Below, one piece after another: positions 1 to 64,000 of a stretch of 64,000 nucleotides of DNA. The position numbers and the translations under genes were made by a program. Under the pieces are notes generated by a model, which had not been told where the DNA came from, ran no database searches, and worked only from the letters and a program-made list of their open reading frames with translations. Origin of the DNA: Gammaproteobacteria bacterium (lineage in GTDB: Bacteria; Gemmatimonadota; Gemmatimonadetes; Longimicrobiales; Gaopeijiaceae); the NCBI GenBank assembly GCA_028819075.1, contig JAPPMM010000024.1, forward strand, positions 1 through 64,000, read 5' to 3'. How positions within the stretch are numbered: the first letter of the stretch is position 1; every line of letters starts with the position of its first letter.

Positions 1-3
1 CAC

Positions 4-21
4 GCGGGGTTACAGCCCCGC
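4..21. repeat. GC-rich stem-loop next to repeat copy A
   Basis: Arms GCGGGG (4-9) and CCCCGC (16-21) enclose a six-base loop. It sits just outside the distal end of repeat copy A, in the same relative place as the stem-loops beside copies B and C. It could be a transcription terminator, but there is no T tract on either side. Confidence 0.45.
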
Positions 22-32
22 CTCAGGAAGTG

Positions 33-63
33 TTGACAAATGGTGGGGAGTCCCCGGTATAAC
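33..63 (+). promoter_or_regulatory. possible sigma-70 promoter
   Basis: A TTGACA box at 33-38 is followed after 19 bases by TATAAC at 58-63. The hexamers are good, but the spacer is two bases longer than ideal. It points toward the DnaQ-BRCT gene, about 300 bases downstream across repeat copy A, so the assignment is tentative. Confidence 0.3.
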
Positions 64-68
64 CGCGG

Positions 69-352
69 GCTGGCGAGGGGTGCTCCGCCCCCTTCGATCC
101 CCAGGACAAACCCCGCTCCGGCAGCGTTCGCGGTTGGAAGGTCCGAAGGTCCCCCCGGTCGGCCCGTCGCCGGATGTTCCGCCCTCGGCTTCGCGGCTGA
201 GTTCGCGGAGTGACCGGCGGGCAGCGTGGTCGGCGTTGCCACCGCTTCGGCGCCGGTCCCCCCGGCCTCCGGCACGGACTCCGTCCGTTCCTCCCGCCGG
301 GGTCGAGTCCCCTTCCCGTCCCGGCCGGCAGGAGGGACGACCCACCGTTACC
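69..352 (-). repeat. interspersed repeat family 1, copy A (inverted)
   Basis: The reverse complement of this stretch matches, block by block and in the same order, the sequences at about 4600-4883 and 5775-6052. All three contain GGCGCCGAAGCGGTGGC, then CGCCGGTCACTCCGCG, then CCGGAGCGGG, then GGCGGAGCACCC, and all end in a CGCCAG-like boundary beside a stem-loop. Copy A is in the opposite orientation to B and C. Arg/Pro-rich open frames run through it in several phases, which is normal for GC-rich noncoding DNA. I do not recognise the family. Confidence 0.7.
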
Positions 353-368
353 GCCCTCGTTCTCGGCA

Positions 369-1220
369 GTGGACGTCGAAACGGCGAACCCGAGCCGCGA
401 CAGCATCTGTCAGATCGGGATCGTCGACGTCCGGGACGGCCAGATAGTGGACGAGTGGAGCACGCTGGTGGACCCGGAGACGTGGTTCGATGACTGGAAC
501 GTCGATATCCATGGGATCGACGAAGAGGATGTGGTAGGCAGTCCGACGATGCCCGAACTGGAGGCCGAGATCCGTCAACGCCTACAGGGTCACGTCGTGA
601 CCCATTCGGCCTTCGACCGGGTGGCGTTCCAGCGCGCGTTCGAGCGCTACGGGCTTGCCACCCTGTCCGGTTTGTGGGTCGACACCGCACGCGTCGTGCG
701 GCGGGCGTGGCGGGACCGTTTCGGCAAGAAGGGATACGGCCTCTGGAATGTCGCCGAGTTCCTCGGGATCGAGTTCGAGCACCATGACGCGCTTGAGGAT
801 GCGCGGGCGTGTGCCCGGATCATGCTCCGCGCCTGTCAGGACACGGGTTTGAGTCTAGAGGATTGGCCCAAGAGGGTCAGGCAGCCGATCTTCCCCAGCG
901 CGCATGGCCCCGGGCCCGGGCCCGGCTACCGCAGCCGGGAAGGAAACCCGGACGGGCCGCTGCATGGGGAAGTCATCGTGTTCACGGGGACGCTTTCGCG
1001 CCCGCGCAGCGAACTCGTCGACAAGGCGGTCGAGTGGGGTTGCGACTACAGGAATCGGATGTCCGGAAGGGTCACCATCCTAGTTGTGGGCACACAGGAC
1101 GAGCGCAAGTTGCGCGGTCGCGAGAAGAGCACAAAGCAGCGCGATGCCGAGGCGCTCATCACCAAGGGCCACGAGTTGCGCATCATCACCGAAGAGGACT
1201 TCTGGCAGCTCACGGGGTAG
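369..1220 (+). CDS. DnaQ-like 3'-5' exonuclease with C-terminal BRCT domain
   Basis: The protein combines an RNase T/DNA polymerase III epsilon-type exonuclease domain (about residues 1-165) with a BRCT domain (about 205-283). Exo I appears as DVETA (Asp and Glu metal ligands) and Exo III as HHDALEDA. The BRCT begins at GEVIVFTGTLSRPRSEL, as in DNA ligase and other repair proteins. Likely role: trimming or proofreading of DNA 3' ends in repair. The GTG at 369 lies only one codon before the DVE motif, and no good ribosome site is visible. The frame is open back to 210, but that extension runs through repeat copy A and looks noncoding. The true start is therefore uncertain. Confidence 0.8.
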   Translation: MDVETANPSRDSICQIGIVDVRDGQIVDEWSTLVDPETWFDDWNVDIHGIDEEDVVGSPTMPELEAEIRQRLQGHVVTHSAFDRVAFQRAFERYGLATLSGLWVDTARVVRRAWRDRFGKKGYGLWNVAEFLGIEFEHHDALEDARACARIMLRACQDTGLSLEDWPKRVRQPIFPSAHGPGPGPGYRSREGNPDGPLHGEVIVFTGTLSRPRSELVDKAVEWGCDYRNRMSGRVTILVVGTQDERKLRGREKSTKQRDAEALITKGHELRIITEEDFWQLTG

Positions 1221-1336
1221 GGAGCGGGTCGCATCAGGGCATGGGGGAGGGGTCTGACCCCGACCGGGGGGCGGGTAACCGAGGCGCCCTTGCCCGCGTA
1301 ATAAAATTTGGCCTCCCAGCCTTTTCAGGATCTCCA

Positions 1337-1735
1337 ATGAAACGATCGCGCCGTTCCCTTTCGCTGCTGCTCGCGCTCGGCCTGACCCTTCTAGCCTGCC
1401 GCAGCGCTGCTGCCCCGGAACCGCCTTGGATCGCCGGCGAGTGGGAAGGCATCAACCACAACGCGCACCCGCCCCATTACTGGCACCTCGACCTGGACGC
1501 TCACCCGGAAGGTCGGGTCACCGGCACCTTCGGCATCAATCCCGCAGGCGGGAACCCCACCCGCGGCACCATCGAGGGCAGCCACCGGGATTTCGCCGTC
1601 GTGCTGCACGCCTCGGGCACCACCCGGGAGATCTCCTGCATCATCCATGGGGTTGACACGGGCGACGGATTGAACACCAACATCGACTGCGGCTGGGACG
1701 TGTCGGCACTGGTTTTCTTCTGGCGGGTCCGGTAG
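1337..1735 (+). CDS. small lipoprotein of unknown function
   Basis: 132 residues. A basic N-terminus (KRSRRS) is followed by a hydrophobic stretch and a lipobox ending in LLACRS, so a lipoprotein exported by Sec is likely. The mature part is rich in Gly, His and Trp (EWEGINHNAHPPHYWHL near the start) and has two later cysteines that could form a disulfide. The pattern suggests a small extracytoplasmic beta-sandwich. I do not recognise a family. The ATG at 1337 begins directly at the signal peptide and follows a weak AGGA. Confidence 0.65.
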   Translation: MKRSRRSLSLLLALGLTLLACRSAAAPEPPWIAGEWEGINHNAHPPHYWHLDLDAHPEGRVTGTFGINPAGGNPTRGTIEGSHRDFAVVLHASGTTREISCIIHGVDTGDGLNTNIDCGWDVSALVFFWRVR

Positions 1736-1856
1736 CCCGGGCCTTCGGCGCGATCGGGCGGCTTCAAACGCTGCCGGCCGGTTCCGGCCGCAATCAGGGG
1801 GACCGGCCCGATGCTTGCAACATAATGGCCTGCGATGAGTCCCCAGGAGGCGCCCG

Positions 1857-2381
1857 ATGAGAAGATTGATGCTGGTAGTAGCTCTGGCAGGCTGTGAGGA
1901 CGCGCCTGATCTAGACCCTGAAAGGGCGGTCAGTGACGAGACGGTGGCACGTCTGTCGCGCGATCTCTCCCAGCAGGAAAGGTTCCTGGACGCGGACCGA
2001 GCACTCTGGCTCCTGGCGCAGGCGGGCCAGAAAGGCGCCGACGCCATCATGTCCCTGGATCGTGCCGGAACCGTGAACGAGGACGTGTACCGTCTCGTCC
2101 GGACCGGTGGGTCGGAGATCGAGGAGCTTTGTGCCCAGGTGCCCGAGTTCACGGCATGCAAGCAGTTTGCCTGCCGCAGAGAGCTGGGCTGGCTCGGTAT
2201 CGGAACGATGCAGTTCAGCTGCCGGGATTTTTACCGGATACGTTGCGCGTTCCGGCCAGAGGAGCTTGCGGGAGCCTTCGAGGGGTGCCGTGAAGAGATC
2301 CTGCGTGAGGAGGCTCTGCGTTTCCTGCGTTACGGCAGAGATTCGGTAGCGAGCATGCCCGACCGGAAGCCCTACCGGTGA
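1857..2381 (+). CDS. Cys-containing lipoprotein, unknown function
   Basis: 174 residues with a very short signal sequence and a lipobox at ALAGCED. The mature region is mostly predicted helix and acidic at first. Later cysteines (CAQ, ACKQ, FACR, SCRD, RCAF, GCRE) are spaced to suggest several disulfides in the periplasm or on the cell surface. No recognisable catalytic motif. It is the third consecutive plus-strand gene in the accessory region. Function unknown. Confidence 0.6.
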   Translation: MRRLMLVVALAGCEDAPDLDPERAVSDETVARLSRDLSQQERFLDADRALWLLAQAGQKGADAIMSLDRAGTVNEDVYRLVRTGGSEIEELCAQVPEFTACKQFACRRELGWLGIGTMQFSCRDFYRIRCAFRPEELAGAFEGCREEILREEALRFLRYGRDSVASMPDRKPYR

Positions 2382-2466
2382 TGCGGGAGTTTCAGCCGGT
2401 TTCAGCCGCTTTCCGCCGGTTCCAGCCGCAGCCAGGGGGTTTCGCGCGCCATCCGGCAAACGCCCC

Positions 2467-2745
2467 TCACAGCCCCAGCTCCTTCTGCTTCTCCGGCTTC
2501 CGGTACGGCACCGCCAGCGTGGCAGCCGCGGCGCGCTTCGCCTCCTCGCCCCTCCGGTCGTAGATCCGCGTCGTGTCTGTCCGCGCGTGCCCCATGCAGC
2601 CGGCCATCACGGCCAGGTCGTTCCCCGCGGCCAGCAGGTGGGTGGCGAACGATCTCTGGAGCATGTGCGGCGTGACCGACCCGAGCCCTGCCTGCTCCGC
2701 ACGGCTCCGGAGCCGCGAGGCGATCGCCCGCGGCCCCGGTGTCGA
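2467..2745 (-). pseudogene. C-terminal remnant of a tyrosine recombinase/integrase
   Basis: The minus strand encodes the diagnostic C-terminal core of the phage-integrase family. It has a TPHMLQRSFATHLLAAG block (His and Arg of the H-x-x-R motif, with Gln between), a MGHARTDTT block (the GH-x-x-x-x-T region) and IYD, whose Tyr is the nucleophile. It then ends at a normal stop. Upstream the frame loses similarity within about 15 codons, and the preceding DNA is repeat family 2, so the N-terminal domain and first catalytic Arg are missing. This is a decayed fragment showing that an integrase-carrying element once sat here. It cannot be catalytic alone. Confidence 0.8.
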
Positions 2746-2774
2746 GATCCTCCAGCAGGCCCGATGTCCGCCCT

Positions 2775-2868
2775 GCCCTTACCCCTCGGGAACCCGAGAT
2801 CGTCAAGTCTGCGCGATCCCAAGGCCCTTAGATTCCGCGAAATGCCTCCCAAACGCCTCGAAACGGGT
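2775..2868. repeat. interspersed repeat family 2, copy 1
   Basis: About 95 bases resembling 5129-5225. Shared landmarks are ACCCGAGATCGTC, a spacer of similar length, CCGCGAAATGCCTCC (CCCCGAAACGCCTCC in the other copy) and a CAAA(A)CG block. This copy directly abuts the integrase remnant. Similarity is partial, with substitutions and small indels. Confidence 0.5.
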
Positions 2869-3217
2869 CCTCCGAGCCCCGTCGCGGACTCAATCAGGTC
2901 CCGCTGCCCGTGCCCCCGGCCGCCAGGTACGCCGACCAGTCCTGCATGATCTGGTGCAGGCCGTCTCGAACACGCTGCACGCACGCGGAATTCGGAGACG
3001 AAAGCCGAGGCGAAGGTAGCGGTGCCAAGCCTGACGAGAACCGTGCGTGCAGCATGGCTCGTTGCCGATCCAGAAGTGCACATCGACATCAGGGTCGTTG
3101 TGCACGAGACACGCGCTCGGACGTGACACAACGACGATGCCGCAAATGGCTGGTGTGGTTGCGTTTGTGACGCCGCCGCCGGGACGGGCGTGACGCGCGG
3201 ACACGGGTGCCCGTTGC
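2869..3217. other. gene-poor degenerate DNA
   Basis: No convincing gene. On the minus strand a short frame near 2930-3010 reads RDGLHQIMQDWSAYLAAGG before a stop. It looks like the C-terminal tail of a protein, but no start or upstream domain can be joined to it. The stretch is best read as decayed DNA between repeat family 2 and the palindrome that follows. Confidence 0.4.
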
Positions 3218-3310
3218 CGGGAGCGACCCCCCTCCGTGGACGCTTGGCGTGCCACGGGGGAGGGTTGGGATGTGCACATCCCGGACACCCTCCCTCGGGG
3301 GTCGCTCCCG
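3218..3310. repeat. T-shaped (three-way-junction) palindrome
   Basis: A 14-bp outer stem pairs 3218-3231 with 3297-3310. Inside are two independent stems. One pairs CCGTGGACGC (3234-3243) with GCGTGCCACGG (3247-3257), with one bulged G and a TTG loop. The other pairs GGGAGGGT (3258-3265) with ACCCTCCC (3287-3294) and has the perfect 16-base palindrome GGGATGTGCACATCCC (3267-3282) at its tip. The fold is a T or cruciform of 93 bases. Such shapes occur in rolling-hairpin or rolling-circle origins, recombinase substrates and structured RNAs. Nothing here decides between them. Confidence 0.75.
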
Positions 3311-3505
3311 TTCCATCAATCCTTGCAGGAAGGCTTTGGGCGTTCGGGACCGGCGCGTCCTGGGCCTACGGGCGTCTGCCGCGACCTACGCCATCGGGGC
3401 GAGGGCCAATTGAGCATGGCCCGCAACACGGCTTGCGCGACGGGATCGTGTCACGGACGTTAGGCGGACCTGCTGCCTACTCTGTCCGTGAGAAGAGACC
3501 CGCCC

Positions 3506-3721
3506 TTGGCAAAACAGGCGATCGAAATCGAAGGGGTCGTTACCGAAGTCCTTCCCAACACTACCTTCCGGGTCCGCTTGGAGAACGGCCACTCGATCCT
3601 TGCGTATCTCGCCGGAAAGATGCGCCAGCACTACATCCGGGTGCTGGAGGGCGACCGAGTCAAGTGCGCGCTGTCCCCCTACGATCTGTCGAAGGGACGC
3701 ATCACGTATCGGTACAAGTAG
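3506..3721 (+). CDS. infA: translation initiation factor IF-1
   Basis: 71 residues forming a single S1/OB-fold domain. [18 protein letters not shown] is followed by [28 protein letters not shown] and the C-terminal [10 protein letters not shown], all typical of IF-1, which binds the 30S A site during initiation. The TTG at 3506 is preferred because it gives the canonical MAKQ start and follows AGAAGAG. A GTG at 3488 would add six residues. The gene stands alone, outside any ribosomal protein operon, between a palindrome and phage-like genes, so it may be an accessory second copy. Confidence 0.88.
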
Positions 3722-3889
3722 TCAGCGGGCCGACACAGGCTGCGGCGAACGCCGTGATCGTGATCGCTTCATCGTTATGGAAAACACGGTGGAAAAGTGG
3801 GAAAACTGGCACCATAGGAGCGAGTTGGCGGCAGAATCGTGACGAGATGGGGAAGCGACTCCGACTACTGATGCACATCGCGCACTCAA

Positions 3890-4153
3890 ATGCAACGTAA
3901 GCGAATTCACGTGACCCGCGAGCCCCAAAACATCCTTGATGGCATCCCGCAGGGCACTACAGTATTCGTCCAGAGCACCGGGGAGGGGCCCGTGTTCCTC
4001 TTGGAGGGGCCGGAGGCCGATCCAGCCAGCGAGGACGGTGCAACCGTGCTGGCAGGATACCCGGTCTTTCGCATGACAGCTTGGAAGGTCGGCACCCATC
4101 CCGTTTGGGCTTGGCGTGGCGACGTTTCCTCCGTCCTCGCCATGCGCTGGTGA
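3890..4153 (+). CDS. small protein, possibly phage structural
   Basis: 87 residues with no signal peptide. The sequence alternates hydrophobic and polar residues (TTVFVQSTGEGPVFLLEG; later YPVFRMTAWKVGTHPVWAWR), suggesting a compact beta-rich fold like small phage tail or head accessory proteins. That analogy is weak and no family can be named. The next plus-strand gene is a Cys-motif protein, and a holin-like gene lies 1.2 kb away, so a prophage remnant is plausible. Confidence 0.5.
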   Translation: MQRKRIHVTREPQNILDGIPQGTTVFVQSTGEGPVFLLEGPEADPASEDGATVLAGYPVFRMTAWKVGTHPVWAWRGDVSSVLAMRW

Positions 4154-4280
4154 CGTCGCGAGTGCTGACCGATCACATCGACCTTGCTCGCTCGCCACGT
4201 GCGCGCTCAGATGGGCTGCGCGGAGCGCTTCCAGGCGCTGGTGAGGAAGGGCGCGCGTACTTCGACTTTCTGCATGTGCG

Positions 4281-4493
4281 ATGAGGCGGCGAATACTACG
4301 CAAGAGGCTCCGCGTCGAGCGCGCTGACAAGGTCTGCAAGCGCGACGGCTGTTCGCGGCCGGTGCATCCCAACCGCGATTCGGATTACTGCGATGCCGTT
4401 TGCTCGACGCGCGCGCACGAGCATGAAGCAAGACTGGAGCGCGCGCGCATCTCGGCGCGCGCATGGCTCTACGAACGACATCGAGGAGCTTGA
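4281..4493 (+). CDS. small zinc-finger-like basic protein
   Basis: 70 residues, strongly basic. CKRDGCSRPV and YCDAVCSTRAHEHEAR give two Cys pairs (C-x4-C and C-x3-C) separated by about 15 residues, a plausible zinc site, flanked by Arg-rich helices. Proteins of this shape are common in phage and mobile-element gene sets and may bind nucleic acid. An overlapping 38-codon frame beginning at 4209 ends inside this gene and might be a leader peptide. Function not known. Confidence 0.5.
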   Translation: MRRRILRKRLRVERADKVCKRDGCSRPVHPNRDSDYCDAVCSTRAHEHEARLERARISARAWLYERHRGA

Positions 4494-4599
4494 CCAGTGC
4501 CCCGTGATACGGGAGCCGCACGATCGGCGTGCGCGCGGGACCAGACCGGCGGACCGGCCTCCCCGAACCGCTCCGGCTCTGCGCCCGCCGGTCCTCCCA

Positions 4600-4883
4600 T
4601 TCTCCGGGGCGGGCAGAGCCCGTCCCTCCGACCGGGACGTTGGGATGGGATCCGTCCCGGAGGCCGGGGGGAACCGGCGCCGAAGCGGTGGCGACCCAGA
4701 CCACGCCGCTCGCCGGTCACTCCGCGGACTCAGCCGCGAAGCCGACGGGCATCGACCGGCGGTGATCGGCCGCCGTTGGGAGAACACCCGGCGACTGGCC
4801 GACCGGGGGGACCCCAACCGCGAACGCCTCCGGAGCGGGATTTAACGGGGGGTCGAAGGGGGGCGGAGCACCCCTCGCCAGCC
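4600..4883 (+). repeat. interspersed repeat family 1, copy B
   Basis: Direct-orientation partner of copy C (5775-6052) and inverted partner of copy A. Conserved blocks include CCGGAGGCCGGGGGG, GGCGCCGAAGCGGTGGC, CGCCGGTCACTCCGCGGAC, CCGGAGCGGG and GGCGGAGCACCCCTCGCCAG. Homology with A extends further at the right end than with C. It is followed 40 bases later by a strong stem-loop. Confidence 0.7.
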
Positions 4884-4921
4884 TCCGCAGGGGACTCACG
4901 GAGTGTGGCCCCAAGGAGTAA

Positions 4922-4956
4922 GCTGGCTTGTCCACCTTACAGTGGGTCAAGCCAGC
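4922..4956. repeat. stem-loop beside repeat copy B
   Basis: GCTGGCTTG (4922-4930) pairs with CAAGCCAGC (4948-4956). Inside, CCAC (4932-4935) pairs with GTGG (4942-4945). There is no T run, so it is not a classical terminator. It occupies the same position relative to the repeat end as the hairpins at 4-21 and 6056-6076. Confidence 0.55.
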
Positions 4957-5377
4957 CCGGCGGAGCCGTCGAAACGCCCCTCTCGGCACCGCCCGGAACC
5001 ACGCCTATCGAGCAGTCGCGGACAAGCTCCCCGGTCTCGTCGTCGGCAGCCTCAAGGACGATGAGGGCGACCAGCCCGGCCCATCACTCCCTCGGGACTG
5101 CGCCACGCTCTGGCGAGCGCCCGGTTTCCGGCCTACCCGTACACCTCGGAGACCCGAGATCGTCGATCTGAGGCCATCCTGTGGCCCGCAGATACCCCGA
5201 AACGCCTCCAAAACGGTTCGAATCTCCGGGACACGGAGCAATCGCTCGCGCGCCGTGCACGAACCGCCTGCCCTTCGGCAATCCGTTCTCCGCACTTCGC
5301 ACACTTGGCATCACGGCTCCTAGCTGCTAGTAGTCTAGAGCCTCGCCAATCCCGCCCAACCGGCTAGGCTGGCGACA
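4957..5377. other. gene-free accessory DNA
   Basis: I see no supported gene. The stretch includes repeat family 2 copy 2 (separate entry). The remaining open frames are Arg/Pro/Gly-rich without domain signal, and none has a convincing ribosome site. Confidence 0.4.
5129..5225. repeat. interspersed repeat family 2, copy 2
   Basis: Second copy of the sequence at 2775-2868, in the same orientation. Both start with a C-rich block, then ACCCGAGATCGTC, and end with GCCTCC-AAA-CG followed by a CTCCG tail. Here it is not adjacent to a recombinase fragment. It lies between a family 1 repeat and the holin-like gene. Confidence 0.5.
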
Positions 5378-5608
5378 TCACGAGTTGCGCCCAAGGGCGC
5401 CGAGAAGCTCATCGGCCTTGCCGGATTCCACCTTGGCCCGCTCCTTCCCGTGGTCGGCGATTCCTTGGCCGACGATGTACGCTACCAGAGGCAGCAGCGC
5501 CTCTTCCGAGATTGGGACACCGAGATTCTCGAAGACGACCACCGCCACTCCAGTGAGGGCGGTCAGGAACTTCTTCGAACCAAACATCGTCACGATTGCG
5601 TTTCGCAC
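5378..5608 (-). CDS. holin-like / phage membrane protein
   Basis: 76 residues. FGSKKFLTALTGVAVVVFENL starts the first membrane segment, and SEEALLPLVAYIVGQGIAD forms a second, ending in a charged tail (HGKERAKVESGKADE). This arrangement matches small phage proteins annotated as holins or inner-membrane accessory proteins, so a role in phage lysis is inferred. The GTG at 5608 is preceded by a near-perfect AGGAGGAGG. An inverted repeat lies just upstream. It is the only minus-strand intact gene in the accessory region and may be a prophage remnant. Confidence 0.65.
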   Translation of the reverse strand: MRNAIVTMFGSKKFLTALTGVAVVVFENLGVPISEEALLPLVAYIVGQGIADHGKERAKVESGKADELLGALGRNS

Positions 5609-5620
5609 AGGCCTCCTCCT

Positions 5621-5647
5621 GTAGTGTTTGCACCATTTACAAACTAC
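5621..5647 (-). promoter_or_regulatory. inverted repeat upstream of the holin-like gene
   Basis: GTAG-TG-TTTG and CAAA-C-TAC form an imperfect dyad (GTTTG at 5626-5630, CAAAC at 5640-5644, outer GTAG/CTAC) around an AT-richer core. It sits 13-39 bases upstream of the GTG start and just outside the AGGAGG box. That position suits an operator or the 5' end of the transcript. No regulator is encoded nearby. Confidence 0.35.
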
Positions 5648-5774
5648 GCCCTCGTAGGGCCTTAGCCATCCTTATCGGGCATAAGCAGGGTGTTGTCGGA
5701 AGTCGCCGGCCATGGGAGTCCGGGCCGCTGTCGCGGCAGGGTGGGCGCGGACTCGCGGCAACGTCAGGTGCTCA

Positions 5775-6052
5775 CCCGTTGGGTCGGCCCTCATTCAGTC
5801 CGGGGCAGGAAGGGGACTCGACCCCGGAGGCCGGGGGGACCGGCGCCGAAGCGGTGGCGACGCCGACCACGACGCCCGCCGGTCACTCCGCGGACACACC
5901 CGAAGCCGACGGCCTCGACCGGCGGTGAAAAGGTGGCGGATGGCCGCCCGGGGAACGTGCGGACCCCCCGGAAGTGGGCGGAACCCCAACTGCGAACGCT
6001 GCCGGAGCGGGGGCTTTCCCGGGGGATCGAAGGGGGGCGGAGCACCCGCCAG
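5775..6052 (+). repeat. interspersed repeat family 1, copy C
   Basis: Third copy of the family. It begins GTTGGGTCG and GGAAGGGGACTCGACCCC (the latter shared with copy A), then follows the common order through GGCGCCGAAGCGGTGGC and CGCCGGTCACTCCGCGGAC to GGCGGAGCACCCGCCAG. A long Arg/Pro-rich frame crosses it into the next real gene, but the repeat portion does not look protein-coding. Confidence 0.7.
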
Positions 6053-6055
6053 AGC

Positions 6056-6076
6056 GCCCCGTGTTGTACACGGGGC
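6056..6076. repeat. stem-loop beside repeat copy C
   Basis: GCCCCGTG (6056-6063) pairs perfectly with CACGGGGC (6069-6076) around TTGTA. It starts four bases after the end of the repeat, matching the layout at copies A and B. No T tract follows. Confidence 0.6.
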
Positions 6077-6220
6077 AGGCTGACTCTTGAGGCCATGAGG
6101 GCTCGGTACTACCGTTCACGGGAGACCCTTCGGCAGGCTGGCCAGGCTGCTCAACGAGCAAGACGGCGGCAGGCTGGTCATCAGGGATGCAATGGACGAC
6201 GGCGACAACATTGGACGGCC

Positions 6221-6538
6221 ATGAGAGAGTGGTGGGTGGTCCTGAACGAACGTGGCCAACCCCTTGCCTTCGCGGAGCGGCGGCAGGTCGCCGTCGAAGC
6301 CTTGCGCGCGGCCGGGGGTGATGGAAGAGTGAGGCTGCTCTTCGGCAGGAGCATACAGCGACAGGTGAACGAGCACCGATCCGTGGCAGCCCGCAAACAG
6401 GGCGACGCATGGGAGCTGCAGCATATCAAGACTGACAGGTATTGCTGGAAGTGCGGCTGCGACCTTCCCTCCGCTTCCGACTGCTATCGGCTGAAGCGGT
6501 CACCCTTAACCTTGTGTGAACCCTGTTACGAATCGTGA
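6221..6538 (+). CDS. small protein with two CxxC pairs
   Basis: 105 residues. The N-terminal half (REWWVVLNERGQPLAFAERR) is a small alpha/beta region. The C-terminal half has CWKCGCDL and, after about 20 residues, LCEPCYES, so a zinc ribbon is likely. The ATG at 6221 overlaps the stop of a short, startless upstream frame (VHGRPFGRLARLLNEQ...), which may be the remains of another small protein. The stop overlaps the GTG start of the next gene, so the two are probably co-translated. Family not recognised. Confidence 0.55.
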   Translation: MREWWVVLNERGQPLAFAERRQVAVEALRAAGGDGRVRLLFGRSIQRQVNEHRSVAARKQGDAWELQHIKTDRYCWKCGCDLPSASDCYRLKRSPLTLCEPCYES

Positions 6539-7014
6539 TCCTCCCCGTCCGATCTTTCTTGGTAGCGGCATTGCTCGCGCCGACCTCCCTTGCCAGCCAA
6601 TCCGTTCTGGCAACGCGGGCCGACAGCTTGGCGGAAGTGGCGAGGGTGGCTGCGGATCAGGGCGAGCATCCGGGACGAGTCGCACGGCTGTGGTACCTCG
6701 CCACCGCCGCGTGGACGGAAGAGGCTGCTCGCGCCGTGATCGCGGAAGACTTCGAGCGGTACACGAGGGCGCGGCGGCCGTACAACCAGGTGAGGGCGTT
6801 TGCAACCTACTGGCACGGAAAGGCTGCTTGCCCGACGGCCGACTGGCCCGGGATACCAGCCCAAGGCGGGCTAGACTACATCGCCGGAGTGTGGGTTGCT
6901 CTCGGCAGTCGCGGGCTCGACACCCGGCTTTCCGGTCGATGGACCGCTAACCTGTTGGATGGTGCTGATTTCATGCGCGCCGCGGCGGCAACGGTCGCGG
7001 CGTGCGACCCTTGA
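6535..7014 (+). CDS. secreted protein of unknown function
   Basis: 159 residues. A Sec signal peptide is evident (hydrophobic SFLVAALLAPTSLASQS, cleavage probably after LAS). The mature protein is mostly helical and contains a WYLATAAWTEEAARAVIAED segment and two cysteines (ACPT near residue 102 and AACDP at the C-terminus). The GTG start overlaps the preceding stop codon. No family recognised. It may act in the periplasm. Confidence 0.55.
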   Translation: MILPVRSFLVAALLAPTSLASQSVLATRADSLAEVARVAADQGEHPGRVARLWYLATAAWTEEAARAVIAEDFERYTRARRPYNQVRAFATYWHGKAACPTADWPGIPAQGGLDYIAGVWVALGSRGLDTRLSGRWTANLLDGADFMRAAAATVAACDP

Positions 7015-7117
7015 TGGCACACCATTCAGGCCACGAGCGACAGGCCTTCCAGTGGATCCCTATGCCAGCAACTGGGGCAGTCGCTCTGGTCCAGAAGTCC
7101 GTGCGAGCCTCCCCGTG

Positions 7118-7549
7118 ATGCCGTTCGCCGGTACGCCCTTGCATTTGGCTGCCGCGGCCGGCGACGCGGCTCAAGTGCGGCATCTGCTTGCGACCGGAAG
7201 CGATCCCAACGCCCGTGATCCCGTGATCGGCGCGACGCCTCTGCACTTGGCGGCAGGCTACAGTGGCTCTGTAAACGTGGTTCGGCTCCTGCTGGACGCC
7301 GGTGCCGACCCCAACGCCCGAGAGCAGTGGATGGGCGGCGCCCCGCTGCACGTGGCGGCGCACTGGGGCTATTTGGATGTGGCGCGGGTGCTGGTGGAGG
7401 CCGGCGCCGATCTCGCAGCACCTACGCACGCTGATGGGGAAACACCCATGCAGATTGCGGCATCACGGGGCCACCATGAGGTGGTCGAGTATTTGCTTGC
7501 GGCCGCTCCCGAAGACGGGCCACCGACCCTTGCGGGTGATGAGGCTTAG
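7118..7549 (+). CDS. ankyrin-repeat protein
   Basis: 143 residues made almost wholly of four ankyrin repeats: GTPLHLAAAAGDAAQVRHLL, ATPLHLAAGYSGSVNVVRLL, GAPLHVAAHWGYLDVARVLV and ETPMQIAASRGHHEVVEYLL, each followed by an ATGSDPNARD-like turn. It is a protein-protein interaction scaffold with no enzyme domain, and its partner cannot be inferred. The frame stays open upstream past the preceding gene's stop, so an earlier start (for example at TGLPVDPYASNWG) is possible. The ATG at 7118 starts at the first repeat. Confidence 0.75.
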   Translation: MPFAGTPLHLAAAAGDAAQVRHLLATGSDPNARDPVIGATPLHLAAGYSGSVNVVRLLLDAGADPNAREQWMGGAPLHVAAHWGYLDVARVLVEAGADLAAPTHADGETPMQIAASRGHHEVVEYLLAAAPEDGPPTLAGDEA

Positions 7550-7706
7550 AATTCCCGCCAAACGGTGCGTGTTCCCCGCCATCGCGACACGATGGCGTGA
7601 GATGCCGTCCAACGGCGAGTGCGGCAGATCGTGCAGTCCTGGTTCAACTTAGACGATTCCTCGCCGTGATTCGCGCCTCCCACCCTCTGCCAAAATGGCA
7701 GACGGC

Positions 7707-10238
7707 CTACGTCGAAAGTCCCGACCGGGGCAAGGAGGTGCGCCGCTGACCCTGCCCGGCTCGGCCGGCAACCCGCCCGGCGGCCGCCACCAGGTCGGTC
7801 ATGAGCCCGGCCGCGGTGACCTCCGGGCCCGCTCCGGGGCCCTGAATCACCATGGGATGGTCGGCGTACCATCGAGAGCGGATGACGAGCAGGTTTTCGG
7901 TTCCGCGGGTGCGAGCGGCGGGTTGGTCCTCGGGCACCACCTCCAGGCGGACGGACGCCACGCCCTGGGCCACCCGTGCCAGGCAGACGAGCCGCCCCCC
8001 CTGCGCCGTCGCCGCCCGCGACCGCTCGGCCATCTCGGCGTCGAGCCCGGAGAGCCGTTCGATGAACTCCCGGACCGGACCGGGCTGGAGGAGGCGCTCC
8101 GGGAGAATCGGTTCGACATCGACATCGGAAGGTTCCAGGGGGATCCCCGCCGTGCGTGCAAGGATGACGAGCTTTCGGACCACGTCCCTGAGGCCCAGGT
8201 CTTCCCTCGGATCCGGCTCGGAGATCCCTCTCCGCCGGGCTTCCTCGACCGCTGAACTGAACCGCCGCCCGCGGCTCAACTGGTCCATCAGGAAGGTGAG
8301 CGTACCCGACAGCGTCCCCTCGAGGGAGATGACGGTGTCACCGCTGCGCCGAAGGTCGGCGATCATTCGCACCATCGGGAGGCCGGCCCCCACAGTCGTC
8401 CCGTGGTGGAGGCCGCCCCCGCGCCCGGCAAGGCGCATGAGCGTCGCGTACTCCTCGAACGGCCCGGAAAGGGGAAGCTTGTTGGCCGTGACCACGGCGG
8501 CCCCGGCCCGGAGATAGTCCGCGTAGCACGCCGCGACGGTCGCGCTCGCGGTGCAGTCGACGACGACGAGCGGGTCGCCCGTCCAGACGGCCTCGAAGGC
8601 CCGGTCGGGATCGCCGCGGCCCCTCTCGACGTGCGACCTCCACCGGCCTGCCACCAGGCCCTCGAGGTCGGTTGCGGCCTTCCGGCTGTTCGAGATCCCG
8701 ACCAGGACGGGCTGGACCCCGTGCGGCCGCATCGCGTCGTCCCCGCTTGCGGCGAACTGGTCGAGGAAGGCTCCGCCGACCCCGCCCGCCCCGAGCACGA
8801 GGATGCGGACGGGCTCGAGTTCGTCAGGCGGGCTGAAGAAGGCGCGGTGGACGGTGCGGAGCGCGACCCCCTCCTGCCCGGCGTTCACGACCCATGAGAT
8901 GTTGCGTTCGGAGGATCCCTGGGCGATAGCGTGCACGTTTACCCTCGCAGCTCCCAGAGCCGAGAAGAGTTTCCCGGAGACGCCGGGCGTGTACCGCATC
9001 CCCTCTCCCACGACCGCGAGGATCGAAAACCCCTGTTCGACGGTCGGGTCGCGCACGAGCCGCGACTCCCGCTCCCTCCGGAACTCGGTCGCCAGAGCGG
9101 CCCGCGCCCGCTCCGCGTCGGCGCTCCTGACCGCCAGGGACAAGGCGTGCGCGCCCGAGTCCTGCGTGAAGAGAAGCGAGTCCACGTCGGCGACACGGAG
9201 CGCACGGAAGATCCGTTGCGAGGCCTCGGTAGCGCCGACCGTCTCGACGCCGGCGAGCCGGATCAACGCCACGTCCCTGGTCGCGGAGATCCCGCGCACC
9301 GGCCGAAGGGGATCCCGCTGAACCGAAGTCACGACCAGCGTCCCCGGGAGGGACGGATCGAGGGTGCTGCGGATCCTCAGCCGGATCCCGGCGCTCCGGG
9401 CAGGCTCCACTGCCGGGGGACAGATCACCTGCGCGCCGAAGTGGGCGAGCTCCAGGAGCTCCGCGTAGGTGATCTCGCGCACCGGCGCGGCGTCGGGCAC
9501 GGCCTCGGGATCCGCGGTGAGAACCCCGTCCACGTCCGTCCAGATCTCGACCTCCGCCGCGCCCAGCATCGAACCGAGAAGGGTGGCCGTGTAGTCGGAC
9601 GCGCCCCGGCCCAGCGTGGTCGTCTCCCCGGCGGCCGTCGAGGCGATGAACCCGGTGACCACCGGGACTCCGGCGTCTCCGGGAAGCCGCGCGCGCACCA
9701 ACTCCCGCGACCGCTGCCGGTCCACCCGCGCCGCGCCGAAGCGGGTGTCGGTGCGGAGCAGCTCCCTTGCGTCCACGTCGACCGCGGCGACCCCATGGGA
9801 GCGCATGCAGGCGGCGACGAGCATCGAGGAGAGCAACTCCCCGAAGGAGAGCATCCAGTCGCGCGTGCGGAGGGTGCACTCGCCGAGAAGCTGGGCCCCG
9901 CTCGCGAGGCGCCGGAGGACGTCCATCGCCGCATCGAGGCGCAGGGCGAGGCCCGGCGCTTCGTCGGTCGGAGCGAGGGCGTGGAGAAGCTCCCGGTGCA
10001 TCTCCGCGATCTCGCGCGTCACCGACGCGTGTCCGGCGTCCCCCCGCCCCGCAAGCTCGGCGACCTCGACCAGCCGGTCCGTCGTTCCGTCTACCGCGGA
10101 GACGACCACGACCGGGGTGGAGGTGGCGCGGGCATCGGCGACGAGACCGACGACGCGCCGGATACGCGCGGCGCTGCCGACCGAGGTCCCCCCGAACTTC
10201 ATCACCCGAATCGGAGACGGGTGGTCCGGCTTGATCAT
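7707..10238 (-). CDS. thrA: bifunctional aspartokinase / homoserine dehydrogenase
   Basis: 843 residues, close to E. coli ThrA (820). Residues 1-300 are the aspartate kinase (VMKFGGTSVGS near the start; TLGRGASDYTATLLGSMLGA). About 310-465 are two ACT domains for threonine feedback. From about 480 comes homoserine dehydrogenase, with an NAD(P) site LVLGAGGVGGAFLDQF and catalytic-region EDLGLRDVVRKLVILAR. It catalyses the first and third steps of the Thr/Met branch. The intervening step can be supplied by asd at 35-36 kb. The ATG at 10238 is four codons before the DHPSPIRVMKFGG block. Confidence 0.95.
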   Translation of the reverse strand: MIKPDHPSPIRVMKFGGTSVGSAARIRRVVGLVADARATSTPVVVVSAVDGTTDRLVEVAELAGRGDAGHASVTREIAEMHRELLHALAPTDEAPGLALRLDAAMDVLRRLASGAQLLGECTLRTRDWMLSFGELLSSMLVAACMRSHGVAAVDVDARELLRTDTRFGAARVDRQRSRELVRARLPGDAGVPVVTGFIASTAAGETTTLGRGASDYTATLLGSMLGAAEVEIWTDVDGVLTADPEAVPDAAPVREITYAELLELAHFGAQVICPPAVEPARSAGIRLRIRSTLDPSLPGTLVVTSVQRDPLRPVRGISATRDVALIRLAGVETVGATEASQRIFRALRVADVDSLLFTQDSGAHALSLAVRSADAERARAALATEFRRERESRLVRDPTVEQGFSILAVVGEGMRYTPGVSGKLFSALGAARVNVHAIAQGSSERNISWVVNAGQEGVALRTVHRAFFSPPDELEPVRILVLGAGGVGGAFLDQFAASGDDAMRPHGVQPVLVGISNSRKAATDLEGLVAGRWRSHVERGRGDPDRAFEAVWTGDPLVVVDCTASATVAACYADYLRAGAAVVTANKLPLSGPFEEYATLMRLAGRGGGLHHGTTVGAGLPMVRMIADLRRSGDTVISLEGTLSGTLTFLMDQLSRGRRFSSAVEEARRRGISEPDPREDLGLRDVVRKLVILARTAGIPLEPSDVDVEPILPERLLQPGPVREFIERLSGLDAEMAERSRAATAQGGRLVCLARVAQGVASVRLEVVPEDQPAARTRGTENLLVIRSRWYADHPMVIQGPGAGPEVTAAGLMTDLVAAAGRVAGRAGQGQRRTSLPRSGLST

Positions 10239-10360
10239 GGCGGGAATAAACCGCTACCCGGCTACATGGTCAAGCCTCCGCCGGGCTACCGGACGAGGGA
10301 CTGCGCGGAGCGGGATCCCGGCTCAAGCCCCGAGGGAGCGGACAGATGACGGGCGCGAGG

Positions 10361-11290
10361 TCAGTCCAGGAGGGTCAGGGCCAGGCGGGCGGCGCCGCGT
10401 TCGGGGGTGAAGGCGCGCGGGAGCAGGTGTCCGCCGGCGGAGGCGACGAGTTGCTCCGCATCGGCGCGGAGGGGGCCGCCCGGGGCGATGAGGCCGCCGG
10501 CCAGCGCGATGGTGGGGGGGTCGCCGGATGCGGGGGGAAAGAGTTCCCGGATGGTGGTGGAGAGCTGATCCCCGAGGGCGTCCAGCGCGCGCCGGATCAC
10601 GGCGGTGGCGGGGGCGTCGCCGGAGCAGGCGGCGCGAATCACCAGGGGCGCGAGGGCGGCGATGTCGGCTTTGGTGGCGGATTCGGCCCAGGCGGGCAGT
10701 TGCCGCGGTCGGTCGAGGCCGAGGGATCCCAGCACGGCGGCGGTGAGGGCGGTCGGGGGGGCGCGCCGGTCGGTTGCGGCCGCGACGGCGCGCAGGGCCG
10801 ACACGCCGATGTGGTAGCCGCTCCCTTCGTCGCCCATCACCCCGCCCCATCCGCCCACCTGCAGGCGGCGGCCGTCTTCCGCCGCCCCCAGCACCACCGA
10901 GCCGGTGCCGGCCACCACCACGATGCCCGGGCCGCCGCCGAAGGCGTCGTGGAAGGCGGCCTCCACGTCGGTGCCGACCCGCACCGCGCGCGCGATCCGT
11001 TCGTCGCGCAGGGCCGCTTCCAGGGCGCGGCGCACGCGCGGCCGGCCGGCGCCGGCCAGTCCCGCCCAGAGCGCCGGGAGCGGCAGGGCCACCCCGGCCG
11101 GGTCGGCCGCGCGGCGGACGGTGTCGGCGACCACCCGGGCCGCGGGGGCGGGGCGGTCGGGACGCACCAGGGCGGCGGGGCCTTCGGCACGGCCGGCGGT
11201 CGCGCCGTCGCGGGCGAGGAGCAGGACGCGGGTGCGGGTGCCGCCCCCATCGACGCCCGCGACGTACGGTCCGGTCACGGGGACGGGCAT
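10361..11290 (-). CDS. BadF/BcrA-family amino-sugar kinase (GlcNAc/MurNAc kinase)
   Basis: ASKHA-fold kinase. GVDGGGTRTRVLLL is the phosphate-1 motif near the N-terminus. VVAGTGSVVLG is phosphate-2, GGWGGVMGDEGSGYHIG is the conserved sugar-kinase block, and ALAGGLIAPGG the C-terminal ATP motif. The family includes mammalian NAGK and clostridial MurK, which phosphorylate GlcNAc and MurNAc. Its place beside a transporter, two GH3 enzymes and NamZ argues for phosphorylating imported peptidoglycan sugars. Start choice: ATG at 11290 gives MPVPVTGPYVAGVDGGG. A GTG at 11347 would overlap the upstream symporter gene by 17 bases. Confidence 0.85.
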   Translation of the reverse strand: MPVPVTGPYVAGVDGGGTRTRVLLLARDGATAGRAEGPAALVRPDRPAPAARVVADTVRRAADPAGVALPLPALWAGLAGAGRPRVRRALEAALRDERIARAVRVGTDVEAAFHDAFGGGPGIVVVAGTGSVVLGAAEDGRRLQVGGWGGVMGDEGSGYHIGVSALRAVAAATDRRAPPTALTAAVLGSLGLDRPRQLPAWAESATKADIAALAPLVIRAACSGDAPATAVIRRALDALGDQLSTTIRELFPPASGDPPTIALAGGLIAPGGPLRADAEQLVASAGGHLLPRAFTPERGAARLALTLLD

Positions 11291-11330
11291 GGGGGGAGCA
11301 CGGCCGGCTGCCGGACCTGGCCCATGCCCA

Positions 11331-12782
11331 TCAGCCGCCGCCGACACGAGCCGCCGGCCGCGCAGCGGCCAGCGCCATCCCCACCACCACCGTGATCGCC
11401 GTGCCGATGAGCACGAACCAGGGCCACGCCACCCGGTTGGGCGCCAGGATCCAGATGGCCGTAACCGCGCCGATGCCGGTCACCATGCCGGCCGCCGTTC
11501 CCCCCGCGGTGGCGCGGCGCGACAACACCCCCAGCGCGAAGGCCCCCAGCAGCCCGCCGTAGACCAGCGAGGCAACGGCGAGGGCCACTTCCACCGCGCT
11601 GGTGCCGGCGCTCAGCGGGATGAACAGGATCGCGCCCCCGACCAGCAGCCCGGCCCAGACCAGGGTGAAGAGCTTGCCGGCCCGCAGGATGCGCGCGTCG
11701 TCGTCGATGCCGCGGGCGGGGGCCCAGAAGTCGTAGGCGGAGGAGGACGCCAGCGAGTTGATGGAGGAGGAGAGCGACGACATCGCCGCCGCGAACACGC
11801 CCGCGATCAGAAGCCCGGTGACACCGGCGGGAAGCTCCTCGACGATGAAGCGCGCGAAGATCTCGTCGGAGGCAGCGAAGGAGCGGTTCTCGTAGAAGGC
11901 CCAAAGGCCGAGCCCCACCAGCAGGAAGACGGCGAACTGGCCCACCACCGCGACCCCGCTCCCGATGAGGGCCCTGCGGCCGGCCGCGAGGTCCTTGCAG
12001 GTGAGCAGTCGCTGCACGATGAGCTGGTCGGTGCCGTGGGAGGCCATCGCCAGGAATCCGCCGCCCAGCAGCCCCGCCCACAAGGTGTAGGGCACCGAGA
12101 AGTCGAGGGACAGGTCCACGATGCGAAGCTTGCCCGCCGCGCCCGCCTGCGACAGGATCGCCCCCCATCCGCCATCAACCAGCCCCTGGAGCACAACGAC
12201 CGCGATGACCGCACCGACCAGGTAGAGCGCCATCTGCACCGCATCTACCCACACGACCGCCTTGATGCCGCCGAAGTAGGTGTAGACCACCGTGAGCGCG
12301 CCGATTACCAGGATGGAAAGCGGGTAGGGCCAGCCGGTCACCAGCGCGAGCGGGATGGCGGTGGCGAAGAGGCGCACGGAATCGGCAAGGAGCCGGGTCA
12401 CCATGAAGATCGCCGAGGTGAGGCGCCGCACCCCGCTGCCGAAGCGGGCGCCCAAGAGGGCGTAGGCGGTCTTGAGCTCGCCGCGGTAGTAGGCGGGCAG
12501 CAGAAGGGACGCGACCACCACCCGGCCCGCCAGGTATCCGAAGGTGAGCTGCAGGAAGCCCAGGGTGCCCAGGTACGCGACCCCGGGAATGGAGAGAAAC
12601 GTCAGCGTGCTGGTCTCGGTGGCCACCACCGACAGCAGCACCGCCCCCCAGGGCAGCCTTCGGTTTCCCAGGAAGTAGTCCGACCCGCCCCGCTGGCGGC
12701 GGCCCAGCCAGGCGCCCCAGGCGGTGGTGGCCGCCAGGTAGGCCACCAGTACGGCCAGGTCGACGCCCCCGAAACCGTTCAA
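11331..12782 (-). CDS. sodium:solute symporter (SSS family)
   Basis: 483 residues and about 13 membrane helices. SDYFLGNRRLPWGAVLLSVVATETS near the start matches the SSS signature in TM1-2. GGIKAVVWVDAVQM and MSSLSSSINSLASSSAYDFW (sodium-site serines of TM8) are typical. Substrate specificity cannot be read directly. Between the amino-sugar kinase and the GH3 enzymes it most likely imports GlcNAc, MurNAc or anhydro sugars with sodium, in place of the PTS transporter MurP used by Bacillus. Confidence 0.85.
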   Translation of the reverse strand: MNGFGGVDLAVLVAYLAATTAWGAWLGRRQRGGSDYFLGNRRLPWGAVLLSVVATETSTLTFLSIPGVAYLGTLGFLQLTFGYLAGRVVVASLLLPAYYRGELKTAYALLGARFGSGVRRLTSAIFMVTRLLADSVRLFATAIPLALVTGWPYPLSILVIGALTVVYTYFGGIKAVVWVDAVQMALYLVGAVIAVVVLQGLVDGGWGAILSQAGAAGKLRIVDLSLDFSVPYTLWAGLLGGGFLAMASHGTDQLIVQRLLTCKDLAAGRRALIGSGVAVVGQFAVFLLVGLGLWAFYENRSFAASDEIFARFIVEELPAGVTGLLIAGVFAAAMSSLSSSINSLASSSAYDFWAPARGIDDDARILRAGKLFTLVWAGLLVGGAILFIPLSAGTSAVEVALAVASLVYGGLLGAFALGVLSRRATAGGTAAGMVTGIGAVTAIWILAPNRVAWPWFVLIGTAITVVVGMALAAARPAARVGGG

Positions 12783-12810
12783 TACACCCCCGTGAGGCGG
12801 TCGCAGCGGA

Positions 12811-15800
12811 TCAAGAAGGAGGCCGTGGCTCGATGTCGAGGTCGGTGACGGCCTGGGCGGCGAGGTCGTGGACCTCGCGGCGCAGCGGGACGTGCCGGCT
12901 GTTCTCGCGGGTGGGGTTGACCCGGTTCAGGAGCAGCACCACGGCCAGGTCGAGCTCGGGGTCGATCCACACGGAGGGGCCGGTGAAGCCGGTGTGGCCG
13001 AAGGCGCGCCCGGTGAAAAACCGTCCTGCCGAGGAGTTGCCGGAGGGGGTGTCCCAGCCGGTGGCGCGACTCGCGCCGGCGTCGTGGCGGAGGGTGAAGT
13101 CGTCCACCGTGGCAGGCTCGACGACGCGCACCGTCCCGGACCGGGGAGCGCTACAGGGGATGGCCGGCGTGCGGTCGCAGGGGCCGGCGCTGCCTCCGGC
13201 CAGCATCATGGCGGCGTAGACGGCGATGTCGCGCGCGGAGGAGAAGAGACCGGCGTGGCCGGCCACGCCCCCCACCGCGTACGCGTTCTCGTCGTGGACC
13301 ACCCCGCGCACGTGGACGCCCCGGTAGTCGGCGTCGATCTCGGTGGGGGCCACGCGCCCGTGCAGCACGGAGTCGGGGCTGAAGCCGGTGTCCTGCATGC
13401 CGAGCGGCCCCCACACGCGCTCGCTCAGGAAGCGGTCCAGCGGCTGGCCGGTGATCTCCTCGATCGCCCACGCCACCGTCATCATGCCGATGTCCGAATA
13501 CACCGTGCTGTCGCCCGGCGCGTAGTCGAGAGGCAGCCCGGCGATGGCCTGCTGGTAGGCTTCCACGCCCTCCATCTCCAGGAAGAAGCGGCGGAAGGGA
13601 GGCAGCCCGGCCCGGTGGAGCAGCAACTGGCGCACGGTGACCGCCTCCTTGCGCGGGTCGCCCGCCGACCACCACGGAAGGTAGCGCACCACGGGGGCGT
13701 CCAGGTCGAGGCGGCCCTCGTCGACCAGGATCATGGCGGCCGTGGTGGTGCCCATCACCTTGGTGACCGAAGCCATGTCGTAGATGGAGGAAGGGGTGGC
13801 CGGCGCAGACGCGGGATCCCAGTCCAGGCGGCCGTAGCCGCGCAGGCGCACCAACTGGCCGTGGCGCACGACGGCGAGCGCCGCGCCCGGGCTGGCCGAG
13901 CCGGCGATGGCGTCGAGGATGCGGCGGTCGAGCGCCTCCAGGACGGCCGCCGACATCCCCGCGCCCGCGGGGTCGCCCTCGAGCGGGCTGATCTGCCCCT
14001 GGACCTCCTGGTCGTCATCCGCAGCGCGCGCGGCAGTCACGAACTCAAGCGGTTGCACGACCCACGACGGCACGGCCATCAGGGCGTCCCGGATCGCCGC
14101 CGGTTCCGGGAGCGCCTCCCTGCGGAGCCCGTCCCCCGCCCCGTGGTCGGGCGGGATGCTGATGGGGAGCGTACCGGAGATCTCCGCGGCTCCCATGAGC
14201 GCGAAGGCCCCGGCGCGCTGCGAGACCTCGTGGCTGCCCCAGGCGATGAGGTAGCTGCCCAGGTCCTCGAATGCGCTCAGCGAGTAGGGATTGCCGAAGG
14301 ACGAGACCACCACCGCGCCGCGCCCGGACAGGTCGCCCACCATCTCGCGCAGCGCATCCGGGACCGCCACGGAGCCCGCTCCGGCGAACGGGGGCACGTA
14401 CACGTTCAGGAGCACCACGTCCGCGTCGCCCGCGGCGTCCCGCACTGCCTGGTACGCCGCCGCATCCGATCCCTCGTCGAGGCGCAGGCTCCGGAAGCCG
14501 TCCACGAAGCGCGCCGCGACCCGGTCGAACTCGCGGCCGGCGATCAGGTCCTGGTCGCGGGCGTAGGTGACGCTCACCACCAGGCCGCGGGCATCGGCCG
14601 GGAGCGGCACCAGGCCGTCGCGGTCGCGCACCAGGGTGACGGAGCGCTCGGCGGCGAGGTCGGCGAAGGTCAGGTGCCGGGCGGAACCCGCCACCTCGGG
14701 CACGGCCACCAGGTCGACGGTGCGGCGCTCGTGGAGCCCCACGCGCGCCTTGGCGCCCAGCAGCAGCCGCACCGACCGGTCGATGCGTTCGCGCGCCACC
14801 CGGCCGGTGCGCACCGCGACCTCCACCGCGTCGATGGCCTCGCCCACATCCTCGGGCACAAGGAGCACGTCCGAGCCCGCCTCAAGAGCCAGCACCGCCG
14901 CTTCTCCCGCCCCGTATCCGCGCGAGATTGCGCCCATCCTCAATGCATCCGTGAAGATCAGGCCATCGAACTCCATGTCCTCGCGCAGGAGCTCCGTGAG
15001 GAAGTAGGGCGACAGCGTCGCCGGCACGTCGCTCCCCAGGATGCCGGGCACCGCGACGTGAGCCGTCATTACCGCATCGACGCCGGCGGACACGGCTCGC
15101 CGGAAGGGCACCAGCTCCATCGCCTCCAGGCGCTCCCTGTCCGCGGCCACCACCGGAAGTTCGATGTGCGAGTCGGTGCGGGTGTCGCCGTGACCCGGAA
15201 AGTGCTTCGCCGTGGTGAGCACGCCGCCCTCTCGCGCACCCTCGATGTACGCCGTCCCCAGCCGCGCCACCGCCTCCGGGTCCTCTCCGAAGGCACGGGT
15301 GTTGATGATGGGGTTCTCGGGATTGGAGTTGACGTCGAGGACCGGGGCGAAGTTCAGGTGCACGCCCAGCGCGCGCGCCTCCACCGCCGTGATGCGCCCG
15401 TATTCGTGGGCGAAGGCCGGGTCGCCGATGGCGCCGAAGGCCATCGTGGGCGGGAAGCTGGTGCCTCCGCCCTGCGGGAGCAGGGTGGGAAGCGCGTAGG
15501 AGTGGTTGACGCGCATCCCCGGACCCCCGTTCTCGAAATCCGCGGTGACCAGCAGCGGGACGCGGGCGGCGTTCTGGAGGCGGTTCAGCAGCGAGGCGTA
15601 GGAGTGGGGCGAGCCGATCGAGATGACGACGCCTCCGATGCCCTCCTCCGTCACCCAACGCTCCAGCGTGCGGAAGCTGGCGTCGCTCGACGAGGCGTAC
15701 GCGCCGGGGATCCAGGGAACCACGAGCTGCGCGATGCGCTCGCGCAGGGAGAGCGAAGCGAGCGTCTCATCCACCCATGTACTCGCCCGACCATCGAGTT

Positions 15801-15987
15801 CATCGTAATAGAGGGCCGCAGGCGATCCCTCCGCTCCGCCGGAATCCCGAGCCGGACCGTCGCAGGCTGCCCCGACCGCAAGCAGGAGGAGCAACGCCGC
15901 CGGCCACGGCCACGGGACGGCCATCCCGACCCGTCCTGGACGCGGCCCTGCGGGACGAACCCGCCTGGCGTGCTTCACGCCCCTCAT
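12811..15987 (-). CDS. GH3 beta-N-acetylglucosaminidase fused to a beta-lactamase-family serine hydrolase (lipoprotein)
   Basis: 1058 residues. The signal sequence ends in AVGAAC, making Cys42 the likely lipidated residue. The GH3 NagZ-type domain (about 65-410) has KHFPGHGDTRTDSHIELP with the His/Asp dyad and the FTDALRMG nucleophile Asp. It is followed by a GH3 C-terminal domain. From about 690 a class C beta-lactamase/esterase-like domain carries DMASVTK (Ser-x-x-Lys), YSD and HTG. In Bacillus, NagZ and the beta-lactamase-family amidase AmiE are separate neighbours. Here they appear fused, predicting GlcNAc release and then stem-peptide removal from muropeptides. The start overlaps the upstream stop (ATGA). 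Confidence 0.88.
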   Translation of the reverse strand: MRGVKHARRVRPAGPRPGRVGMAVPWPWPAALLLLLAVGAACDGPARDSGGAEGSPAALYYDELDGRASTWVDETLASLSLRERIAQLVVPWIPGAYASSSDASFRTLERWVTEEGIGGVVISIGSPHSYASLLNRLQNAARVPLLVTADFENGGPGMRVNHSYALPTLLPQGGGTSFPPTMAFGAIGDPAFAHEYGRITAVEARALGVHLNFAPVLDVNSNPENPIINTRAFGEDPEAVARLGTAYIEGAREGGVLTTAKHFPGHGDTRTDSHIELPVVAADRERLEAMELVPFRRAVSAGVDAVMTAHVAVPGILGSDVPATLSPYFLTELLREDMEFDGLIFTDALRMGAISRGYGAGEAAVLALEAGSDVLLVPEDVGEAIDAVEVAVRTGRVARERIDRSVRLLLGAKARVGLHERRTVDLVAVPEVAGSARHLTFADLAAERSVTLVRDRDGLVPLPADARGLVVSVTYARDQDLIAGREFDRVAARFVDGFRSLRLDEGSDAAAYQAVRDAAGDADVVLLNVYVPPFAGAGSVAVPDALREMVGDLSGRGAVVVSSFGNPYSLSAFEDLGSYLIAWGSHEVSQRAGAFALMGAAEISGTLPISIPPDHGAGDGLRREALPEPAAIRDALMAVPSWVVQPLEFVTAARAADDDQEVQGQISPLEGDPAGAGMSAAVLEALDRRILDAIAGSASPGAALAVVRHGQLVRLRGYGRLDWDPASAPATPSSIYDMASVTKVMGTTTAAMILVDEGRLDLDAPVVRYLPWWSAGDPRKEAVTVRQLLLHRAGLPPFRRFFLEMEGVEAYQQAIAGLPLDYAPGDSTVYSDIGMMTVAWAIEEITGQPLDRFLSERVWGPLGMQDTGFSPDSVLHGRVAPTEIDADYRGVHVRGVVHDENAYAVGGVAGHAGLFSSARDIAVYAAMMLAGGSAGPCDRTPAIPCSAPRSGTVRVVEPATVDDFTLRHDAGASRATGWDTPSGNSSAGRFFTGRAFGHTGFTGPSVWIDPELDLAVVLLLNRVNPTRENSRHVPLRREVHDLAAQAVTDLDIEPRPPS

Positions 15988-17975
15988 CGGCCCCTGACGG
16001 GGAGCTGAATCCCGTCTCCTATATCGAAGAGCGACGGGAGCCCTGTGGGCGTGCGCCCGCGGATGGGGATCTCCCCGAAGAGTGCCCGGGCGGCGGCGAT
16101 CTGGCTGACCTCCGATGCGCTCCAGGCCAGCATGTAGGCCTGGGCTTCGGGGACGTCGGAGAGCAGGTAGGGATTGCCGAAAGAGATGACGATGTGCGGC
16201 ACGCGCCGGTCCGCCAGCGCCTCGACGAAGTCCGACAGGGGCTCGGGCAGGTTCGGCCTGCCGTCGGTGCGGGCCGCGGCCACGTACGCGGATACGATGA
16301 CCAGATCCGAGCGGGAGGCGCGCGCGAGCAGACGATCGTACTCGCTGTCGACGACGCCCGAGTCCAGATACGCCGTGCGCAGCCGGCGGTAGGTCTCGCG
16401 CACGCGAGTATTAAAATAGCGTCCGGCGAGCAGGTTGTTGCGAGCGCGGTACGTGACGGAGAGGACGTTCGCGGTGCGGGTTCCGCGCAGCGAGAGCAGG
16501 TTGCGGTCGTTGCGCAGGAGGGTAATGGATGCCTCGGCGATCTCCGTAGCCCGCTCCACATGCTCCGGGATCCCGACTTTGCGATGGATCCCGAAGATGT
16601 CCGTGTAGCGTTCGCGATCGAGCCCCATCCGCTCCTTCAACTCGAGGATGCGGGCCACCGAGCGGTCCAGGCGCGCTTCGCTGACGCGGCCCGAGCGGAC
16701 CGCGGCGACCAGGCTCTCGCGCGCCGCGCGGGGGTTTTCGGGCATGAGGATGATGTCGGCGCCGGCTTCGAGCGCGCGCACGACCGCGTCGCGGGCCCCG
16801 AACCGGCGCGTGATCGCGGCCATGTTCATGGCGTCGGTCACGATCAGGCCCTCGAATCCCATCTCTCCCCGCAGCAGGTCTGAGAGGACCGCGGGGGAGA
16901 GGGTGCTGGGCATCGAGACGGAGCCGGTGACGGAGGGGATGGAGACGTGCGCGCTCATGACGGCGCCCATGCCGGCATCGACCGCCGCGCGGAAGGGACG
17001 CAGCTCGACGCGGTCCAGTCGCTCGCGGTCCACCCGGATCACCGGCAGATCCACATGGGAGTCCACCCCGGTGTCGCCGTGGCCCGGGAAGTGCTTGCCG
17101 GTAGCGACCGCGCCGTGCTCCTGAAGCCCGCGCACGAAGGCCGAGCCGAGCCGGGCCACCTCCGCGGGGTCCTCGCCGAAGGAGCGGGTGGCGATGACCG
17201 GGTTGTCCGGGTTGTTGTTGACGTCCAGCACCGGCGCGAAGGGGAGGTGGACGCCCACGGCGCGCGCTTCGACGGCGGTGACGCGGCCCATCTCCCAGGC
17301 CAGACTGTCGTCGCCCGTGGCGCCCACCGCCATCAGCGACGGGAACAGGGTGGCGCCGCCCAGCTCGATGTCGTTGGGCAGGTAGACCGCCCCGCGCATG
17401 CGGTAGCCGGCCCCGCTCTCTAGATCCGCTCCCACCAGCAGCGGGTACTTCGCCAGCGACTGCAGGTTGTTGATCTTGGCGGCCACCTCCGACGGAGAGC
17501 CCACCGACACGATCACGCCCCCGACCCCGTCATCGCGCACCGCCTCGGCCATGCGCTCGAAGTCCTCGGAGCCCGCCGGCGCGAAGTCGCCGAGCATCCA
17601 CGGCATCAGCAACTGGCCCGCCTTCTCCTCGAGGGTCATCGACTCCAGGACGGAGGATGCCCAGGCGCCGAGCGCTTCTGCGGAGGCCGCAGGACTCGGT
17701 GTCGATGTTTCGTCGGCGACTCGGGCCGGGCGTGAAGGCGGGGGAGCCGGAGCCGGTCGGTCGACCGGAGGAGGAGCCGTGTTGCCAGCCGGAGGGGTTG
17801 CATCCGGCGCCGGGGCTTCCGTCGGCGCCGACGGCTCGGGCAAGCCGCGGCCAGACGGCGCGGTGCCGCAGGAGACAACGATCGGAACGAGCGCCAGGAG
17901 GGAGGCGAGACCATCCGTGCGAAGGGGCGGCGCGAGGCGCGAACCCGACGTCGCCCGACTATTCAGCGCAAGCAC
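15984..17975 (-). CDS. GH3 beta-N-acetylhexosaminidase (NagZ-like lipoprotein)
   Basis: 663 residues from a GTG at 17975. The signal LASLLALVPIVVSC gives a lipobox. A Pro/Ala-rich linker precedes the catalytic domain. KHFPGHGDTGVDSH holds the NagZ His/Asp acid-base dyad, and IVTDAMNMAAI holds the nucleophile Asp. A C-terminal GH3 domain follows (VLSVTYRARNNLLAGRYF, IVISFGNPYLL). It likely removes non-reducing GlcNAc from cell-wall fragments outside the cytoplasm. It overlaps the next gene by four bases. An ATG at 18074 would add 33 residues but would overlap the divergent namZ start, so the GTG, preceded by a GGGGGGAAG run, is preferred. Confidence 0.87.
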   Translation of the reverse strand: MLALNSRATSGSRLAPPLRTDGLASLLALVPIVVSCGTAPSGRGLPEPSAPTEAPAPDATPPAGNTAPPPVDRPAPAPPPSRPARVADETSTPSPAASAEALGAWASSVLESMTLEEKAGQLLMPWMLGDFAPAGSEDFERMAEAVRDDGVGGVIVSVGSPSEVAAKINNLQSLAKYPLLVGADLESGAGYRMRGAVYLPNDIELGGATLFPSLMAVGATGDDSLAWEMGRVTAVEARAVGVHLPFAPVLDVNNNPDNPVIATRSFGEDPAEVARLGSAFVRGLQEHGAVATGKHFPGHGDTGVDSHVDLPVIRVDRERLDRVELRPFRAAVDAGMGAVMSAHVSIPSVTGSVSMPSTLSPAVLSDLLRGEMGFEGLIVTDAMNMAAITRRFGARDAVVRALEAGADIILMPENPRAARESLVAAVRSGRVSEARLDRSVARILELKERMGLDRERYTDIFGIHRKVGIPEHVERATEIAEASITLLRNDRNLLSLRGTRTANVLSVTYRARNNLLAGRYFNTRVRETYRRLRTAYLDSGVVDSEYDRLLARASRSDLVIVSAYVAAARTDGRPNLPEPLSDFVEALADRRVPHIVISFGNPYLLSDVPEAQAYMLAWSASEVSQIAAARALFGEIPIRGRTPTGLPSLFDIGDGIQLPVRGR

Positions 17976-18061
17976 CGGTTGACGACTTCTTCCCCCCGGA
18001 CGAAGTTGACAGCCCGCCGACCACCCATGGGACTGCTGCAATCGAGGACTGGCGCAAGGTA

Positions 18062-19351
18062 ATGGTTTCCTCAAGGATGCGACAATCGCGGGTCGGTGCC
18101 GGCCTGGTCGCCGTGGGCGCGATCCTCCTCGGCGCCAATCTGATCGTGCGCGGAGGGGGCGATCCGGCCGTGGATGCTTCCGGCGGCATCGCCGCGCAGG
18201 TGGCCGGCGAAACCCGCCCCGGCATCGAGGTTCTGCTCGCGGACTCGATCCACCTGGTGGAGGACCGCCGCGCCGGGCTCGTCACCAACCACACGGGCAT
18301 CGACCGTCAGGCCGTCTCCACCATCGACCTCCTGCACGGGGACGCGCGCGTGGAGCTGGTCGCACTCTATTCTCCCGAGCATGGCATCCGGGGCGAGGCC
18401 GAAGCCGGTGAACTCGTGGATAGCGGGACGGACCCCAGCACGGGGCTGCCGATCCATTCGCTCTACGGAGCGACCCGCAAGCCGACGCCGGAGATGCTGG
18501 AGGGCGTCGAGGTGCTCCTCTTCGACATCCAGGATATCGGCGCGCGCTACTACACTTACGTCTACACCATGGCGCTGGCGATGGAGGCGGCCGGCGAAGC
18601 CGGGATCCCCTTCGTGGTGCTGGACCGGCCCAACCCGATCGGGGGCGTCGAGGTGCAGGGCAACGTGCTGGATCCTGCGTTCGCGTCCTTCGTGGGCATG
18701 TACCCCATCCCCATGCGCCACGGGATGACCCCGGGCGAACTGGCGCGTCTTTTCCGGGGCGAGTTCGGGGTGGAGGCGGAACTCGGCGTGGCCCCGCTCT
18801 CGGGATGGAGCCGGGGCGACTGGTTCCCGGACACCGGGCTTCCCTGGGTGGCGCCTTCGCCGAACATGCCTTCGGTGGAGAGCGCCCGTCACTATCCGGG
18901 CACCTGCCTGTTCGAAGGGACCAACCTGTCCGTGGGCCGGGGCACGCCCATCGCCTTTCAGCAGATCGGAGCCCCCTGGCTGGACGGGGAGGCGCTGGCC
19001 GCGAACTTGAACGGTTATGGCCTCGCGGGCGTGCGCTTCGAGGCGGTTCGCTTCGTGCCGGAAAACCCCGGCGACGGCAAGCACGGCGGAGTCGAGGTGG
19101 GAGGCGTGAGGTTGGTCTCCACCGACCCGGGATACGATCCCACCGAGGCTGCGGTGGCGGCGCTTATCGAAGCTGCGGCGCTCTCCGGCGACTTGTGGGA
19201 ATGGCGCGAGGCCGCCTTCGACCGGCTTGCGGGCACGGACCGCCTGCGGCTGGCTGTCGACGCGGGGGCGTCCATGCAGGAGGTGCGCGCCGCGTGGCAG
19301 CCGGACCTGGACGAGTTCCTGCAGGTTCGAGAGCGGTATCTCCAGTACTGA
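18062..19351 (+). CDS. namZ: exo-beta-N-acetylmuramidase NamZ (DUF1343 family)
   Basis: 429 residues. An N-terminal hydrophobic segment (VGAGLVAVGAILLGANLIV) acts as signal or anchor. The body is the DUF1343/YbbC family: GLVTNHTGIDRQ, LYSPEHGIRGEAEAGE, LFDIQDIGARYYTYVYTM, VLDRPNPIGG and PSPNMPSVESA. The Bacillus subtilis member removes terminal MurNAc from peptidoglycan chains, complementing NagZ. Divergent from the two GH3 genes, it completes the glycan-degrading set. A second in-frame ATG at 18077 is possible. The 5' end lies very close to the start of the minus-strand GH3 gene, so the promoters must overlap. Confidence 0.88.
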   Translation: MVSSRMRQSRVGAGLVAVGAILLGANLIVRGGGDPAVDASGGIAAQVAGETRPGIEVLLADSIHLVEDRRAGLVTNHTGIDRQAVSTIDLLHGDARVELVALYSPEHGIRGEAEAGELVDSGTDPSTGLPIHSLYGATRKPTPEMLEGVEVLLFDIQDIGARYYTYVYTMALAMEAAGEAGIPFVVLDRPNPIGGVEVQGNVLDPAFASFVGMYPIPMRHGMTPGELARLFRGEFGVEAELGVAPLSGWSRGDWFPDTGLPWVAPSPNMPSVESARHYPGTCLFEGTNLSVGRGTPIAFQQIGAPWLDGEALAANLNGYGLAGVRFEAVRFVPENPGDGKHGGVEVGGVRLVSTDPGYDPTEAAVAALIEAAALSGDLWEWREAAFDRLAGTDRLRLAVDAGASMQEVRAAWQPDLDEFLQVRERYLQY

Positions 19352-19415
19352 TCCCGGCTCCGCGCTCAGGAGCTGCCTGTCGACCTCGGTGACTTTGCGG
19401 CAGGAACAACCGCAT

Positions 19416-20030
19416 TCAGGGCGCGCAGGTTCTATCAACGCGGTACCGGTGAATGTACGGCACCTCATATTCGTCGAATGTAGTACCCCAGACCTCGTCA
19501 CGGCTCGCGAGGACGATAGCGAGACGAGGGGTCCACGGCTTCAGGCAACTCCGCCCCTGTCCAACCTCTACCGTGCCCTCGAGAGTCCCCGCCGAATCGT
19601 AGATTTCCCAAACATCGACACGGTCCTCGCGCATCTCTCGAAGCAACCAGATCGTCCCGTCCATTCCAACCACGACCTGCCTGACGGGGGATGGTATCCG
19701 GGGACCCAGAACGCCCTGTGAACGGCACGGCGCCTACGCTCGAGTACTACGAGCGTGTCTCGACTGATCGAGATCGCCAGAATGTCAAAGGTCGGCGGAG
19801 TTCCGCTTTCATCCACTCTCCCAATCTGTACAATCGCAGAGCCGTCAGGCCTGAGTGCTGTCAGGTCTGCGAGTAAACCGCCCGGGGTCAAACGCGATCC
19901 TTCATTGGGCACGGGCACGTTGAACTGGATGATCCGCTCCGGCACGCGTTCGTCTTTCGTAAACAGCTGGATCCGCCCGAAGTCAGTTTGCTCGGCGGAC
20001 GAGTCGCCGGTACTTTTTCATCGAAAATGA
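19416..20030 (-). pseudogene. broken 6-bladed beta-propeller gene (3' part)
   Basis: Two adjacent minus-strand frames make one degraded protein. From about 20030 to 19680 one frame reads FGRIQLFTKDERVPERIIQF and later FDILAISISRDTLVVLERR with VPGYHPPSGR. From about 19673 to the stop another frame reads GMDGTIWLLREMREDRVDVW with IYDSAGTLEGTV. Joining them gives a continuous propeller-like C-terminus, so a frameshift lies near 19675. At the upstream end there is an in-frame stop and no start. The intact plus-strand gene at 20149 belongs to the same structural class. Confidence 0.65.
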
Positions 20031-20148
20031 CTGCTGCTGCCATGCAACTTGGTGCACAGGGAACACCGACGATTCTGGTAAACGGCGTAGTGTCGTAAGG
20101 CGTCGTGGACTCGCTGGAACTTGAGACCACGATCCGGAGGGTAACCCC

Positions 20149-21234
20149 ATGATTTCTCAAATGCTTAGTATGAGTAGTACCTGTCTGTCCCGCTCGGAGC
20201 GTCATGCCCTCACGCTGCTTTGCATCGTCGGGTCCATTGCGTCCACCCCGCTGGTCGAACCCGTTACGGCTCAGTCGTGGGAGCCCGGGGATCTGCAAAT
20301 GACCATCGGACGGTTGGACGGCGATGCCTCCGAGGTGTTCGGTCTTCTCCGCACGATCGAGGTAGACGCCGCCGGTAACGTCTACGTCCTGGGGGCGCAG
20401 ACTTCCGATATCCACGTATTCGATCGGGACGGCACCCACATCACCTCGTATCGGCGGAGCGGGCAAGGCCCTCGAGAGCTCCTGGGCATTCGTGGCTCTG
20501 ATCTCGATTCGGAAGGGGTTCTCCACATCGCGGATGTCGCCAATGGGCGGATCAGCACATTCGAACTCGATGGAGACAGTCTTGCCTTCAGGGGGGTGAC
20601 AACTTTGAGGTTCCGACCAATCGACGTTTGTGTACTCGGAGGGCGACGTTACGTCCTGCGCCAGCCCGGAGGGCCAAGTGAGCCCACGATCAACGAAATC
20701 GACGGTGATGGCGAGGTAATTCGGGGCTTTGCGAGCCCCGAGGAGCCGCGAGGGGCTGAACAACGTCGAGAGCTGGGGCAGACGCCGCATATGCTCAACT
20801 ACGGCTACATCGCGTGCGATGAAGCTACTCGAACGATCGTGAAGTTCAATTGGATGGTACCGGTGGTTCGAGCCTTCGACCCCGAGGGAGGGGTACTCTG
20901 GGAGACGACGCTTGAGGACTACGTTCCCTGGCAGCTCAGGCAAAACAGACTCGGCCTGTGCTGCCGGTATCGCCCGGACCCGGAAGAGGGCTTCTCGCAC
21001 TCAGGCACGTCTGTCGTTGCGGATCGCGGCGGTAACGTGGTGCTCGGGCTTCAAATCGAAGGCCCGCGTTCTGCCGAGAACCGGCGTCACGAACTCGTCG
21101 TCCTGGATGTATCAGCAGGACGAGTGATCGAGAGACACCCCACAGTTGGAGCGGTCGGCTCCGTGAAGGATGGACTCATCTTCACCTATGGCGAAGAACC
21201 GTTCCCTCAGGTGCGCGTCTTTGGTACGAGTTAG
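20149..21234 (+). CDS. secreted 6-bladed beta-propeller protein
   Basis: 361 residues. A signal peptide precedes AQSWEPG (probable cleavage after VTA). Propeller blades show the recurring pattern TIEVDAAGNVYVLGAQTSD-HVFDRDGTHI, followed by the characteristic RRSGQGPREL loop, with further repeats at LDSEGVLHIADVANGRISTF and VVADRGGNVVLGLQ. Such proteins are greatly expanded in Gemmatimonadota, and their ligands are mostly unknown. GGAGGG lies 11 bases before the ATG. Divergent from the pseudogene of the same class. Confidence 0.75.
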   Translation: MISQMLSMSSTCLSRSERHALTLLCIVGSIASTPLVEPVTAQSWEPGDLQMTIGRLDGDASEVFGLLRTIEVDAAGNVYVLGAQTSDIHVFDRDGTHITSYRRSGQGPRELLGIRGSDLDSEGVLHIADVANGRISTFELDGDSLAFRGVTTLRFRPIDVCVLGGRRYVLRQPGGPSEPTINEIDGDGEVIRGFASPEEPRGAEQRRELGQTPHMLNYGYIACDEATRTIVKFNWMVPVVRAFDPEGGVLWETTLEDYVPWQLRQNRLGLCCRYRPDPEEGFSHSGTSVVADRGGNVVLGLQIEGPRSAENRRHELVVLDVSAGRVIERHPTVGAVGSVKDGLIFTYGEEPFPQVRVFGTS

Positions 21235-21550
21235 AGAGTGTCGGTCATCCTCGTCGCGTTTGCGTTTAAGGCCGCATTCCATCACTCACAACAACGTTTG
21301 AGCACCTCGAATGCTGACATCCGCGGGCCACGATTGGTGTCCGCCGGAGAGTCCTCGGGGTAATGGACCTCGCGCCAACGATGGGGCCGAGCGGTTGAAG
21401 TGGACCGAGACAGGGGCACGGGCCGCGACGGCGACCGCGCCTGGACAGCGCGGCGAAGATGCCGCCATTATTCAGCGCCTGCGGTTCGACAACCTATAGG
21501 CCAGCCCCGGCATCTCCTGTATCGAGAACCGATTTCGAAGAGCCCAAACG
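21235..21550. other. intergenic stretch without supported features
   Basis: 316 bases between the propeller gene and the M14 peptidase gene. Short open frames exist (for example one ending in EDAAIIQRLRFDNL) but have no start context or domain. I see no strong hairpin or promoter. Confidence 0.4.
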
Positions 21551-22756
21551 GTGCCGAAACTCACCACGGAGCTACGCGCACTCCATGAAACCGCGCGCGT
21601 AAGCGGGCTCGGTCAGCGACGCTTCGGTCCCGAGGCCTACTGGACCATCCTCGATCCTATCCTGGACGGCAGCCCGGCGCTGGCGTGCGAAAGGGTGGGC
21701 GAAAGCGCCGAGGGACGGCCGCTCCGCATGGTGTCGTTCGGCGAGGGCGAGGTGGGGGTGCTGGCGTGGTCCCAGATGCACGGGGACGAGAGCACCGCGA
21801 CCATGGCGCTGGCGGACATCATCTCATTCCTGGCCCGGCACCCGGAACACGCTCTGGTCCGGGCGCTGTCCCACCGTCTGAGCCTGCATTTCGTCCCCAT
21901 GCTCAACCCGGACGGCGCGGCCCGCTTTCAGCGCCACAACGCGGCCGGGATCGACGTGAACCGGGATGCCCGAAGCCTCGCCACCCCGGAAGGGCGCGCG
22001 CTCAAGTCGGCGCACGACCGGATACGGCCCGCGTTCGGCTTCAACCTGCACGACCAGAGCCCGCGCTTTCGCGTCGGGGACTCCGGCCGCATGGCGGCCA
22101 TCGCGCTCCTGGCGCCCGCCCACAGCGAAAAACCCGAGATCAGCGAGCGGCGGCGCGCGGCGATGCGCGTGTGCGGGGTGGTGCGCCAGGCGGTCGAGCC
22201 GCTGGTGGGCGGGCACGTCACCCGCTACGACGACGCCTTCAACCCGCGGGCCTTCGGCGACCTGATGGGAGCGTGGGGCACGAGCACGATTCTGATCGAG
22301 TCCGGCGGATGGCCGGATGATCCGCAGAAGCAGCACCTGCGCATGGTGAACTTCGTCGGCATTCTGTCCGCGCTGGGATCGATCGCCGACGGCAGCTTCG
22401 CGGAGGTCGACCTCGCCCTCTACGACGGGCTGCCTCCGAACGGGCACATGGTGAGCGACCTCCTGCTCGCCGGGGGCACGCTGATCGCGCAGGGTCTGCC
22501 GCCGATGGTGGCCGACGTGCTCATCGAGTACGACGATCCCCTAACGCGATCGGGCCCGACCATCGTGGAAGTGGGCGACCTGGCGGACCGGGAAGCCCAT
22601 GAAACGGTCGCGGCCGGCGGACTCTTCGTCGTCGCCGGCGAGGGGCATCGCGCCCCGGACGGAAGCGCGCGGATCGGCCCGGGCGTACCCGCCGACCTGG
22701 TGGTGGCGCGGGACCCCGCGGGAGAGGTGGTAGTGAGAAGGATCGGCCGGGACTAG
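21551..22756 (+). CDS. M14-family zinc carboxypeptidase
   Basis: 401 residues without a signal peptide. The zinc ligands are His77 and Glu80 in QMHGDES and His167 in NLHDQS. Substrate-binding NPDG (119-122) and NRD (137-139) are present, and Glu250 in ILIESGG is the candidate catalytic base. A C-terminal domain of about 110 residues resembles a composite domain ending in a DLVVARDPAGEV strand. Likely a cytoplasmic or peptide-recycling carboxypeptidase, and given the wall-salvage genes upstream it might act on muropeptides, but that is only proximity. Starts with GTG. Its stop codon overlaps that of the convergent nucleotidyltransferase gene. Confidence 0.8.
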   Translation: MPKLTTELRALHETARVSGLGQRRFGPEAYWTILDPILDGSPALACERVGESAEGRPLRMVSFGEGEVGVLAWSQMHGDESTATMALADIISFLARHPEHALVRALSHRLSLHFVPMLNPDGAARFQRHNAAGIDVNRDARSLATPEGRALKSAHDRIRPAFGFNLHDQSPRFRVGDSGRMAAIALLAPAHSEKPEISERRRAAMRVCGVVRQAVEPLVGGHVTRYDDAFNPRAFGDLMGAWGTSTILIESGGWPDDPQKQHLRMVNFVGILSALGSIADGSFAEVDLALYDGLPPNGHMVSDLLLAGGTLIAQGLPPMVADVLIEYDDPLTRSGPTIVEVGDLADREAHETVAAGGLFVVAGEGHRAPDGSARIGPGVPADLVVARDPAGEVVVRRIGRD

Positions 22757-23769
22757 GCGCCCTCGTTCGCCCCCGTCGCCTCGACCACCGAGTGGTCCGA
22801 GACATTCACCCTTCCCTCCACACCCCGCACGATCGCGCCCGCGCCCACCAGCGACCCGTCCAGGCGCGCTCCCTCCACGCGCGCGCCGGCACCCACGATG
22901 GTGTTCGTCAGCCTGCTGCCGACCACTCTCGCCCCCCGCTCCAGCGTGACGTTGGGACCGATAACGCTCCCCTCGGCGACCACATCCTCATCCACCAGCA
23001 CCGGTTCGGCAAGCGAGCAGTCGCTCAGCCGCGCCGCGGCCGACACCGCCGCGCCTCCCGCCTCCAGCAGATGCCGATTGGTGCCCAGCAGCCCCTCGGG
23101 ACTGCCGCAGTCGTGCCAGGAGTCCACCGGGGCCGTGCGGATGCGCGCACCCCGGTCCACCATGTACTGGAAGGCGTCCGTCAGGTAGTACTCGCCCGAC
23201 GAGCTCCTAGGCGCAGCCAGCACGTGGTCGATGCCCTCGAAGAGCAGGGCGGAATCGCGGATATGGTAGAGGCCGATGTTGGCGAGGCGGGAGACGGGCT
23301 GCTCCGGCTTCTCCACGATGCTCGTCATGGCGCCGTCCGGGCCGGTTACGACGACGCCGTACTTCCAGTAGTCCTCGACCTCCTTCGTCCAGATGACCGC
23401 GCTCCATTCCGGCGAGAGCGTTCGCGCCGGCGAAAGATCGGCCTCGAACAGGGTATCCGCGAACAGGATCAGCAGCTCGCCGTCCGCGAACGGCTGCGCC
23501 AGCTTGACCGCCCCCGCGGTTCCGTCCTGCACGGCCTGGACGACGTAGTGGACGGGCAGGTCCGGATACGCGTCTGCCATGTACCGGCGGATGACTTCGT
23601 CGAGATGGCCGACGATGAACACCATCTCCGTGACCCCGAAGCGCAAGAGGTCGTCGAGCAGATGGGCGAGGACCGGTCTCCCTGCCACGCGCACCAGCGC
23701 CTTGGGCAGGAGGTGGGTGTGGGGCCGCAACCTCGTTCCCTTGCCCGCAAGCGGAATGACGGCTTTCAT
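22753..23769 (-). CDS. sugar-phosphate nucleotidyltransferase (RmlA/GlmU-like)
   Basis: 338 residues. The N-terminal GT-A nucleotidyltransferase domain has the signature PLAGKGTRLRPHTHLLPKAL, plus DGTAGAVKLA and LFADTLF (metal Asp). SGEYYLTDAF and DSWHDCGSPEGLL complete it. From about residue 240 a left-handed beta-helix region (DEDVVAEGSVIGPNVTLERG) provides hexapeptide repeats. It makes an NDP-sugar from a sugar 1-phosphate and an NTP, for dTDP-, UDP- or GDP-sugars in envelope glycan synthesis. The exact sugar is not decidable here. Confidence 0.85.
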   Translation of the reverse strand: MKAVIPLAGKGTRLRPHTHLLPKALVRVAGRPVLAHLLDDLLRFGVTEMVFIVGHLDEVIRRYMADAYPDLPVHYVVQAVQDGTAGAVKLAQPFADGELLILFADTLFEADLSPARTLSPEWSAVIWTKEVEDYWKYGVVVTGPDGAMTSIVEKPEQPVSRLANIGLYHIRDSALLFEGIDHVLAAPRSSSGEYYLTDAFQYMVDRGARIRTAPVDSWHDCGSPEGLLGTNRHLLEAGGAAVSAAARLSDCSLAEPVLVDEDVVAEGSVIGPNVTLERGARVVGSRLTNTIVGAGARVEGARLDGSLVGAGAIVRGVEGRVNVSDHSVVEATGANEGA

Positions 23770-23856
23770 GCAGTGGCGCAGTGTGAAGTTTGCGGCATTT
23801 CGTGGATATTAACCGGCAGAATGGAAATCGGACGCGCTCCAGCGTAAGATTAGGCG

Positions 23857-24726
23857 TTGCGAGTTGCCTCTGTTTCGCCAACCGGGCCTCCCAGGGGGGA
23901 CAGGCTGAGCCAGGAACTCTCTTTTACCGATCGTCTCAAGCGCGCGCTTGTGGCGACGACTTCTCGAACGTCGGCCGACGCCACCGATCGCCGTCTCGTG
24001 GGCCGCACCTATGCCATCCCTTTCGCCCAGGTATGGGAAGCTGCTCTCGACCTCGTTCGCGGTGAACTGCCGCGCTGGCATGCCCGCTGGTGGGACGAGG
24101 AGGAAGGCGTCATTCACGCCCTTACGCGGGGGCGCCTTTCCCGCCGCGCGAGCGATGTCGTGATTCGCGTCGGACTCGACGAGCAGGCGCAGACGCGGGT
24201 GGATCTCCGTTCGACTTCGCGCTCCAAGGGACTGGGGGACTTCGGCAGCAACACGCGGCTCATCGGCGCGTTCATCGCTGCGTTGGACCGGAAGTTCACC
24301 AGGCCTCAGGCGTCGCCCGCTCCGGCCCGCAAGGAACCCGTGCCCGCGCAGGTTGGCGGGGACACCGAGCCTCCGCCGGGTGAGTCCGCACCAGTGGAGG
24401 TGGTTGGATCCGCAGTCGAAGCAGGGGACGGCGAACAGACCGCTATCCGCAGACGCCGCGCGCGCGCGCCGAGCCGACGCGCCAGCCGGCGGGGACCCCG
24501 TTCCCGACTCGCCCGGGCCCGCCGGGGAGTCCGCGGCCCAAGCCGCCGGTCCGGCAACTGGCGAAAGGACCGATCGCGCCCCCAAGCGCCCGCCGCCGGA
24601 GGCACCGCTCTCGACCCGGACCCGCGAACTGCCGACGGGAACCGGGCAGCCCGCCGTCGCGTCGGTTGCCGACCGGCGTCCCGCTCCCGGAGTCCCCGCG
24701 GCGGAAGACGAGGGCAGCGGCGCTAG
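23857..24726 (+). CDS. DUF1499-like protein with a low-complexity tail
   Basis: The first 150 residues form a DUF1499-like domain: VGRTYAIPFAQVWEAALDLV, HARWWDEEEGVIHALT, VVIRVGLDEQAQTRVDLRS and FGSNTRLIGAFIAALDRKF. After about residue 190 the reading becomes Arg-rich (RRRRARAPSRR...), while another frame offers a balanced Ala/Pro/Asp-rich linker (DAPAGGDPVPDSPGPAGES). A frameshift near 24430-24450 is therefore suspected, and the true C-terminus may lie near 24835. The TTG start at 23857 is tentative. Function unknown. Confidence 0.55.
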   Translation: MRVASVSPTGPPRGDRLSQELSFTDRLKRALVATTSRTSADATDRRLVGRTYAIPFAQVWEAALDLVRGELPRWHARWWDEEEGVIHALTRGRLSRRASDVVIRVGLDEQAQTRVDLRSTSRSKGLGDFGSNTRLIGAFIAALDRKFTRPQASPAPARKEPVPAQVGGDTEPPPGESAPVEVVGSAVEAGDGEQTAIRRRRARAPSRRASRRGPRSRLARARRGVRGPSRRSGNWRKDRSRPQAPAAGGTALDPDPRTADGNRAARRRVGCRPASRSRSPRGGRRGQRR

Positions 24727-24763
24727 CGGAGTCGGCGCGGGCCCGCCCCGGGTGCCTCTGGCC

Positions 24764-26044
24764 TCATCCCACGGCGACCTGCGCATCCACGTGGTCTTCG
24801 CCCTCCGAACGCGCGATGATGGCGGCGCCGCATGAATCGCTGTAGACGTTGACCGCCGTCCGCGCCATGTCCAGCGGGCGGTCGATCGCGAGCATCGCCC
24901 CGACGATCAGGGCGGCGTCGGCGTTGCCTCCAAGCCCGATGGCCTCCAGCACGATGAAGATGACCACGAGGCCGGCCGAGGGCACCGCAGCCGCTCCGAT
25001 CGAAGCCAGAAGCGCCGTCAGCACGACCGTGGCCTGCGTCATGAAGCTGAGGTCGGCGCCCAGAGCCTGGGCGATGAAGAGCGCCCCGACGCATTCGAAA
25101 ACCGCCGTTCCGTCCATGTTCACCGTGGCGCCCATGGGCAGCACGAACGACGACACCTTGTTGGAAACGCCCACCTTCTCGCGCACGGTCTTGATCGTCA
25201 CCGGGAGCGTCGCACCCGAGGAACTGGTCGAGAAGGCGACCAGGAGCGGTTCGAGCATGTTGCGGAAGTGGATGATCGGCGAAATGGGGCGCCCGGACGC
25301 CAGACGTCCTCCGAAGTACAGGAGGAGCGGCAGCGTGATGAAGAGGTGAATCGTCAGCCCCGAGGCGAGCGTCGCAATGTACTTGGCCAGCGTTCCGAAC
25401 GCGTCGAATCCGGTCGTGCCCACCATCCTCGTGATGAGCGCCAGGACGCCGATCGGCAGCAGCTTGATGATGCCGGACGTGAGCGCCATCATCGCCTTGA
25501 AGAAGGCGTCGAAGATGTCGGTGATGATGACGCGCGGGCGTTCCGGCAGCGTCGTGATGGCCGCGCCGAAGACGATGCAGAAGAAGATGATCGCCAGCAT
25601 GTCGCCGGTGCCGGCCGCGCCCACGAAGTTGATGGGCACGATGTCCAGGATCAGCTGGATGAACGAGTCGGGCGTGTCGACCAGCATGGGGTCGGTGGAG
25701 GCCTCGACGATGTTGGACCCCACCCCCGGCCGGTAGAGATTGACCATCAGGAGCCCCACCGAAGCGGCGAGGAAGCTCGACACGACGTAGTATCCCAGCG
25801 TCTTGCCGAACAGGCGGCCCACGGCCCGGCCTCCGCCCACCGACGCCACTCCGGACACGATCGAGGTGAGCACCAGCGGCACGATGATCATCCTCAGCAG
25901 CCGCATGAACAGTTCGCCGATCCAGCCGATCGCCTCGGCCCCGGCTTCGCCGAAAGCGACCCCGGCGAGCGAACCCAGGATCATCGCGGCAAGAACCTGC
26001 CAGTGCAGCCGCTTGTAGAAGGGAAGGTCCGGATTGTATTCCAT
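24764..26044 (-). CDS. dicarboxylate/amino acid:cation symporter (DAACS family)
   Basis: 426 residues and eight membrane helices with two hairpins. STSSSGATLPVTIKTV is the conserved serine-rich HP1 loop. MGATVNMDGTAVFECVGALF is the TM7 NMDGT cation/substrate motif, and NADAALIVGAMLAIDRPLDM-ARTAVNVYSDS the TM8 region. LRMIIVPLVLTSI matches the early GltP signature. It imports acidic amino acids or C4-dicarboxylates with Na+ or H+. Divergently placed from the lipoprotein gene at 26157. Confidence 0.9.
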   Translation of the reverse strand: MEYNPDLPFYKRLHWQVLAAMILGSLAGVAFGEAGAEAIGWIGELFMRLLRMIIVPLVLTSIVSGVASVGGGRAVGRLFGKTLGYYVVSSFLAASVGLLMVNLYRPGVGSNIVEASTDPMLVDTPDSFIQLILDIVPINFVGAAGTGDMLAIIFFCIVFGAAITTLPERPRVIITDIFDAFFKAMMALTSGIIKLLPIGVLALITRMVGTTGFDAFGTLAKYIATLASGLTIHLFITLPLLLYFGGRLASGRPISPIIHFRNMLEPLLVAFSTSSSGATLPVTIKTVREKVGVSNKVSSFVLPMGATVNMDGTAVFECVGALFIAQALGADLSFMTQATVVLTALLASIGAAAVPSAGLVVIFIVLEAIGLGGNADAALIVGAMLAIDRPLDMARTAVNVYSDSCGAAIIARSEGEDHVDAQVAVG

Positions 26045-26156
26045 GGGTAGCTACTCTGAGGAGGGGATGGATGGGCGTGGTGAAAGGCGGGTGGCTTCGT
26101 CCCGGCGGCAACGTGGTGGTCGAGACCGCGTTTCGTCAAGCTGCGGCCCCCGTCCG

Positions 26157-27092
26157 ATGAGCATGGCCCGCCTGTTGCCCGCGGCGCTCCTGGTGACCGC
26201 CGCATGCACCGCCGAGCCCGGGAACCCCGACAGCGCGCGCGTCGAAGACCCGGCCCTTGCGCCGCTGGACTCGTTCGCGGGAAATCGGTACGAGCGTCAT
26301 CTGGCCTTTTTTGCGTTGGAGGACGAGAGCCCGCTGGTGGTTGCCTGGTCGTTCTCGGCAAACACCCGTGAGGAGGCCGTCGACCGGGACGCCCGCATCT
26401 GGCTGGCGCGCGGAGGCGTGTGGGACGCCTTCTTCCAGTCCTCGTGGGAGACTCCCCCGGTCCGGACGCCATGGCGCATCATCCCCCACGAGGGCATCCG
26501 CATCATCGTTGCGGAACGGGATGCGCTGACGGCCCTCCTGTATCGCAGCGCGGGCCGGGAACTGGAGATGTGGCTCGGGGAGGCGGTGGCGGGATGGAGC
26601 AGCCGTCCGGGAGAACTGGTCCAGGTGAGAGAGGCATCGACCATTCTGTCCGAGAACGCCCTGGCGGGGACGCTGGTCGACATTTCCTTCGCGCGTCAGG
26701 CCTCGGAAGCGATGCCCGAAAGCTGGGCGCTTCTCATCTCCGACGACATCCACGTGTTTCTGCGCGGACCCTTCGATGCGGCCGCCGACTCCACGTTCCA
26801 GGGATGGGGCATGCTGCGCGCGCGCAATTTCGACTGGCCGGACGTGACGGTGACGGCGACCCGCTCGCGGGCGTTCGAGCCGGCCCGGCGGGACGTTCCG
26901 GTTGTGTGGCGCTTCCAGTCGCCCGACGCCGACCTGACCGGTAGAATCGAGGCCATGAGCACGCACATGGAGGCCGGGGAGGGGCCGGGTCCACAGTTGC
27001 CCCTGATCGCCATCTCGGAAGTGGAGGGCTCGATCACGATCGAGACCGTCGCCTATCCCGTGCGCGGCATCCTCTACCATCGCGCACCGTGA
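26157..27092 (+). CDS. lipoprotein of unknown function
   Basis: 311 residues. The signal ends in the lipobox LLVTAACTA. The mature domain is mixed alpha/beta, with Trp-rich strands (VVAWSFSANTREEAVDRDARIWLARGG; WRIIPHEGIRIIV). A DPVTVTATRS-like section follows, ending VWRFQSPDADLTG. No known catalytic motif. The ATG at 26157 begins directly at the signal. The frame is open further upstream, but that part overlaps the promoter side of the divergent transporter. It precedes the DUF445 gene by 13 bases, so an operon is likely. Confidence 0.6.
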   Translation: MSMARLLPAALLVTAACTAEPGNPDSARVEDPALAPLDSFAGNRYERHLAFFALEDESPLVVAWSFSANTREEAVDRDARIWLARGGVWDAFFQSSWETPPVRTPWRIIPHEGIRIIVAERDALTALLYRSAGRELEMWLGEAVAGWSSRPGELVQVREASTILSENALAGTLVDISFARQASEAMPESWALLISDDIHVFLRGPFDAAADSTFQGWGMLRARNFDWPDVTVTATRSRAFEPARRDVPVVWRFQSPDADLTGRIEAMSTHMEAGEGPGPQLPLIAISEVEGSITIETVAYPVRGILYHRAP

Positions 27093-27105
27093 GCCGCATC
27101 GCCCC

Positions 27106-28674
27106 TTGCTCGAGAACCTGATCGCCCCGCTGCTCACCATCGCCTTCGGTGCGCTGGCGGGCGGGCTGACCAACTCGGTCGCGATCTGGATGCTCTTCCA
27201 CCCGTACGAGCCGTTGCGCGTGCGCGGCAGGAAGATCGGCCTCCTGCAGGGCGCGGTTCCCAAGAACCAGCCCCGCCTGGCCGCGGCCATCGGGCGCACG
27301 GTGGGGAACCGCCTGCTCACCGAATCCGACCTGGAGCGGACCTTCGCCGACGAGGAATTCCGGCGCGCCTTCGACCGGCGCCTGGGCGAGTTCGTGGACG
27401 TGCTGCTCCTGGAGGAGCGCGGGTCCCTGCGGGAGATGCTGCCGGAGTCGATCCTGCCCGAGGTGGAATCGGCGCTGCATCACTCGGCGGACAGGGTCCG
27501 CGAGCAGATCGCGGCCTGGCTCGACTCAGAGGAGTTCGAGCGTACGGTCGCCGACCGCGCCGGGTCGGTGGTGGAAGCGCTCTCCGACGTGCCCATCGGC
27601 GGCGCGCTCACGCCCGCGCGCAGCGCCGCTCTGGCCTCCGCGCTCGACGGGTGGATGGAGGGCACGCTGGGCAGCGACGGCTTCTACCGCGCCGTGGACG
27701 ACTACCTGTCGTCGGCCGCCCGCTCGCTGCTCTCGCCCGAGAAGACCTTCGAGCAGACGATTCCGCCCGGAATGGTGGCGGCATTCGAGCGCGGGCTCTC
27801 CAACTACCTGCCGCTCGCGATCGCCCGGCTCGGCGCCCTGCTGGAGGACGACCGGGCGCGGGCCCGCTTCGAGCGGGGCATCCACGACCTGTTGCAGCGC
27901 TTCCTGCGCGACCTGCGCTTCCACCAGCGGGTGGTGGCGCGCCTGGTCATCACCGAAGACACCGTGGACCGGGTGCTGGACACCATCCGGGAAGAGGGCG
28001 CGGAGCAGATCGCGCACCTGCTGAAGGATCCCGCGGTCCAGGCGGCCATGTCGCGCGGCATCAACGACGCGGTCGTAGACTTCCTGCGCCGCCCCGTCCA
28101 CCTGGTGCTGGGCGAGGCCGACAGCGAGAGCGTGGTCGCGGCGCGCCGGACGCTGGCCGACTGGGTGGCTTCGACGGCTCGCGATCCCGCAACGCGCAGC
28201 TTCCTGGTGGAAAAGCTCGAAGCGGCCCTCCACGAGGCGGGTGCGCGCAGCTGGGGCGAGGTGCTGGAACGCATCCCTCCCGCGTCGATCGCGGACGGGC
28301 TGGTATCGCTCGCCCGCAGCGACGCCGCCGCGCAACTGATCGACGGCACCACCCGCCAGTTGGTGGACACCGTCCTCGACCGTCCCATCGGAGTTCCCGC
28401 GCGCTGGCTCCCGGATGGCGCCGCCGACCGTCTGAAGGAGGGATTGAGCGCACCGGTCTGGGAGTGGCTGCAGGCCCAGGTGCCCGCCGTGGTTCGGCAG
28501 ATCGACGTGGCGCGTCGCGTCGAGGAGAAGGTGCTGGCGTTTCCCGCCGCGCGCATGGAGCAGATCGTGCGGCGGGTGACGGAGCGGGAACTGAAACTGA
28601 TCGTGCGGCTGGGCTACGTGCTCGGGGGGATCATCGGCACCGTGCTGGTGCTCGTGACTCGCCTGGTGGGATAG
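27106..28674 (+). CDS. DUF445-family membrane-anchored protein
   Basis: 522 residues. The N-terminal membrane segment LIAPLLTIAFGALAGGLTNSV leads to VAIWMLFHPYEPLRVRG, the hallmark of DUF445/YheB. GLLQGAVPKNQPRLAAAIGRTV follows. A long, mostly helical middle resembles a coiled or Fis-like stalk. The C-terminus carries another membrane segment (LGYVLGGIIGTVLVLVTRLVG). The biochemical role of the family is unsettled. Starts with TTG at 27106, the only start just before the conserved N-terminus. Confidence 0.82.
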   Translation: MLENLIAPLLTIAFGALAGGLTNSVAIWMLFHPYEPLRVRGRKIGLLQGAVPKNQPRLAAAIGRTVGNRLLTESDLERTFADEEFRRAFDRRLGEFVDVLLLEERGSLREMLPESILPEVESALHHSADRVREQIAAWLDSEEFERTVADRAGSVVEALSDVPIGGALTPARSAALASALDGWMEGTLGSDGFYRAVDDYLSSAARSLLSPEKTFEQTIPPGMVAAFERGLSNYLPLAIARLGALLEDDRARARFERGIHDLLQRFLRDLRFHQRVVARLVITEDTVDRVLDTIREEGAEQIAHLLKDPAVQAAMSRGINDAVVDFLRRPVHLVLGEADSESVVAARRTLADWVASTARDPATRSFLVEKLEAALHEAGARSWGEVLERIPPASIADGLVSLARSDAAAQLIDGTTRQLVDTVLDRPIGVPARWLPDGAADRLKEGLSAPVWEWLQAQVPAVVRQIDVARRVEEKVLAFPAARMEQIVRRVTERELKLIVRLGYVLGGIIGTVLVLVTRLVG

Positions 28675-28683
28675 AGATCCGGC

Positions 28684-28917
28684 CTAGCTGGACAGGTCGA
28701 ACGGCCCGCGGGACCTCTGACGGCGACGGTGCGACCCCCGCTGTTGCTTCTTCTGCATAAGGCCGAGGAAGGTGAAGTGGCGAGTGGCCCGCTCCCGGGG
28801 CAGGTTCTTGCCCATTCGCTCTTCGACGTCTTCCACGGTGGGGCCTTTGCCGAAGGAGAGTCCCAGAAAGACCCCGAGCGCAAGCGCGAGGACGCCGCCC
28901 AGTATCTTCAGCAGCAT
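28684..28917 (-). CDS. small membrane protein with basic tail
   Basis: 77 residues. One N-terminal membrane helix (LLKILGGVLALALGVFLGLSFG), then a short soluble stretch (TVEDVEERMGKNLPRERAT) and a very basic tail (KKQQRGSHRRRQRSRG). A perfect GGAGGAGG lies seven bases before the ATG. It sits 22 bases after another tiny membrane protein gene, so the two are probably one transcript. Function unknown. The basic tail could touch nucleic acid or lipid head groups. Confidence 0.6.
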   Translation of the reverse strand: MLLKILGGVLALALGVFLGLSFGKGPTVEDVEERMGKNLPRERATRHFTFLGLMQKKQQRGSHRRRQRSRGPFDLSS

Positions 28918-28939
28918 TCAGTCCTCCTCCGGGGAGTGC

Positions 28940-29086
28940 TCAGCGCCTGAGCGACTCCGGGACCAGAAGGAGCATCAGACCGGTGACCATCATGATCGCG
29001 ACCGCGTTGGTTCCCACCGCGACCAGCGCCACGACGCCCCAGAAGACCACGTGGGTGAAGATGTAGCCGCCAGGCACCCAGCTCAT
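28940..29086 (-). CDS. 48-residue single- or double-pass membrane protein
   Basis: Reads SWVPGGYIFTHVVFWGVVAL at the start, then VAVGTNAVAIMMVTGLMLLL and VPESLRR at the C-terminus, so nearly all residues are membrane-embedded. GAGGG lies four bases before the ATG. The downstream gene (28684-28917) starts 22 bases later with its own strong Shine-Dalgarno. Together they look like a two-gene small-membrane-protein operon. Confidence 0.55.
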   Translation of the reverse strand: MSWVPGGYIFTHVVFWGVVALVAVGTNAVAIMMVTGLMLLLVPESLRR

Positions 29087-29180
29087 GTTTCCCTCGCGCG
29101 ACCGGTTGGGTGTTCGTGGAGACGGGAGGCGAATCCCCCGATGCCGGCACCAATATGGGCCCGGCGGGGAAGCCTGTCCA

Positions 29181-29534
29181 TCAGGTCTGCGCGTCGGCGG
29201 GCCCGGACGGCGCGGCGCGCGTCTCCTCGGTCACCCACTCCAGATACGCGGGATTGCCGCCGGCAACGGGAAGAGCGAGGATCTCGGGAACTTCATAGGG
29301 ATGGAGTTCGCGCGTCCGCCGCGTGAGCGCTTCGACCCGGTCGGCCGCCGTCTTTAGCACCACCAGCGCCTCTTCCTCCTCCTCCACCGCGCCCTGCCAG
29401 CGGTACACCGACGTCACCGCCGGCACCACGCTCCCGCAGGCAGCCAGCCGTTCCTCCACCAGCGCGCGGGCCAGTTGCCGCCCGGCTTCGGCTCCCGGCG
29501 CTGAAATCAGTACCACCCGGTGCGAGTCGGACAC
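29181..29534 (-). CDS. cutA: divalent-cation tolerance protein CutA
   Basis: 117 residues. VVLISAPGAEAGRQLARALV, ERLAACGSVVPAVTSVYRWQG, VVLKTAADRVEALTRRTREL, HPYEVPEILALPVAGGNPAY and YLEWVTEET are all CutA landmarks, and the family forms a stable PII-like trimer. Some members bind Cu2+ or other divalent ions, but the physiological role is unresolved. It is downstream of the acyl-CoA synthetase on the same strand with a 31-base gap. Confidence 0.9.
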   Translation of the reverse strand: MSDSHRVVLISAPGAEAGRQLARALVEERLAACGSVVPAVTSVYRWQGAVEEEEEALVVLKTAADRVEALTRRTRELHPYEVPEILALPVAGGNPAYLEWVTEETRAAPSGPADAQT

Positions 29535-29565
29535 CCGAAGCTCCCCTCGATTCCGGAAGGCCTGC

Positions 29566-31371
29566 TCAGCCGGTGAAGTAGTCGCGGCCGACGTTCGCTT
29601 CGTCGTACAGCGACTCGATGAGCCCGCCGTGACGCTCCTCCACGGCCCGTCGCCGCACCTTCTGGGTCGGGGTGAGCGTCCCGTCCTCGATCGTGAACGT
29701 CGACGCCAGGAAAGCCGTCTTCTTGGGCATCTCGAAGCGGGCCAGCCCCGCCAGCGCCTCCTTCACCCTGCCCCCCAGAAACTCCTGGCACCTCGCATCA
29801 CGGAGCAGCGCCCCGGCGTCCGACGCGTCGATCTCGCTTGCGGCGGCCCACTGGTTCAGCTGCTCGAAGTCGGGCACCACCAGAAGCGACGGGAAGGGTC
29901 GCCGGTCGCCCACCATGACCGCCTGCTCGATGTACGGATCGAGCTTGACGTCATTCTCGATGGGCTGCGGCGCGATGTTCTTGCCGCCTGCGGTGACGAT
30001 GATGTCCTTCTTGCGGTCGGTGATGCGCAGGAAGCCGTCCTCGTCGAGTTCGCCGATGTCGCCCGTCTTGAACCACCCTTCCTCGTCGATGGCTTCGGCG
30101 GTGTCCTCGGGACGGTTGAAGTATCCCTTCATGACCTGGGGGCCGCGAATGCAGATCTCGCCGTCGGAGGCGATGCGGATCTCCGTGCCCGGAACCGCCT
30201 TGCCCACCGTGCCGATGCGGAAGTTCTCGAAGGTGTTCACGTTGGTGACCGGGCTGGTCTCCGTCAGCCCGTATCCCTCGAGGATCTGAAGCCCGGCGGC
30301 GAAAAAGAACTTGTTGATTCCGGGCGAAAGCGGTGCGCCGCCGCTGACGAAGAAACGCAGCCGTCCGCCCACGGCCGCGCGCAGCTTGCTGAACACCAGC
30401 TTGTCGGCCAGGGACTTGCGGGCCCTCGTCCACCACCCCGGATCGCGGCCTGCCAGCACCGCGTCGGCGTGCGCGAGGCCCACGGATGCCGCCCAGCCCA
30501 CCAGCAGCCCCTTCACGCCCGTCGCTCCGGTCACCGCGTTGTACACGCGCTCGTACAGCCGGGGAACCGAGACGGCCACGGTCGGCCGGACGATCTTCAG
30601 ATCCTCGGCCACGGTGGTCATGTCGCGGGCGTAGGCGATGGTGCACCCCACGTTGAAGAAGACGTAGTCCACCATGCGCTGGAAGACGTGCGACAGGGGC
30701 AGGAAGCTGAGCGTGGTGTCGGTGTCGGAAATGTCGAGCAGCGTGCGGGAGACGCGCACGTTGGACCCGACGTTGGCATGCGTGAGCAGCACGCCCTTCG
30801 GATTCCCGGTCGTGCCCGAGGTATAGAGGATGGTGGCGACCGACTCCGGCCGCGCGGCGAGCGCCTCTTCCCGAAACGCCTTGTCGCTCAGGCCCATGGG
30901 ATCGAGCTGCACGAAGTCGCGCCACGCCAGGACGCCTTCGGGAATCTCGCCCGGAGGATCGAAAACGATGATGTGGCGGAGTTCGGGGCATTGGTCCCGA
31001 ATCTCGATGAGCTTCGCGAGCTGTTCCTCGTCCTCGGCGAAGACCGCCCGGGCGCCGGAGTCCCGCAGGATGTAGGCGACCTGGGGCGCGGTCAGGCTGG
31101 GATAGATGGGGACGTCCCGGACGCCCGCGCACAGGCAGGCGTAGTCGGCGAGCGCCCACTCGGGACGGTTGTTGGACAGGATGGCCGCCGCTTCGCCCCG
31201 TTCCACCCCGAGCGCCCGGAGCCCGCTGGCCGCCCTCCTGGCGGTCCGGAACACTTCATCATATGAGATCCGCGACCAAGTCAGGTCGGCGTTCGGCGCC
31301 CTGAGCGCAGTTGCGTCCCCGAATCGCTCGACGGCCTCGAGAAACAGGCTGGTGAGCGTGGGGGAGGTCAC
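29566..31371 (-). CDS. long-chain acyl-CoA synthetase (AMP-forming)
   Basis: 601 residues, typical for FadD15-like enzymes. The adenylation motif is TILYTSGTTGNPKGVLLTH. GYGLTETSPVTNVN, GEICIRGPQVMKGYF, WFKTGDIGELDEDGFLRITD and RKKDIIVTAGGKNIAPQPIE complete the A-domain cores. It activates fatty acids to acyl-CoA for beta-oxidation or lipid synthesis. Its ATG overlaps the stop of the OsmC gene upstream by four bases. Confidence 0.92.
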   Translation of the reverse strand: MTSPTLTSLFLEAVERFGDATALRAPNADLTWSRISYDEVFRTARRAASGLRALGVERGEAAAILSNNRPEWALADYACLCAGVRDVPIYPSLTAPQVAYILRDSGARAVFAEDEEQLAKLIEIRDQCPELRHIIVFDPPGEIPEGVLAWRDFVQLDPMGLSDKAFREEALAARPESVATILYTSGTTGNPKGVLLTHANVGSNVRVSRTLLDISDTDTTLSFLPLSHVFQRMVDYVFFNVGCTIAYARDMTTVAEDLKIVRPTVAVSVPRLYERVYNAVTGATGVKGLLVGWAASVGLAHADAVLAGRDPGWWTRARKSLADKLVFSKLRAAVGGRLRFFVSGGAPLSPGINKFFFAAGLQILEGYGLTETSPVTNVNTFENFRIGTVGKAVPGTEIRIASDGEICIRGPQVMKGYFNRPEDTAEAIDEEGWFKTGDIGELDEDGFLRITDRKKDIIVTAGGKNIAPQPIENDVKLDPYIEQAVMVGDRRPFPSLLVVPDFEQLNQWAAASEIDASDAGALLRDARCQEFLGGRVKEALAGLARFEMPKKTAFLASTFTIEDGTLTPTQKVRRRAVEERHGGLIESLYDEANVGRDYFTG

Positions 31372-31805
31372 GGCGCGCCCGGCGTCGAAGCCGGCGTTCG
31401 GGTCCGGATGCGGGTCGTCACCCGGATGTCGCTGCGGAGCGAATTGAGGGCGCTGCAGTACTTGTCGCGCGACAGCTCCACCGCGCGCTCGACCCGCGCC
31501 TCGTCCCCGGGTCGGGGCCCGGAGAGCGCGATGTCGAAGTCGACTCGGGTGTAGCGCCGGGGATGATCTTCCGCGCGCGCACCCCGGACAACGAAATCCA
31601 GTTCCTCGAGCGGCACCCGCGACTTGCGCAGAATCTCCTCGATGTCGATCCCCATGCAGGCCGCGACACCCAGCAGGACCGTGTCCATGGGGGAAGGCCC
31701 GCGCGCGCCGTTTCCGTCGATGATCACGGCGGGATCGCCAACCCCCGACCGGCCCTCGTAGGCACGGCCGGAGCCGAGCCAGGAAAGGCGGACTTCCCTA
31801 TCCAT
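31368..31805 (-). CDS. OsmC-family protein
   Basis: 145 residues. ARGPSPMDTVLLGVAACMGIDIEEILRK carries the conserved helix with one of the two OsmC cysteines (AACMG). The second appears in SRDKYCSALNSLRSD. OsmC/Ohr proteins reduce organic hydroperoxides through this pair or act in thiol chemistry. The C-terminus contains VTTRIRTRT. ATG at 31805, with another at 31811. It overlaps the TPR gene upstream and the acyl-CoA synthetase downstream, so the three form a tight operon. Confidence 0.88.
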   Translation of the reverse strand: MDREVRLSWLGSGRAYEGRSGVGDPAVIIDGNGARGPSPMDTVLLGVAACMGIDIEEILRKSRVPLEELDFVVRGARAEDHPRRYTRVDFDIALSGPRPGDEARVERAVELSRDKYCSALNSLRSDIRVTTRIRTRTPASTPGAP

Positions 31806-32238
31806 CCCCATCGGCGGACCCCTGCTCCAGTTCACGCATCAGGGTCGCGAGCGTGCTGCGCGCGTGGGAGATGTGCTGCTCGTACTCGGAACCCTGAGGA
31901 GGGTTGGCCAGGAAGGTGCTGAGGTGATCGACGGCGGCCCTCTTCTGTCCCGCCCGCCGCAGCAGAAACCCTAGCCCGTAGTGGGCCCCGGCCGTATCCG
32001 GGTGCTTGCGCAAAACGTGGCGATAGGTCTTCGCCGCTTCGTCCGACATCCCGATCCGGGTGTAGACCATGGCGATTTCCTGCAGGATGATCGGATCTCC
32101 GGGAGATTCCTTCAGGGCGAGATTGAAGGAGTTCAGCGCGTCCTGGAACCTGCCCTCCTCGACGAGGGCGCGCGCATCCTCATGGTAGTCTGTCTTGTCG
32201 GGGCCGGAGCCCCCGAAAAGACCTTTTATCCAACCCAT
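31798..32238 (-). CDS. TPR-repeat protein
   Basis: 146 residues. After MGWIKGLFGG a set of about three tetratricopeptide repeats follows: YHEDARALVEEGRFQDALNS, PIILQEIAMVYTRIGMSDEA and AGAHYGLGFLLRRAGQKRAA. These form a helical scaffold for protein interaction. It is the first gene of the OsmC/acyl-CoA synthetase operon. No enzymatic domain and no signal peptide. Confidence 0.82.
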   Translation of the reverse strand: MGWIKGLFGGSGPDKTDYHEDARALVEEGRFQDALNSFNLALKESPGDPIILQEIAMVYTRIGMSDEAAKTYRHVLRKHPDTAGAHYGLGFLLRRAGQKRAAVDHLSTFLANPPQGSEYEQHISHARSTLATLMRELEQGSADGDG

Positions 32239-32330
32239 GTCGTACGTTGTCCACGGGGAAGGAGGACTGGAATCGGGAGTGCCGATGGCTGCAAAAGCTA
32301 TCCGCAGCCGGGGTGGGAAGCAAACACGCT

Positions 32331-32975
32331 CTACCCCTGGCCGAGGCGCCCGACCACCACGCCCGCTTCGTCCGCCAGCACCGTCAGGTCCTGGCCACGG
32401 AACACCCTCTCGCCCTCGGGAGACGCACCCGCGAGGACGATGCGCCCGGAGCGCGCCAGACATCGTAACCCGTCCCTGAGCAGAAGTTCGGCCCACGATC
32501 CGGCGAGCGCGATCCCCGCCAGCGATCCGTCGCGCAGCGGCAGTCGATCCGATGCCATGAGATAGCTCGCCCGGGCAGGAAGGCTGGTGTGAAACCGCGG
32601 GGCCAGCGCCACCACCTCCACGTCGGGAAGCAGGGACGCCAGCTCGCCTGCGCGGCCCGCCAGGTCGCCGGCAACCGCGATCAACGCGGGGCCCCGAGCC
32701 ACGCCGATCAGCGCGGCAAGGCGCAGCGCATCGAGCTCCGGGGCATCCCGCGACGTCGGCGGAGGAACGGCGCGCGCGCGTCGATGGGACCGGGAACGCG
32801 GAGGGTGGCGCAGGTCTGCGACGCCGCGCGCGACCGGGTAGAGCACGCGACAGTTGGAGCAGCCCAGAAAGCCGTCGAGCACCCTTCCCTGCTCCACCCG
32901 GTCCGCACGCAGCACCAGGCCGAAGCCCGGACCGCAGCGCGGACAGATCAGGCGCTCGGTGAGCTGCGGGTTCAC
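32331..32975 (-). CDS. Trm112-like zinc-ribbon protein with a degenerate SAM-methyltransferase-like domain
   Basis: 214 residues. LICPRCGPGF and FLGCSNCRVLYPV (two CxxC pairs) form the Trm112/YcaR zinc ribbon, with VARGVADLR after it. The remaining half resembles the later beta-strands of a Rossmann methyltransferase: VEVVALAPRF, SDRLPLRDGSLAGIALAGSW and RCLARSGRIVLAGASPEG. The N-terminal glycine-rich SAM loop is replaced by GPALIAVAGDLAGRAGEL, so activity is doubtful. It could be a partner or activator. Same strand as the SDR and folE genes. Confidence 0.65.
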   Translation of the reverse strand: MNPQLTERLICPRCGPGFGLVLRADRVEQGRVLDGFLGCSNCRVLYPVARGVADLRHPPRSRSHRRARAVPPPTSRDAPELDALRLAALIGVARGPALIAVAGDLAGRAGELASLLPDVEVVALAPRFHTSLPARASYLMASDRLPLRDGSLAGIALAGSWAELLLRDGLRCLARSGRIVLAGASPEGERVFRGQDLTVLADEAGVVVGRLGQG

Positions 32976-33009
32976 AATCGGCGACGGCGCCGGACCGGGA
33001 GCGCCCGCG

Positions 33010-33720
33010 TCATGAGCGCTCGATCTGCAGAAGGGGGATCTGAACGGTGGCGGGGCGGGTGACCAGAAACAGGATCGCCTCGGCCACCTGCCGCGGCTCG
33101 AGCATTCCGTCGCGGGGCGGAAGCCCGGGATGGCGCTCCGGGTCGATGGGATCCCAGAGCGGAGTGTCGCACGCGCCCGGCTCCACCAGCGAAGTGCGTA
33201 CGCCCGTTCCGCGGGTTTCCTCGCGCAGCACCTCGTGCATGCCGCGCAGCCCGAACTTGGAGGCGGAGTAGGCGCTGTTCTCTGGAAACGCCGTGCGTCC
33301 CGCTACCGATCCCACCAGCACGATGTGTCCGTGGTTCCGGCGCAGCATGCCGGGAAGGAAGGCGCGCGCCAGCAGAAAGGCGCTCCGCAGGTTGACGGTC
33401 AGGCTGCGGTCCAGATCCTCAAGGCCGGTCTGGTGCAGGGGGGCGAGGGAAAACACGCCCGCCGCGTGGACGAGGACATCGGGCGTACCACCCAGGCGCG
33501 CCGCCACCTCCGCCGACAGGCCCTCCACCTGGCCGTCGTCGGCAAGATCCGCGGGCAGGTCGTGCCCGCCGATCTCGTCCGCGATGCGGGAGAGCAGGTC
33601 GCGCCGGCGCGCCACCAGGAACACTTCCGCCCCGCCGGACGCGAGGGCTCGCGCGCACGCTGCGCCGATCCCGCTGGTCGCGCCCGTCACCAGCGCGGAG
33701 CAGCCCGCAAGGTCGTTCAC
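33010..33720 (-). CDS. short-chain dehydrogenase, candidate sepiapterin reductase
   Basis: 236 residues. The NAD(P) motif is ALVTGATSGIGAACARAL with ARRRDLLSRI (an Arg-rich turn favouring NADP). The catalytic triad is Ser in LVGSVAGRTAF and YSASK. NPGAC-like EPGACDTPLWDP follows. By itself it is a generic SDR. It lies four bases downstream of folE and next to a eukaryote-type PTPS, so sepiapterin reductase (the last step of tetrahydrobiopterin synthesis) is a reasonable guess, not proven by sequence. Confidence 0.8.
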   Translation of the reverse strand: MNDLAGCSALVTGATSGIGAACARALASGGAEVFLVARRRDLLSRIADEIGGHDLPADLADDGQVEGLSAEVAARLGGTPDVLVHAAGVFSLAPLHQTGLEDLDRSLTVNLRSAFLLARAFLPGMLRRNHGHIVLVGSVAGRTAFPENSAYSASKFGLRGMHEVLREETRGTGVRTSLVEPGACDTPLWDPIDPERHPGLPPRDGMLEPRQVAEAILFLVTRPATVQIPLLQIERS

Positions 33721-33724
33721 GGGC

Positions 33725-34375
33725 TTACTCCAGGTTCCCCGCCTTCAGCGCCAGCGCGAGGAATTCCTCGCGGGTCCGCGAGTCCTCCAGAAACGACCCC
33801 CGCATCGCCGACGTGAGGGTCGAGGAGTTCTGCTGCTCGACGCCACGCATCATCATGCACAGGTGGTGCGCCTCCACGATCACGCCCACGCCCTGTGGAT
33901 GTACGACATCCCACAGCCCCTGGGCGATCTGCTCGGTCAGCCGCTCCTGAACCTGGAGCCGGCGCGCGAAGACGTTGACGATGCGCGCGGTCTTGGACAG
34001 CCCGACGATCCGCCCGTTCGGGATGTACGCCACGTGGACCTTGCCGAAGAACGGCAGCAGGTGGTGCTCGCACAGGGAATACATCTCGATGTTGCGCACC
34101 AGCACCATGTTCTGGTGGCTCTCCCGGAAGAGCGCGCCGGCCATCACGTCCTCGGGCGCCTGCGCGTACCCGCTGGTGAACAGCTCCATCGCGCGCGTCA
34201 CCCGTTCCGGCGTGCGCACCAGACCCTGCCGGCCGGGATCCTCGCCGATGCGGCGAATGATCTCGGTCACGAGTTCCTCGAACGAGGCCCGGGCCAGCGA
34301 ATCCGGGAGGGAGCCGGCTGCCTTCGCTCGACCCGGGGCGGGGCCGTTCCCCCGCAGGAGTCCCCGGCTACTCAC
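33725..34375 (-). CDS. folE: GTP cyclohydrolase I
   Basis: 216 residues. Zinc ligands are Cys and His in [20 protein letters not shown] and Cys in [12 protein letters not shown]. Other marks are [26 protein letters not shown] and [14 protein letters not shown]. It converts GTP to dihydroneopterin triphosphate for folate, queuosine or pterin cofactors. The gene overlaps the PTPS gene by eight bases and precedes the SDR gene by four, so the three form an operon read from 34784 to 33010. Confidence 0.95.
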
Positions 34376-34784
34376 CCGAGTACTCCGCCCGGTTTCTCGG
34401 CGTCTCCCACAGGACCAGCTTCACCAGTTCCACCTCCGGAGGCATGCGTTCACGCAGCCTGCGCCAGATCGCCACCACCACGTTCTCCGTGGAGGGAATG
34501 ATCCCGTCCAGCCAACCGACATCCATGTTCAGGTTGGCGTGGTCGACGTCACCGATCACGCCGTCCTGCACCAGATCACGCAACTGCTTCAGGTCCATGA
34601 CGTAACCCGTGTCCGGGTCGACCGGTCCCTCCACGGTCACGTCCAACTCGTAGTTGTGGCCGTGCCAGTTGGGGTTGGCGCAGCTGCGGAACACCTCTTG
34701 GTTGCGCTCATCGGACCAGTCGGCCCGGTGCAGCCGGTGGGCGGCGCAGAAGTGCATTCTCCGCGTGATCCTTACCCGCGGCAT
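34368..34784 (-). CDS. 6-pyruvoyl-tetrahydropterin synthase (PTPS, eukaryote-like)
   Basis: 138 residues. [18 protein letters not shown] provides two zinc His residues, and [20 protein letters not shown] provides the catalytic Cys and the HGH zinc ligand. [18 protein letters not shown] and [13 protein letters not shown] complete the family. The [11 protein letters not shown] block closely follows the animal PTPS pattern (CNNPNGHGHNY) rather than that of QueD. It likely makes 6-pyruvoyl-tetrahydropterin. AAGGGAGAG precedes the ATG directly, giving a strong ribosome site. Confidence 0.88.
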
Positions 34785-35062
34785 CTCTCCCTTCCCGCTG
34801 CGGACACGAATGCGACCATCAGAAAAACAGGAGACCGGCGCCCCGTCGGACGCCAGCCTCCCGGCATTTCGGAGGAGATATTTGAAGCCCGGGTACGAAT
34901 CCTTGGCGACCTCCCCGCGAGTTCCGCAGTCCCCTTTCCCGGGGCGTTGCGTCCGGCGCGAGAGCCAGTCCCGGCCTCATTGTGTTGGCTCAATTATCGA
35001 TGGGCCTCCGAAACGCAGGGCAAAAGTAGCGATGCCGCCCGCGTTTGTCCAACAGCCGGCGA

Positions 35063-36142
35063 TCAGCCTCCGTCCCTCGATTCGCCGCTCTCGAGCAGCC
35101 CGCGCAGGACACACAGTTCGGCGTTGGCCAGACACGCTCCGGCGGCGCCCCGCACCCCGTTGTGCACCACGGTGACGAGCGCGAGATCGTGTGGGGGGGC
35201 GGAGCGTATGCGGCCGACGCTGACCGCCATGCCGCGCGAGGCGCCGATGTCGAGGCGGGGCTGCGGCCGGTCGGGCTCCCGGCGCACCGCGAGGGGCCGC
35301 TCCGGGAGCGTCGGCAGTTCGGGCAGTGATGCGCATGGCCGATAGTCGAGGAGGCAGCGCTCGACCTCCTCCGGGTCAGCCGGCGTGCGCAGCTTCAGGA
35401 AGACATGCGCCATGTGCCCGTCGAGCACGGGCACCCGGTTCGTGCTGGCGGCGACTCGAATGCGGGTACCGAGGATCTTGTTGAGTTCCGGGCCGATCTT
35501 TTCCTCTTCGCCGGAGATCCAGGGAACGACGTTTCCGGACATCCGGACCGCGCCCGTGCCGTTGAGCCCGGCGCCGGACAGCGCCTGCAAGGTTACCAGC
35601 GTGGCCTCCTCGATCCCGAAACTCCTTTCGATCGGGGCCAGCGCCAGCGCAACTCCGACGACGACGCAGTTCGGGTTGGTCACCAGCGCGCCTCCCCGGG
35701 CGAACCAGCGCTGCGACCGGACCCGCTCCAGGTCTCCGGCGTTGATATCGGGCACGATCAGGGGCACATCCGCCCGCTGACGGTGGGCGGAGGCGTTGCT
35801 GCAGACCACGTGGCCGGCGCGGGCGAGGTCGAGTTCCAGGTCGGTGGCGACGGCGCGCGGCAGCGCGGAGAGCACCAGCCGGCTGCGGAGCCGATCGCGA
35901 ACGGCGCGCACCGGCAGGCCGGCCGCCGTGTCCGGGATGTCCCCGGTAAGGCTCCACTGCACTGCGTCCGCATAGCGCCGGCCGGCGCTCCGTGACGATG
36001 CGACGACTTCGGCCAGCCGCAGCGAGGGGTGTCCGGCGAGCATGCGAACCAGACGCTGGCCGACGATTCCCGTGGCTCCGAGAACGGCCACCGGCAGGCG
36101 TGGATCCCGGGCGCTTCCGGGACGCGGGCTCCGGCTGCTCAC
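35063..36142 (-). CDS. asd: aspartate-semialdehyde dehydrogenase
   Basis: 359 residues from the GTG at 36142. PVAVLGATGIVGQRLVRML is the NADP fold, GALVTNPNCVVVGVALAL includes the catalytic Cys, and QALSGAGLNGTGAV and GHMAHVFLKL complete the active site. It reduces aspartyl phosphate to the semialdehyde between the two activities of ThrA. The start is chosen because AGGAG lies about 10 bases upstream and a promoter-like element lies further out. The longer frame would start inside that element's -35 box. Confidence 0.9.
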   Translation of the reverse strand: MSSRSPRPGSARDPRLPVAVLGATGIVGQRLVRMLAGHPSLRLAEVVASSRSAGRRYADAVQWSLTGDIPDTAAGLPVRAVRDRLRSRLVLSALPRAVATDLELDLARAGHVVCSNASAHRQRADVPLIVPDINAGDLERVRSQRWFARGGALVTNPNCVVVGVALALAPIERSFGIEEATLVTLQALSGAGLNGTGAVRMSGNVVPWISGEEEKIGPELNKILGTRIRVAASTNRVPVLDGHMAHVFLKLRTPADPEEVERCLLDYRPCASLPELPTLPERPLAVRREPDRPQPRLDIGASRGMAVSVGRIRSAPPHDLALVTVVHNGVRGAAGACLANAELCVLRGLLESGESRDGG

Positions 36143-36206
36143 CGAAAGCGATCTCCTGGTGCGGAAGGGCTCGAAAGGATGAACGAGCCGAACTTCAGTT
36201 GCGCGG

Positions 36207-36235
36207 AGGGTACCGGAATCCGGTAGTCGAGTCAA
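36207..36235 (-). promoter_or_regulatory. sigma-70-like promoter of asd
   Basis: On the minus strand TTGACT (36230-36235), a 17-base spacer and TACCCT (36207-36212) fit a housekeeping promoter. Transcription would start near 36200, leaving a leader of about 55 bases to the GTG. Confidence 0.45.
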
Positions 36236-36289
36236 CGGTGGCGATGTTCCACCACGCGGCTCTGGCAGCCCGCGGATGAACTACCCCCG

Positions 36290-37003
36290 TCATTCCCCGG
36301 GAGACGCCGATTCGACGGGAAGATCCACGGGTGTCTGGTAGAGGGAACGAAGGGTGCTTCGATCGCGCGCGGTGGGCGCCGGGGGCAGATCCGGGCCCGC
36401 CCACATGATGTCGGACGGGTCCGGCGAATGGCTCAGGATGCCCAGGACGTGTCCCATCTCGTGGATGACCAGCCGGTCGAGCAACTCCCGGTCGCCGGTA
36501 CGGCGGATGACCACGCGGTAGATGACCTGCGAGGGCTCGCCGTCGCGGCGGGGCCACGTGCGCAGCGCGTCGCGGGGGTCGTTCAGGCACCCGAGCGTCG
36601 AGGCGGCGCCCGTCACGGGTCCCAGGCACGTCATGGGGGTCGAGAGAACGCCCGTCGCATCGTGCCAGCGCAGCACCGCGCGCGCCTCGCCCAGGTCGGT
36701 GGTCTCCCGCAACCGCACTTCGCCGAACACCGCGGCGGACCGCCATGCCCGCACCGCCCCCTCAAGAGCCCGCCGCAGGTCGTCAGCGCCCGGCTGTTCG
36801 TCCACCACGAACACCGGCACGACGGCACCCCGGTCCCAGTGGAAGGTTCGCTGGCGGGCGCGGCCGTCGGTGCCGTAGACGGCCAGGCGGAAGTCGTAGG
36901 GGCCGGGAAGCGCCGGGACGGTCGCGCTGTCGCAGGCGGTGACGAGCGCCGAGCCCAACACGGCCACGCGCCACATCGATCCGGGTCCCCGCCGCCGGTT
37001 CAT
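36290..37003 (-). CDS. metzincin-type metalloprotease lipoprotein
   Basis: 237 residues. The signal ends in ALVTACDS. The zinc site HEMGHVLGILSH (HExxHxxGxxH) is followed by DPSDIMW, whose Met is the Met-turn of metzincins. A TMRGCLNDPRD-like segment holds two Cys. The domain order and size resemble matrixin-like proteases anchored to the membrane. The ATG at 37003 begins the signal (MNRRRG) and overlaps the stop of the upstream outer-membrane-type gene. Confidence 0.78.
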   Translation of the reverse strand: MNRRRGPGSMWRVAVLGSALVTACDSATVPALPGPYDFRLAVYGTDGRARQRTFHWDRGAVVPVFVVDEQPGADDLRRALEGAVRAWRSAAVFGEVRLRETTDLGEARAVLRWHDATGVLSTPMTCLGPVTGAASTLGCLNDPRDALRTWPRRDGEPSQVIYRVVIRRTGDRELLDRLVIHEMGHVLGILSHSPDPSDIMWAGPDLPPAPTARDRSTLRSLYQTPVDLPVESASPGE

Positions 37004-37665
37004 GGCGTCCCCCACACCGGCACGGCGAGGTAGGCGAGGAATCGAGTTACCGCACCGGTCGCCGCGCCCGCTTCGTCCAGCGGGGCGGGATCGAACTCGT
37101 GCCACTGCGCCTCGGCCACCCCGACCGCGAGAAACGGACCGGGGAGGCGGTACCCGAACCCGCCGGACAGCAGCACGCCCGTCCGTCCGTCCCCTTCCAG
37201 CAGATTCACGTCGCTGCTCAGGTACAGCACTTTTCCCGCCCCCACACGCACGTCCGCCCCCGCCAGCGGCGACAGCGGAACCCGAACCCCGCCCAGAATG
37301 TGGACGGCGGTCATCCGGCCAGCCGGCCAGGAGTTGCCCCCGCCCTCTCCCGCCACGTCGGCGATGGTCACGCCGGAACGGAACTCCAGTACGAGCGCAG
37401 GCCCGGGCCGCGCCGCCAGGGCCAGCTCGGCTACCGGGGCGGGCCGCGGGCCCACCTCCAGGTCGCGCGCCACCGCCTCGAGCTCGGCCGGCACCACGGC
37501 AATCCCTCGGGCGAAGGGGGTCGAGTACGCCCCGCCCCCACGCACCTCCACCGTGAGCGGCATCTGCGCTGCGGCCGGCGCCGCCGACAGCGCCATCAGC
37601 ATCAGGTGGAGAAGCCCGGCATGCACCAGCCCGCGAGCTCGATCTCGCACCCGCGCTCCGGTCAC
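37000..37665 (-). CDS. secreted beta-barrel-like outer-membrane protein
   Basis: 221 residues. The signal peptide ends near SAAPAAAQ. The mature part alternates Gly/aromatic strands: LTVEVRGGGAYSTPFARGIA, VAELALAARPGPALVLEFRSG, VRVGAGKVLYLSSDV and GGFGYRLPGPFLAVGVAEAQ. This suggests a small outer-membrane beta-barrel, as in OmpW/OmpA-like proteins. No family assigned. It ends by overlapping the metzincin start (ATGA) and follows nfo closely. Confidence 0.65.
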   Translation of the reverse strand: MTGARVRDRARGLVHAGLLHLMLMALSAAPAAAQMPLTVEVRGGGAYSTPFARGIAVVPAELEAVARDLEVGPRPAPVAELALAARPGPALVLEFRSGVTIADVAGEGGGNSWPAGRMTAVHILGGVRVPLSPLAGADVRVGAGKVLYLSSDVNLLEGDGRTGVLLSGGFGYRLPGPFLAVGVAEAQWHEFDPAPLDEAGAATGAVTRFLAYLAVPVWGTP

Positions 37666-38531
37666 GTGCGCCAGGAACGCAGGAGTGCCAGGTTGCGCCG
37701 GTCGTTCGACACCACGTCGTCGCCCTTGGGCGTCTCCAGCAGCTTGGGAATGTCCCGGAAGCGAGCGTCCCGCATGATGCGGCGAAAGGGAGCCTCGCCC
37801 AGCGTACCCTCGCCGATCATCTCGTGCTGGTCGCGGCGGGAAGCGAAGGGGTGCTTCGAGTCGTTCAGGTGAAAGAGTTCGAGCGAGCCCGGACCGAGCG
37901 CGTCGTCGAAAGCCCGCCAGACGTCCTCGTAGCCATCAACCAGATCGTACCCGGCGGAAAACGCGTGACAGGTATCGAAGCATACGCCCACGCGCTGGTC
38001 CAGCGGCGGGCCCACGCCCTTGCGGATCGCGGCGAGGTGCTCGAACCGGCCTCCGACCGTGGTGCCGGCCCCCGCGGTCAGCTCGAGCAGCACGCGGGGC
38101 CCATCCGGACACCCGTCGAGCGCCTCCGTCAGAGCCGCGGCGTTGCGGGCGATGCCGCTGGCGATGTCGCCGTCGGTGGCGTTTCCCGGATGCGTGACGA
38201 GAAAATCCAGGCCCAGATCGCGCCCGCGCCCCAGCTCTGCCCGGAAGCTGTCCAGGGACCGGCGCCAGAGTCCCGGATCCGGGGACGCCAGGTTGATGAG
38301 GTAGGAGTCGTGTGCGACGGCACACCTGATCCCGGCGGCCGCACGCGCCTGGCTGAAGGCGCGGACCCGCCTGCCGTCGAGGGTGGGCTCGGCCCAGCGG
38401 TTCGGCTGCTTGGTGAAGAGCTGAAGGTTGAGGGCGGTGATGTCCCGTGCACGGCCGGGCGCGCGCTCGACCCCGCCCGCTACCGAAACGTGGGCGCCGA
38501 GTTCGTCGGCGATGACGGCGGGAACGGACAC
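37662..38531 (-). CDS. nfo: endonuclease IV (apurinic/apyrimidinic)
   Basis: 289 residues from GTG 38531. ELGAHVSVAGGVERA starts the TIM barrel. AHDSYLINLASPDPGLWRRS, DFLVTHPGNATDG, RVLLELTAGAG, VCFDTCHAFSAGYDL and ELFHLNDSKHPFASRRDQHE hold the three-zinc ligands. It cuts DNA 5' to abasic sites in base-excision repair. A longer frame to 38804 overlaps rpsN and is rejected. The stop overlaps the start of the next gene. Confidence 0.93.
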   Translation of the reverse strand: MSVPAVIADELGAHVSVAGGVERAPGRARDITALNLQLFTKQPNRWAEPTLDGRRVRAFSQARAAAGIRCAVAHDSYLINLASPDPGLWRRSLDSFRAELGRGRDLGLDFLVTHPGNATDGDIASGIARNAAALTEALDGCPDGPRVLLELTAGAGTTVGGRFEHLAAIRKGVGPPLDQRVGVCFDTCHAFSAGYDLVDGYEDVWRAFDDALGPGSLELFHLNDSKHPFASRRDQHEMIGEGTLGEAPFRRIMRDARFRDIPKLLETPKGDDVVSNDRRNLALLRSWRT

Positions 38532-38556
38532 CGCCGCGGGCTGCCCGGGCCGGGCG

Positions 38557-38862
38557 CTACCAGCTGGACTTGCGGACCCCGGGGATCTTCCCCTCCAGGG
38601 ACCACTCGCGAAATGCGATGCGGGAGAGGCCGAACTTCTTGATGTGGCCGCGGGGCCGTCCCGAGGTGCCGCAGCGGTTGCGGTAGCGCGTCGCGCTGGA
38701 ATCGCGCGGCAGCTTCCGCAGCGCCCACTGGGCTTCCCGCTTCTCATCCGTGGACTTGTCCGGATCGGCGATGATCTTGCGAAGTTCGCGACGGCGCTCC
38801 GCATAGCGCTCGATCAACTCCGCGCGCTTCAGGTTCTGTTCGATCTTTCCTCGTTTTGCCAC
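38557..38862 (-). CDS. rpsN: 30S ribosomal protein S14, zinc-independent type
   Basis: 101 residues. [26 protein letters not shown] and [27 protein letters not shown] are S14 landmarks. The longer length and absence of the CxxC...CxxC ribbon (a single Cys) mark the zinc-free form. In many bacteria such forms replace zinc-containing ones under zinc limitation. The gene is 19 bases from the HIT gene and near a zinc-free L31. Confidence 0.95.
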
Positions 38863-38881
38863 CTTGCGCCTTCCTTGAGTG

Positions 38882-39253
38882 CTAGTGGGCGGACGAGCCC
38901 CGGGGAGCCGCGAGCATGGGCCCCAGCGGGCGTCCCCCGATCAGATGCATGTGGAGGTGGTAGACCTCCTGGCACCCGTCCTCGCCACAGTTGACGATCA
39001 GCCGGTATCCGGTTTCCGCAATGTCCTGCTCCCGTGCGATCCGGGCCGCGACCGCGAACATGCGGCCCAGCACCGGCTCGTCGTCGTTCGTTATGTCGCG
39101 CGCGCTTGCGATGATGTGGTTGGGCACCACCAGCACATGCGTGGGCGCGGCCGGCTCGATATCGCGAAATGCGGTCACCAGGTCGTCCTGATAGACGATG
39201 TCGGCCGGAATTTCCCGTCGGACGATCCGGGAGAAAATCGTGTCTGCCGCCAT
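38882..39253 (-). CDS. HIT-family nucleotide hydrolase
   Basis: 123 residues. [43 protein letters not shown] and the triad [18 protein letters not shown] (HxHxH) are typical of HinT-type histidine-triad proteins, which cleave AMP-linked substrates. The ATG at 39253 is taken because it aligns with the family start. The longer frame upstream runs over the L31 gene. Confidence 0.92.
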
Positions 39254-39264
39254 CCCCGGACCGG

Positions 39265-39549
39265 CTACTTCCCGTCCGACCCGTCCGCGTCGGACTTCTT
39301 GCGCATCTGTCGCGCATAGCGCTGCTGGAAGCGCTCGACGCGGCCCGCGGTATCCACCATGCGCTGCGTGCCCGTGTAGAACGGGTGCGAGGAACTCGAG
39401 ATCTCCAGGCTGACCAGGGGATACTCGTTGCCGTCTTCCCACTTGATGCTCTTGTCGCTCTTGACGGTCGATCGGGTCAGGAACGCGTAGCCGTTGGACG
39501 CGTCCTGAAACACCACCGGGTGATACGCCGGGTGAATTCCTTCTTTCAT
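39265..39549 (-). CDS. rpmE2: 50S ribosomal protein L31 type B (zinc-independent)
   Basis: 94 residues. [61 protein letters not shown] and [13 protein letters not shown] define L31 type B. The Cys residues of the zinc type are absent. It shares a strand with HIT and the zinc-free S14, and a promoter lies about 70 bases upstream. A zinc-responsive (Zur) operon is a reasonable expectation. I could not identify a Zur box. Confidence 0.93.
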
Positions 39550-39621
39550 TCCCTTGGCTCCGAAGACTCTTGGTCCGGGTGCGGCCGCCGCCTTTCCCGG
39601 GCGAAGGACCGACAGCCGACA

Positions 39622-39651
39622 AGTTTACCGAAACAGGGGACTGCGGGTCAA
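39622..39651 (-). promoter_or_regulatory. sigma-70-like promoter of the L31-HIT-S14 cluster
   Basis: On the minus strand TTGACC (39646-39651), an 18-base spacer and TAAACT (39622-39627) precede rpmE2 by about 73 bases. The -35 box overlaps the last codons of the cytochrome gene. Confidence 0.5.
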
Positions 39652-40130
39652 CGCCCCGGATCCTGTTCCGGCGGGGTCAGCCTGAAGCTGCCCAGAACTT
39701 GATCGTCGGGTGGAAGTTCGTCGGAACCGGCGGGATAGCCGTTCAACTCCAGGATGTACGCCATCACATCCACGTAGGTCTGGCGCGGCAGTCCTCCCGG
39801 GTTGTCGTCGGGCATCGTGCGGCGCAGTTCCCGGTACAGGTCGCGGGCGGTGCGGCGCGCCCACACGTCCGTGAACACCGGGCCCTTGAACTCGCTCGTG
39901 TAGTGGCAGTCGGAGCAGACCTGACGAAACGCGCGCTGCCCGCGGCGGGCCTGTTCCTCCGTATAGAAGGCGACAAGAGCCGGAGATGCCGCGGCGGGAG
40001 GGGCGTCGTCCGGAGCCGGCGTCTCCACCGCCGCGGACTCGGGGGAAGGAGACGCCGGCGGAGCCTCCGGAGATCCCGCACACCCCGGAATCAGCAGAAC
40101 CACAATGGCGAACGACATGCGTGATGACAT
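39648..40130 (-). CDS. c-type cytochrome lipoprotein
   Basis: 160 residues. A lipobox in LLIPGCAGS follows a short signal, then a Pro/Ala linker. The haem motif is CSDCH in [14 protein letters not shown], with a later Met in [11 protein letters not shown] as possible sixth ligand. It likely shuttles electrons to or from the multicopper oxidase encoded just upstream (eight-base gap). The ATG is taken at 40130. An upstream GTG is possible. Confidence 0.83.
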
Positions 40131-40138
40131 CGGCGGCA

Positions 40139-41803
40139 CTACTCCTCCGTAACCTCGAAGACGAACATCATTCCCGCGTGCAGGTGCTCCGCGATGTGAC
40201 AGTGAACCATCCACGACCCCGGATTCGACATCTCCACGAGGAGATCCATGGTCGAGCCCACCGGCAGGATGGTGGTGTCCTTCCACACCAGGTTGGTGTT
40301 GGGGATGCCGTCGCGCTCGGTCACCAGGAAGCGCTGCCCGTGAATGTGGATGGGATGGTTCATCGGGTGAAACGACTCGGGATCGTTGAACACCCGGATC
40401 TTTACCACGTCGCCCACGCGGAACCGCCACTGGATGTCACCGTTCTCGCGCCCGCTGGCCGGCTCCCGCAGGATCCAGGTCACCTGGGTGCCCGTGGAGA
40501 GCCAGTTCATCATCGGCATGCCGTCGTTCCACTCGACCGGCGGCACATAGAACGTGTCGGCCTCCATCGACGCCACGATGGGCACGGGAAGGTCGCGCAC
40601 CCGGACCGTGGTCACCAGCTCGTAGTCCACCGGCTTGCCCAGCAGGGCCCGGAAGGGTTCGATGTCCTCGGCCACGTCGCGGTTCTCGCGCAGTGCATCG
40701 AACGCCTGGGTGACGGCGTCGTCGACAGCGGGGCCGTTCACGCTCACCACCGCCAGCGTGTCCTCGTGCGGATAGAAGGTGCCGCGGAAGTGGTTCACGG
40801 CCTGGATCGTGTTGGTGATGCCCACCTGCCCGGCCTCGGGGAAGCGCACGTCCACCACGTAGCGCTCGGCGGGCGCGATGACCACGCTCTCCACCCAGGT
40901 CTCGCGCTCGAACTTGCCGATGTCGGAAGCGATCAGCTTCACGCGCGCATTCCCGAACCGGACGTTGAAGGTGCGCGTGTTGGCGACGTTGGTCAGGTAG
41001 AAGCGAATCACCTCGCCGGCGCGCGCCTCGATGCGGTGGTCGTCGACCCCGTTGGTCAGCATCACGGTGCCGAAGCGTCCCATGAGCGCGTGCGTCGGCG
41101 CTTCCTCGCCCCAGGGGATGAGGCCCTGCCCGTCGATGAGGATGTCGTCGAGCACGAGCAACTCCTCGCGGTGGGAGGGGCCGTAATAGTCCGGGGCCGC
41201 CGGCATGACCAGCAGGTTCCCGTAGAGGCCAAGGTCCTGCTGGACGTCCTCGCGCATGTGCGGATGGTACCAGAACATGCCGGCGTCGGGAACGTCGATC
41301 TCGTATGTGAAGGTCTCGCCATCGGCGATGGGATCCTGGGTCAGGCCGGCGACCCCGTCGAAGCGGTTCTCCAGCCGTATGCCGTGCCAGTGGACCGTCG
41401 TGGGCAGTTGAATGCGGTTGGTCACCCGCACCATGATGCGTGAGCCGCGGTCGGCCTGGATGAGGGGACCCGGGTACTGGCCGCCGTATCCGAGCATGGC
41501 GTAGTCGCGCCCGCCGATCGTGCGCCGGACCACGGACACGTCCATGTCGAGGGTGTCGCCATCCGCCAGAACCACCCGCCGGCTGGGCTCGGCCGCCGGA
41601 AACATCGCGGGATCCATGCCGTCCCCGATGAGAAACGGGCGTACGGGCGGGAGCGCGTTCTCGAGCCCGGGCACCATGGGCATGGTCATGTCCATCGGCG
41701 GCATGCGCCAGCCACCGGCCTCGCCGTGCTCGCCGTGGCCCATCATCTGGTGCTCCTGGGCCGCGAGCGCGCCCGGCAGCACGGCCAGGAGAAGGACTCG
41801 CAT
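40139..41803 (-). CDS. three-domain multicopper oxidase
   Basis: 554 residues with a signal peptide (LLLAVLPGALAAQE). All four copper motifs are intact: VHWHGIRLENRFDG, FWYHPHMRED, NHPIHIHGQRF and HCHIAEHLHAGMM, the last with Cys for type 1 copper and Met as axial ligand. The layout fits laccase/CotA or bilirubin-oxidase-like enzymes that couple substrate oxidation to O2 reduction. Gly/Met/His-rich loops near the N-terminus (QMMGHGEHGE, MDMTMPMVPG) may bind copper. In operon with a c-type cytochrome, a small secreted protein and a propeller. Confidence 0.9.
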   Translation of the reverse strand: MRVLLLAVLPGALAAQEHQMMGHGEHGEAGGWRMPPMDMTMPMVPGLENALPPVRPFLIGDGMDPAMFPAAEPSRRVVLADGDTLDMDVSVVRRTIGGRDYAMLGYGGQYPGPLIQADRGSRIMVRVTNRIQLPTTVHWHGIRLENRFDGVAGLTQDPIADGETFTYEIDVPDAGMFWYHPHMREDVQQDLGLYGNLLVMPAAPDYYGPSHREELLVLDDILIDGQGLIPWGEEAPTHALMGRFGTVMLTNGVDDHRIEARAGEVIRFYLTNVANTRTFNVRFGNARVKLIASDIGKFERETWVESVVIAPAERYVVDVRFPEAGQVGITNTIQAVNHFRGTFYPHEDTLAVVSVNGPAVDDAVTQAFDALRENRDVAEDIEPFRALLGKPVDYELVTTVRVRDLPVPIVASMEADTFYVPPVEWNDGMPMMNWLSTGTQVTWILREPASGRENGDIQWRFRVGDVVKIRVFNDPESFHPMNHPIHIHGQRFLVTERDGIPNTNLVWKDTTILPVGSTMDLLVEMSNPGSWMVHCHIAEHLHAGMMFVFEVTEE

Positions 41804-41835
41804 TCCGTGAAGGAGGCGCACCGGCGTCGGCTGCC

Positions 41836-42447
41836 TCAATCGTAGCCGTAGGCGGCGCAGTTCTCCTCTTCGAAGGCGCCGTGCCCCGCCATGGTGTGCA
41901 TCTGCCCGCTGCGGGACATGCCGCGCATCACCACCGGGCCCGTCCACATCGCGGCCCCGGGATCGTCGGCGGGCTCGAGCGTGACCACCAGCAGAAACTT
42001 GTTCCACTGCGCCCGGCCTCGGAGCGGACCGCCGTCGGCCAGCGCGCCGATGCGCTCGACCTTGTCCAGGTTCGGCGTGGTCAGCCATCCCACATAGACG
42101 CCTTCGCGGGGCGCCATCAGGCGTTCCACCGAGAGCCACACGTCGAGCACGTAGCTGCCGTCCTCGGCCAGGGTGACCCCGAACGGGGAGTCGGGGAAGG
42201 TCACCTCGCCGAGTCCCGCCGCGAGGCCCGTGCCCGGAAGCCTGCGCGTGCTCACCACCGGGAAGGCGTAGTAGGCCGGCGCGTCGACCGGGGCGGCGGA
42301 TTCGGGCAGCGGCGCGTGGAACGCCTCGGTCGGCCCGACGGCATCCGGCAGCGCGCACGTCGCCGGAGGAATCCCGGGAGAGGGATCTCCGCTTCCCGGA
42401 GCCATCCCGGCGAGAAGCGCGAGCGCCAGCAGCATCTTGCCCATCAT
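41836..42447 (-). CDS. secreted beta-sandwich-like protein, homologous to the N-terminal domain of the other multicopper oxidase
   Basis: 203 residues with a signal peptide (LLALALLAGMAPGS). The core GEVTFPDSPFGVTLAEDGSY and YVGWLTTPNLDKVERIGAL, followed by WNKFLLVVTLEPADDPG, aligns with residues about 75-185 of the oxidase at 45693. Matching blocks there are PFGVTVTAEGNHVSNLTAW, AYVAWATTPTLDPMIRLGPV and FNKFLIMVTAEASAS. The tandem WxxTP...F-x-VTxE shape recalls RskA-type anti-sigma beta-sandwiches. Function unknown. It probably pairs with the adjacent multicopper oxidase. Confidence 0.7.
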   Translation of the reverse strand: MMGKMLLALALLAGMAPGSGDPSPGIPPATCALPDAVGPTEAFHAPLPESAAPVDAPAYYAFPVVSTRRLPGTGLAAGLGEVTFPDSPFGVTLAEDGSYVLDVWLSVERLMAPREGVYVGWLTTPNLDKVERIGALADGGPLRGRAQWNKFLLVVTLEPADDPGAAMWTGPVVMRGMSRSGQMHTMAGHGAFEEENCAAYGYD

Positions 42448-42465
42448 CAGGTCACCATCATGGGG

Positions 42466-43830
42466 TCAGGGCTCCTGGCTGACCGGGCGCGGACGGGTCT
42501 CGTCCCATTTCTGGACGCTGGAGATGTCCGGCATGCCCCAGTCCTCGCCGTTCCAGCCGCTGAAGCCCTCCATGCGGAAGGTCCAGAAACCGGTGCTCAT
42601 GTCGCTCACGACGATGAGCCCGTCCTCGTTGCGCACGTCCACGCCGAACGCCCCGTTGAACACGGGGGTGCGGAAGTCGCGAGCGTTGGGCGAGCCGACG
42701 TAGGTGTCGTAGTAGCCCACGGTGACCGGGTTGGTCGGATCCATCAGGCTGAAGATCTGGAGGCCGTCGAGATACCCGGAGACGAAGACGTAGGGCCAGC
42801 GCACCTCGTGGTTGTGCACGAGGTTCTGCCAGTCCGCGGTCCAGGCCGAGATGGGCCGGTTGATGTTCGTCTGCGTGCCCTCGAGCGCGGGCTGAAGATC
42901 GAAGATGCGCAGCGGCGCGTACTGGTATTCGGTCTCGGCGATGACGTAGCGGCCGTCGGGGCTGGGCGTGAAGGTGTGCCCCGAGCGGACGCCGCTGATG
43001 CCCGTCATCGTGACCACCAGCTCCGGGTTGTCCAGGTCGCTGATGTTGTAGACGTAATAGCCCCCGGTGCCGCCGCCGTAGAAGCGGTCCTGCCCGGTGT
43101 CGGGGTGCCAGGCGGCGTAGAAGTCGTGATAGCCGCGCCCGCTGCCCTGCCCGAGCGGAGACTCGGGAACCGGGATCCGCCCCGCCAGCGCGTCCGATGG
43201 ATCGCCATCGACCGCCTTCGCCATGTCGTAGGCGTGGGCGAACGGGCCGCGCACCGTAGTGAGAAGCAGGACGCGTCCGTCCGAGTGCTTGTAGATGAAG
43301 ATGTTGTGGAAGCCCCCGGGTAGCTCTGGCTCGCGGATGCGCGCCACCTCGCGAACCGTGGTCGGATCGGGGAGCCCGGTGACATCCAGGATGACCGCGC
43401 CCAGATCGGGGTTGGGGCCGCCCTGGCCGAACTGCAGCGACTGCACCACGTAGTAGCGGCCGTCGAGCTTGAAGTACTTGACGTCCATGCCGCCCGTGCG
43501 CTGGTGCAGGTCCTGATTCTCGATGCGCCAGCGGTAGATCACCTCCGGCTTCTCGGGATCCTCGAGGTTGATGATGTCGGTGCCCTTGGGACCGACCTCT
43601 CCGTACACCATGCGCGCGACGTACGCGTAGGGACGGTGCATCTCCTGCTCGAGCTCGATGTCCGCGATGCTGAGCTGCGGGCCGAGGGGGACGTGGCCGA
43701 GCACGTCCATGTTGTCGCTGCCCGGCTTCAGTGATGTCCACTGCCCGGCTGCGGGCGCGGCCGCCAGAGCGAGCGCCAGAACGGCGGCCCCGGTTTTCAC
43801 GATGGTCGAATGGACGACGCTGGTTCGCAT
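42466..43830 (-). CDS. secreted LVIVD-type beta-propeller protein
   Basis: 454 residues. The signal peptide ends near APAAGQW. Repeated blades carry the pattern of LVIVD proteins: DIINLEDPEKPEVIYRW, AVILDVTGLPDPTTVREVAR, YVYNISDLDNPELVVTMTG, LQIFSLMDPTNPVTVGYYDT. Gly-His-rich loops (GGFHNIFIYK, GSGRGYHDFYAAWHPD) line the inner rim. It is the first gene of the oxidase operon, with AAGGAG before the ATG. Likely an extracytoplasmic scaffold or binding protein for the oxidase. Confidence 0.78.
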   Translation of the reverse strand: MRTSVVHSTIVKTGAAVLALALAAAPAAGQWTSLKPGSDNMDVLGHVPLGPQLSIADIELEQEMHRPYAYVARMVYGEVGPKGTDIINLEDPEKPEVIYRWRIENQDLHQRTGGMDVKYFKLDGRYYVVQSLQFGQGGPNPDLGAVILDVTGLPDPTTVREVARIREPELPGGFHNIFIYKHSDGRVLLLTTVRGPFAHAYDMAKAVDGDPSDALAGRIPVPESPLGQGSGRGYHDFYAAWHPDTGQDRFYGGGTGGYYVYNISDLDNPELVVTMTGISGVRSGHTFTPSPDGRYVIAETEYQYAPLRIFDLQPALEGTQTNINRPISAWTADWQNLVHNHEVRWPYVFVSGYLDGLQIFSLMDPTNPVTVGYYDTYVGSPNARDFRTPVFNGAFGVDVRNEDGLIVVSDMSTGFWTFRMEGFSGWNGEDWGMPDISSVQKWDETRPRPVSQEP

Positions 43831-43989
43831 GGCGAACTCCTTCGGCAGGATGGCAACAGGATTTCCGGACCCACGCGGGCCCGTCCGGTCATAGTAACCT
43901 GATTCGGACCTCGCGCGCACGAGGCCGTGATGAATGCGGCTCCCTCGGAGGGGGAAGGCGTTGGGCGGGAACCCGGGCATGCGCGGCAT

Positions 43990-45525
43990 TCACGCGGGCA
44001 GGAGTCCCGGCCGGCCCGCTTCGACCACGAACGAGGCGCGCGTCTCGAGCGGGGCTCCCGGTCGCGTCACGTAGGGCACGACGCGGTAGTCGGCGGCCAG
44101 CCGCTCGGGGGTTGCCTCGCAGCGGACGTAGCCTCGCTGGGCGTTGAAGAAGTGGATGTGCGGGTTGCGGGCCAGCGAGTCGGCGGTACCTGGGCGCGTA
44201 TCCTCCCCGTCTCCGCCGGAGCTGATGGAAGTGCCCACCAGTTCGGCGCCCACGACGCCGGACGACGGGTCGCGGGGGTCCGCCTTCAGGTCGGCCGCCC
44301 AGTTGCTGTGGATGTCCCCGGTGAGCACCACCGGGTTCGGCGGCCGCGTCTGGTCGAGGAAGGAGAGCAGCCGGCCCTGCGCTTCCGGGTAGCCGTCCCA
44401 GCGGTCCATCGAGACGGTGGGCTCGCCGTCGCGGGAGCCCTCCAGCCGGGCGATCATGACCTGGTTGGCCAGGACGTTCCAGCGGCTCTCCGACCCGGCC
44501 AAGCCCCCGAACAGCCACTCCTCCTGCTCGGCCCCGAGCATGGTGCGGCCGGGCTCGAGGGCCTCCGGGCACAGCGGCCCGTTGGTGTCGCCACACGCCT
44601 GGTCGGAGCGGTACTGGCGGCTGTCCAGCACATGGAGGTCGGCCAGGCCGCCGAAGTGGAGCCGCCGGTAGACCTGGATGTCGGGCCCGCTGGGCATGGA
44701 CGAGCGCCGCACGGGCATGAACTCGTAGAAGGCCTGGAAGGCGGCGGTGCGGCGCAGCAGAAGCTGCGCGGGAGACTGGTCGTCCTCGGCCACGTCGGAC
44801 GCCCAGTTGTTGTCCACCTCGTGGTCGTCGAAGGTGATCACCCACGGGAACGACGCGTGAGCGGCCTGCAGGTCGGGGTCGGACCGGTAGAGGAGGTAGC
44901 GGGCCCGGTAGTCGTCGAGGGTGAACACTTCGCCCGCCTCGTGCGCGCGCACCAGGTTGTCGCCGTATCCCACCTCGTAGATGTAGTCGCCCAGGTGGAA
45001 GACCAGGTCCAGTTCTTCCTCCGCCATGTGGCGGTAGGCCGTGAAGTAGCCGTGCTCGTAGTTCTGACACGAGGCGAACGCGAAGCGCAGCCGGTCGGCG
45101 GGCGTGCCGGGCGCGGGCAGGGTGCGGGTGCGTCCGACCGGGCTCTGGTCGCCTCCCGTCATGAAGCGATACCAGTACGGCCGGTCGGACTCGAGTCCCT
45201 CCACCTCCACGTGTACCGAGTGACCGAGTTCGGGCACGGCCAGCTGGGTGCCCTAGCGAACGATGCGCGCGAAGCTCTCGTCGGCCGCCACCTCCCAGCG
45301 CACCGCGACCGGCTCCGCCGCCAGACCCGCTTCGCGCATCCCCTCCCCGGACAGGCGCGTCCACAGCACCATTCCCCCGGCGTCGGGATCGCCGGACGCG
45401 ACCCCCGACGGGAAGGGCGAGACGGCCAGCTGCGCCGAGCGGTCGGCCCGGCAGGCGCCAAGCGAGCCCAGCGCGACGATGCCGGCCACATCCCGCCCGA
45501 TTCTCACAAAATCGCGCCGCGACAT
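43990..45525 (-). pseudogene. phoD: PhoD-type alkaline phosphatase/phosphodiesterase with an in-frame amber codon
   Basis: The N-terminus MSRRDFVRIG is a twin-arginine signal. PFPSGVASGDPDAGGMVLWTRL starts the PhoD domain. After FARIVR the frame has a TAG (45253-45255) and then continues in the same phase with GTQLAVPELGHSVHVEVEG, FHLGDYIYEVGYG, WVITFDDHEVDNNWASD, LVLTGDIHSNW-like VVLTGDIHSNWAADLK and VGTSISSGGDG. All later catalytic blocks are intact. The lesion is a single stop, for example CAG to TAG. It could be a recent nonsense mutation, a sequence error or a read-through site. Confidence 0.75.
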
Positions 45526-45624
45526 TCGAGCGGCGGCCAAGTGGTACCAGTGCGCTTCCCTCGTCTTCACGGCCGTCTCCCGGGGCAAGGGTCTATCTTC
45601 ATTCGCGTGCGCGGCGGGCACCCA

Positions 45625-45630
45625 TATTAT
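45625..45630 (+). promoter_or_regulatory. candidate -10 box of the second multicopper oxidase
   Basis: TATTAT stands out in GC-rich DNA about 63 bases before the ATG. The matching -35 (TTCGCG, 17 bases upstream) is poor, so this is only a candidate. Confidence 0.25.
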
Positions 45631-45692
45631 GGAACAACCGTCCGGGAACCCAAACGGGAACCTGGAGATTCACCTTGCAGGCGTGGGAGACG

Positions 45693-47981
45693 ATGCGCGA
45701 CCTGTTGCAGGCGGCGTTCAGCGTGGTGGCCCTAGCCGGCTTCCTGCCGGGATGCGCCGCGGCGCTCGCACCCCAGCAGTCCGACCTCTCCAGCCTCTGT
45801 TCCGCGGGGGCCCGGGGCGCCCGACTGGCCGGCGGCGCCGCTTCTCCCGTGGGGCAGACGCCGACCGATCTCTTCTGCTTCGACCTGCACGCCACGGCCG
45901 CCGCACGGGATGCGTGGGGAGTGGTCGAGCTGGGCCGGGTGCCCGGTCCCTTCGGGGTGACGGTGACCGCCGAAGGCAACCATGTGTCCAACCTGACCGC
46001 CTGGATCAGCGGACTTCCCGACCCCAGCCAGCTGGGCCCATTCGAGGCCTACGTGGCGTGGGCGACCACCCCCACGCTGGATCCGATGATCCGGCTCGGG
46101 CCGGTGGGGAACGGCCGCAATCCCCTCGGCCGAGTCTCGTTCAACAAGTTCCTCATCATGGTCACCGCGGAGGCATCCGCCAGCGCCACCGAGCGCGAGG
46201 GCCGGCTCGTGCTGCGCGGCCGCTCGCCCAGCAGCCTGATGGAAGCCCACGACCTGCTGGCCCAGGCGCCGGAGGCCCTTCGCGCGCCCGAGGGCATGTC
46301 CCATGACCACGCCGGCGGCATGGATGGATCCACATGGAGCCTGCCCCCCATGTACCCCGGCCTGCCGATGCTGCCGGGCATCATGGCGCTGCGGCCGCGC
46401 GTGGACGGCTTTCTGCCGGAAGCCCCGGCGCCGGAGGACCTCCCCCCGGTCCGCCCGCGCCAGCTGGTGCGCCTGGGCGACGGCGGCACGCTCGACCTCG
46501 AAGCCGACTTCGTCCGCCGCGACATCGGCGGCCGCCCGGTGGTCATGCTTGCCTTCAACGGGCAGCAGCCGGGCCCCCTCATCCAGGTGCCCGAGAACGC
46601 GACCATCTTCGTCAACTTCACCAACCGAACCCCGCTGCCGACGGCCATCCACTGGCACGGCATCCGTCTGGACAACCGCTTCGACGGGGTCCCCGGGGTC
46701 ACCCAGGACCCGGTCGAGCCCGGCGAGACCTTCCGCTACCAGATCCATTTCCCGGACGCCGGCATCTACTGGTACCATCCTCATCACCGCGAGGACATAC
46801 AGCAGGAGATGGGCCTCTACGGAAACCTGCTGGTCGACTCGCCGCGACCCGACTACTACGGCCCGGCGAACCAGGAACAGGTGCTGATGCTGGACGACCT
46901 TCTGCTCGGGGAGGACGGCATCGTGCCCTTCGGCGAGGAAGCGAGCAACTACGCGCTCATGGGCCGCTTCGGCAACATCCTTCTCGTAAACGGCGAGCCG
47001 GACTACGCGCTGAGCGTGAGGCGCGGCGAGGTGGTGCGCTTTTTCCTCACCAACGTCTCCAACACGCGCACGTTCAACCTTTCGTTCGCTCGCGCGGACG
47101 AGAGTTCCGCCACGCTCGACCCGTCCGGCATCCTGACCGGCGAACCCGTCATCCCGTCCAGCGCCTCGATCCCCCTGCCCGTCAAGGTGGTTGCCTCCGA
47201 CGTGGGCAGGTTCGAGCGGGAGGTGATGTCCGAGAGCGTCGTCATCTCCCCGGCCGAGCGGTACGTCGTGGAGGTGCGCTTCGACGAGCCCGGCGAGTTC
47301 GTGCTCGCCAACCGGGTGCAGGCGATCAGCCACAGGGAAGGCGTCTTCCTTAGCGAGTCGCGCGTCATGGGCCGGATCGTCGTCGACCCCGAGCCCGGCG
47401 CGGTCGATCACGCACACGCCTTCGCGACCCTGCGCGAGAACGCGGATGTCGCGCGCGAAATCGACGCCTACCGCGAGCAGTTTGACCGCCCCGTCGACCA
47501 TTCGCTGGACCTCACCCTCGAGGTCGAGGATCTTCCCCGCGCCGTCGAACAGTCGATGCTCTACGACTGGGTTTACTTCAACCCGGTGGAGTGGAGCGGC
47601 ACCATGCCGGTCATGAACTGGGCGAGCGACGGCGGGCAGGCCCGCTGGATCCTGCGCGAATCCGGGACCGCGCGCGAGAACATGGACATCAGCTGGCGCT
47701 TCCGCGTGGGCGACGTGGTCAAGATCCGGCTTCACAACGACCGCAACGCGTTTCACGCCATGCAGCATCCGCTGCACATCCACGGACAGCGCTTCCTGGT
47801 GCTCTCGCAGAACGGCGTCGCCAACGACAACCTTGTGTGGAAGGACACGGTGCTGCTCCCGACCGGATCCACCACCGACATCCTGCTGGAGCTGTCCAAC
47901 CCCGGGCGCTGGATGGTGCACTGCCACATCGCGGAGCATATCGAGGCCGGGATGAAGTTCGTGTTCGAGGTCGAGCCCTGA
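45693..47981 (+). CDS. multicopper oxidase with fused N-terminal accessory domain (lipoprotein)
   Basis: 762 residues. The ATG at 45693 leads to a signal ending in LPGCA, a likely lipobox. An in-frame TTG lies 18 bases upstream. Residues about 70-190 are the domain found as a free protein at 41836-42447. After a Met/Pro/Gly-rich linker (PPMYPGLPMLPG) three cupredoxin domains follow. Copper ligands are complete: IHWHGIRLDNRFDGV, YWYHPHHREDI, QHPLHIHGQRF and HCHIAEHIEAGMKFV. It is a membrane-bound laccase-like oxidase, divergent from phoD and followed by an amidohydrolase. Confidence 0.87.
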   Translation: MRDLLQAAFSVVALAGFLPGCAAALAPQQSDLSSLCSAGARGARLAGGAASPVGQTPTDLFCFDLHATAAARDAWGVVELGRVPGPFGVTVTAEGNHVSNLTAWISGLPDPSQLGPFEAYVAWATTPTLDPMIRLGPVGNGRNPLGRVSFNKFLIMVTAEASASATEREGRLVLRGRSPSSLMEAHDLLAQAPEALRAPEGMSHDHAGGMDGSTWSLPPMYPGLPMLPGIMALRPRVDGFLPEAPAPEDLPPVRPRQLVRLGDGGTLDLEADFVRRDIGGRPVVMLAFNGQQPGPLIQVPENATIFVNFTNRTPLPTAIHWHGIRLDNRFDGVPGVTQDPVEPGETFRYQIHFPDAGIYWYHPHHREDIQQEMGLYGNLLVDSPRPDYYGPANQEQVLMLDDLLLGEDGIVPFGEEASNYALMGRFGNILLVNGEPDYALSVRRGEVVRFFLTNVSNTRTFNLSFARADESSATLDPSGILTGEPVIPSSASIPLPVKVVASDVGRFEREVMSESVVISPAERYVVEVRFDEPGEFVLANRVQAISHREGVFLSESRVMGRIVVDPEPGAVDHAHAFATLRENADVAREIDAYREQFDRPVDHSLDLTLEVEDLPRAVEQSMLYDWVYFNPVEWSGTMPVMNWASDGGQARWILRESGTARENMDISWRFRVGDVVKIRLHNDRNAFHAMQHPLHIHGQRFLVLSQNGVANDNLVWKDTVLLPTGSTTDILLELSNPGRWMVHCHIAEHIEAGMKFVFEVEP

Positions 47982-48051
47982 CCCATTGTGCGGCGCCCCG
48001 CAGCCGTGCCTTTTTGATGCTCTGGAACGATATCGCGTACGAGGAGGACCA

Positions 48052-49557
48052 ATGAGAGACCCACGCGAACAAAACGCCCCATTCGCAAAGCTGCTTCTGC
48101 CGGCCGCCTTCGTGGCGCTGGGCGTCGCGTGCGAGGCGCCTGCCCCGCAGGAAGCGGACGCACCCGCGCCGGAAGCCGCCGCGGCCCAGCCGGCGGCGGA
48201 TGTCACCCAGGAGTTCGCCGACCTGATCGCGGTCGACGCCGACCCGGTGGCGCTCACCGGGGTCAAGCTCCTCGACGGCACCGGCGAACCCGCGCGCGAC
48301 GGACAGACGGTGGTGATCGCGGACGGCCGCATCGCGGCGGTGGGCAACGACGGCGAGGTCGACGTGCCCGGTGGCGCCGAGGTGCTCGACCTGGCAGGAC
48401 ACACGGTGATGCCCGGGCTGATCGGGTTGCACAACCACAGCTTCTACACGGCGGCCGGCGGCCGGGCGGCGCAGCTCTCCTTCAGCGCCCCCAGGCTCTA
48501 TCTGGCCTCCGGCCTGACGACCATCCGCACCACCGGCGCGCGCGCGCCCTACGAGGAGATCAACCTTCAGGAGGAAATCGAGGCCGGGCTCGCCGTCGGG
48601 CCGACCATCTTCATCACCGGACCCTACCTCACCGGACAGCGGGGGAGCCGCACGATGGCGCAACTGGACGGACCGGAATCCGCCCGCCGGGTGGTGCGCT
48701 ACTGGTCCGAGGAGGGCGTGGACTGGTTCAAGGCCTATACCTGGATCAGCCGGGCCGAGCTGGGCGCCGCGATCGAGGAAGCCCATGCCCACGGCATCAA
48801 CGTCACTGCGCATCTTTGCTCAGTGGGTTACAGAGAGGCGGTGGCGCTCGGGATCGACAACCTCGAGCACGGCCTTTTCGCCAACAGCGAGTACGATCCG
48901 TCCAAGCAGCCCGACGAGTGTCCGCCCGGGTTCCGCAACACCTACGGGGACCTCGACGTGAACGGCCCGGACGTGCAGCAGACCTTCCGGGACATGGTCG
49001 ACAACGATGTGTCGATGACCTCGACGCTGGCGGTCTACGAGATCTCCGTGCCGGGCCGCGGCGACCTCGATCCCCGGGTATGGGAAGTCCTGGCGCCCGA
49101 GGTGGCCGCCGACGTGCGGGCGCAGTTCGACCGCATCCGCGGCACCGATCCCGCATCCGGCATGGGCCTCTCTCCCGAGTTGCTGCGGGTGGCGATGGAC
49201 TACGAGTACGCCTTCGTACAGGCGGGAGGGCTCCTGGCCGCCGGCGTCGACCCGACCGGCTACGGCGCGGCGCCGCCGGGGCTGGGCGACCAGCGCAACT
49301 TCGAGCTGCTGCTGGAAGCCGGGTTCACCGCTCCCGAGGTGGCGGAAATCATGAGCGCCAACGGTGCCCGCGTACTGGGAATCTACGACGACGTGGGCAG
49401 CGTGGAGCCCGGCAAGCGCGCGGATCTCGCGGTCGTGGAGGGCGACGTCGAAGCCGACGGACACATCCGCAACACGAGCATTGTCTTCCGGCACGGCATC
49501 GGCTGGGACAGCGACGCCCTCATCGAGTCCGTGCGCGGCCTGGTAGGGATCCGCTAG
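48052..49557 (+). CDS. amidohydrolase-family lipoprotein
   Basis: 501 residues. A lipobox in VALGVACEA starts the mature protein after an Ala/Pro linker. Metal ligands follow the imidazolonepropionase/prolidase-like set: GLIGLHNHSF (HxH), VDWFKAYTW with the bridging Lys, NVTAHLCSVG, IDNLEHGLF and AAGVDPTGYG (final Asp). GSVEPGKRADLAVVEGDVEA is the usual C-terminus. A hydrolase for amide or cyclic substrates outside the cytoplasm. GAGGAGG precedes the ATG, 71 bases after the oxidase gene. Confidence 0.86.
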   Translation: MRDPREQNAPFAKLLLPAAFVALGVACEAPAPQEADAPAPEAAAAQPAADVTQEFADLIAVDADPVALTGVKLLDGTGEPARDGQTVVIADGRIAAVGNDGEVDVPGGAEVLDLAGHTVMPGLIGLHNHSFYTAAGGRAAQLSFSAPRLYLASGLTTIRTTGARAPYEEINLQEEIEAGLAVGPTIFITGPYLTGQRGSRTMAQLDGPESARRVVRYWSEEGVDWFKAYTWISRAELGAAIEEAHAHGINVTAHLCSVGYREAVALGIDNLEHGLFANSEYDPSKQPDECPPGFRNTYGDLDVNGPDVQQTFRDMVDNDVSMTSTLAVYEISVPGRGDLDPRVWEVLAPEVAADVRAQFDRIRGTDPASGMGLSPELLRVAMDYEYAFVQAGGLLAAGVDPTGYGAAPPGLGDQRNFELLLEAGFTAPEVAEIMSANGARVLGIYDDVGSVEPGKRADLAVVEGDVEADGHIRNTSIVFRHGIGWDSDALIESVRGLVGIR

Positions 49558-49559
49558 CC

Positions 49560-49665
49560 GCCGCCCGCGCGGCCCAAATCAGCATCAACGCGCCCGCGCG
49601 CCCCAAGTCAACGCACCACGCGCGCGGCCCGAAACCACATCAACGCGCCCCGCGCGCGCCCTGAA
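49560..49665. repeat. short degenerate tandem repeats
   Basis: Three to four imperfect units of about 30 bases repeat the pattern CGCGCG-GCCC-AAA-x-CA-TCAACGCGCC between the amidohydrolase and aminotransferase genes. The last unit abuts the ribosome-binding region of the latter. Confidence 0.5.
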
Positions 49666-49682
49666 CCCGGAGAGGCAAGCCC

Positions 49683-50798
49683 GTGAAGCTCGACCGATTC
49701 GAGATGGAGCGCTGGCAGTCCGTATTCGAGCACCGCGTTCGCTACAACCTCTCCGAGAGCGGAGTGGACCCGCTCTCGCTGGACGAACTGATCGAACTCA
49801 CCGGCATCGAGAATCTGGGAGCGTCGAGCCTCGGATACGGCCAGTCGAACGGGTCGGACGAGTTGAGGGAGCGCATCGCCGCCCTCTACGACAACGTCAC
49901 TCCCGACGAGGTGGTGGTCACCACCGGCGGCGCGGAGGCCAACATGGCCGCCTGCTGGCAGCTCATGGAGCCGGGCGCCCCCGCGGCCGTCATGGTCCCG
50001 AACTACATGCAGGTGCCCGGGCTGGTGCGGAACTTCGGCGGCCTGGTGCGCCCCTTCGAGCTGCTTGAGGAGACGGGCTGGCAGCCCGACCTCGATCAAC
50101 TGCGCGCCATCCTCGACGACGACGTTCGCTTCATCCTGATCACCAACCCGAACAACCCCACGGGAGCGTGTCTCAGCCCGGAGTCGCGGCGAGGCATCGT
50201 CGAAGCCGCGGAGCGGGCGGGGGCGTGGATCCTCTGCGACGAGGTCTACCAGGGCGCGGAGCTTTCCGGCATCCCCACGCCCTCCATGTGGGGCGAGTAC
50301 GACCGCACCATCGTGACCAACTCGCTCTCCAAGGCGTACGGCACGCCCGGGCTGCGCATCGGCTGGATCGTCGCCCCGGTCGACATCACCGAGACGCTGT
50401 GGGCGCGCACCGACTTCACCACCATCACCCCCGCGACCCTTTCCGACATCCTCGCGACCGCCGCTCTGGCCCCGGACGCCCGCGCCCGCATCCTCGCCCG
50501 CACACGCTCGATCCTGCGCAGCAACCTGCCGCTGGTCACCGAGTGGATGGAGTCCCAAAACGGCCTCTTCCGCTACCATCCCCCCGACGCGGGCGCCATC
50601 TGCTACGTCCGCTACGACGCTCCCGTCAACTCAAGTGTGCTGGCGGAGAAGCTGCGCGCCGAGAAGTCCGTGCTGGTGGTGCCCGGCGACCACTTCGGCA
50701 TGGACCACTACCTCCGGCTCGGCTTCGGCCCGCCCGCCCACGAGCTGCAGGAAGCGCTGGAGAAGATGGGAGACGCGTTCGCGGAGGTGGTGGCGTAG
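49683..50798 (+). CDS. PLP-dependent aminotransferase (class I/II)
   Basis: 371 residues from a GTG. LGYGQSNGSDELRERIAALY, VTTGGAEANMAACWQLMEPG, FILITNPNNPTGACLSPE and ILCDEVYQG precede the PLP lysine in TNSLSKAYGTPGLRIGW. The fold is type I, resembling branches that include capreomycidine-synthase-like and kynurenine/cysteine-lyase-like enzymes. The substrate is not predictable. AGAGG precedes the start. It runs the same way as the amidohydrolase, so the products may act together, but evidence is positional. Confidence 0.88.
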   Translation: MKLDRFEMERWQSVFEHRVRYNLSESGVDPLSLDELIELTGIENLGASSLGYGQSNGSDELRERIAALYDNVTPDEVVVTTGGAEANMAACWQLMEPGAPAAVMVPNYMQVPGLVRNFGGLVRPFELLEETGWQPDLDQLRAILDDDVRFILITNPNNPTGACLSPESRRGIVEAAERAGAWILCDEVYQGAELSGIPTPSMWGEYDRTIVTNSLSKAYGTPGLRIGWIVAPVDITETLWARTDFTTITPATLSDILATAALAPDARARILARTRSILRSNLPLVTEWMESQNGLFRYHPPDAGAICYVRYDAPVNSSVLAEKLRAEKSVLVVPGDHFGMDHYLRLGFGPPAHELQEALEKMGDAFAEVVA

Positions 50799-50805
50799 CC
50801 CACGC

Positions 50806-51243
50806 CTATAGGGAGCCTCGCGGAGCGACCCACTCGACATCCTGCCCCGTCGCGAGCGCGATCGTGTCGAAGTCCGAGTCGTAATGAAGAAGGGTCGCGC
50901 CGGCCATCTCCGCCGCGGCCGCGATGATCAGGTCCTGGATGGGCAGCCGGTGCTGTCCCCGGCGGGCGAGTAACCCCTGAACGGCGATCGCCCTCTGGAA
51001 AACGGCCTCCGTAAGGTCGATGCGCCGATAGGCCAGCGCCCGTCGAGCCCGAACACGCGCGTGCTCGGCATGATTGCGTGTCGAGTAGAGGACCTCGAGC
51101 TCGACGACGGAGCATGTCGCCGCCCGGCCTGATTCGATGATCGGCACCACTCGCGCCCCGACCCGAGGATCCTCCATGCGGGCCAGAGCACTCTGGTCAA
51201 TCAGGTAGGCGACGGGCGTTTCCCGCGGTGTCAACGACGCCAC
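50806..51243 (-). CDS. vapC: PIN-domain toxin VapC
   Basis: 145 residues. PVAYLIDQSALARM carries the first acidic residue of the PIN active site. CSVVELEVLYSTRNHAEHAR has the Glu, and PIQDLIIAAAAEMAGATLLHYDSDFDTIA has the later Asp residues. Such proteins are Mg2+-dependent RNases held in check by VapB. The ATG overlaps the vapB stop, giving translational coupling. Confidence 0.88.
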   Translation of the reverse strand: MASLTPRETPVAYLIDQSALARMEDPRVGARVVPIIESGRAATCSVVELEVLYSTRNHAEHARVRARRALAYRRIDLTEAVFQRAIAVQGLLARRGQHRLPIQDLIIAAAAEMAGATLLHYDSDFDTIALATGQDVEWVAPRGSL

Positions 51244-51440
51244 GCCTTGGCCATGACGGTCTCGTTGGCCAGATCAAGCCCCTCCATGGTGGAGAGCGCC
51301 GCTATCTCCTGGCGCCTGGCCTCGCGCCGCAGCACTTCGCGCAACGCGGTGTCGATTGTCTCCTTGATTGAGGCTGTTCCAAGCAGCAGCCGAACCTGCT
51401 CGATGAGGCCGTGGTCAACTTCTACGCTGGTCTTCCTCAA
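51231..51440 (-). CDS. vapB: VapB-type antitoxin
   Basis: 69 residues from a TTG at 51440, which follows GGAGGG at six bases. An upstream frame start would add residues without a ribosome site. LRKTSVEVDHGLIEQVRLLL is the ribbon-helix-helix DNA-binding part, and TALREVLRREARRQEIAALS the toxin-binding helix. It represses its own operon in other systems. A short dyad around TGAC-N7-GTCA lies about 45 bases upstream and could be its operator. Confidence 0.82.
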   Translation of the reverse strand: MRKTSVEVDHGLIEQVRLLLGTASIKETIDTALREVLRREARRQEIAALSTMEGLDLANETVMAKAWRR

Positions 51441-51637
51441 TCGAAACCCTCCGAAAAAGAGCAGAACACGGTATACTGACAATCCTAGTCAAGATATCTC
51501 AGATGGACAAGCAGGGATATCGAACCACGGGACCCACTCCGACGCCCCGACATCTCACCGCCAATGCGTTCACCACCGGGAACGGTTAGAATCGAAATCC
51601 CGGCAAGGATGACACGTTCCCGGATTCTGGTGTCCAC

Positions 51638-52747
51638 ATGCCCGAAACGTCGGACCGCCTCCTCTCCCTGGACGCGTTCCGGGGCCTGACCATCGCGGGA
51701 ATGGTGCTGGTCAACAACCCGGGCAGCTGGGCGTACGTGTATGCGCCTCTCGCCCACGCCGAGTGGCACGGGTGGACCCCCACCGATCTCATCTTCCCGT
51801 ACTTCCTGTTCATCGTCGGCGTCGCGATGCCGTTCTCCTTCCGGGGCAGGCTCGCGGGAGGAGCCAGCCGCTCCAGCCTGTTCCGGCACGTCATCCGCCG
51901 TTCGCTGATTCTCATCGCGATCGGGCTCGCCATGCGCGCCATCCCGGACTTCGACTTCGGCGAGATGCGCCTATACGGCGTCCTCCAGCGCATCGGCCTC
52001 GTGTACTTCGCCGCGGCCGGGCTGTACCTGTGGGCTTCCGCCCGCGGGAGGATGGCCGCCACAGCCGCGCTCTTGTTGGGCTACTGGGCCGTGATGATGC
52101 TCGTGCCGGTCCCCGGCTCCGCACCGGGCGACCTCTCGCCGGACGGCAACCTCGCCGCCCACATCGACCGCATCCTCATGCCCGGCCGGCTGTGGTCGGG
52201 CACATGGGACCCGGAAGGGCTGCTCTCCACCTTCCCGGCCATCGCCACCTGCCTCCTGGGCATCTTCTGCGGCGAACGGCTCCAAAGCGGCCGCTCCGGC
52301 CGCCGGCTCGCCTGGGAGATGTGGATGGCGGGCGCGGTGATGGTCGCGCTGGGACTCGCCTGGGACCTCGTCTTCCCCATCAACAAGAACCTGTGGACCA
52401 GTTCCTACGTGGTCTTCACCGCCGGAACCGCGCTCCTGCTGCTGGGCACGATGTTCTGGGCCATCGACGTCAAGCGATGGCGGAGTGCCTGGAGCGCACC
52501 GTTCATGGCCTGCGGAATGAACTCCATCGCCATCTTCGTGGCATCCGGGATGGTGGCCAAGACGATGGCGCGGATCCCCGCGCCCGACGCCGCCGCGTCA
52601 TCCCTCTACGACTGGATCTTCCGCAACGGTTTCCAGTCCTGGGCGGGCGACTACAATGGCTCGCTGGCCCTCGCGCTCGCACAGGTCGCGTTCTGGCTCA
52701 CCGTCGCCTGGCTGCTGCACCGGCGCCGGATCTACATCAAGATCTGA
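51638..52747 (+). CDS. NagX/HGSNAT-family membrane acyltransferase
   Basis: 369 residues with about 10 membrane helices. LLSLDAFRGLTIAGMVLVNNPG, HAEWHGWTPTDLIFPYFLFIVGVAMPF and LQRIGLVYFAAAGLYL are landmarks of the heparan-alpha-glucosaminide N-acetyltransferase family (NagX in bacteria), here with an early His thought to carry the acetyl group. The family is linked to amino-sugar metabolism, which fits the peptidoglycan-sugar genes elsewhere in the window, though at a distance. It starts at an ATG without a strong ribosome site. Confidence 0.83.
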   Translation: MPETSDRLLSLDAFRGLTIAGMVLVNNPGSWAYVYAPLAHAEWHGWTPTDLIFPYFLFIVGVAMPFSFRGRLAGGASRSSLFRHVIRRSLILIAIGLAMRAIPDFDFGEMRLYGVLQRIGLVYFAAAGLYLWASARGRMAATAALLLGYWAVMMLVPVPGSAPGDLSPDGNLAAHIDRILMPGRLWSGTWDPEGLLSTFPAIATCLLGIFCGERLQSGRSGRRLAWEMWMAGAVMVALGLAWDLVFPINKNLWTSSYVVFTAGTALLLLGTMFWAIDVKRWRSAWSAPFMACGMNSIAIFVASGMVAKTMARIPAPDAAASSLYDWIFRNGFQSWAGDYNGSLALALAQVAFWLTVAWLLHRRRIYIKI

Positions 52748-52766
52748 GGTCGCGGGTCGGGACCCC

Positions 52767-54686
52767 TCAGACCTCCTCCAGCTTCTCTTCCAGCAGCTGG
52801 TAGGCGATCGGCAGGAAATCGCGCTCGCTGATGATTCCGATCAGCTTGCCGTTCTTCTCCACCGGGAGCGCGGACACGCGCTTCTCGCGCATGATCCTGA
52901 TCGCTTCCAGCGTGGAGGTCTCGGGCTCCACGGTCACCACGTCGGAGGCCATGATGGTGCGGATGGGGTCGGACTCCTCGATGCCTGGGACGCCGGAGGC
53001 GGCGACCAGGCGCAGGATCGCGCGGTACGAGACCAGCCCGACCAGCGTGTGGTCGTCGTCTTCCACCAGCACATGACGGATGTTCTGCTTGTCCATCAGG
53101 AAGGCGGCCAGCTCGATGGGCTCGTCCTCATGCACGGTGAACAGGTCGGTCACCATGTACTGCTCGACCTTCAGGAAATTGTAGCGCCAGCCGCCCGCCT
53201 CCCAGATCTCGGCCGGCTCCCAGGTGTGCGCCGGACGCGGATCCCGTTGCCGATGAGCCATCCCGGAGGTGAGCGCGGTCATGCGCTCTGCGGCCGATCC
53301 CTGGCCGCTCATGCTGCGCAGCGACTTGAGCTGCCACGTCGCGCCGGTCATGCCGGACTCGATGCGCCCCTGGACGATCCCCAGGTAGTGGTCGATCTCG
53401 GTCTCCTCGATCTGCAGCTCCTCGAGCCCGCTCCGTGACAGCGGAAGCAGTTCACCCAGCAGGAGATCGCGCGCGCTCACGGTCTCGCCGGTGAGCCAGT
53501 GGAAACCGGCGTCCAGGCCTCGGCGGCTGGCGGCCACGAAGTTGGCCTTGGCGTAGTCGAAGTCGACGCGGCCGGCCACGTCTCCGTATTCCCGGGCGCC
53601 TCCGAGCACGAGACCGATCCAGAAGGCGGCGTTGGCAACCTCGTCCATGATCGTGGGACCGGAGGGCAGCACGCGGCACTCGATGCGCAGGTGCGGCTTG
53701 CCTTCGCTGATGCCGTAGCAGGGGCGGTTCCAGCGGTATACCGTGCCGTTGTGCAGCTGCAGCGCGGGGAGCCGGGGCACGCCGCCCCGTGCAAGCACCT
53801 CGAAGGGATCCTCCGTCACCTCTCCGGTCAGGAGCACGCGGAAGCGCGCGATGTCGTCCTCGAAGAGCTCGGTCACCGACTTGTTGATCCAGCGCTCGCC
53901 GAAGCGCACGCGCGTGCTGGTCTGGCGCAGGTGCGGCGTTGCGCTGCGCGTGTCCATCGACTGCTCGAAGAGCGCGATGCGGGTCTCGTTCCAGAGCCGC
54001 TTGCCGAAGAGGAGCGGGGAGTTGACGCACGCCGCCAGCACCGGCGGGGTGACCAGCTGGGCCACGTTGTAGAAGCTCGGGAACTCCTCCGCGGAAACCT
54101 GAAGGTGCACCTGGTAGCTGGTGTTGCACGCCTCCACCATCACCGAGTCGTGCTCGACGAAGATCTCGTCGGTGCCCTCGATGCGCAGCCGGTACGACGA
54201 CCCGCCGCGGATGCGGTTGAGCGCATCGTTGAGGGCGTAGTAGCGGGGCATGGGCGTGATGCTGTCCATGGACAGGTCGGACTTGCCCAGGGTCGGCAGG
54301 ATGCCGCACAGGACGATGTCGGCCCCCTGCCGCTGCGCGGAGGCGCGCGCCTGCGCGATCCGCTCTTCGATTTCGACCTCCATGGCCGAGAAGCAGCGCC
54401 CGGTGAGGAGCTTGGGCTGGAGGTTGGCCTCCAGGTTGAAGAGCGCCAGCTCTGTCGTGAAGGTGTCTTTCGGAAGATGCTCCAGCACGTCGAGCGCGAC
54501 GGTCGCCGGGCGCCAGCCGCGGTCCACCAGGAAGAACTCCTGTTCCACGCCGAAGCGGCGCACCCCGGACTCGATCATGCCCTCGGAGAGCATCCTCTCG
54601 AGGGCCTTGAGGTCCCTCAGAATCGCCTTTGTGAAGGCGCGGATCTCCGCCGAGTCCCGTCCTGTGTCTGCATCCAGGCGTCCCAT
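52767..54686 (-). CDS. glutamate-cysteine ligase-like enzyme fused to a CBS pair
   Basis: 639 residues. The N-terminal GCS2-type ligase domain has RRFGVEQEFFLVDRGWRP, ELALFNLEANLQP, RYYALNDALNRIRGG and EACNTSYQVHLQVS. The C-terminal two CBS motifs are YMVTDLFTVHEDEPIELAAF and TIMASDVVTVEPETSTLEAI with VEKNGKLIGIISERDFLP. CBS pairs sense adenosyl nucleotides, so the ligase may be energy-regulated. ATG 54686 follows a GAGG. An upstream ATG at 54749 lacks one. Confidence 0.8.
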   Translation of the reverse strand: MGRLDADTGRDSAEIRAFTKAILRDLKALERMLSEGMIESGVRRFGVEQEFFLVDRGWRPATVALDVLEHLPKDTFTTELALFNLEANLQPKLLTGRCFSAMEVEIEERIAQARASAQRQGADIVLCGILPTLGKSDLSMDSITPMPRYYALNDALNRIRGGSSYRLRIEGTDEIFVEHDSVMVEACNTSYQVHLQVSAEEFPSFYNVAQLVTPPVLAACVNSPLLFGKRLWNETRIALFEQSMDTRSATPHLRQTSTRVRFGERWINKSVTELFEDDIARFRVLLTGEVTEDPFEVLARGGVPRLPALQLHNGTVYRWNRPCYGISEGKPHLRIECRVLPSGPTIMDEVANAAFWIGLVLGGAREYGDVAGRVDFDYAKANFVAASRRGLDAGFHWLTGETVSARDLLLGELLPLSRSGLEELQIEETEIDHYLGIVQGRIESGMTGATWQLKSLRSMSGQGSAAERMTALTSGMAHRQRDPRPAHTWEPAEIWEAGGWRYNFLKVEQYMVTDLFTVHEDEPIELAAFLMDKQNIRHVLVEDDDHTLVGLVSYRAILRLVAASGVPGIEESDPIRTIMASDVVTVEPETSTLEAIRIMREKRVSALPVEKNGKLIGIISERDFLPIAYQLLEEKLEEV

Positions 54687-54803
54687 TGTGCCTCGTCCGG
54701 TTGAACGGGTGGAACCGTTGACAGGTGCCCGCGTCCGGCGGGTGCCCATGGGCGCAGTTTATCCAAGACCAACCCGCAATGCGAGTGGCCGGCCGCGGGG
54801 TTG

Positions 54804-55472
54804 CTACCCGCTGAAGGTCGCGATCTCGCGCAGGGACTTCTTGCCGATGACGGGCACCCTGGCGTCGTCCGCCGGATACCCCACCACCAGCAACAGGAAG
54901 GGGCGCTCGTTTTTCGGACGGCCCAGGATGCGGTTCAGGAAGCCCATGGGGCTGGGCGTGTGGGTGAGCGATGCCAGGCCGGCGTGATGGAGGGCCGTGA
55001 TGAGCAGCCCCGTGGCGATGCCGACCGACTCGGTCACGTAGTAGTTCTTGCGGCGGGTCCCGTCGGGGAGCAGAGCGTAGCTCTCGGCGAAGATCACGAT
55101 CAGGTACGGCGCGACCTCCAGGAAGGGCTTGTGTTCGTCGGTGCCCAGGGGTTCGAGCGCCCGCAGCCATTCGTCCGGCGCCCGTCCCCGGTAGAAGGCC
55201 CGCTCCTCGTCTTCCGCGGCCTCGCGGATCTGCTTCTTCACCGTGGGGTCGCTCACCACGACGAAGTGCCAGGGCTGGTGGTTGGCGCCGTTGGGGGCGG
55301 AACCGGCGGCGAGCAGGCAGTCCTCGATGATCCCGCGCGGCACGGAGCGCGGTGAGAAGTCGCGCACCGTGCGCCGGCGGCGGACTTCCTCGCGGAACGC
55401 GCGCGCACGGGCGCGCATCTCCCGGACGGGATACTCCCGATAGTCTTCCAGCGGCATCAGCCGGACGCTCAT
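54804..55472 (-). CDS. nitroreductase-family flavoprotein
   Basis: 222 residues. [22 protein letters not shown] starts the FMN site. [20 protein letters not shown] and [20 protein letters not shown] follow, and [17 protein letters not shown] closes. It resembles dehalogenase-like or BluB-like members with an N-terminal [14 protein letters not shown] extension. It reduces nitro or quinone-like compounds with NAD(P)H. Overlaps the M28 stop by four bases (ATGA). Confidence 0.88.
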
Positions 55473-56545
55473 CGCCTGTTCTCGATCATCTCGACGATCA
55501 TGCGGCGGCTTTCGGGATTCCACTCCGGCGGCTCCGGAGCGCTGGCGATCTCGAGCCCCAGGTAGAAGATGAGCCGGGTCAGGCGCGCTCCCTTTTCGGC
55601 GTCGATCAGCTCGACCTCGTCGCTCGGCCGGTGGTAGTCGTCGTGGGTCCCGTTGAAGAAGAAGAGGACCGGCACGCCGTTGCGCGCGAAGTTGTAGTGG
55701 TCCGAACGGAAGTAGAAGTTCTCGTCCGGCCACAGGTCGTCGATGGCGGTCATGCCGAGCTCGGGATGCGCCGCGTTGACGCGTTGCAGGGTCGCCCCCA
55801 GATCCGAGTGCTCCTTGCCGATGGCCACGATGGTGTCGGGCCAGTTGCGGCCCACCATGTCCATGTTGAGGTTGGCCACCATGCGCCCCGAGGCGACCGG
55901 TTCCGGCGGGTCGTCGGCGTAGGCGCGGCTTCCGTGCAGGCCCCGCTCCTCCCCGCTCACCAGCAGGAACACCGTCGACCGCGCCGGCGGCTCTTCGAGG
56001 GCGGCAAACGCCTCGGCGATCTCGATGACCGCGGCCGTTCCGGAGGCGTCGTCGTCGGCGCCGTTGTAGATGCTGTCCCCGCTCGCGTCCGGATCCCGCA
56101 CTCCCACGTGGTCCATGTGGGCGCTGAACACGACGTACTCGTTCCGCAGTTCCGGATCGCTGCCCGTCAGCACGGCGGCCACGTTGGGCGCGTCGATCGC
56201 AGGGGCTTCGAGATCAACTATCCGGGGACGGAAAGAGTAGCGCTGGATGAACTCGCCCCCGCCACCACCCGGTTCGAGTCCCATTGCAGCGAGCTCTCCC
56301 GCAATCCAGCGCGCGGCCTCCTCGATCTCCGGGCTCGGCGTGGCCCGGCCCCGCATGGAGTCGTGGGCCAGAATCGCCACCCGGTCCAGAAAGTCGGCTT
56401 CGGTGATGGTCGCGGCGGCCGCCCGAGCGTCCCTGGACGAGCCGGACAAGGAGTCTCCCGCTTCGTCGTCGCCCGCGCACGCGCCGACCGCGAAACAGGC
56501 CAGCATCCCTCCGATCACGCGCCAATCGCTTCCCTTCAATCTCAC
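55469..56545 (-). CDS. M28-family aminopeptidase lipoprotein
   Basis: 358 residues. A lipobox in [10 protein letters not shown]. Zinc ligands: [56 protein letters not shown] and [18 protein letters not shown]. It removes N-terminal amino acids from peptides near the cell envelope, as with Aap-type enzymes. Translationally coupled to the nitroreductase gene. Confidence 0.92.
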
Positions 56546-56715
56546 GGCCTTGCTCCCTGCTGCGGCAGTTTTCCAGCCTGGCGGGCGACGGACCGCCCGC
56601 CTTTCAACGACGGAAATCCATCATCGGCTGTCAAGATGCTGGCACTCAGGCCTTCTGCTGCTGATCGACATGTCGCTGGTCGCCGGGACCGCGGAGATCC
56701 GCCGACGCTGCGCTC

Positions 56716-56757
56716 AATACCAAAGCCCCCGAACCCGCTTCCACGGGCTCGGGGGCC
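56716..56757 (-). terminator. stem-loop with T-rich tail after the 55-codon gene
   Basis: GCCCCCGAACCC (56725-56736) pairs with GGGCTCGGGGGC (56745-56756) with one mismatch. On the minus strand the stem is followed by TTTGGTATT. It lies about 37 bases beyond the small gene's stop and fits an intrinsic terminator for that transcript. Confidence 0.6.
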
Positions 56758-56793
56758 TCACCACCCCACCCCACATCTCGACTCAGCCGATAC

Positions 56794-56961
56794 TCATTCC
56801 CTCGAACCGGCCAGGGAAATGTTCGGAACGTCCTTCAAGGAAGAGATGGGTCGAGCGTCACGCGCCAGAAGCCGCAGATTGCGAGCTTCCCGGTACCTCC
56901 CTTCATCCTCCGCCCTCGATGCCGCTCTTCCCAGGTGCCTGATTCGTTCTTCCGTGCTCAT
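56794..56961 (-). CDS. 55-residue helical protein behind a sigma-54 promoter
   Basis: Reads STEERIRHLGRAASRAEDEG at the N-terminus, then RYREARNLRLLARDARPISS and ends near NISLAGSRE. It is strongly charged and probably helical. GGGGGAG lies four bases before the ATG, a sigma-54 promoter 76-93 bases upstream and a terminator-like stem-loop downstream, so it looks like a complete transcription unit. It has no recognisable family and could also act partly as a small RNA. Confidence 0.6.
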   Translation of the reverse strand: MSTEERIRHLGRAASRAEDEGRYREARNLRLLARDARPISSLKDVPNISLAGSRE

Positions 56962-57012
56962 CCCACTCCCCCTGTCTTCCGGGCCTACGCGACCGGCGCA
57001 TGCCCGGTTTCA

Positions 57013-57028
57013 GCCAGGTCCGCCTGGC
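57013..57028 (-). promoter_or_regulatory. hairpin at the predicted 5' end of the small-gene transcript
   Basis: GCCAGG (57013-57018) pairs with CCTGGC (57023-57028) around a four-base loop. The predicted sigma-54 start site falls at about 57028, so the transcript would begin with this hairpin. Confidence 0.35.
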
Positions 57029-57036
57029 AGGACATA

Positions 57037-57054
57037 GAGCAAGAGTCGTGCCAA
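57037..57054 (-). promoter_or_regulatory. sigma-54 (RpoN) promoter, -24/-12
   Basis: On the minus strand TTGGCACG, four bases (ACTC) and TTGCTC match the consensus YTGGCACG-N4-TTGCW at all positions, including the -24 GG (57051-57052) and -12 GC (57039-57040). The transcript would start near 57028 and run into the 55-codon gene. Confidence 0.75.
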
Positions 57055-57176
57055 ACTTGGCAACGGACCGCCCCGAGGTGGCCCGCCGGTTTGCCATGCC
57101 GATCCGGCCCCCGTAGGCTCAGGGCTCGCACCCCCGCCCGCGTGGCCCCGGAGGCCCTCGCCCGGAGAACCAGACC

Positions 57177-58316
57177 GTGACCACGTCCGCCCAGCACTCG
57201 TTCTTCCGCCGCTACCTGCTCCCGGGATTCGTCTTTCAGTCGGTGGTCATCGCAGGCGGGTACGGCACCGGACGCGAACTCGTGGAGTTCTTCCTCACGC
57301 AGGGTCCCCGCGGCGGCCTCATGGCCATGCTGCTGGTGTCCACGGTGATCTGGAGCGCGACCTGCGCGGTGACCTTCGACTTCGCCCGCCGCTTCTCCGC
57401 CTACGACTACCGAACCTTCTTCCGCCGCCTCCTGGGTGGGCGCTGGTGGGTCGCCTACGAAGCGGCATACCTGGCGTTCCTCATGCTGGTTCTGGCGGTC
57501 ATCGCGGCCGCGGCCGGCAGCATACTCGAAGAGACGTTCGGCATCAGCTACGCTGCCGGGGTGCTCGGCATGATCGCCGCCATCGGCTACCTGGTGTTCC
57601 GCGGGTCGAAGACCATAGAGCGCTTCTTCGCCGGCTGGTCCTTCGTGCTCTACGCCGTGTTCGTCCTCTTTTTCGTCCTCTGTTTCGTCTCCTTCGGGGG
57701 AGAAATCTCGCAGAGGTTCGCCGCCGTCCCGGCGGGCGAGGGCTGGCTCCTTGCCGGCGTGCGCTACGCCGCCTACAACCTCGCGACCATTCCCGGCCTG
57801 CTCTTCGTGATGCGGCACGTCGGCACCCGCCGGGAGGCGGTCTCGGCGGGCCTGCTGGCCGGCCCGATCGCCATCATCCCCGGGTTGCTCTTCTACCTCG
57901 CCATGGTGGGACAGTACCCGGAGATCCTTGACCGCACCGTCCCCGCGAACGCGCTGCTCGAAACGCTCGGCATGCGCTGGTTCCAACTCGCGTTCCAGCT
58001 GGCGCTCTTCGGAACCCTGATCGAGACCGGGGCGGGGATGATCCACGCGGTGAACGAGCGCATAGCGGCGGTCTACGCACGGCGCAAGGCGGAGATGCCC
58101 GCCCGCCTGCGCACCGGGATCGGCACAGGCCTGCTGCTCGGTGGCGCCCTCATCGCCCAATTCGGGCTGATCGACCTGATCGCGCGGGGATACGGGACCA
58201 TGACCTGGGTCTTCCTGGCCGTGTACGTCGTACCGGTGCTCACCGTGGGCGTGTGGAAGCTGGCCCGCCGAGGCCCCGATCGGCCTTCTCGTCCCGGCGA
58301 GGCAACACTTTCGTAA
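57177..58316 (+). CDS. YkvI-like membrane transporter
   Basis: 379 residues and about 10 membrane helices. LLPGFVFQSVVIAGGYGTGRELVEFF matches the N-terminus of YkvI-type APC-superfamily proteins. FLMLVLAVIAAAAGSILEETFG, FGTLIETGAGMIHAVNERI and later helices agree. The substrate is unknown. GTG start at 57177. It lies divergent from the sigma-54 unit, so a regulator bound between the two could serve both. Confidence 0.78.
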   Translation: MTTSAQHSFFRRYLLPGFVFQSVVIAGGYGTGRELVEFFLTQGPRGGLMAMLLVSTVIWSATCAVTFDFARRFSAYDYRTFFRRLLGGRWWVAYEAAYLAFLMLVLAVIAAAAGSILEETFGISYAAGVLGMIAAIGYLVFRGSKTIERFFAGWSFVLYAVFVLFFVLCFVSFGGEISQRFAAVPAGEGWLLAGVRYAAYNLATIPGLLFVMRHVGTRREAVSAGLLAGPIAIIPGLLFYLAMVGQYPEILDRTVPANALLETLGMRWFQLAFQLALFGTLIETGAGMIHAVNERIAAVYARRKAEMPARLRTGIGTGLLLGGALIAQFGLIDLIARGYGTMTWVFLAVYVVPVLTVGVWKLARRGPDRPSRPGEATLS

Positions 58317-58445
58317 CAGAAGCGCGCAGCGCACCGGCGCCCGGTATCGGAGGGCCCGCCGTGCGGATAGGTTATGGTGGCCCCGGTTCCGACGCAGGGA
58401 GCGGGTATGCCCGATTGCAGCGATCATCCATGGAGGGAACCGAGA

Positions 58446-59321
58446 ATGAGACGTAGCATGTCCACCCTGTTGTCGATCCTTGTCATCGCCTGCGGCGGCC
58501 GCGCCGAGAACGGTGCGCGCGCGGTGATCCAGAACAAGGGATCGGATACGCTGATCACCGTCGCCCAGGCCTGGGCGGAAGCGTACAGCGCAGTCGACGC
58601 CGAAGTCGCCGTGGCGGTCTCGGGTGGCGGCTCCGGCACCGGTATCTCGGCGATGATCAACGGCACGGTGGACATCGCCAACTCGAGCCGCAAGATGACC
58701 TCGCGGGAGATCGAGGCGGCTCGCGCGAACGGCAACGATCCCGTAGAGCACCTTGTCGGCCACGACGCGCTGGCCGTGTACGTCCACCGCGACAATCCGG
58801 TGGGCCGGCTTACCCTGGACCAGCTGGCGGGCATCTACGGAGAGAACGGCACGATCGAGCGCTGGAGCCAGCTCGACGTTCAGGTGCCGGGGTGCGCATC
58901 GGACGAGATCGTCCGCGTCAGCCGACAGAACAACTCCGGCACCTTCGCGTATTTCCGCGAGGCGGTTCTCGACAACGAGGACTTCAAGCTCGGCTCCCAC
59001 GACATGCACGGCTCGAAGGACGTGGTGCACCTGGTGGCCCAGACGCCGTGCTCGATCGGCTACAGCGGAATGGCCTACGCAACCCCCGAGGTCACGATGC
59101 CCTGCGTCATGGGCAGCGCCGGCGAGTCGTGCGTCGCCCCCTCGATCGAGACGGCGCTCGACGGCAGCTACCCGATCGCCCGGCCCCTGCTCATGTACAC
59201 CTCCGGTAGTCCGGCGGGCGCGGTCAAGACCTATCTCGACTGGGTGCTGGGCGATGCCGGGCAGTGCATCATGCTGGAGCTGGGCTACACCCCGGCGATG
59301 CCCGCCGAGTGCGTACAGTAG
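58446..59321 (+). CDS. pstS: phosphate ABC transporter substrate-binding protein
   Basis: 291 residues. A lipobox in LVIACGG. NKGSDTLITVAQAWAEAYS and VSGGGSGTGISAMINGTVDIANSSR form the phosphate-binding cleft. SRQNNSGTFAYFREAV and YTSGSPAGAVKTYLDWVL complete the PstS fold. It captures periplasmic phosphate for PstCA-B1B2 encoded downstream. Four Cys in the middle and C-terminal parts may form disulfides. No clear Pho box is visible upstream. Confidence 0.9.
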   Translation: MRRSMSTLLSILVIACGGRAENGARAVIQNKGSDTLITVAQAWAEAYSAVDAEVAVAVSGGGSGTGISAMINGTVDIANSSRKMTSREIEAARANGNDPVEHLVGHDALAVYVHRDNPVGRLTLDQLAGIYGENGTIERWSQLDVQVPGCASDEIVRVSRQNNSGTFAYFREAVLDNEDFKLGSHDMHGSKDVVHLVAQTPCSIGYSGMAYATPEVTMPCVMGSAGESCVAPSIETALDGSYPIARPLLMYTSGSPAGAVKTYLDWVLGDAGQCIMLELGYTPAMPAECVQ

Positions 59322-59351
59322 CCCGGGATAAGGACGCCTGATCGGCCCTCA

Positions 59352-60293
59352 ATGAATCCGCAGGCGCTCGCCCGCTCGCGCGACTTCGACCACCGCGGCC
59401 GCGCCTGGTACGCAGACCGCGCGGTGACGGTGTTCGTCTTCATCGGCGGCACTTCGGCGATCCTCTTCATCGGCGGGATCTTCGCCTTCATCGCGCGCGA
59501 AGGCCTCGGGTTCGTGTTCACCGAGTTCGACGCGGGCGAGTTTTTCGGCTCCATCGCCTGGCGGCCCACCTCGGCGGTGGATGCCACCTACGGCGCACTG
59601 GCGCTCATCGTGGGGACGGCGAGCATTACGGGGCTGGCGATGGTGGTGTCGATCCCCTTCTCGCTGGCGGCCGCCGTGTTCATCGGTGAATTCGCGCGCG
59701 GCCGGGTGCGCGAAACGCTCAAGGTGCTCGTCGAGCTGCTCGCGGCCATCCCCTCCGTCGTGTGGGGTTTCATCGGCTTCAGCATCATGAACTCGCTGAT
59801 CATCGACTTCTTCGACGTTCCCATCGGGCTGAACGTCCTGAACGCGGGGATCATCCTGGGGCTGATGGCGGCCCCCATCATGACCACCATCGCCGAAGAC
59901 GCCCTCAAGGCGGTCCCGGACGGCTATCGGGAAGCAGCCGAAGCGCTGGGCGCCACCCGCTGGCAAGTGATTCGCAAGGTGGTGATTCCCGCGGCGAAGA
60001 ACGGCCTGGTGGCGGCGGTGCTGCTGGGCGTGGGACGAGGGTTCGGCGAGACCATGGTCGTGCTCATGGCCAGCGGCCACTCCATCAACCTCCCGGACAG
60101 CGTGTTCGACTCCGTGCGCGCGCTCACCGCCACCATTGCGGCGGAACTGGGCGAGACGGCCGTCGGCTCCGATCACTTCCGGGCGCTCTTCACGCTGGGC
60201 ATCCTGCTCTTCCTGGTGACCTTCGCGATCAACCTGGCCGCCGATACCATCATGCGCGGGATCCGCAGGAAGGGGGAGCGGGGGCGCCCATGA
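59352..60293 (+). CDS. pstC: phosphate ABC transporter permease PstC
   Basis: 313 residues with about six membrane helices. The N-terminal part (VTVFVFIGGTSAILFIGGIF) and FTEFDAGEFFGSIAWRPTSA are followed by the permease signature EAAEALGATRWQVIRKVVIPAAKNG, the EAA loop contacting the ATPase. GEFARGRVRETLKVLVELLAAIPSVVWG matches PstC. It overlaps pstA by four bases (ATGA). Confidence 0.93.
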   Translation: MNPQALARSRDFDHRGRAWYADRAVTVFVFIGGTSAILFIGGIFAFIAREGLGFVFTEFDAGEFFGSIAWRPTSAVDATYGALALIVGTASITGLAMVVSIPFSLAAAVFIGEFARGRVRETLKVLVELLAAIPSVVWGFIGFSIMNSLIIDFFDVPIGLNVLNAGIILGLMAAPIMTTIAEDALKAVPDGYREAAEALGATRWQVIRKVVIPAAKNGLVAAVLLGVGRGFGETMVVLMASGHSINLPDSVFDSVRALTATIAAELGETAVGSDHFRALFTLGILLFLVTFAINLAADTIMRGIRRKGERGRP

Positions 60294-61180
60294 CCGGTAC
60301 GGCGGCCCCGTTGTTCGCGGGCACCTCGCTGAACGCGCGCGACCGGAAGGTCGAGTGGCTGGTGCGCGTTCTGCTCGGACTGATGACCGCGCTGCTCATC
60401 CTGCCGGTCGTGATCATCATGGCACTGCTGGTGGTAGAGGGCGGCCCCGTCATCTCCTGGGAGTTTCTTACCACGCCGCCGGTGGACGGCATGACCGCCG
60501 GGGGCATTCTACCCGCGCTGGTGGGGACGGTGTGGCTGGTGGTCGTGGCGCTGATCGCGTCCGTGCCCGTGGGGGTGGCGGCCGCCGTCTACCTGAGCGA
60601 ATACGCCCCCGACAACTGGCTCACGCGCGCCATAAACCTCGCGATCATCAACCTGGCGGGGGTGCCGTCGATCGTGCACGCCCTGTTCGGGGTGGGCGCC
60701 TTCGTGCTCTTCTTCCGCTTCGGCACGAGCATTCTGGCGGCCAGCCTCACCCTGGCGGTGATGACGCTCCCGGTCGTCATCGTGTCCACCCGCGAGTCGC
60801 TGCAGGCGGTGCCGCGAGCCTTCCGGGAAGCCTGCTGGAACATGGGCGCAACCCGCTGGCAGACCATTCGCCGCATCGTGCTGCCCAACGCCCTCAGCGG
60901 CATCCTCACGGGCATCATCCTGGAGGTGTCGCGCACCTCGGGAGAGACCGCTCCCATCATGTTCACCGGCGCGGCTTTCTTCCTTCCCTTCCTGCCCCAG
61001 GGCGTCCTGGACCAGACCATGGCCATGTCGCTGCACCTGTTCGTCATCGCCACTCAGGTACCGGACGCGCCGGAAGCGCTGCCGTTCGGCGTGGCGCTTG
61101 TGCTGATTTCCATGGTGCTGGCAATGAACGCGCTCTCCATCGCCTTTCGCGTGTACGTGCGCGGGAGAAAGAAATGGTAG
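60290..61180 (+). CDS. pstA: phosphate ABC transporter permease PstA
   Basis: 296 residues with about six helices. SVPVGVAAAVYLSEYAPDNW, LAGVPSIVHALFGVGAFVLF and the EAA loop EACWNMGATRWQTIRRIVLPNALSG are diagnostic. SRTSGETAPIMFTGAAFFLP follows. It pairs with PstC in the membrane channel. The stop overlaps the pstB1 start by seven bases. Confidence 0.93.
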   Translation: MTGTAAPLFAGTSLNARDRKVEWLVRVLLGLMTALLILPVVIIMALLVVEGGPVISWEFLTTPPVDGMTAGGILPALVGTVWLVVVALIASVPVGVAAAVYLSEYAPDNWLTRAINLAIINLAGVPSIVHALFGVGAFVLFFRFGTSILAASLTLAVMTLPVVIVSTRESLQAVPRAFREACWNMGATRWQTIRRIVLPNALSGILTGIILEVSRTSGETAPIMFTGAAFFLPFLPQGVLDQTMAMSLHLFVIATQVPDAPEALPFGVALVLISMVLAMNALSIAFRVYVRGRKKW

Positions 61181-61977
61181 CGGGCGGGGCGCCCAACGGC
61201 GGCGGCGCCTCGGCCGAGGCGCTTTCCGCGAAGGTGGTCGTGCAGAACCTCACGATCCGCTACGGGAACCATGTGGCGCTGCGAGGGCTGGATCTCTCCA
61301 TTCGCCGGAACGAGATCCTGGGGGTCATCGGCCCCGCGGGCTCGGGCAAGACCTCGTTCCTGCGCGCCCTCAACCGCATGGACGAGTTCATCCCCGGGAT
61401 GGAGGTGGAGGGCCGTATCACCTTCGACGGCCGCGATATCCGACGCGTGCGCAATGTGTACGCGCTGCGCAGCCGCATCGGCGTGGTCTTTCCGCTCCCG
61501 GTGGGGCTCCCGCTCACCGTCTACGAGAACGTGGCCCTGGCTCCGCGCCTGCGGGGCGTGCGCAAAGGCAGCGAGCTCGACGAGATCGTCGAACGGTGCC
61601 TCCGGCGCGCCGCGCTCTGGGAAGAGGTCAGGGACCGGCTTGACTCGCTCGGAAGCCTGCTCTCCGGAGGCCAGCAGCAGCGCCTCACCATCGCGCGCGC
61701 GCTTTCGCAGGAACCCGATCTCCTGCTGCTGGACGAGTTCTCGATCGCCGTGGATCCGGTCACCACGATGCGCATAGAGGATGTCCTCAAGGACTTGAAG
61801 AACGAGATGTCGATCGTGCTGGTGACCAATCTGGTGCAGCAGGCGAGGCGGCTGGCGGACCGGACCGCGTTCTTCCTGACCGGCGAGCACGTCGAAACCA
61901 GCGACACGGCGCGCATCTTCAGCGGCATCGTCAAGGATCCGCGCACCCACGACTACATCGAGGGACGCTTTGGCTGA
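61174..61977 (+). CDS. pstB: phosphate ABC transporter ATPase, degenerate (PstB1)
   Basis: 267 residues. Walker A GPAGSGKT (53-60), signature LSGGQ (163-167) and Walker B LLLLDE are intact. The Q-loop Gln is replaced by Pro107 (VVFPLPVGLP where PstB has VFQ-P-P), and the H-loop His by Asn219 (LVTNLVQQ where PstB has VTHNMQQ). Its own nucleotide site should therefore hydrolyse poorly, while its LSGGQ can serve the partner site. Overlaps pstA and pstB2 on both sides. Confidence 0.88.
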   Translation: MVAGGAPNGGGASAEALSAKVVVQNLTIRYGNHVALRGLDLSIRRNEILGVIGPAGSGKTSFLRALNRMDEFIPGMEVEGRITFDGRDIRRVRNVYALRSRIGVVFPLPVGLPLTVYENVALAPRLRGVRKGSELDEIVERCLRRAALWEEVRDRLDSLGSLLSGGQQQRLTIARALSQEPDLLLLDEFSIAVDPVTTMRIEDVLKDLKNEMSIVLVTNLVQQARRLADRTAFFLTGEHVETSDTARIFSGIVKDPRTHDYIEGRFG

Positions 61978-62758
61978 GCCGGCTGCCGCTCCCGCACCTG
62001 CCGCGATCGCGACCCGGGGCCTCAACCTCTGGTATGGAGACTTCCAGGCCCTCTTCGATGTCAACCTGCACGTGAAGCAGGGCATCATCACCTCCCTCAT
62101 CGGTCCCTCGGGCTGCGGCAAATCCACCCTGCTCCGGAGCTGCAACCGCATCAACGAGCGGCTCGGCTACGTCCGAACCACGGGAAGCATCGAGATTCTG
62201 GGCCAGGACATCTACGCGCCGGAGGTAGAGCTGGTGCAGGTGCGCAAGCAGGTGGGGATGGTGTTTCAGCGTCCCAATCCCCTGCCGCTCTCCATCCGCG
62301 ACAACGTGAGCTTCGGCCACCGGCTGCACGCCCGCGGCCACCGCGTCTCGCGCGCGCGCAGGCAGGAACTGGTCGAGGATGCCCTGCGCAAGGTGCTGCT
62401 CTGGGACTCGGTCAAGGATCGGCTCGACACCCTGGCCACCGAGCTGTCGCTCGAGGAGCAGCAGAAGCTCTGCATCGCGCGGTTGCTCCCGGTGAAGCCC
62501 GCCGTGCTGCTCATGGACGAACCGTGCTCGGCGCTCGATCCCAAGGGCACGGCGGCCGTGGAGGAGCTCATCTGGGAGCTGAGGGGCGAGTTCACGATCC
62601 TGATCGTGACCCACAACATGGCCCAGGCGCGGCGAGCCAGCGAGGAGACCGTGTTCATGCTGATCGGCAAGTTGATCGAGCACGGCCGTACGGAGGACGT
62701 CTTCCTGAACCCGCAGCACCGCCAGACCGCCGATTACATCGAGGGGCGCTACGGCTGA
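61970..62758 (+). CDS. pstB: phosphate ABC transporter ATPase with altered signature (PstB2)
   Basis: 262 residues from a TTG. Walker A GPSGCGKST (45-53), Q-loop Gln100 in VFQRPNP, Walker B LMDEPCSALDP (Asp183, Glu184) and H-loop His215 in VTHNM are canonical. The signature motif is LSLEE (159-163) in place of LSGGQ. It should bind and hydrolyse ATP at its own site only if the partner supplies LSGGQ, which PstB1 does. PstB1 and PstB2 thus look like the two halves of one heterodimer. Confidence 0.88.
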   Translation: MAEPAAAPAPAAIATRGLNLWYGDFQALFDVNLHVKQGIITSLIGPSGCGKSTLLRSCNRINERLGYVRTTGSIEILGQDIYAPEVELVQVRKQVGMVFQRPNPLPLSIRDNVSFGHRLHARGHRVSRARRQELVEDALRKVLLWDSVKDRLDTLATELSLEEQQKLCIARLLPVKPAVLLMDEPCSALDPKGTAAVEELIWELRGEFTILIVTHNMAQARRASEETVFMLIGKLIEHGRTEDVFLNPQHRQTADYIEGRYG

Positions 62759-62798
62759 TCGCCGTGCGGCGGGGCGCGGATGGCCCCGCGAGAGAGGA

Positions 62799-62872
<74 letters not shown>

Positions 62873-62905
62873 GTGTCGCGGCCAATGCCGGCTGCTCCCC
62901 CGCGG

Positions 62906-63274
62906 CGGAGCGCACGGAATAAGCCGAGTTCTGTCCCCGCCCGAAGACGGGGGAGGATCATTTATCTGGGACCGGCATCGCTGCCGGCCTCGTGCGGCCT
63001 ACCCGGGACTCGGGTGGAGCGGGCAACTCCTCGTCCTCTATTCGGCCTTGCTCCGGGTGGGGTTTGCCATGCGGCCCCTGTTGCCAGCGGCCCGGTGCGC
63101 CCTTACCGCACCCTTTCACCCTTGCCTGTGCCCCGGGGGGCCATCGGCGGTCTGCTCTCTGCGGCACTTTCCGTCGGCTCACGCCGCCCGGGCGTTACCC
63201 GGCACCCTGCCCTGTGGAGCTCGGACTTTCCTCCAGCGGGCTAACCCGCCAGCGATCCTCACTCGTGCGCTCCG
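62906..63274 (-). ncRNA. rnpB: RNase P RNA (class A)
   Basis: Read on the minus strand, the 5' CGGAGCGCACGA pairs with the 3' TCCGTGCGCTCCG as helix P1. GAGGAAAGTCCGAGCTCCACAGGGCAG (in 20-base pieces: GAGGAAAGTCCG and CAGGGCAGG) and the terminal ACAGAACTCGGCTTATTCC are universal RNase P RNA blocks. GCAAGGGTGAAAGGGTGCGG matches the P10-P11 region. It processes tRNA 5' ends. It sits 33 bases from the tRNA-Arg gene, upstream on the same strand. Confidence 0.95.
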
Positions 63275-63499
63275 CGTTCTCGGGCGCTTCAACTGAAACG
63301 CCGGAGACGGGGAGCAGGAAAGCTACAGGGCAAGGCGGCCGGAGTAAAGCGCACTCTGGCCCGGAATCGGAAGATCGGTACATTGAGGGCCGACCCGGCG
63401 GGGATCCGGGCTTCCAGCCTAATCAACCAGCTTTCGGAAACGTCGGCGAACCTCGTGCGTCCCGGGAGGCTTCCGCGATTGCCGGAGAGGAGAAAACGA

Positions 63500-64000
63500 A
63501 TGGCGCGGCTGCCACTGCTGTTGCACACGGCTCTCGTCCTGGCGCTCGCGGCCTGCATCGGCTGTGGGGATCCCTCGCCGGCGGGTGGGACCGCGTTTCC
63601 GGAGTCGTGGCGGTACCGGGACACACCCGCCCCCGTTACCGCGACCAACGGGATGGTCGTCACGACCGACGAACTCGCCAGCCAGGTCGGTGTCGACGTC
63701 CTCAGGTCCGGCGGGAACGCGATGGATGCCGCCGTCGCGGTGATGTTCGCGCTGGCCGTGGTCAACCCGGAAGCAGGGAACCTCGGCGGTGACGGGTTTC
63801 TGGTGCTTCGGACGGCAGGCGGCGAAACGGCGGCTCTCGACTTCCGCGCCCGCGCGCCCTTCGCCTCCACGCGGGACATGTACCTGGACGACGACGGCGA
63901 AGTCACGGAGGACGTCGTCGTCGGCCATCTCTCCGTCGGCGTGCCCGGCACCGTCGACGGAATGTGGCAAATCCATCGGCGCTTCGGGCGCATGGAATGG
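63500..64000 (+). CDS. gamma-glutamyltransferase, 5' part (runs off the window)
   Basis: The first 167 residues are visible. A hydrophobic signal with ALAACIGCGD suggests a lipoprotein. NGMVVTTDELASQVGVDVLR and SGGNAMDAAVAVMFALAVVNPEAGNLGGDGFL are the classic N-terminal blocks of gamma-glutamyltransferase, which hydrolyses or transfers the gamma-glutamyl group of glutathione. RARAPFASTRDMYLD continues the family. The catalytic Thr lies beyond the window. GGAGAGGAG precedes the ATG. Confidence 0.9.
   Translation, partial: MARLPLLLHTALVLALAACIGCGDPSPAGGTAFPESWRYRDTPAPVTATNGMVVTTDELASQVGVDVLRSGGNAMDAAVAVMFALAVVNPEAGNLGGDGFLVLRTAGGETAALDFRARAPFASTRDMYLDDDGEVTEDVVVGHLSVGVPGTVDGMWQIHRRFGRMEW

Follow-up and report, generated by a model that had tools for sequence, protein, structure and literature searches.

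The window, which is the whole 64,000-nucleotide stretch of DNA analysed here, contains a 55-codon gene, P0001, on the minus strand. It lies between an M28 peptidase gene (55469-56545, minus strand) and a divergent gene (57177-58316, plus strand) that has no Pfam or NCBIfam match and encodes what we take to be a YkvI-like membrane protein. P0001 begins with an ATG at 56961, and its stop codon, included in the feature, ends at 56794. A ribosome-binding site, GGGGGAG, precedes it at 56972-56966 (minus strand), and GGGGGA is invariant in the genus. The initial annotation had proposed this ribosome site and this frame, and both were found. Its remark that the unit is below usual gene-calling lengths is doubtful, as the minimum length of common gene finders is less than 55 codons.

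A sigma-54 (-24/-12) promoter element, TTGGCACGACTCTTGCT, is located upstream at 57054-57038 on the minus strand. It fits the pattern TGGCACG-N4-TTGCW with zero mismatches, as the initial annotation had claimed, and carries GG (-25/-24) and GC (-13/-12) at 10-nt spacing. The GC of the -12 box occupies 57040-57039, which places the predicted transcription start (+1) at 57027 (minus strand), 12 nt past the -12 C according to sigma-54 geometry. The pattern generated 1 perfect match in the window and 1 in the 4.40-Mb genome, both of them TTGGCACGACTCTTGCT. Using a hand-set, approximate sigma-54 weight matrix on the window only, TTGGCACGACTCTTGCT scored 20.8 out of 21.3 and the next-best site scored 12.3. 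Given the base composition, ~0.014 perfect matches are expected by chance per 64 kb and ~0.94 per genome. When sites with one mismatch or fewer were counted, a reversed-pattern control produced 54 matches vs 20 for the real pattern. Uniqueness alone is therefore weak proof, and the case is carried by conservation.

The genus provides 9 distinct loci, and the element leaves a footprint in each, so the conserved promoter that the initial annotation proposed to look for in relatives is present. It lies 77-81 nt 5' of the ATG in 9/9 loci, and 14/17 of its columns are invariant, compared with 7/20 upstream and 2/16 downstream (Fisher p=1e-4). Variation is confined to the first base, a C/T position and the last base, and the consensus is loose at the last two. 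At the last base, L025 (TTGCC) is the one locus that does not have W. Among 21 distant homologues, 0/21 had a sigma-54 site with <3 mismatches in the 300 bp before the gene. Sigma-54 control as a family-wide property was rejected on this result. Since none of these homologues has the site, the small gene appears to predate the promoter, whose most likely origin is a gain within this genus. That the site was lost elsewhere is possible and would need more events.

Comparison of the 9 loci indicates that the 55-codon frame is a gene. The 55-residue protein is 93-100% identical among them, and only residue 3 and the C-terminal tail vary. Changes in the frame across the genus comprise 15 synonymous and 6 nonsynonymous. 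Within codons 4-42 the synonymous excess is 14 vs 0 (neutral probability 1e-8), which is the outcome expected of a coding frame in the synonymous/non-synonymous comparison suggested by the initial annotation, and the variable columns at codon positions 1, 2 and 3 number 1, 0 and 13. Many genera of the same taxonomic family have homologues of 40-60 residues, which are 37-61% identical in the search list. The view that the protein might have neither homologue nor conserved promoter in related strains thus fails. Across 298 genomes sampled from the whole phylum, clear profile matches (E<1e-6) were confined to that family, and only weak partial matches were obtained outside it. A profile scan of genome contigs gave no usable conserved stretch. 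Pfam, NCBIfam and PHROG gave no match for the small protein over curated cut-off or at E<0.001. One genome of the genus, G006, which is 98% complete and has six activators, is without the small gene and the whole locus, so the gene is dispensable. Locus L117 (G079:C163) has three members of the small-protein family scattered within ~6 kb.

Conservation extends over the predicted transcript. It starts to rise a few bases past +1, and the conserved stretch matches the extent of the predicted RNA. The conserved part of the 5' untranslated leader (57021-56962, minus strand) has 44/60 invariant columns and 0.935 identity, the frame has 144/165, and the stop codon plus conserved 3' untranslated region (3'UTR; 56793-56747, minus strand) have 43/50. 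An 18-bp stem-loop at 56757-56722 (minus strand) is the probable transcript end, beyond which conservation collapses to 24/150. The initial annotation had called it terminator-like. A strong, folded hairpin is indeed there and is largely kept in the genus through one-sided changes and G-U pairs, with a few pairs broken; it has no T-tract and was unreported by a terminator scan. A second hairpin, CCAGG-CGGA-CCTGG, was noted at the start site and does exist at 57027-57014 (minus strand), but it is destroyed in 5/9 loci (L025, L027, L028, L029 and L030) and was rejected as a functional element. At fourfold sites of the divergent gene, 90/171 are invariant. The leader and 3'UTR are more conserved than this (p=4e-6), and the fourfold sites inside the small gene slightly more so (20/27, p=0.03); these column-count p-values are rough, since sites are treated as independent and genomes as equally distant. 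Together the three comparisons argue for constraint on the RNA itself, which appears more conserved than the protein alone requires. Rfam had no match to the transcript at gathering score, and RNAalifold, on aligned sequences that are ~95% identical, detected neither base pairs with compensatory changes nor a covariation term in support of the fold. The UTRs are unrecognisable outside the genus, and a deep RNA element was rejected on these three grounds.

The unit was initially described as an orphan. It is monocistronic here, but across the family its surroundings are conserved, with a convergent TerC gene at their end, and homologues of the protein are numerous. The usual order in relatives is MarR and/or amidohydrolase, the small gene, often ArgJ plus a sulfocyanin-like cupredoxin, and then convergent TerC. 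In L112 and L167-L169 the order is amidohydrolase-small gene-TerC-M28, and in the genus it is YkvI-small gene-(TerC)-M28. These orders link the two arrangements and make the small genes positional orthologues. At L118 the small gene is already paired with a divergent YkvI-like gene. Several relatives have TerC between the small gene and M28; in this species it has been lost from that position. The close relatives are metagenome-assembled genomes, and the lineage appears to be marine and largely sponge-associated, with the isolate names of two relatives reading as fitting sponge samples. Within the window, a conserved TTGCCA-N17-TAGGCT at 57085-57120 (plus strand) is likely a sigma-70-type promoter of the divergent membrane-protein gene, and a class A RNase P RNA lies at 62903-63273 (minus strand) beside a tRNA-Arg(ccg) gene.

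We consider it probable that the sigma-54 transcription unit and its 55-residue coding gene are both real, the gene, the selection on it, the promoter conservation and the synteny all coming from genome comparison. The unit proposed in the initial annotation is strongly supported in this respect. That the element is a chance sigma-54-like sequence, with the small gene expressed from another promoter, would agree with ~0.9 perfect matches expected per genome and with the 54 vs 20 of the reversed control. This is highly improbable, because in 9 loci the element is conserved amid variable DNA with almost the same spacing to the ATG, it varies at its first base and at two positions where the consensus is loose (C/T position, last base), it outscores the next-best window site 20.8 to 12.3, and no sigma-70-like site was found nearby. 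Conservation of the UTRs and synonymous sites could be read as that of a non-coding RNA with a fortuitous frame. The 1, 0, 13 distribution of variable columns over codons 4-42, and protein homologues at 37-61% identity whose UTRs are unrelated, make this reading scarcely credible. The same conservation might instead reflect a dual-function RNA, a single sigma-54 transcript that serves as the protein's mRNA and whose conserved leader and 3' region give it a second role as a regulatory RNA, exerted by base pairing or protein binding. The excess of leader (44/60) and 3'UTR (43/50) over the neighbour's fourfold sites (90/171), the 20/27 within the small gene and a fold z-score of -2.3 point in this direction. 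Compensatory pairs and covariation were not seen by RNAalifold, Rfam was negative, the UTRs are unrecognisable beyond the genus, and translation control could equally explain the leader, so we regard this second function as rather unlikely. A genus-specific form of it, in which an RpoN promoter took over a small-protein gene that was already old and widespread, and the gene's mRNA evolved a further function at the RNA level in its leader and 3' region, seems about as improbable.

A further alternative concerns the protein. AlphaFold, with 31 homologues, predicted helices at residues 3-19 and 23-36, a turn at the invariant Gly21, and a low-confidence tail; pLDDT was 90 or more for 32/55 residues, covering most of both helices. 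The protein is net basic. The closest solved hairpin found by Foldseek was half of the sulerythrin/rubrerythrin bundle (probability 0.99, rmsd 0.4 Å over 34 residues, E>1), and weak sequence-profile matches to rubrerythrins cover the same residues and share a similar AxxAExEG motif. The gene could on this basis be a degenerate rubrerythrin/ferritin-like fragment that still binds metal. However, Foldseek gave no match at E<=0.001, and the similarity is below significance. Rubrerythrins and sulerythrin are four-helix bundles with diiron ligands, whereas this protein has 55 residues, and the positions aligned with the ligands (by a sulerythrin numbering partly assumed from entry titles) are Thr3, Ala36 and Ile39 and are not Glu/His in the family. 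A diiron site is thus unlikely, the metal-binding remnant was rejected, and the fragment reading as a whole is very unlikely. TPR-like helical repeats such as NlpI also have an antiparallel helix pair, but here there is a single pair and the match is weak.

Under the preferred reading, a sigma-54 unit with a coding gene, RNA polymerase-sigma-54 would wait at the -24/-12 element and start at ~57027 only once an enhancer-binding activator is on. The product would be a stand-alone RpoN-dependent mRNA of ~310 nt, translated from GGGGGAG-ATG and presumably ending at the strong stem-loop, and would encode a small cytoplasmic alpha-hairpin protein. So small a hairpin would usually need to oligomerise or to bind a partner in order to be stable. 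The protein would therefore most likely self-associate into a helical bundle or pack on a partner as an adaptor or regulator. In the family, the gene's neighbours include TerC (of a metal-transport family), cupredoxin and MarR genes, which makes a partner in envelope/metal or redox stress the likeliest. The link is one of guilt by association, and the locus of this species, having lost TerC, no longer shows it; we offer the adaptor/regulator role and the metal/redox setting only tentatively. The gene would be ancestral in the family and would have become an independent, sigma-54-controlled unit in this genus.

The nearest known parallel is glmY of enterobacteria, a sigma-54-dependent small-RNA gene (PMC6075780, PMC3162934). 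Both are short stand-alone transcripts driven by a strong sigma-54 promoter, and both genomes have several two-component activators. Unlike glmY, the transcript described here encodes a protein under clear purifying selection, and the two have no sequence relation. The dual-function reading has a model in the glnA mRNA, from a nitrogen/RpoN setting, whose 3'UTR is the source of a regulatory RNA (PMC9731577); for the small gene's transcript, such processing and targets would be hypothetical. The locus would add an undescribed, family-wide small protein missed by the major libraries. It would also be a rare well-supported RpoN target, none for the lineage having turned up in the literature searched. 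An old gene whose promoter is confined to one genus would illustrate cleanly how a small gene is rewired to an alternative sigma factor.

The genome has one copy of rpoN (PF04552, E=5.9e-61) and six sigma-54 AAA+ enhancer-binding activators at E<1e-60. At the locus, no upstream activator site for the small gene was identified. One candidate palindrome, GAACTC-CAC-GAGTTC, lies inside the divergent gene and shares nothing with the amtB upstream repeats, and palindromes of the amtB type (CTACA..TGTAG type) are absent upstream of the small gene. With activator groups assigned by score and frame length only, and the genus genomes being incomplete drafts, C38 is missing in G007, C19 in G002 and C51 in G008. 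These three look dispensable for the conserved promoter, and C65 (NtrX-like), C45 (NifA-like) and C18 (short AAA+) look like better candidates. The C18 activator (L103, G000:C18, 5885-6736) is short, with 283 residues and a GAFTGA motif, and is seemingly without a C-terminal DNA-binding domain. It appears to end soon after the AAA+ domain and, speculatively, might act without a bound upstream site.

Other sigma-54 sites were observed near activator genes. In L104 (G000:C51), near-consensus sites at 5220-5236 and 8234-8250 lie immediately 5' of two genes of one cluster, the first for an NtrC-type regulator and the second for a TolC-like outer-membrane protein; the arrangement suggests a self-regulated sigma-54 two-component/export system. 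In L100 (G000:C45), a weak site at 5524-5540 is 94 bp before amtB-glnK and adjoins the NifA-like activator gene; two palindromes, CTACAATTCTGTAG and TCCTACCAAAATGTAGGA, are found upstream of amtB-glnK. Finally, the 11 genus genomes have only one other perfect match to the looser sigma-54 pattern, TTGGCATGGGCCTTGCT in L157 (G003:C282, 4981-4997), between an activator gene and a downstream gene.

Follow-up and report, generated by a model that had tools for sequence, protein, structure and literature searches.

Why would a phosphate importer carry two different PstB ATPases, each of which has lost conserved motifs that the other retains? The question arises from a pst operon in the window (the whole stretch of DNA that we analyzed, 64,000 nucleotides long), whose first-pass annotation read the two ATPases as an asymmetric heterodimer with a single competent ATP site. 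Each ATP site of an ABC transporter is formed by the Walker A/B motifs, Q-loop and H-loop of one NBD and the signature of the other NBD (PMC7756269).

The pst operon and the motifs of its two ATPases

The operon is compact (58446-62758) and has the gene order pstS, pstC, pstA, pstB1, pstB2:

58446..59321, + strand: pstS, phosphate-binding protein of the PstS_2 type (NCBIfam TIGR02136, 220 bits, cut-off 206.6; Pfam PBP_like_2)
59352..60293, + strand: pstC, permease (NCBIfam TIGR02138, 260 bits, cut-off about 196.5)
60290..61180, + strand: pstA, permease (NCBIfam TIGR00974, 254 bits, cut-off about 193.5)
61174..61977, + strand: pstB1, ATPase, ATG start (TIGR00972, 280 bits, under the cut-off of 343.2)
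61970..62758, + strand: pstB2, ATPase, TTG start (TIGR00972, about 319 bits, under the cut-off of 343.2)

PstS (for which an alternative upstream start at 58374 is possible), PstC and PstA all score above the curated phosphate-transporter cut-offs of NCBIfam, as expected of a Pst importer. Neither PstB1 nor PstB2 reaches the equivalog cut-off of TIGR00972, yet no other family comes close for either protein; the same cut-off was exceeded in 13 of 14 control genomes. The low scores of both ATPases therefore mark the operon as a variant of Pst rather than a plain member, and automatic annotation, which scores both proteins on the ordinary PstB model, likely hides the distinction. PstB1 and PstB2 are the sole PstB-type ATPases of the window genome (the next best ABC match scores 143 bits versus 280 and about 319), as they are in many other carriers.

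The reading frames of pstA and pstB1 overlap by 7 bases and those of pstB1 and pstB2 by 8 bases. These overlaps suggest that translation is coupled and that the two ATPases are likely made in similar (1:1) amounts. No phoU follows pstB2 in this operon. Directly downstream, on the opposite strand, are two RNA genes:

62799-62872, - strand: tRNA-Arg (CCG)
62903-63273, - strand: class A RNase P RNA

We read the ATPase motifs by aligning PstB1, PstB2 and canonical PstB proteins and checked them against the solved E. coli PstB. In order, the motifs are GPAGSGKTS / VVFPLPVGLP / LSGGQQQR / LLLDEFSIAVDP / VTNLVQQA in PstB1 and GPSGCGKST / MVFQRPNPLP / LSLEEQQK / LLMDEPCSALDP / VTHNMAQA in PstB2. The key residues, with their conservation among the distinct relatives listed in our surveys, are as follows:

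61492..61494, + strand: PstB1 Pro107, replacing the Q-loop Gln (119/119 distinct PstB1)
61660..61674, + strand: PstB1 LSGGQ signature, residues 163-167, intact (119/119 distinct PstB1)
61732..61737, + strand: PstB1 Walker B Asp187-Glu188, kept (LDEF in 119/119 distinct PstB1)
61828..61830, + strand: PstB1 Asn219, replacing the H-loop His (119/119 distinct PstB1)
62267..62269, + strand: PstB2 Gln100 of the Q-loop, kept (110/110 distinct PstB2)
62444..62458, + strand: PstB2 LSLEE, residues 159-163, replacing LSGGQ (LSGGQ in 0/110, L-x-L-(E/A) in 110/110)
62612..62614, + strand: PstB2 His215 of the H-loop, kept (109/110 distinct PstB2, the remaining one truncated)

The alignment agrees with the first-pass annotation, which had placed the pair at 61174-62758 and described a PstB1 with Walker A/B and LSGGQ whose Q-loop Gln is replaced by Pro and whose H-loop His is replaced by Asn, and a PstB2 with Walker A/B, Gln and His next to LSLEE for LSGGQ. 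It adds the presence of the catalytic Glu in the Walker B motif of PstB1 (LLLDEF, with Asp187 and Glu188 both intact), which follows an intact Walker A (GPAGSGKTS). The D-loop of PstB1 is IAVD in place of SALD. PstB2 has the Walker A sequence GPSGCGKST and a combined Walker B and D-loop sequence of LLMDEPCSALD. The two proteins are 38% identical to each other, and PstB1 and PstB2 share 42% and 49% identity, respectively, with E. coli PstB, whose chains in 9k3x and 9k3s are the closest solved relatives by sequence and predicted fold. Single-chain models gave a PstB fold for both proteins (TMt 0.91-0.96 to 9k3s/9k3x); in the AlphaFold model of PstB1, confidence fell below 50, the N-terminus aside, only at Q-loop residues 109-111.

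Occurrence and conservation of the pair

Close relatives of the window genome contain two kinds of loci. Besides the window's, 12 genomes in the close-relative survey carry the PstB2 type, and the PstB1 type adjoins it wherever the contig continues. A lone canonical PstB is present in 17 loci of the window's family and order. Named genomes, when scanned, yielded at least 80 PstB1-type loci. The record titles of PstB1-type loci span at least about ten phyla, with the reservation that MAG names can be wrong, and include, among the matches listed, Gemmatimonadota, Planctomycetota, Acidobacteriota, Gamma-, Beta- and Deltaproteobacteria, Nitrospirales, Poribacteria, Verrucomicrobiota, Bacteroidota/Rhodothermales and Eisenbacteria. 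The paired system is present in 'Candidatus Accumulibacter', Dechloromonas, Planctomycetota, Acidobacteriota and other mostly uncultivated groups; the first two are lineages known for polyphosphate accumulation in wastewater phosphorus removal. Among plasmid-borne loci of named isolates we found only two distant PstB proteins (47-48% identical), from Monoglobus and Subdoligranulum.

The motif losses are invariant across this range. In the first survey, PstB1 had Pro, Asn and LSGGQ in 86/86 loci with both genes on the contig (among the matches listed), and PstB2 of the same 86 pairs had always lost the signature and kept Gln, with His kept in 85 and cut off in 1. Loci with one gene of the pair end at or near the end of a contig. 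Together with two further sets, the first survey yielded 119 distinct PstB1 and 110 distinct PstB2 proteins. All 119 PstB1 among the matches listed combine Pro, Asn and LSGGQ, and the PstB2 proteins all have Gln and none has LSGGQ; the one without His is truncated and lacks the H-loop region. The degenerate PstB2 signature is conserved in a form of its own, L-x-L-(E/A)-x-x-Q-K, and the substituted residues are conserved to the same degree as the catalytic ones. Each motif pattern holds without variation in over 100 distinct relatives, which is far beyond chance. The same invariance rules out a single-genome accident or a sequencing error. Because the profile that identified PstB1 relatives derives from PstB1 itself, it could have missed a divergent relative with canonical motifs, although the scores left a wide gap (at least 370 versus at most 276).

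The two genes also travel together. PstB1 and PstB2 profiles were searched independently over one set of 249 genomes from the window's phylum, and PstB1 was found in 37 genomes and PstB2 in the identical 37, always adjacent. A 299-genome sample of the Dechloromonas phylum had PstB1 in 24 genomes and PstB2 in 23 of those; in the 24th, the contig ends within PstB2, whose start can be seen. The order is pstC-pstA-pstB1-pstB2, with the ATPase genes next to each other. No singleton or intermediate was found in the surveyed genomes, in which one-gene cases occur only at contig ends; this rules out an independent origin of the substitutions. The first-pass annotation had predicted that the substitutions would co-occur and had reasoned that their independent appearance would undermine a heterodimer. 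What we found is strict co-occurrence, in both phyla and in all 86 pairs, which supports a heterodimer indirectly. The raw odds of the genome overlap (<1e-30) are descriptive only, because the genomes are related and the genes linked. A PstB above the canonical cut-off was absent from 34 of 36 paired genomes. No natural PstB1-PstB2 fusion was present among the surveyed loci. The sole case of a pstB2 located away from pstB1 (L168, genome G419) has pstB2 on another contig and a frame for a PP2C-like phosphatase after pstB1.

In the tree, PstB1 and PstB2 are each monophyletic (supports 0.98 and 1.0), and the two clades contain the same organisms. Their divergence is correlated (r = 0.89, versus 0.75-0.85 with other operon proteins), which partly reflects shared ancestry. 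For pstB1 and pstB2 alike, dN/dS values within the genus are about 0.12, which indicates purifying selection and, therefore, that neither gene is decaying.

The PstA coupling helix and an associated PhoU

The permease PstA also has a distinctive feature, in the helix that couples it to the ATPases:

60824..60859, + strand: PstA coupling helix REACWNMGATRW, with a Trp codon at 60836-60838

This Trp is present in 95/95 PstA proteins of paired operons versus 0/30 other PstA proteins, and the helix of the paired-operon PstA is mostly REACW(N/S)-GATRWQT. The PstC helix of paired operons has the more ordinary REAAEALGATRW form, as judged against a small control set (n=6). Each ATPase probably docks on its own permease, with the specialized coupling helix on PstA. 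One of the ATPases, most simply PstB1 with its altered Q-loop, would then be dedicated to PstA.

Most paired operons outside the window genus carry a PhoU of ~370 residues between pstS and pstC. Its C-terminal domain is related to thioredoxin-type arsenate reductase (PDB 1y1l, E = 1e-11) and lacks the catalytic Cys. Among the 37 paired genomes of the window's phylum, 30 have a strong match to this PhoU-ArsC-like protein; unpaired genomes have no match as strong. The fusion is possibly a pseudo-enzyme for phosphate or arsenate sensing. Examples of PhoU with the arsenate-reductase/LMW-phosphatase-like domain, in addition to ~30 other loci, are:

L048:3062-4174, between pstS and pstC
L053:2948-4084, between pstS and pstC
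L072:3043-4179, between pstS and pstC

A PhoU domain was absent from all six window-genus genomes checked (G000, G001, G003, G007, G008, G009) and present in all eight other genomes checked. An assembly gap is an unlikely cause of the absence, given that all six genomes of the genus lack the domain. One of them (G009, 98% complete) has neither the paired Pst nor PhoU, from which it follows that the whole Pst system can be lost within the genus.

A predicted asymmetric importer and its alternatives

We consider it probable that the operon encodes a type I Pst importer (PstS-PstC-PstA-PstB1-PstB2) with an obligate PstB1-PstB2 heterodimer that has one hydrolytic and one degenerate site. The lesions lie in two different NBDs and are confined to one composite site, with the Gln and His lost from PstB1 and the signature from PstB2. 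The competent site would combine the Walker A/B motifs, Q-loop and H-loop of PstB2 with the LSGGQ of PstB1. The other site would combine the LSLEE of PstB2 with the Walker A/B motifs of PstB1 and with the Pro and Asn that replace its Gln and His. A homodimer of either protein would have two defective sites. We infer the heterodimer, the activities of its sites, docking, stoichiometry and phosphate as the substrate from sequence.

The first-pass annotation had called the second site doubly degenerate. This stands for the Q- and H-loops and for the signature in trans and needs qualification for the rest, since Walker A and the catalytic Glu are both intact in PstB1; the site is thus degenerate via Q, H and the trans signature and not via loss of Glu. 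For the same reason, it probably still binds Mg-ATP, without hydrolyzing it at a useful rate, and its role may be that of a structural clamp, which has been suggested for the degenerate sites of exporters. Some hydrolysis at the PstB1 site is possible. An H-loop Asn left transport by ABCC1 near wild-type levels (reviewed in PMC7756269), so the substitution of Asn for His does not by itself have to inactivate a site. Each transport stroke would likely involve hydrolysis of one ATP, always on the same side of the complex.

Degenerate-site heterodimers, which the first-pass annotation called well known among exporters, are textbook there; examples are TM287/288, BmrCD, TAP1/2 and the ABCC family. 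Exporters of this class likewise pair a competent composite site with a degenerate one, in which the H-loop and the trans signature are changed (PMC7756269). However, their hallmark is the loss of the Walker B Glu at the degenerate site (PMC7544095), whereas PstB1 keeps it throughout; furthermore, the present system is an importer and has also lost the Q-loop Gln. The fused-NBD importers RbsA and NupO of B. subtilis also have one degenerate site (PMC11466899), but they are Type II-class sugar/nucleoside systems with two NBDs per chain and a lost Walker A Lys, rather than Pst systems with separate ATPase genes. Canonical PstSCAB of E. coli (PDB 9k3s/9k3x) shares the operon parts and the fold but has a PstB homodimer in place of two ATPases with complementary motif losses, and differs in the PstA coupling helix and in the scores of PstB against TIGR00972. 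The tandem PstB proteins of Firmicutes (E. faecalis PstB1/PstB2 and B. subtilis PstBA/PstBB) are likewise encoded by two adjacent pstB genes in one pst operon, and the B. subtilis pair has been modeled as a heterodimer (PMC11466899). Unlike the window pair, however, both E. faecalis proteins keep Walker A, Walker B, LSGGQ and the H-loop (PMC12096839). Overexpressed PstB2 alone suffices in E. faecalis, and the 2025 paper reporting this states that the relative contributions of tandem pstB paralogs had no published study (PMC12096839). The first-pass annotation knew of no asymmetric Pst importer, and our search of open-access papers found no description of one; as far as these papers go, a design familiar from exporters is apparently new for phosphate importers.

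Among the alternatives, PstB1 could be a regulatory or signaling ATPase-like subunit (e.g., in PhoU-type sensing) that joins the transporter at times, leaving the work to PstB2 homodimers. PhoU is known to contact PstB (PMC5775613), and the special PhoU with its pseudo-arsenate-reductase domain accompanies most paired operons. Nevertheless, a PstB2 homodimer would have LSGGQ at neither site, the LSGGQ kept in every listed PstB1 is of use only in trans, and the window genus has no PhoU at all though it keeps the pair, all of which makes a signaling subunit quite unlikely. It is also rather improbable that both sites hydrolyze ATP in a functionally symmetric heterodimer like those of Firmicutes, with the substitutions simply tolerated. 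The Walker B Glu of both proteins and the tolerance of ABCC1 to an H-loop Asn (PMC7756269) would permit it, but the three lesions all fall on the same composite site, invariantly across phyla. The E. faecalis pair keeps every motif examined in the study (PMC12096839), and the ability of its PstB2, in excess, to replace PstB1 is contrary to what we expect of the present pair.

Duplicates often decay, and both proteins score under the curated PstB cut-off; pseudogenization or independent drift of a redundant copy is nonetheless refuted by the conservation of the substituted residues in at least about ten phyla and by the dN/dS values, as well as by the open frames and the lack of any other PstB in the window genome, and we give it almost no credence. 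An importer of the predicted design could also carry another oxyanion or discriminate between phosphate and arsenate, a reading that differs in substrate only and to which the ArsC-like domain of the associated PhoU, lacking its catalytic Cys, lends some appeal. It is unlikely given that PstS, PstC and PstA all exceed phosphate-transporter cut-offs and that most paired genomes have no other Pst over or near the PstB profile.

The results thus point to a real, widespread and functionally constrained Pst variant, for which the heterodimer proposed earlier is the best-supported interpretation, its biochemistry being predicted from the genes. We lean toward the broader view that such systems make up a broad class of asymmetric Pst importers. 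Its origin would be an ancient PstB duplication, after which catalysis fell to one obligate partner and the trans-signature to the other, and the coupling helix of PstA would have changed to match. Most members would be coupled to the dedicated PhoU with a dead arsenate-reductase-like domain, so that stoichiometry and phosphate signaling would be unlike those of E. coli Pst. It has long been asked whether an ABC importer needs both of its ATP sites to fire in each cycle. If the asymmetric heterodimer is correct, nature would have supplied a type I importer in which one site is disabled, for comparison with homodimeric PstB systems built on the same PstC/PstA scaffold, and hence a test free of mutagenesis artefacts.

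Some loci contain further Pst-like genes. Six from Poribacteria (L105, L106, L107, L108, L109 and L113) have a second PstA-like permease ~0.7-1.1 kb past pstB2 and a third, more degenerate PstB-like protein with Arg or Pro in the Q-loop, an LSIGQ-like signature and an H-loop Asn; an ordinary PhoU follows this protein in both loci read (L105 and L109). Three Longimicrobiales relatives have an additional Pst-like operon (L131:3068-4825, L132:3137-4777 and L133:3747-4763) with a single divergent PstB that has LSAGQ and a variable H-loop residue, Tyr or His.
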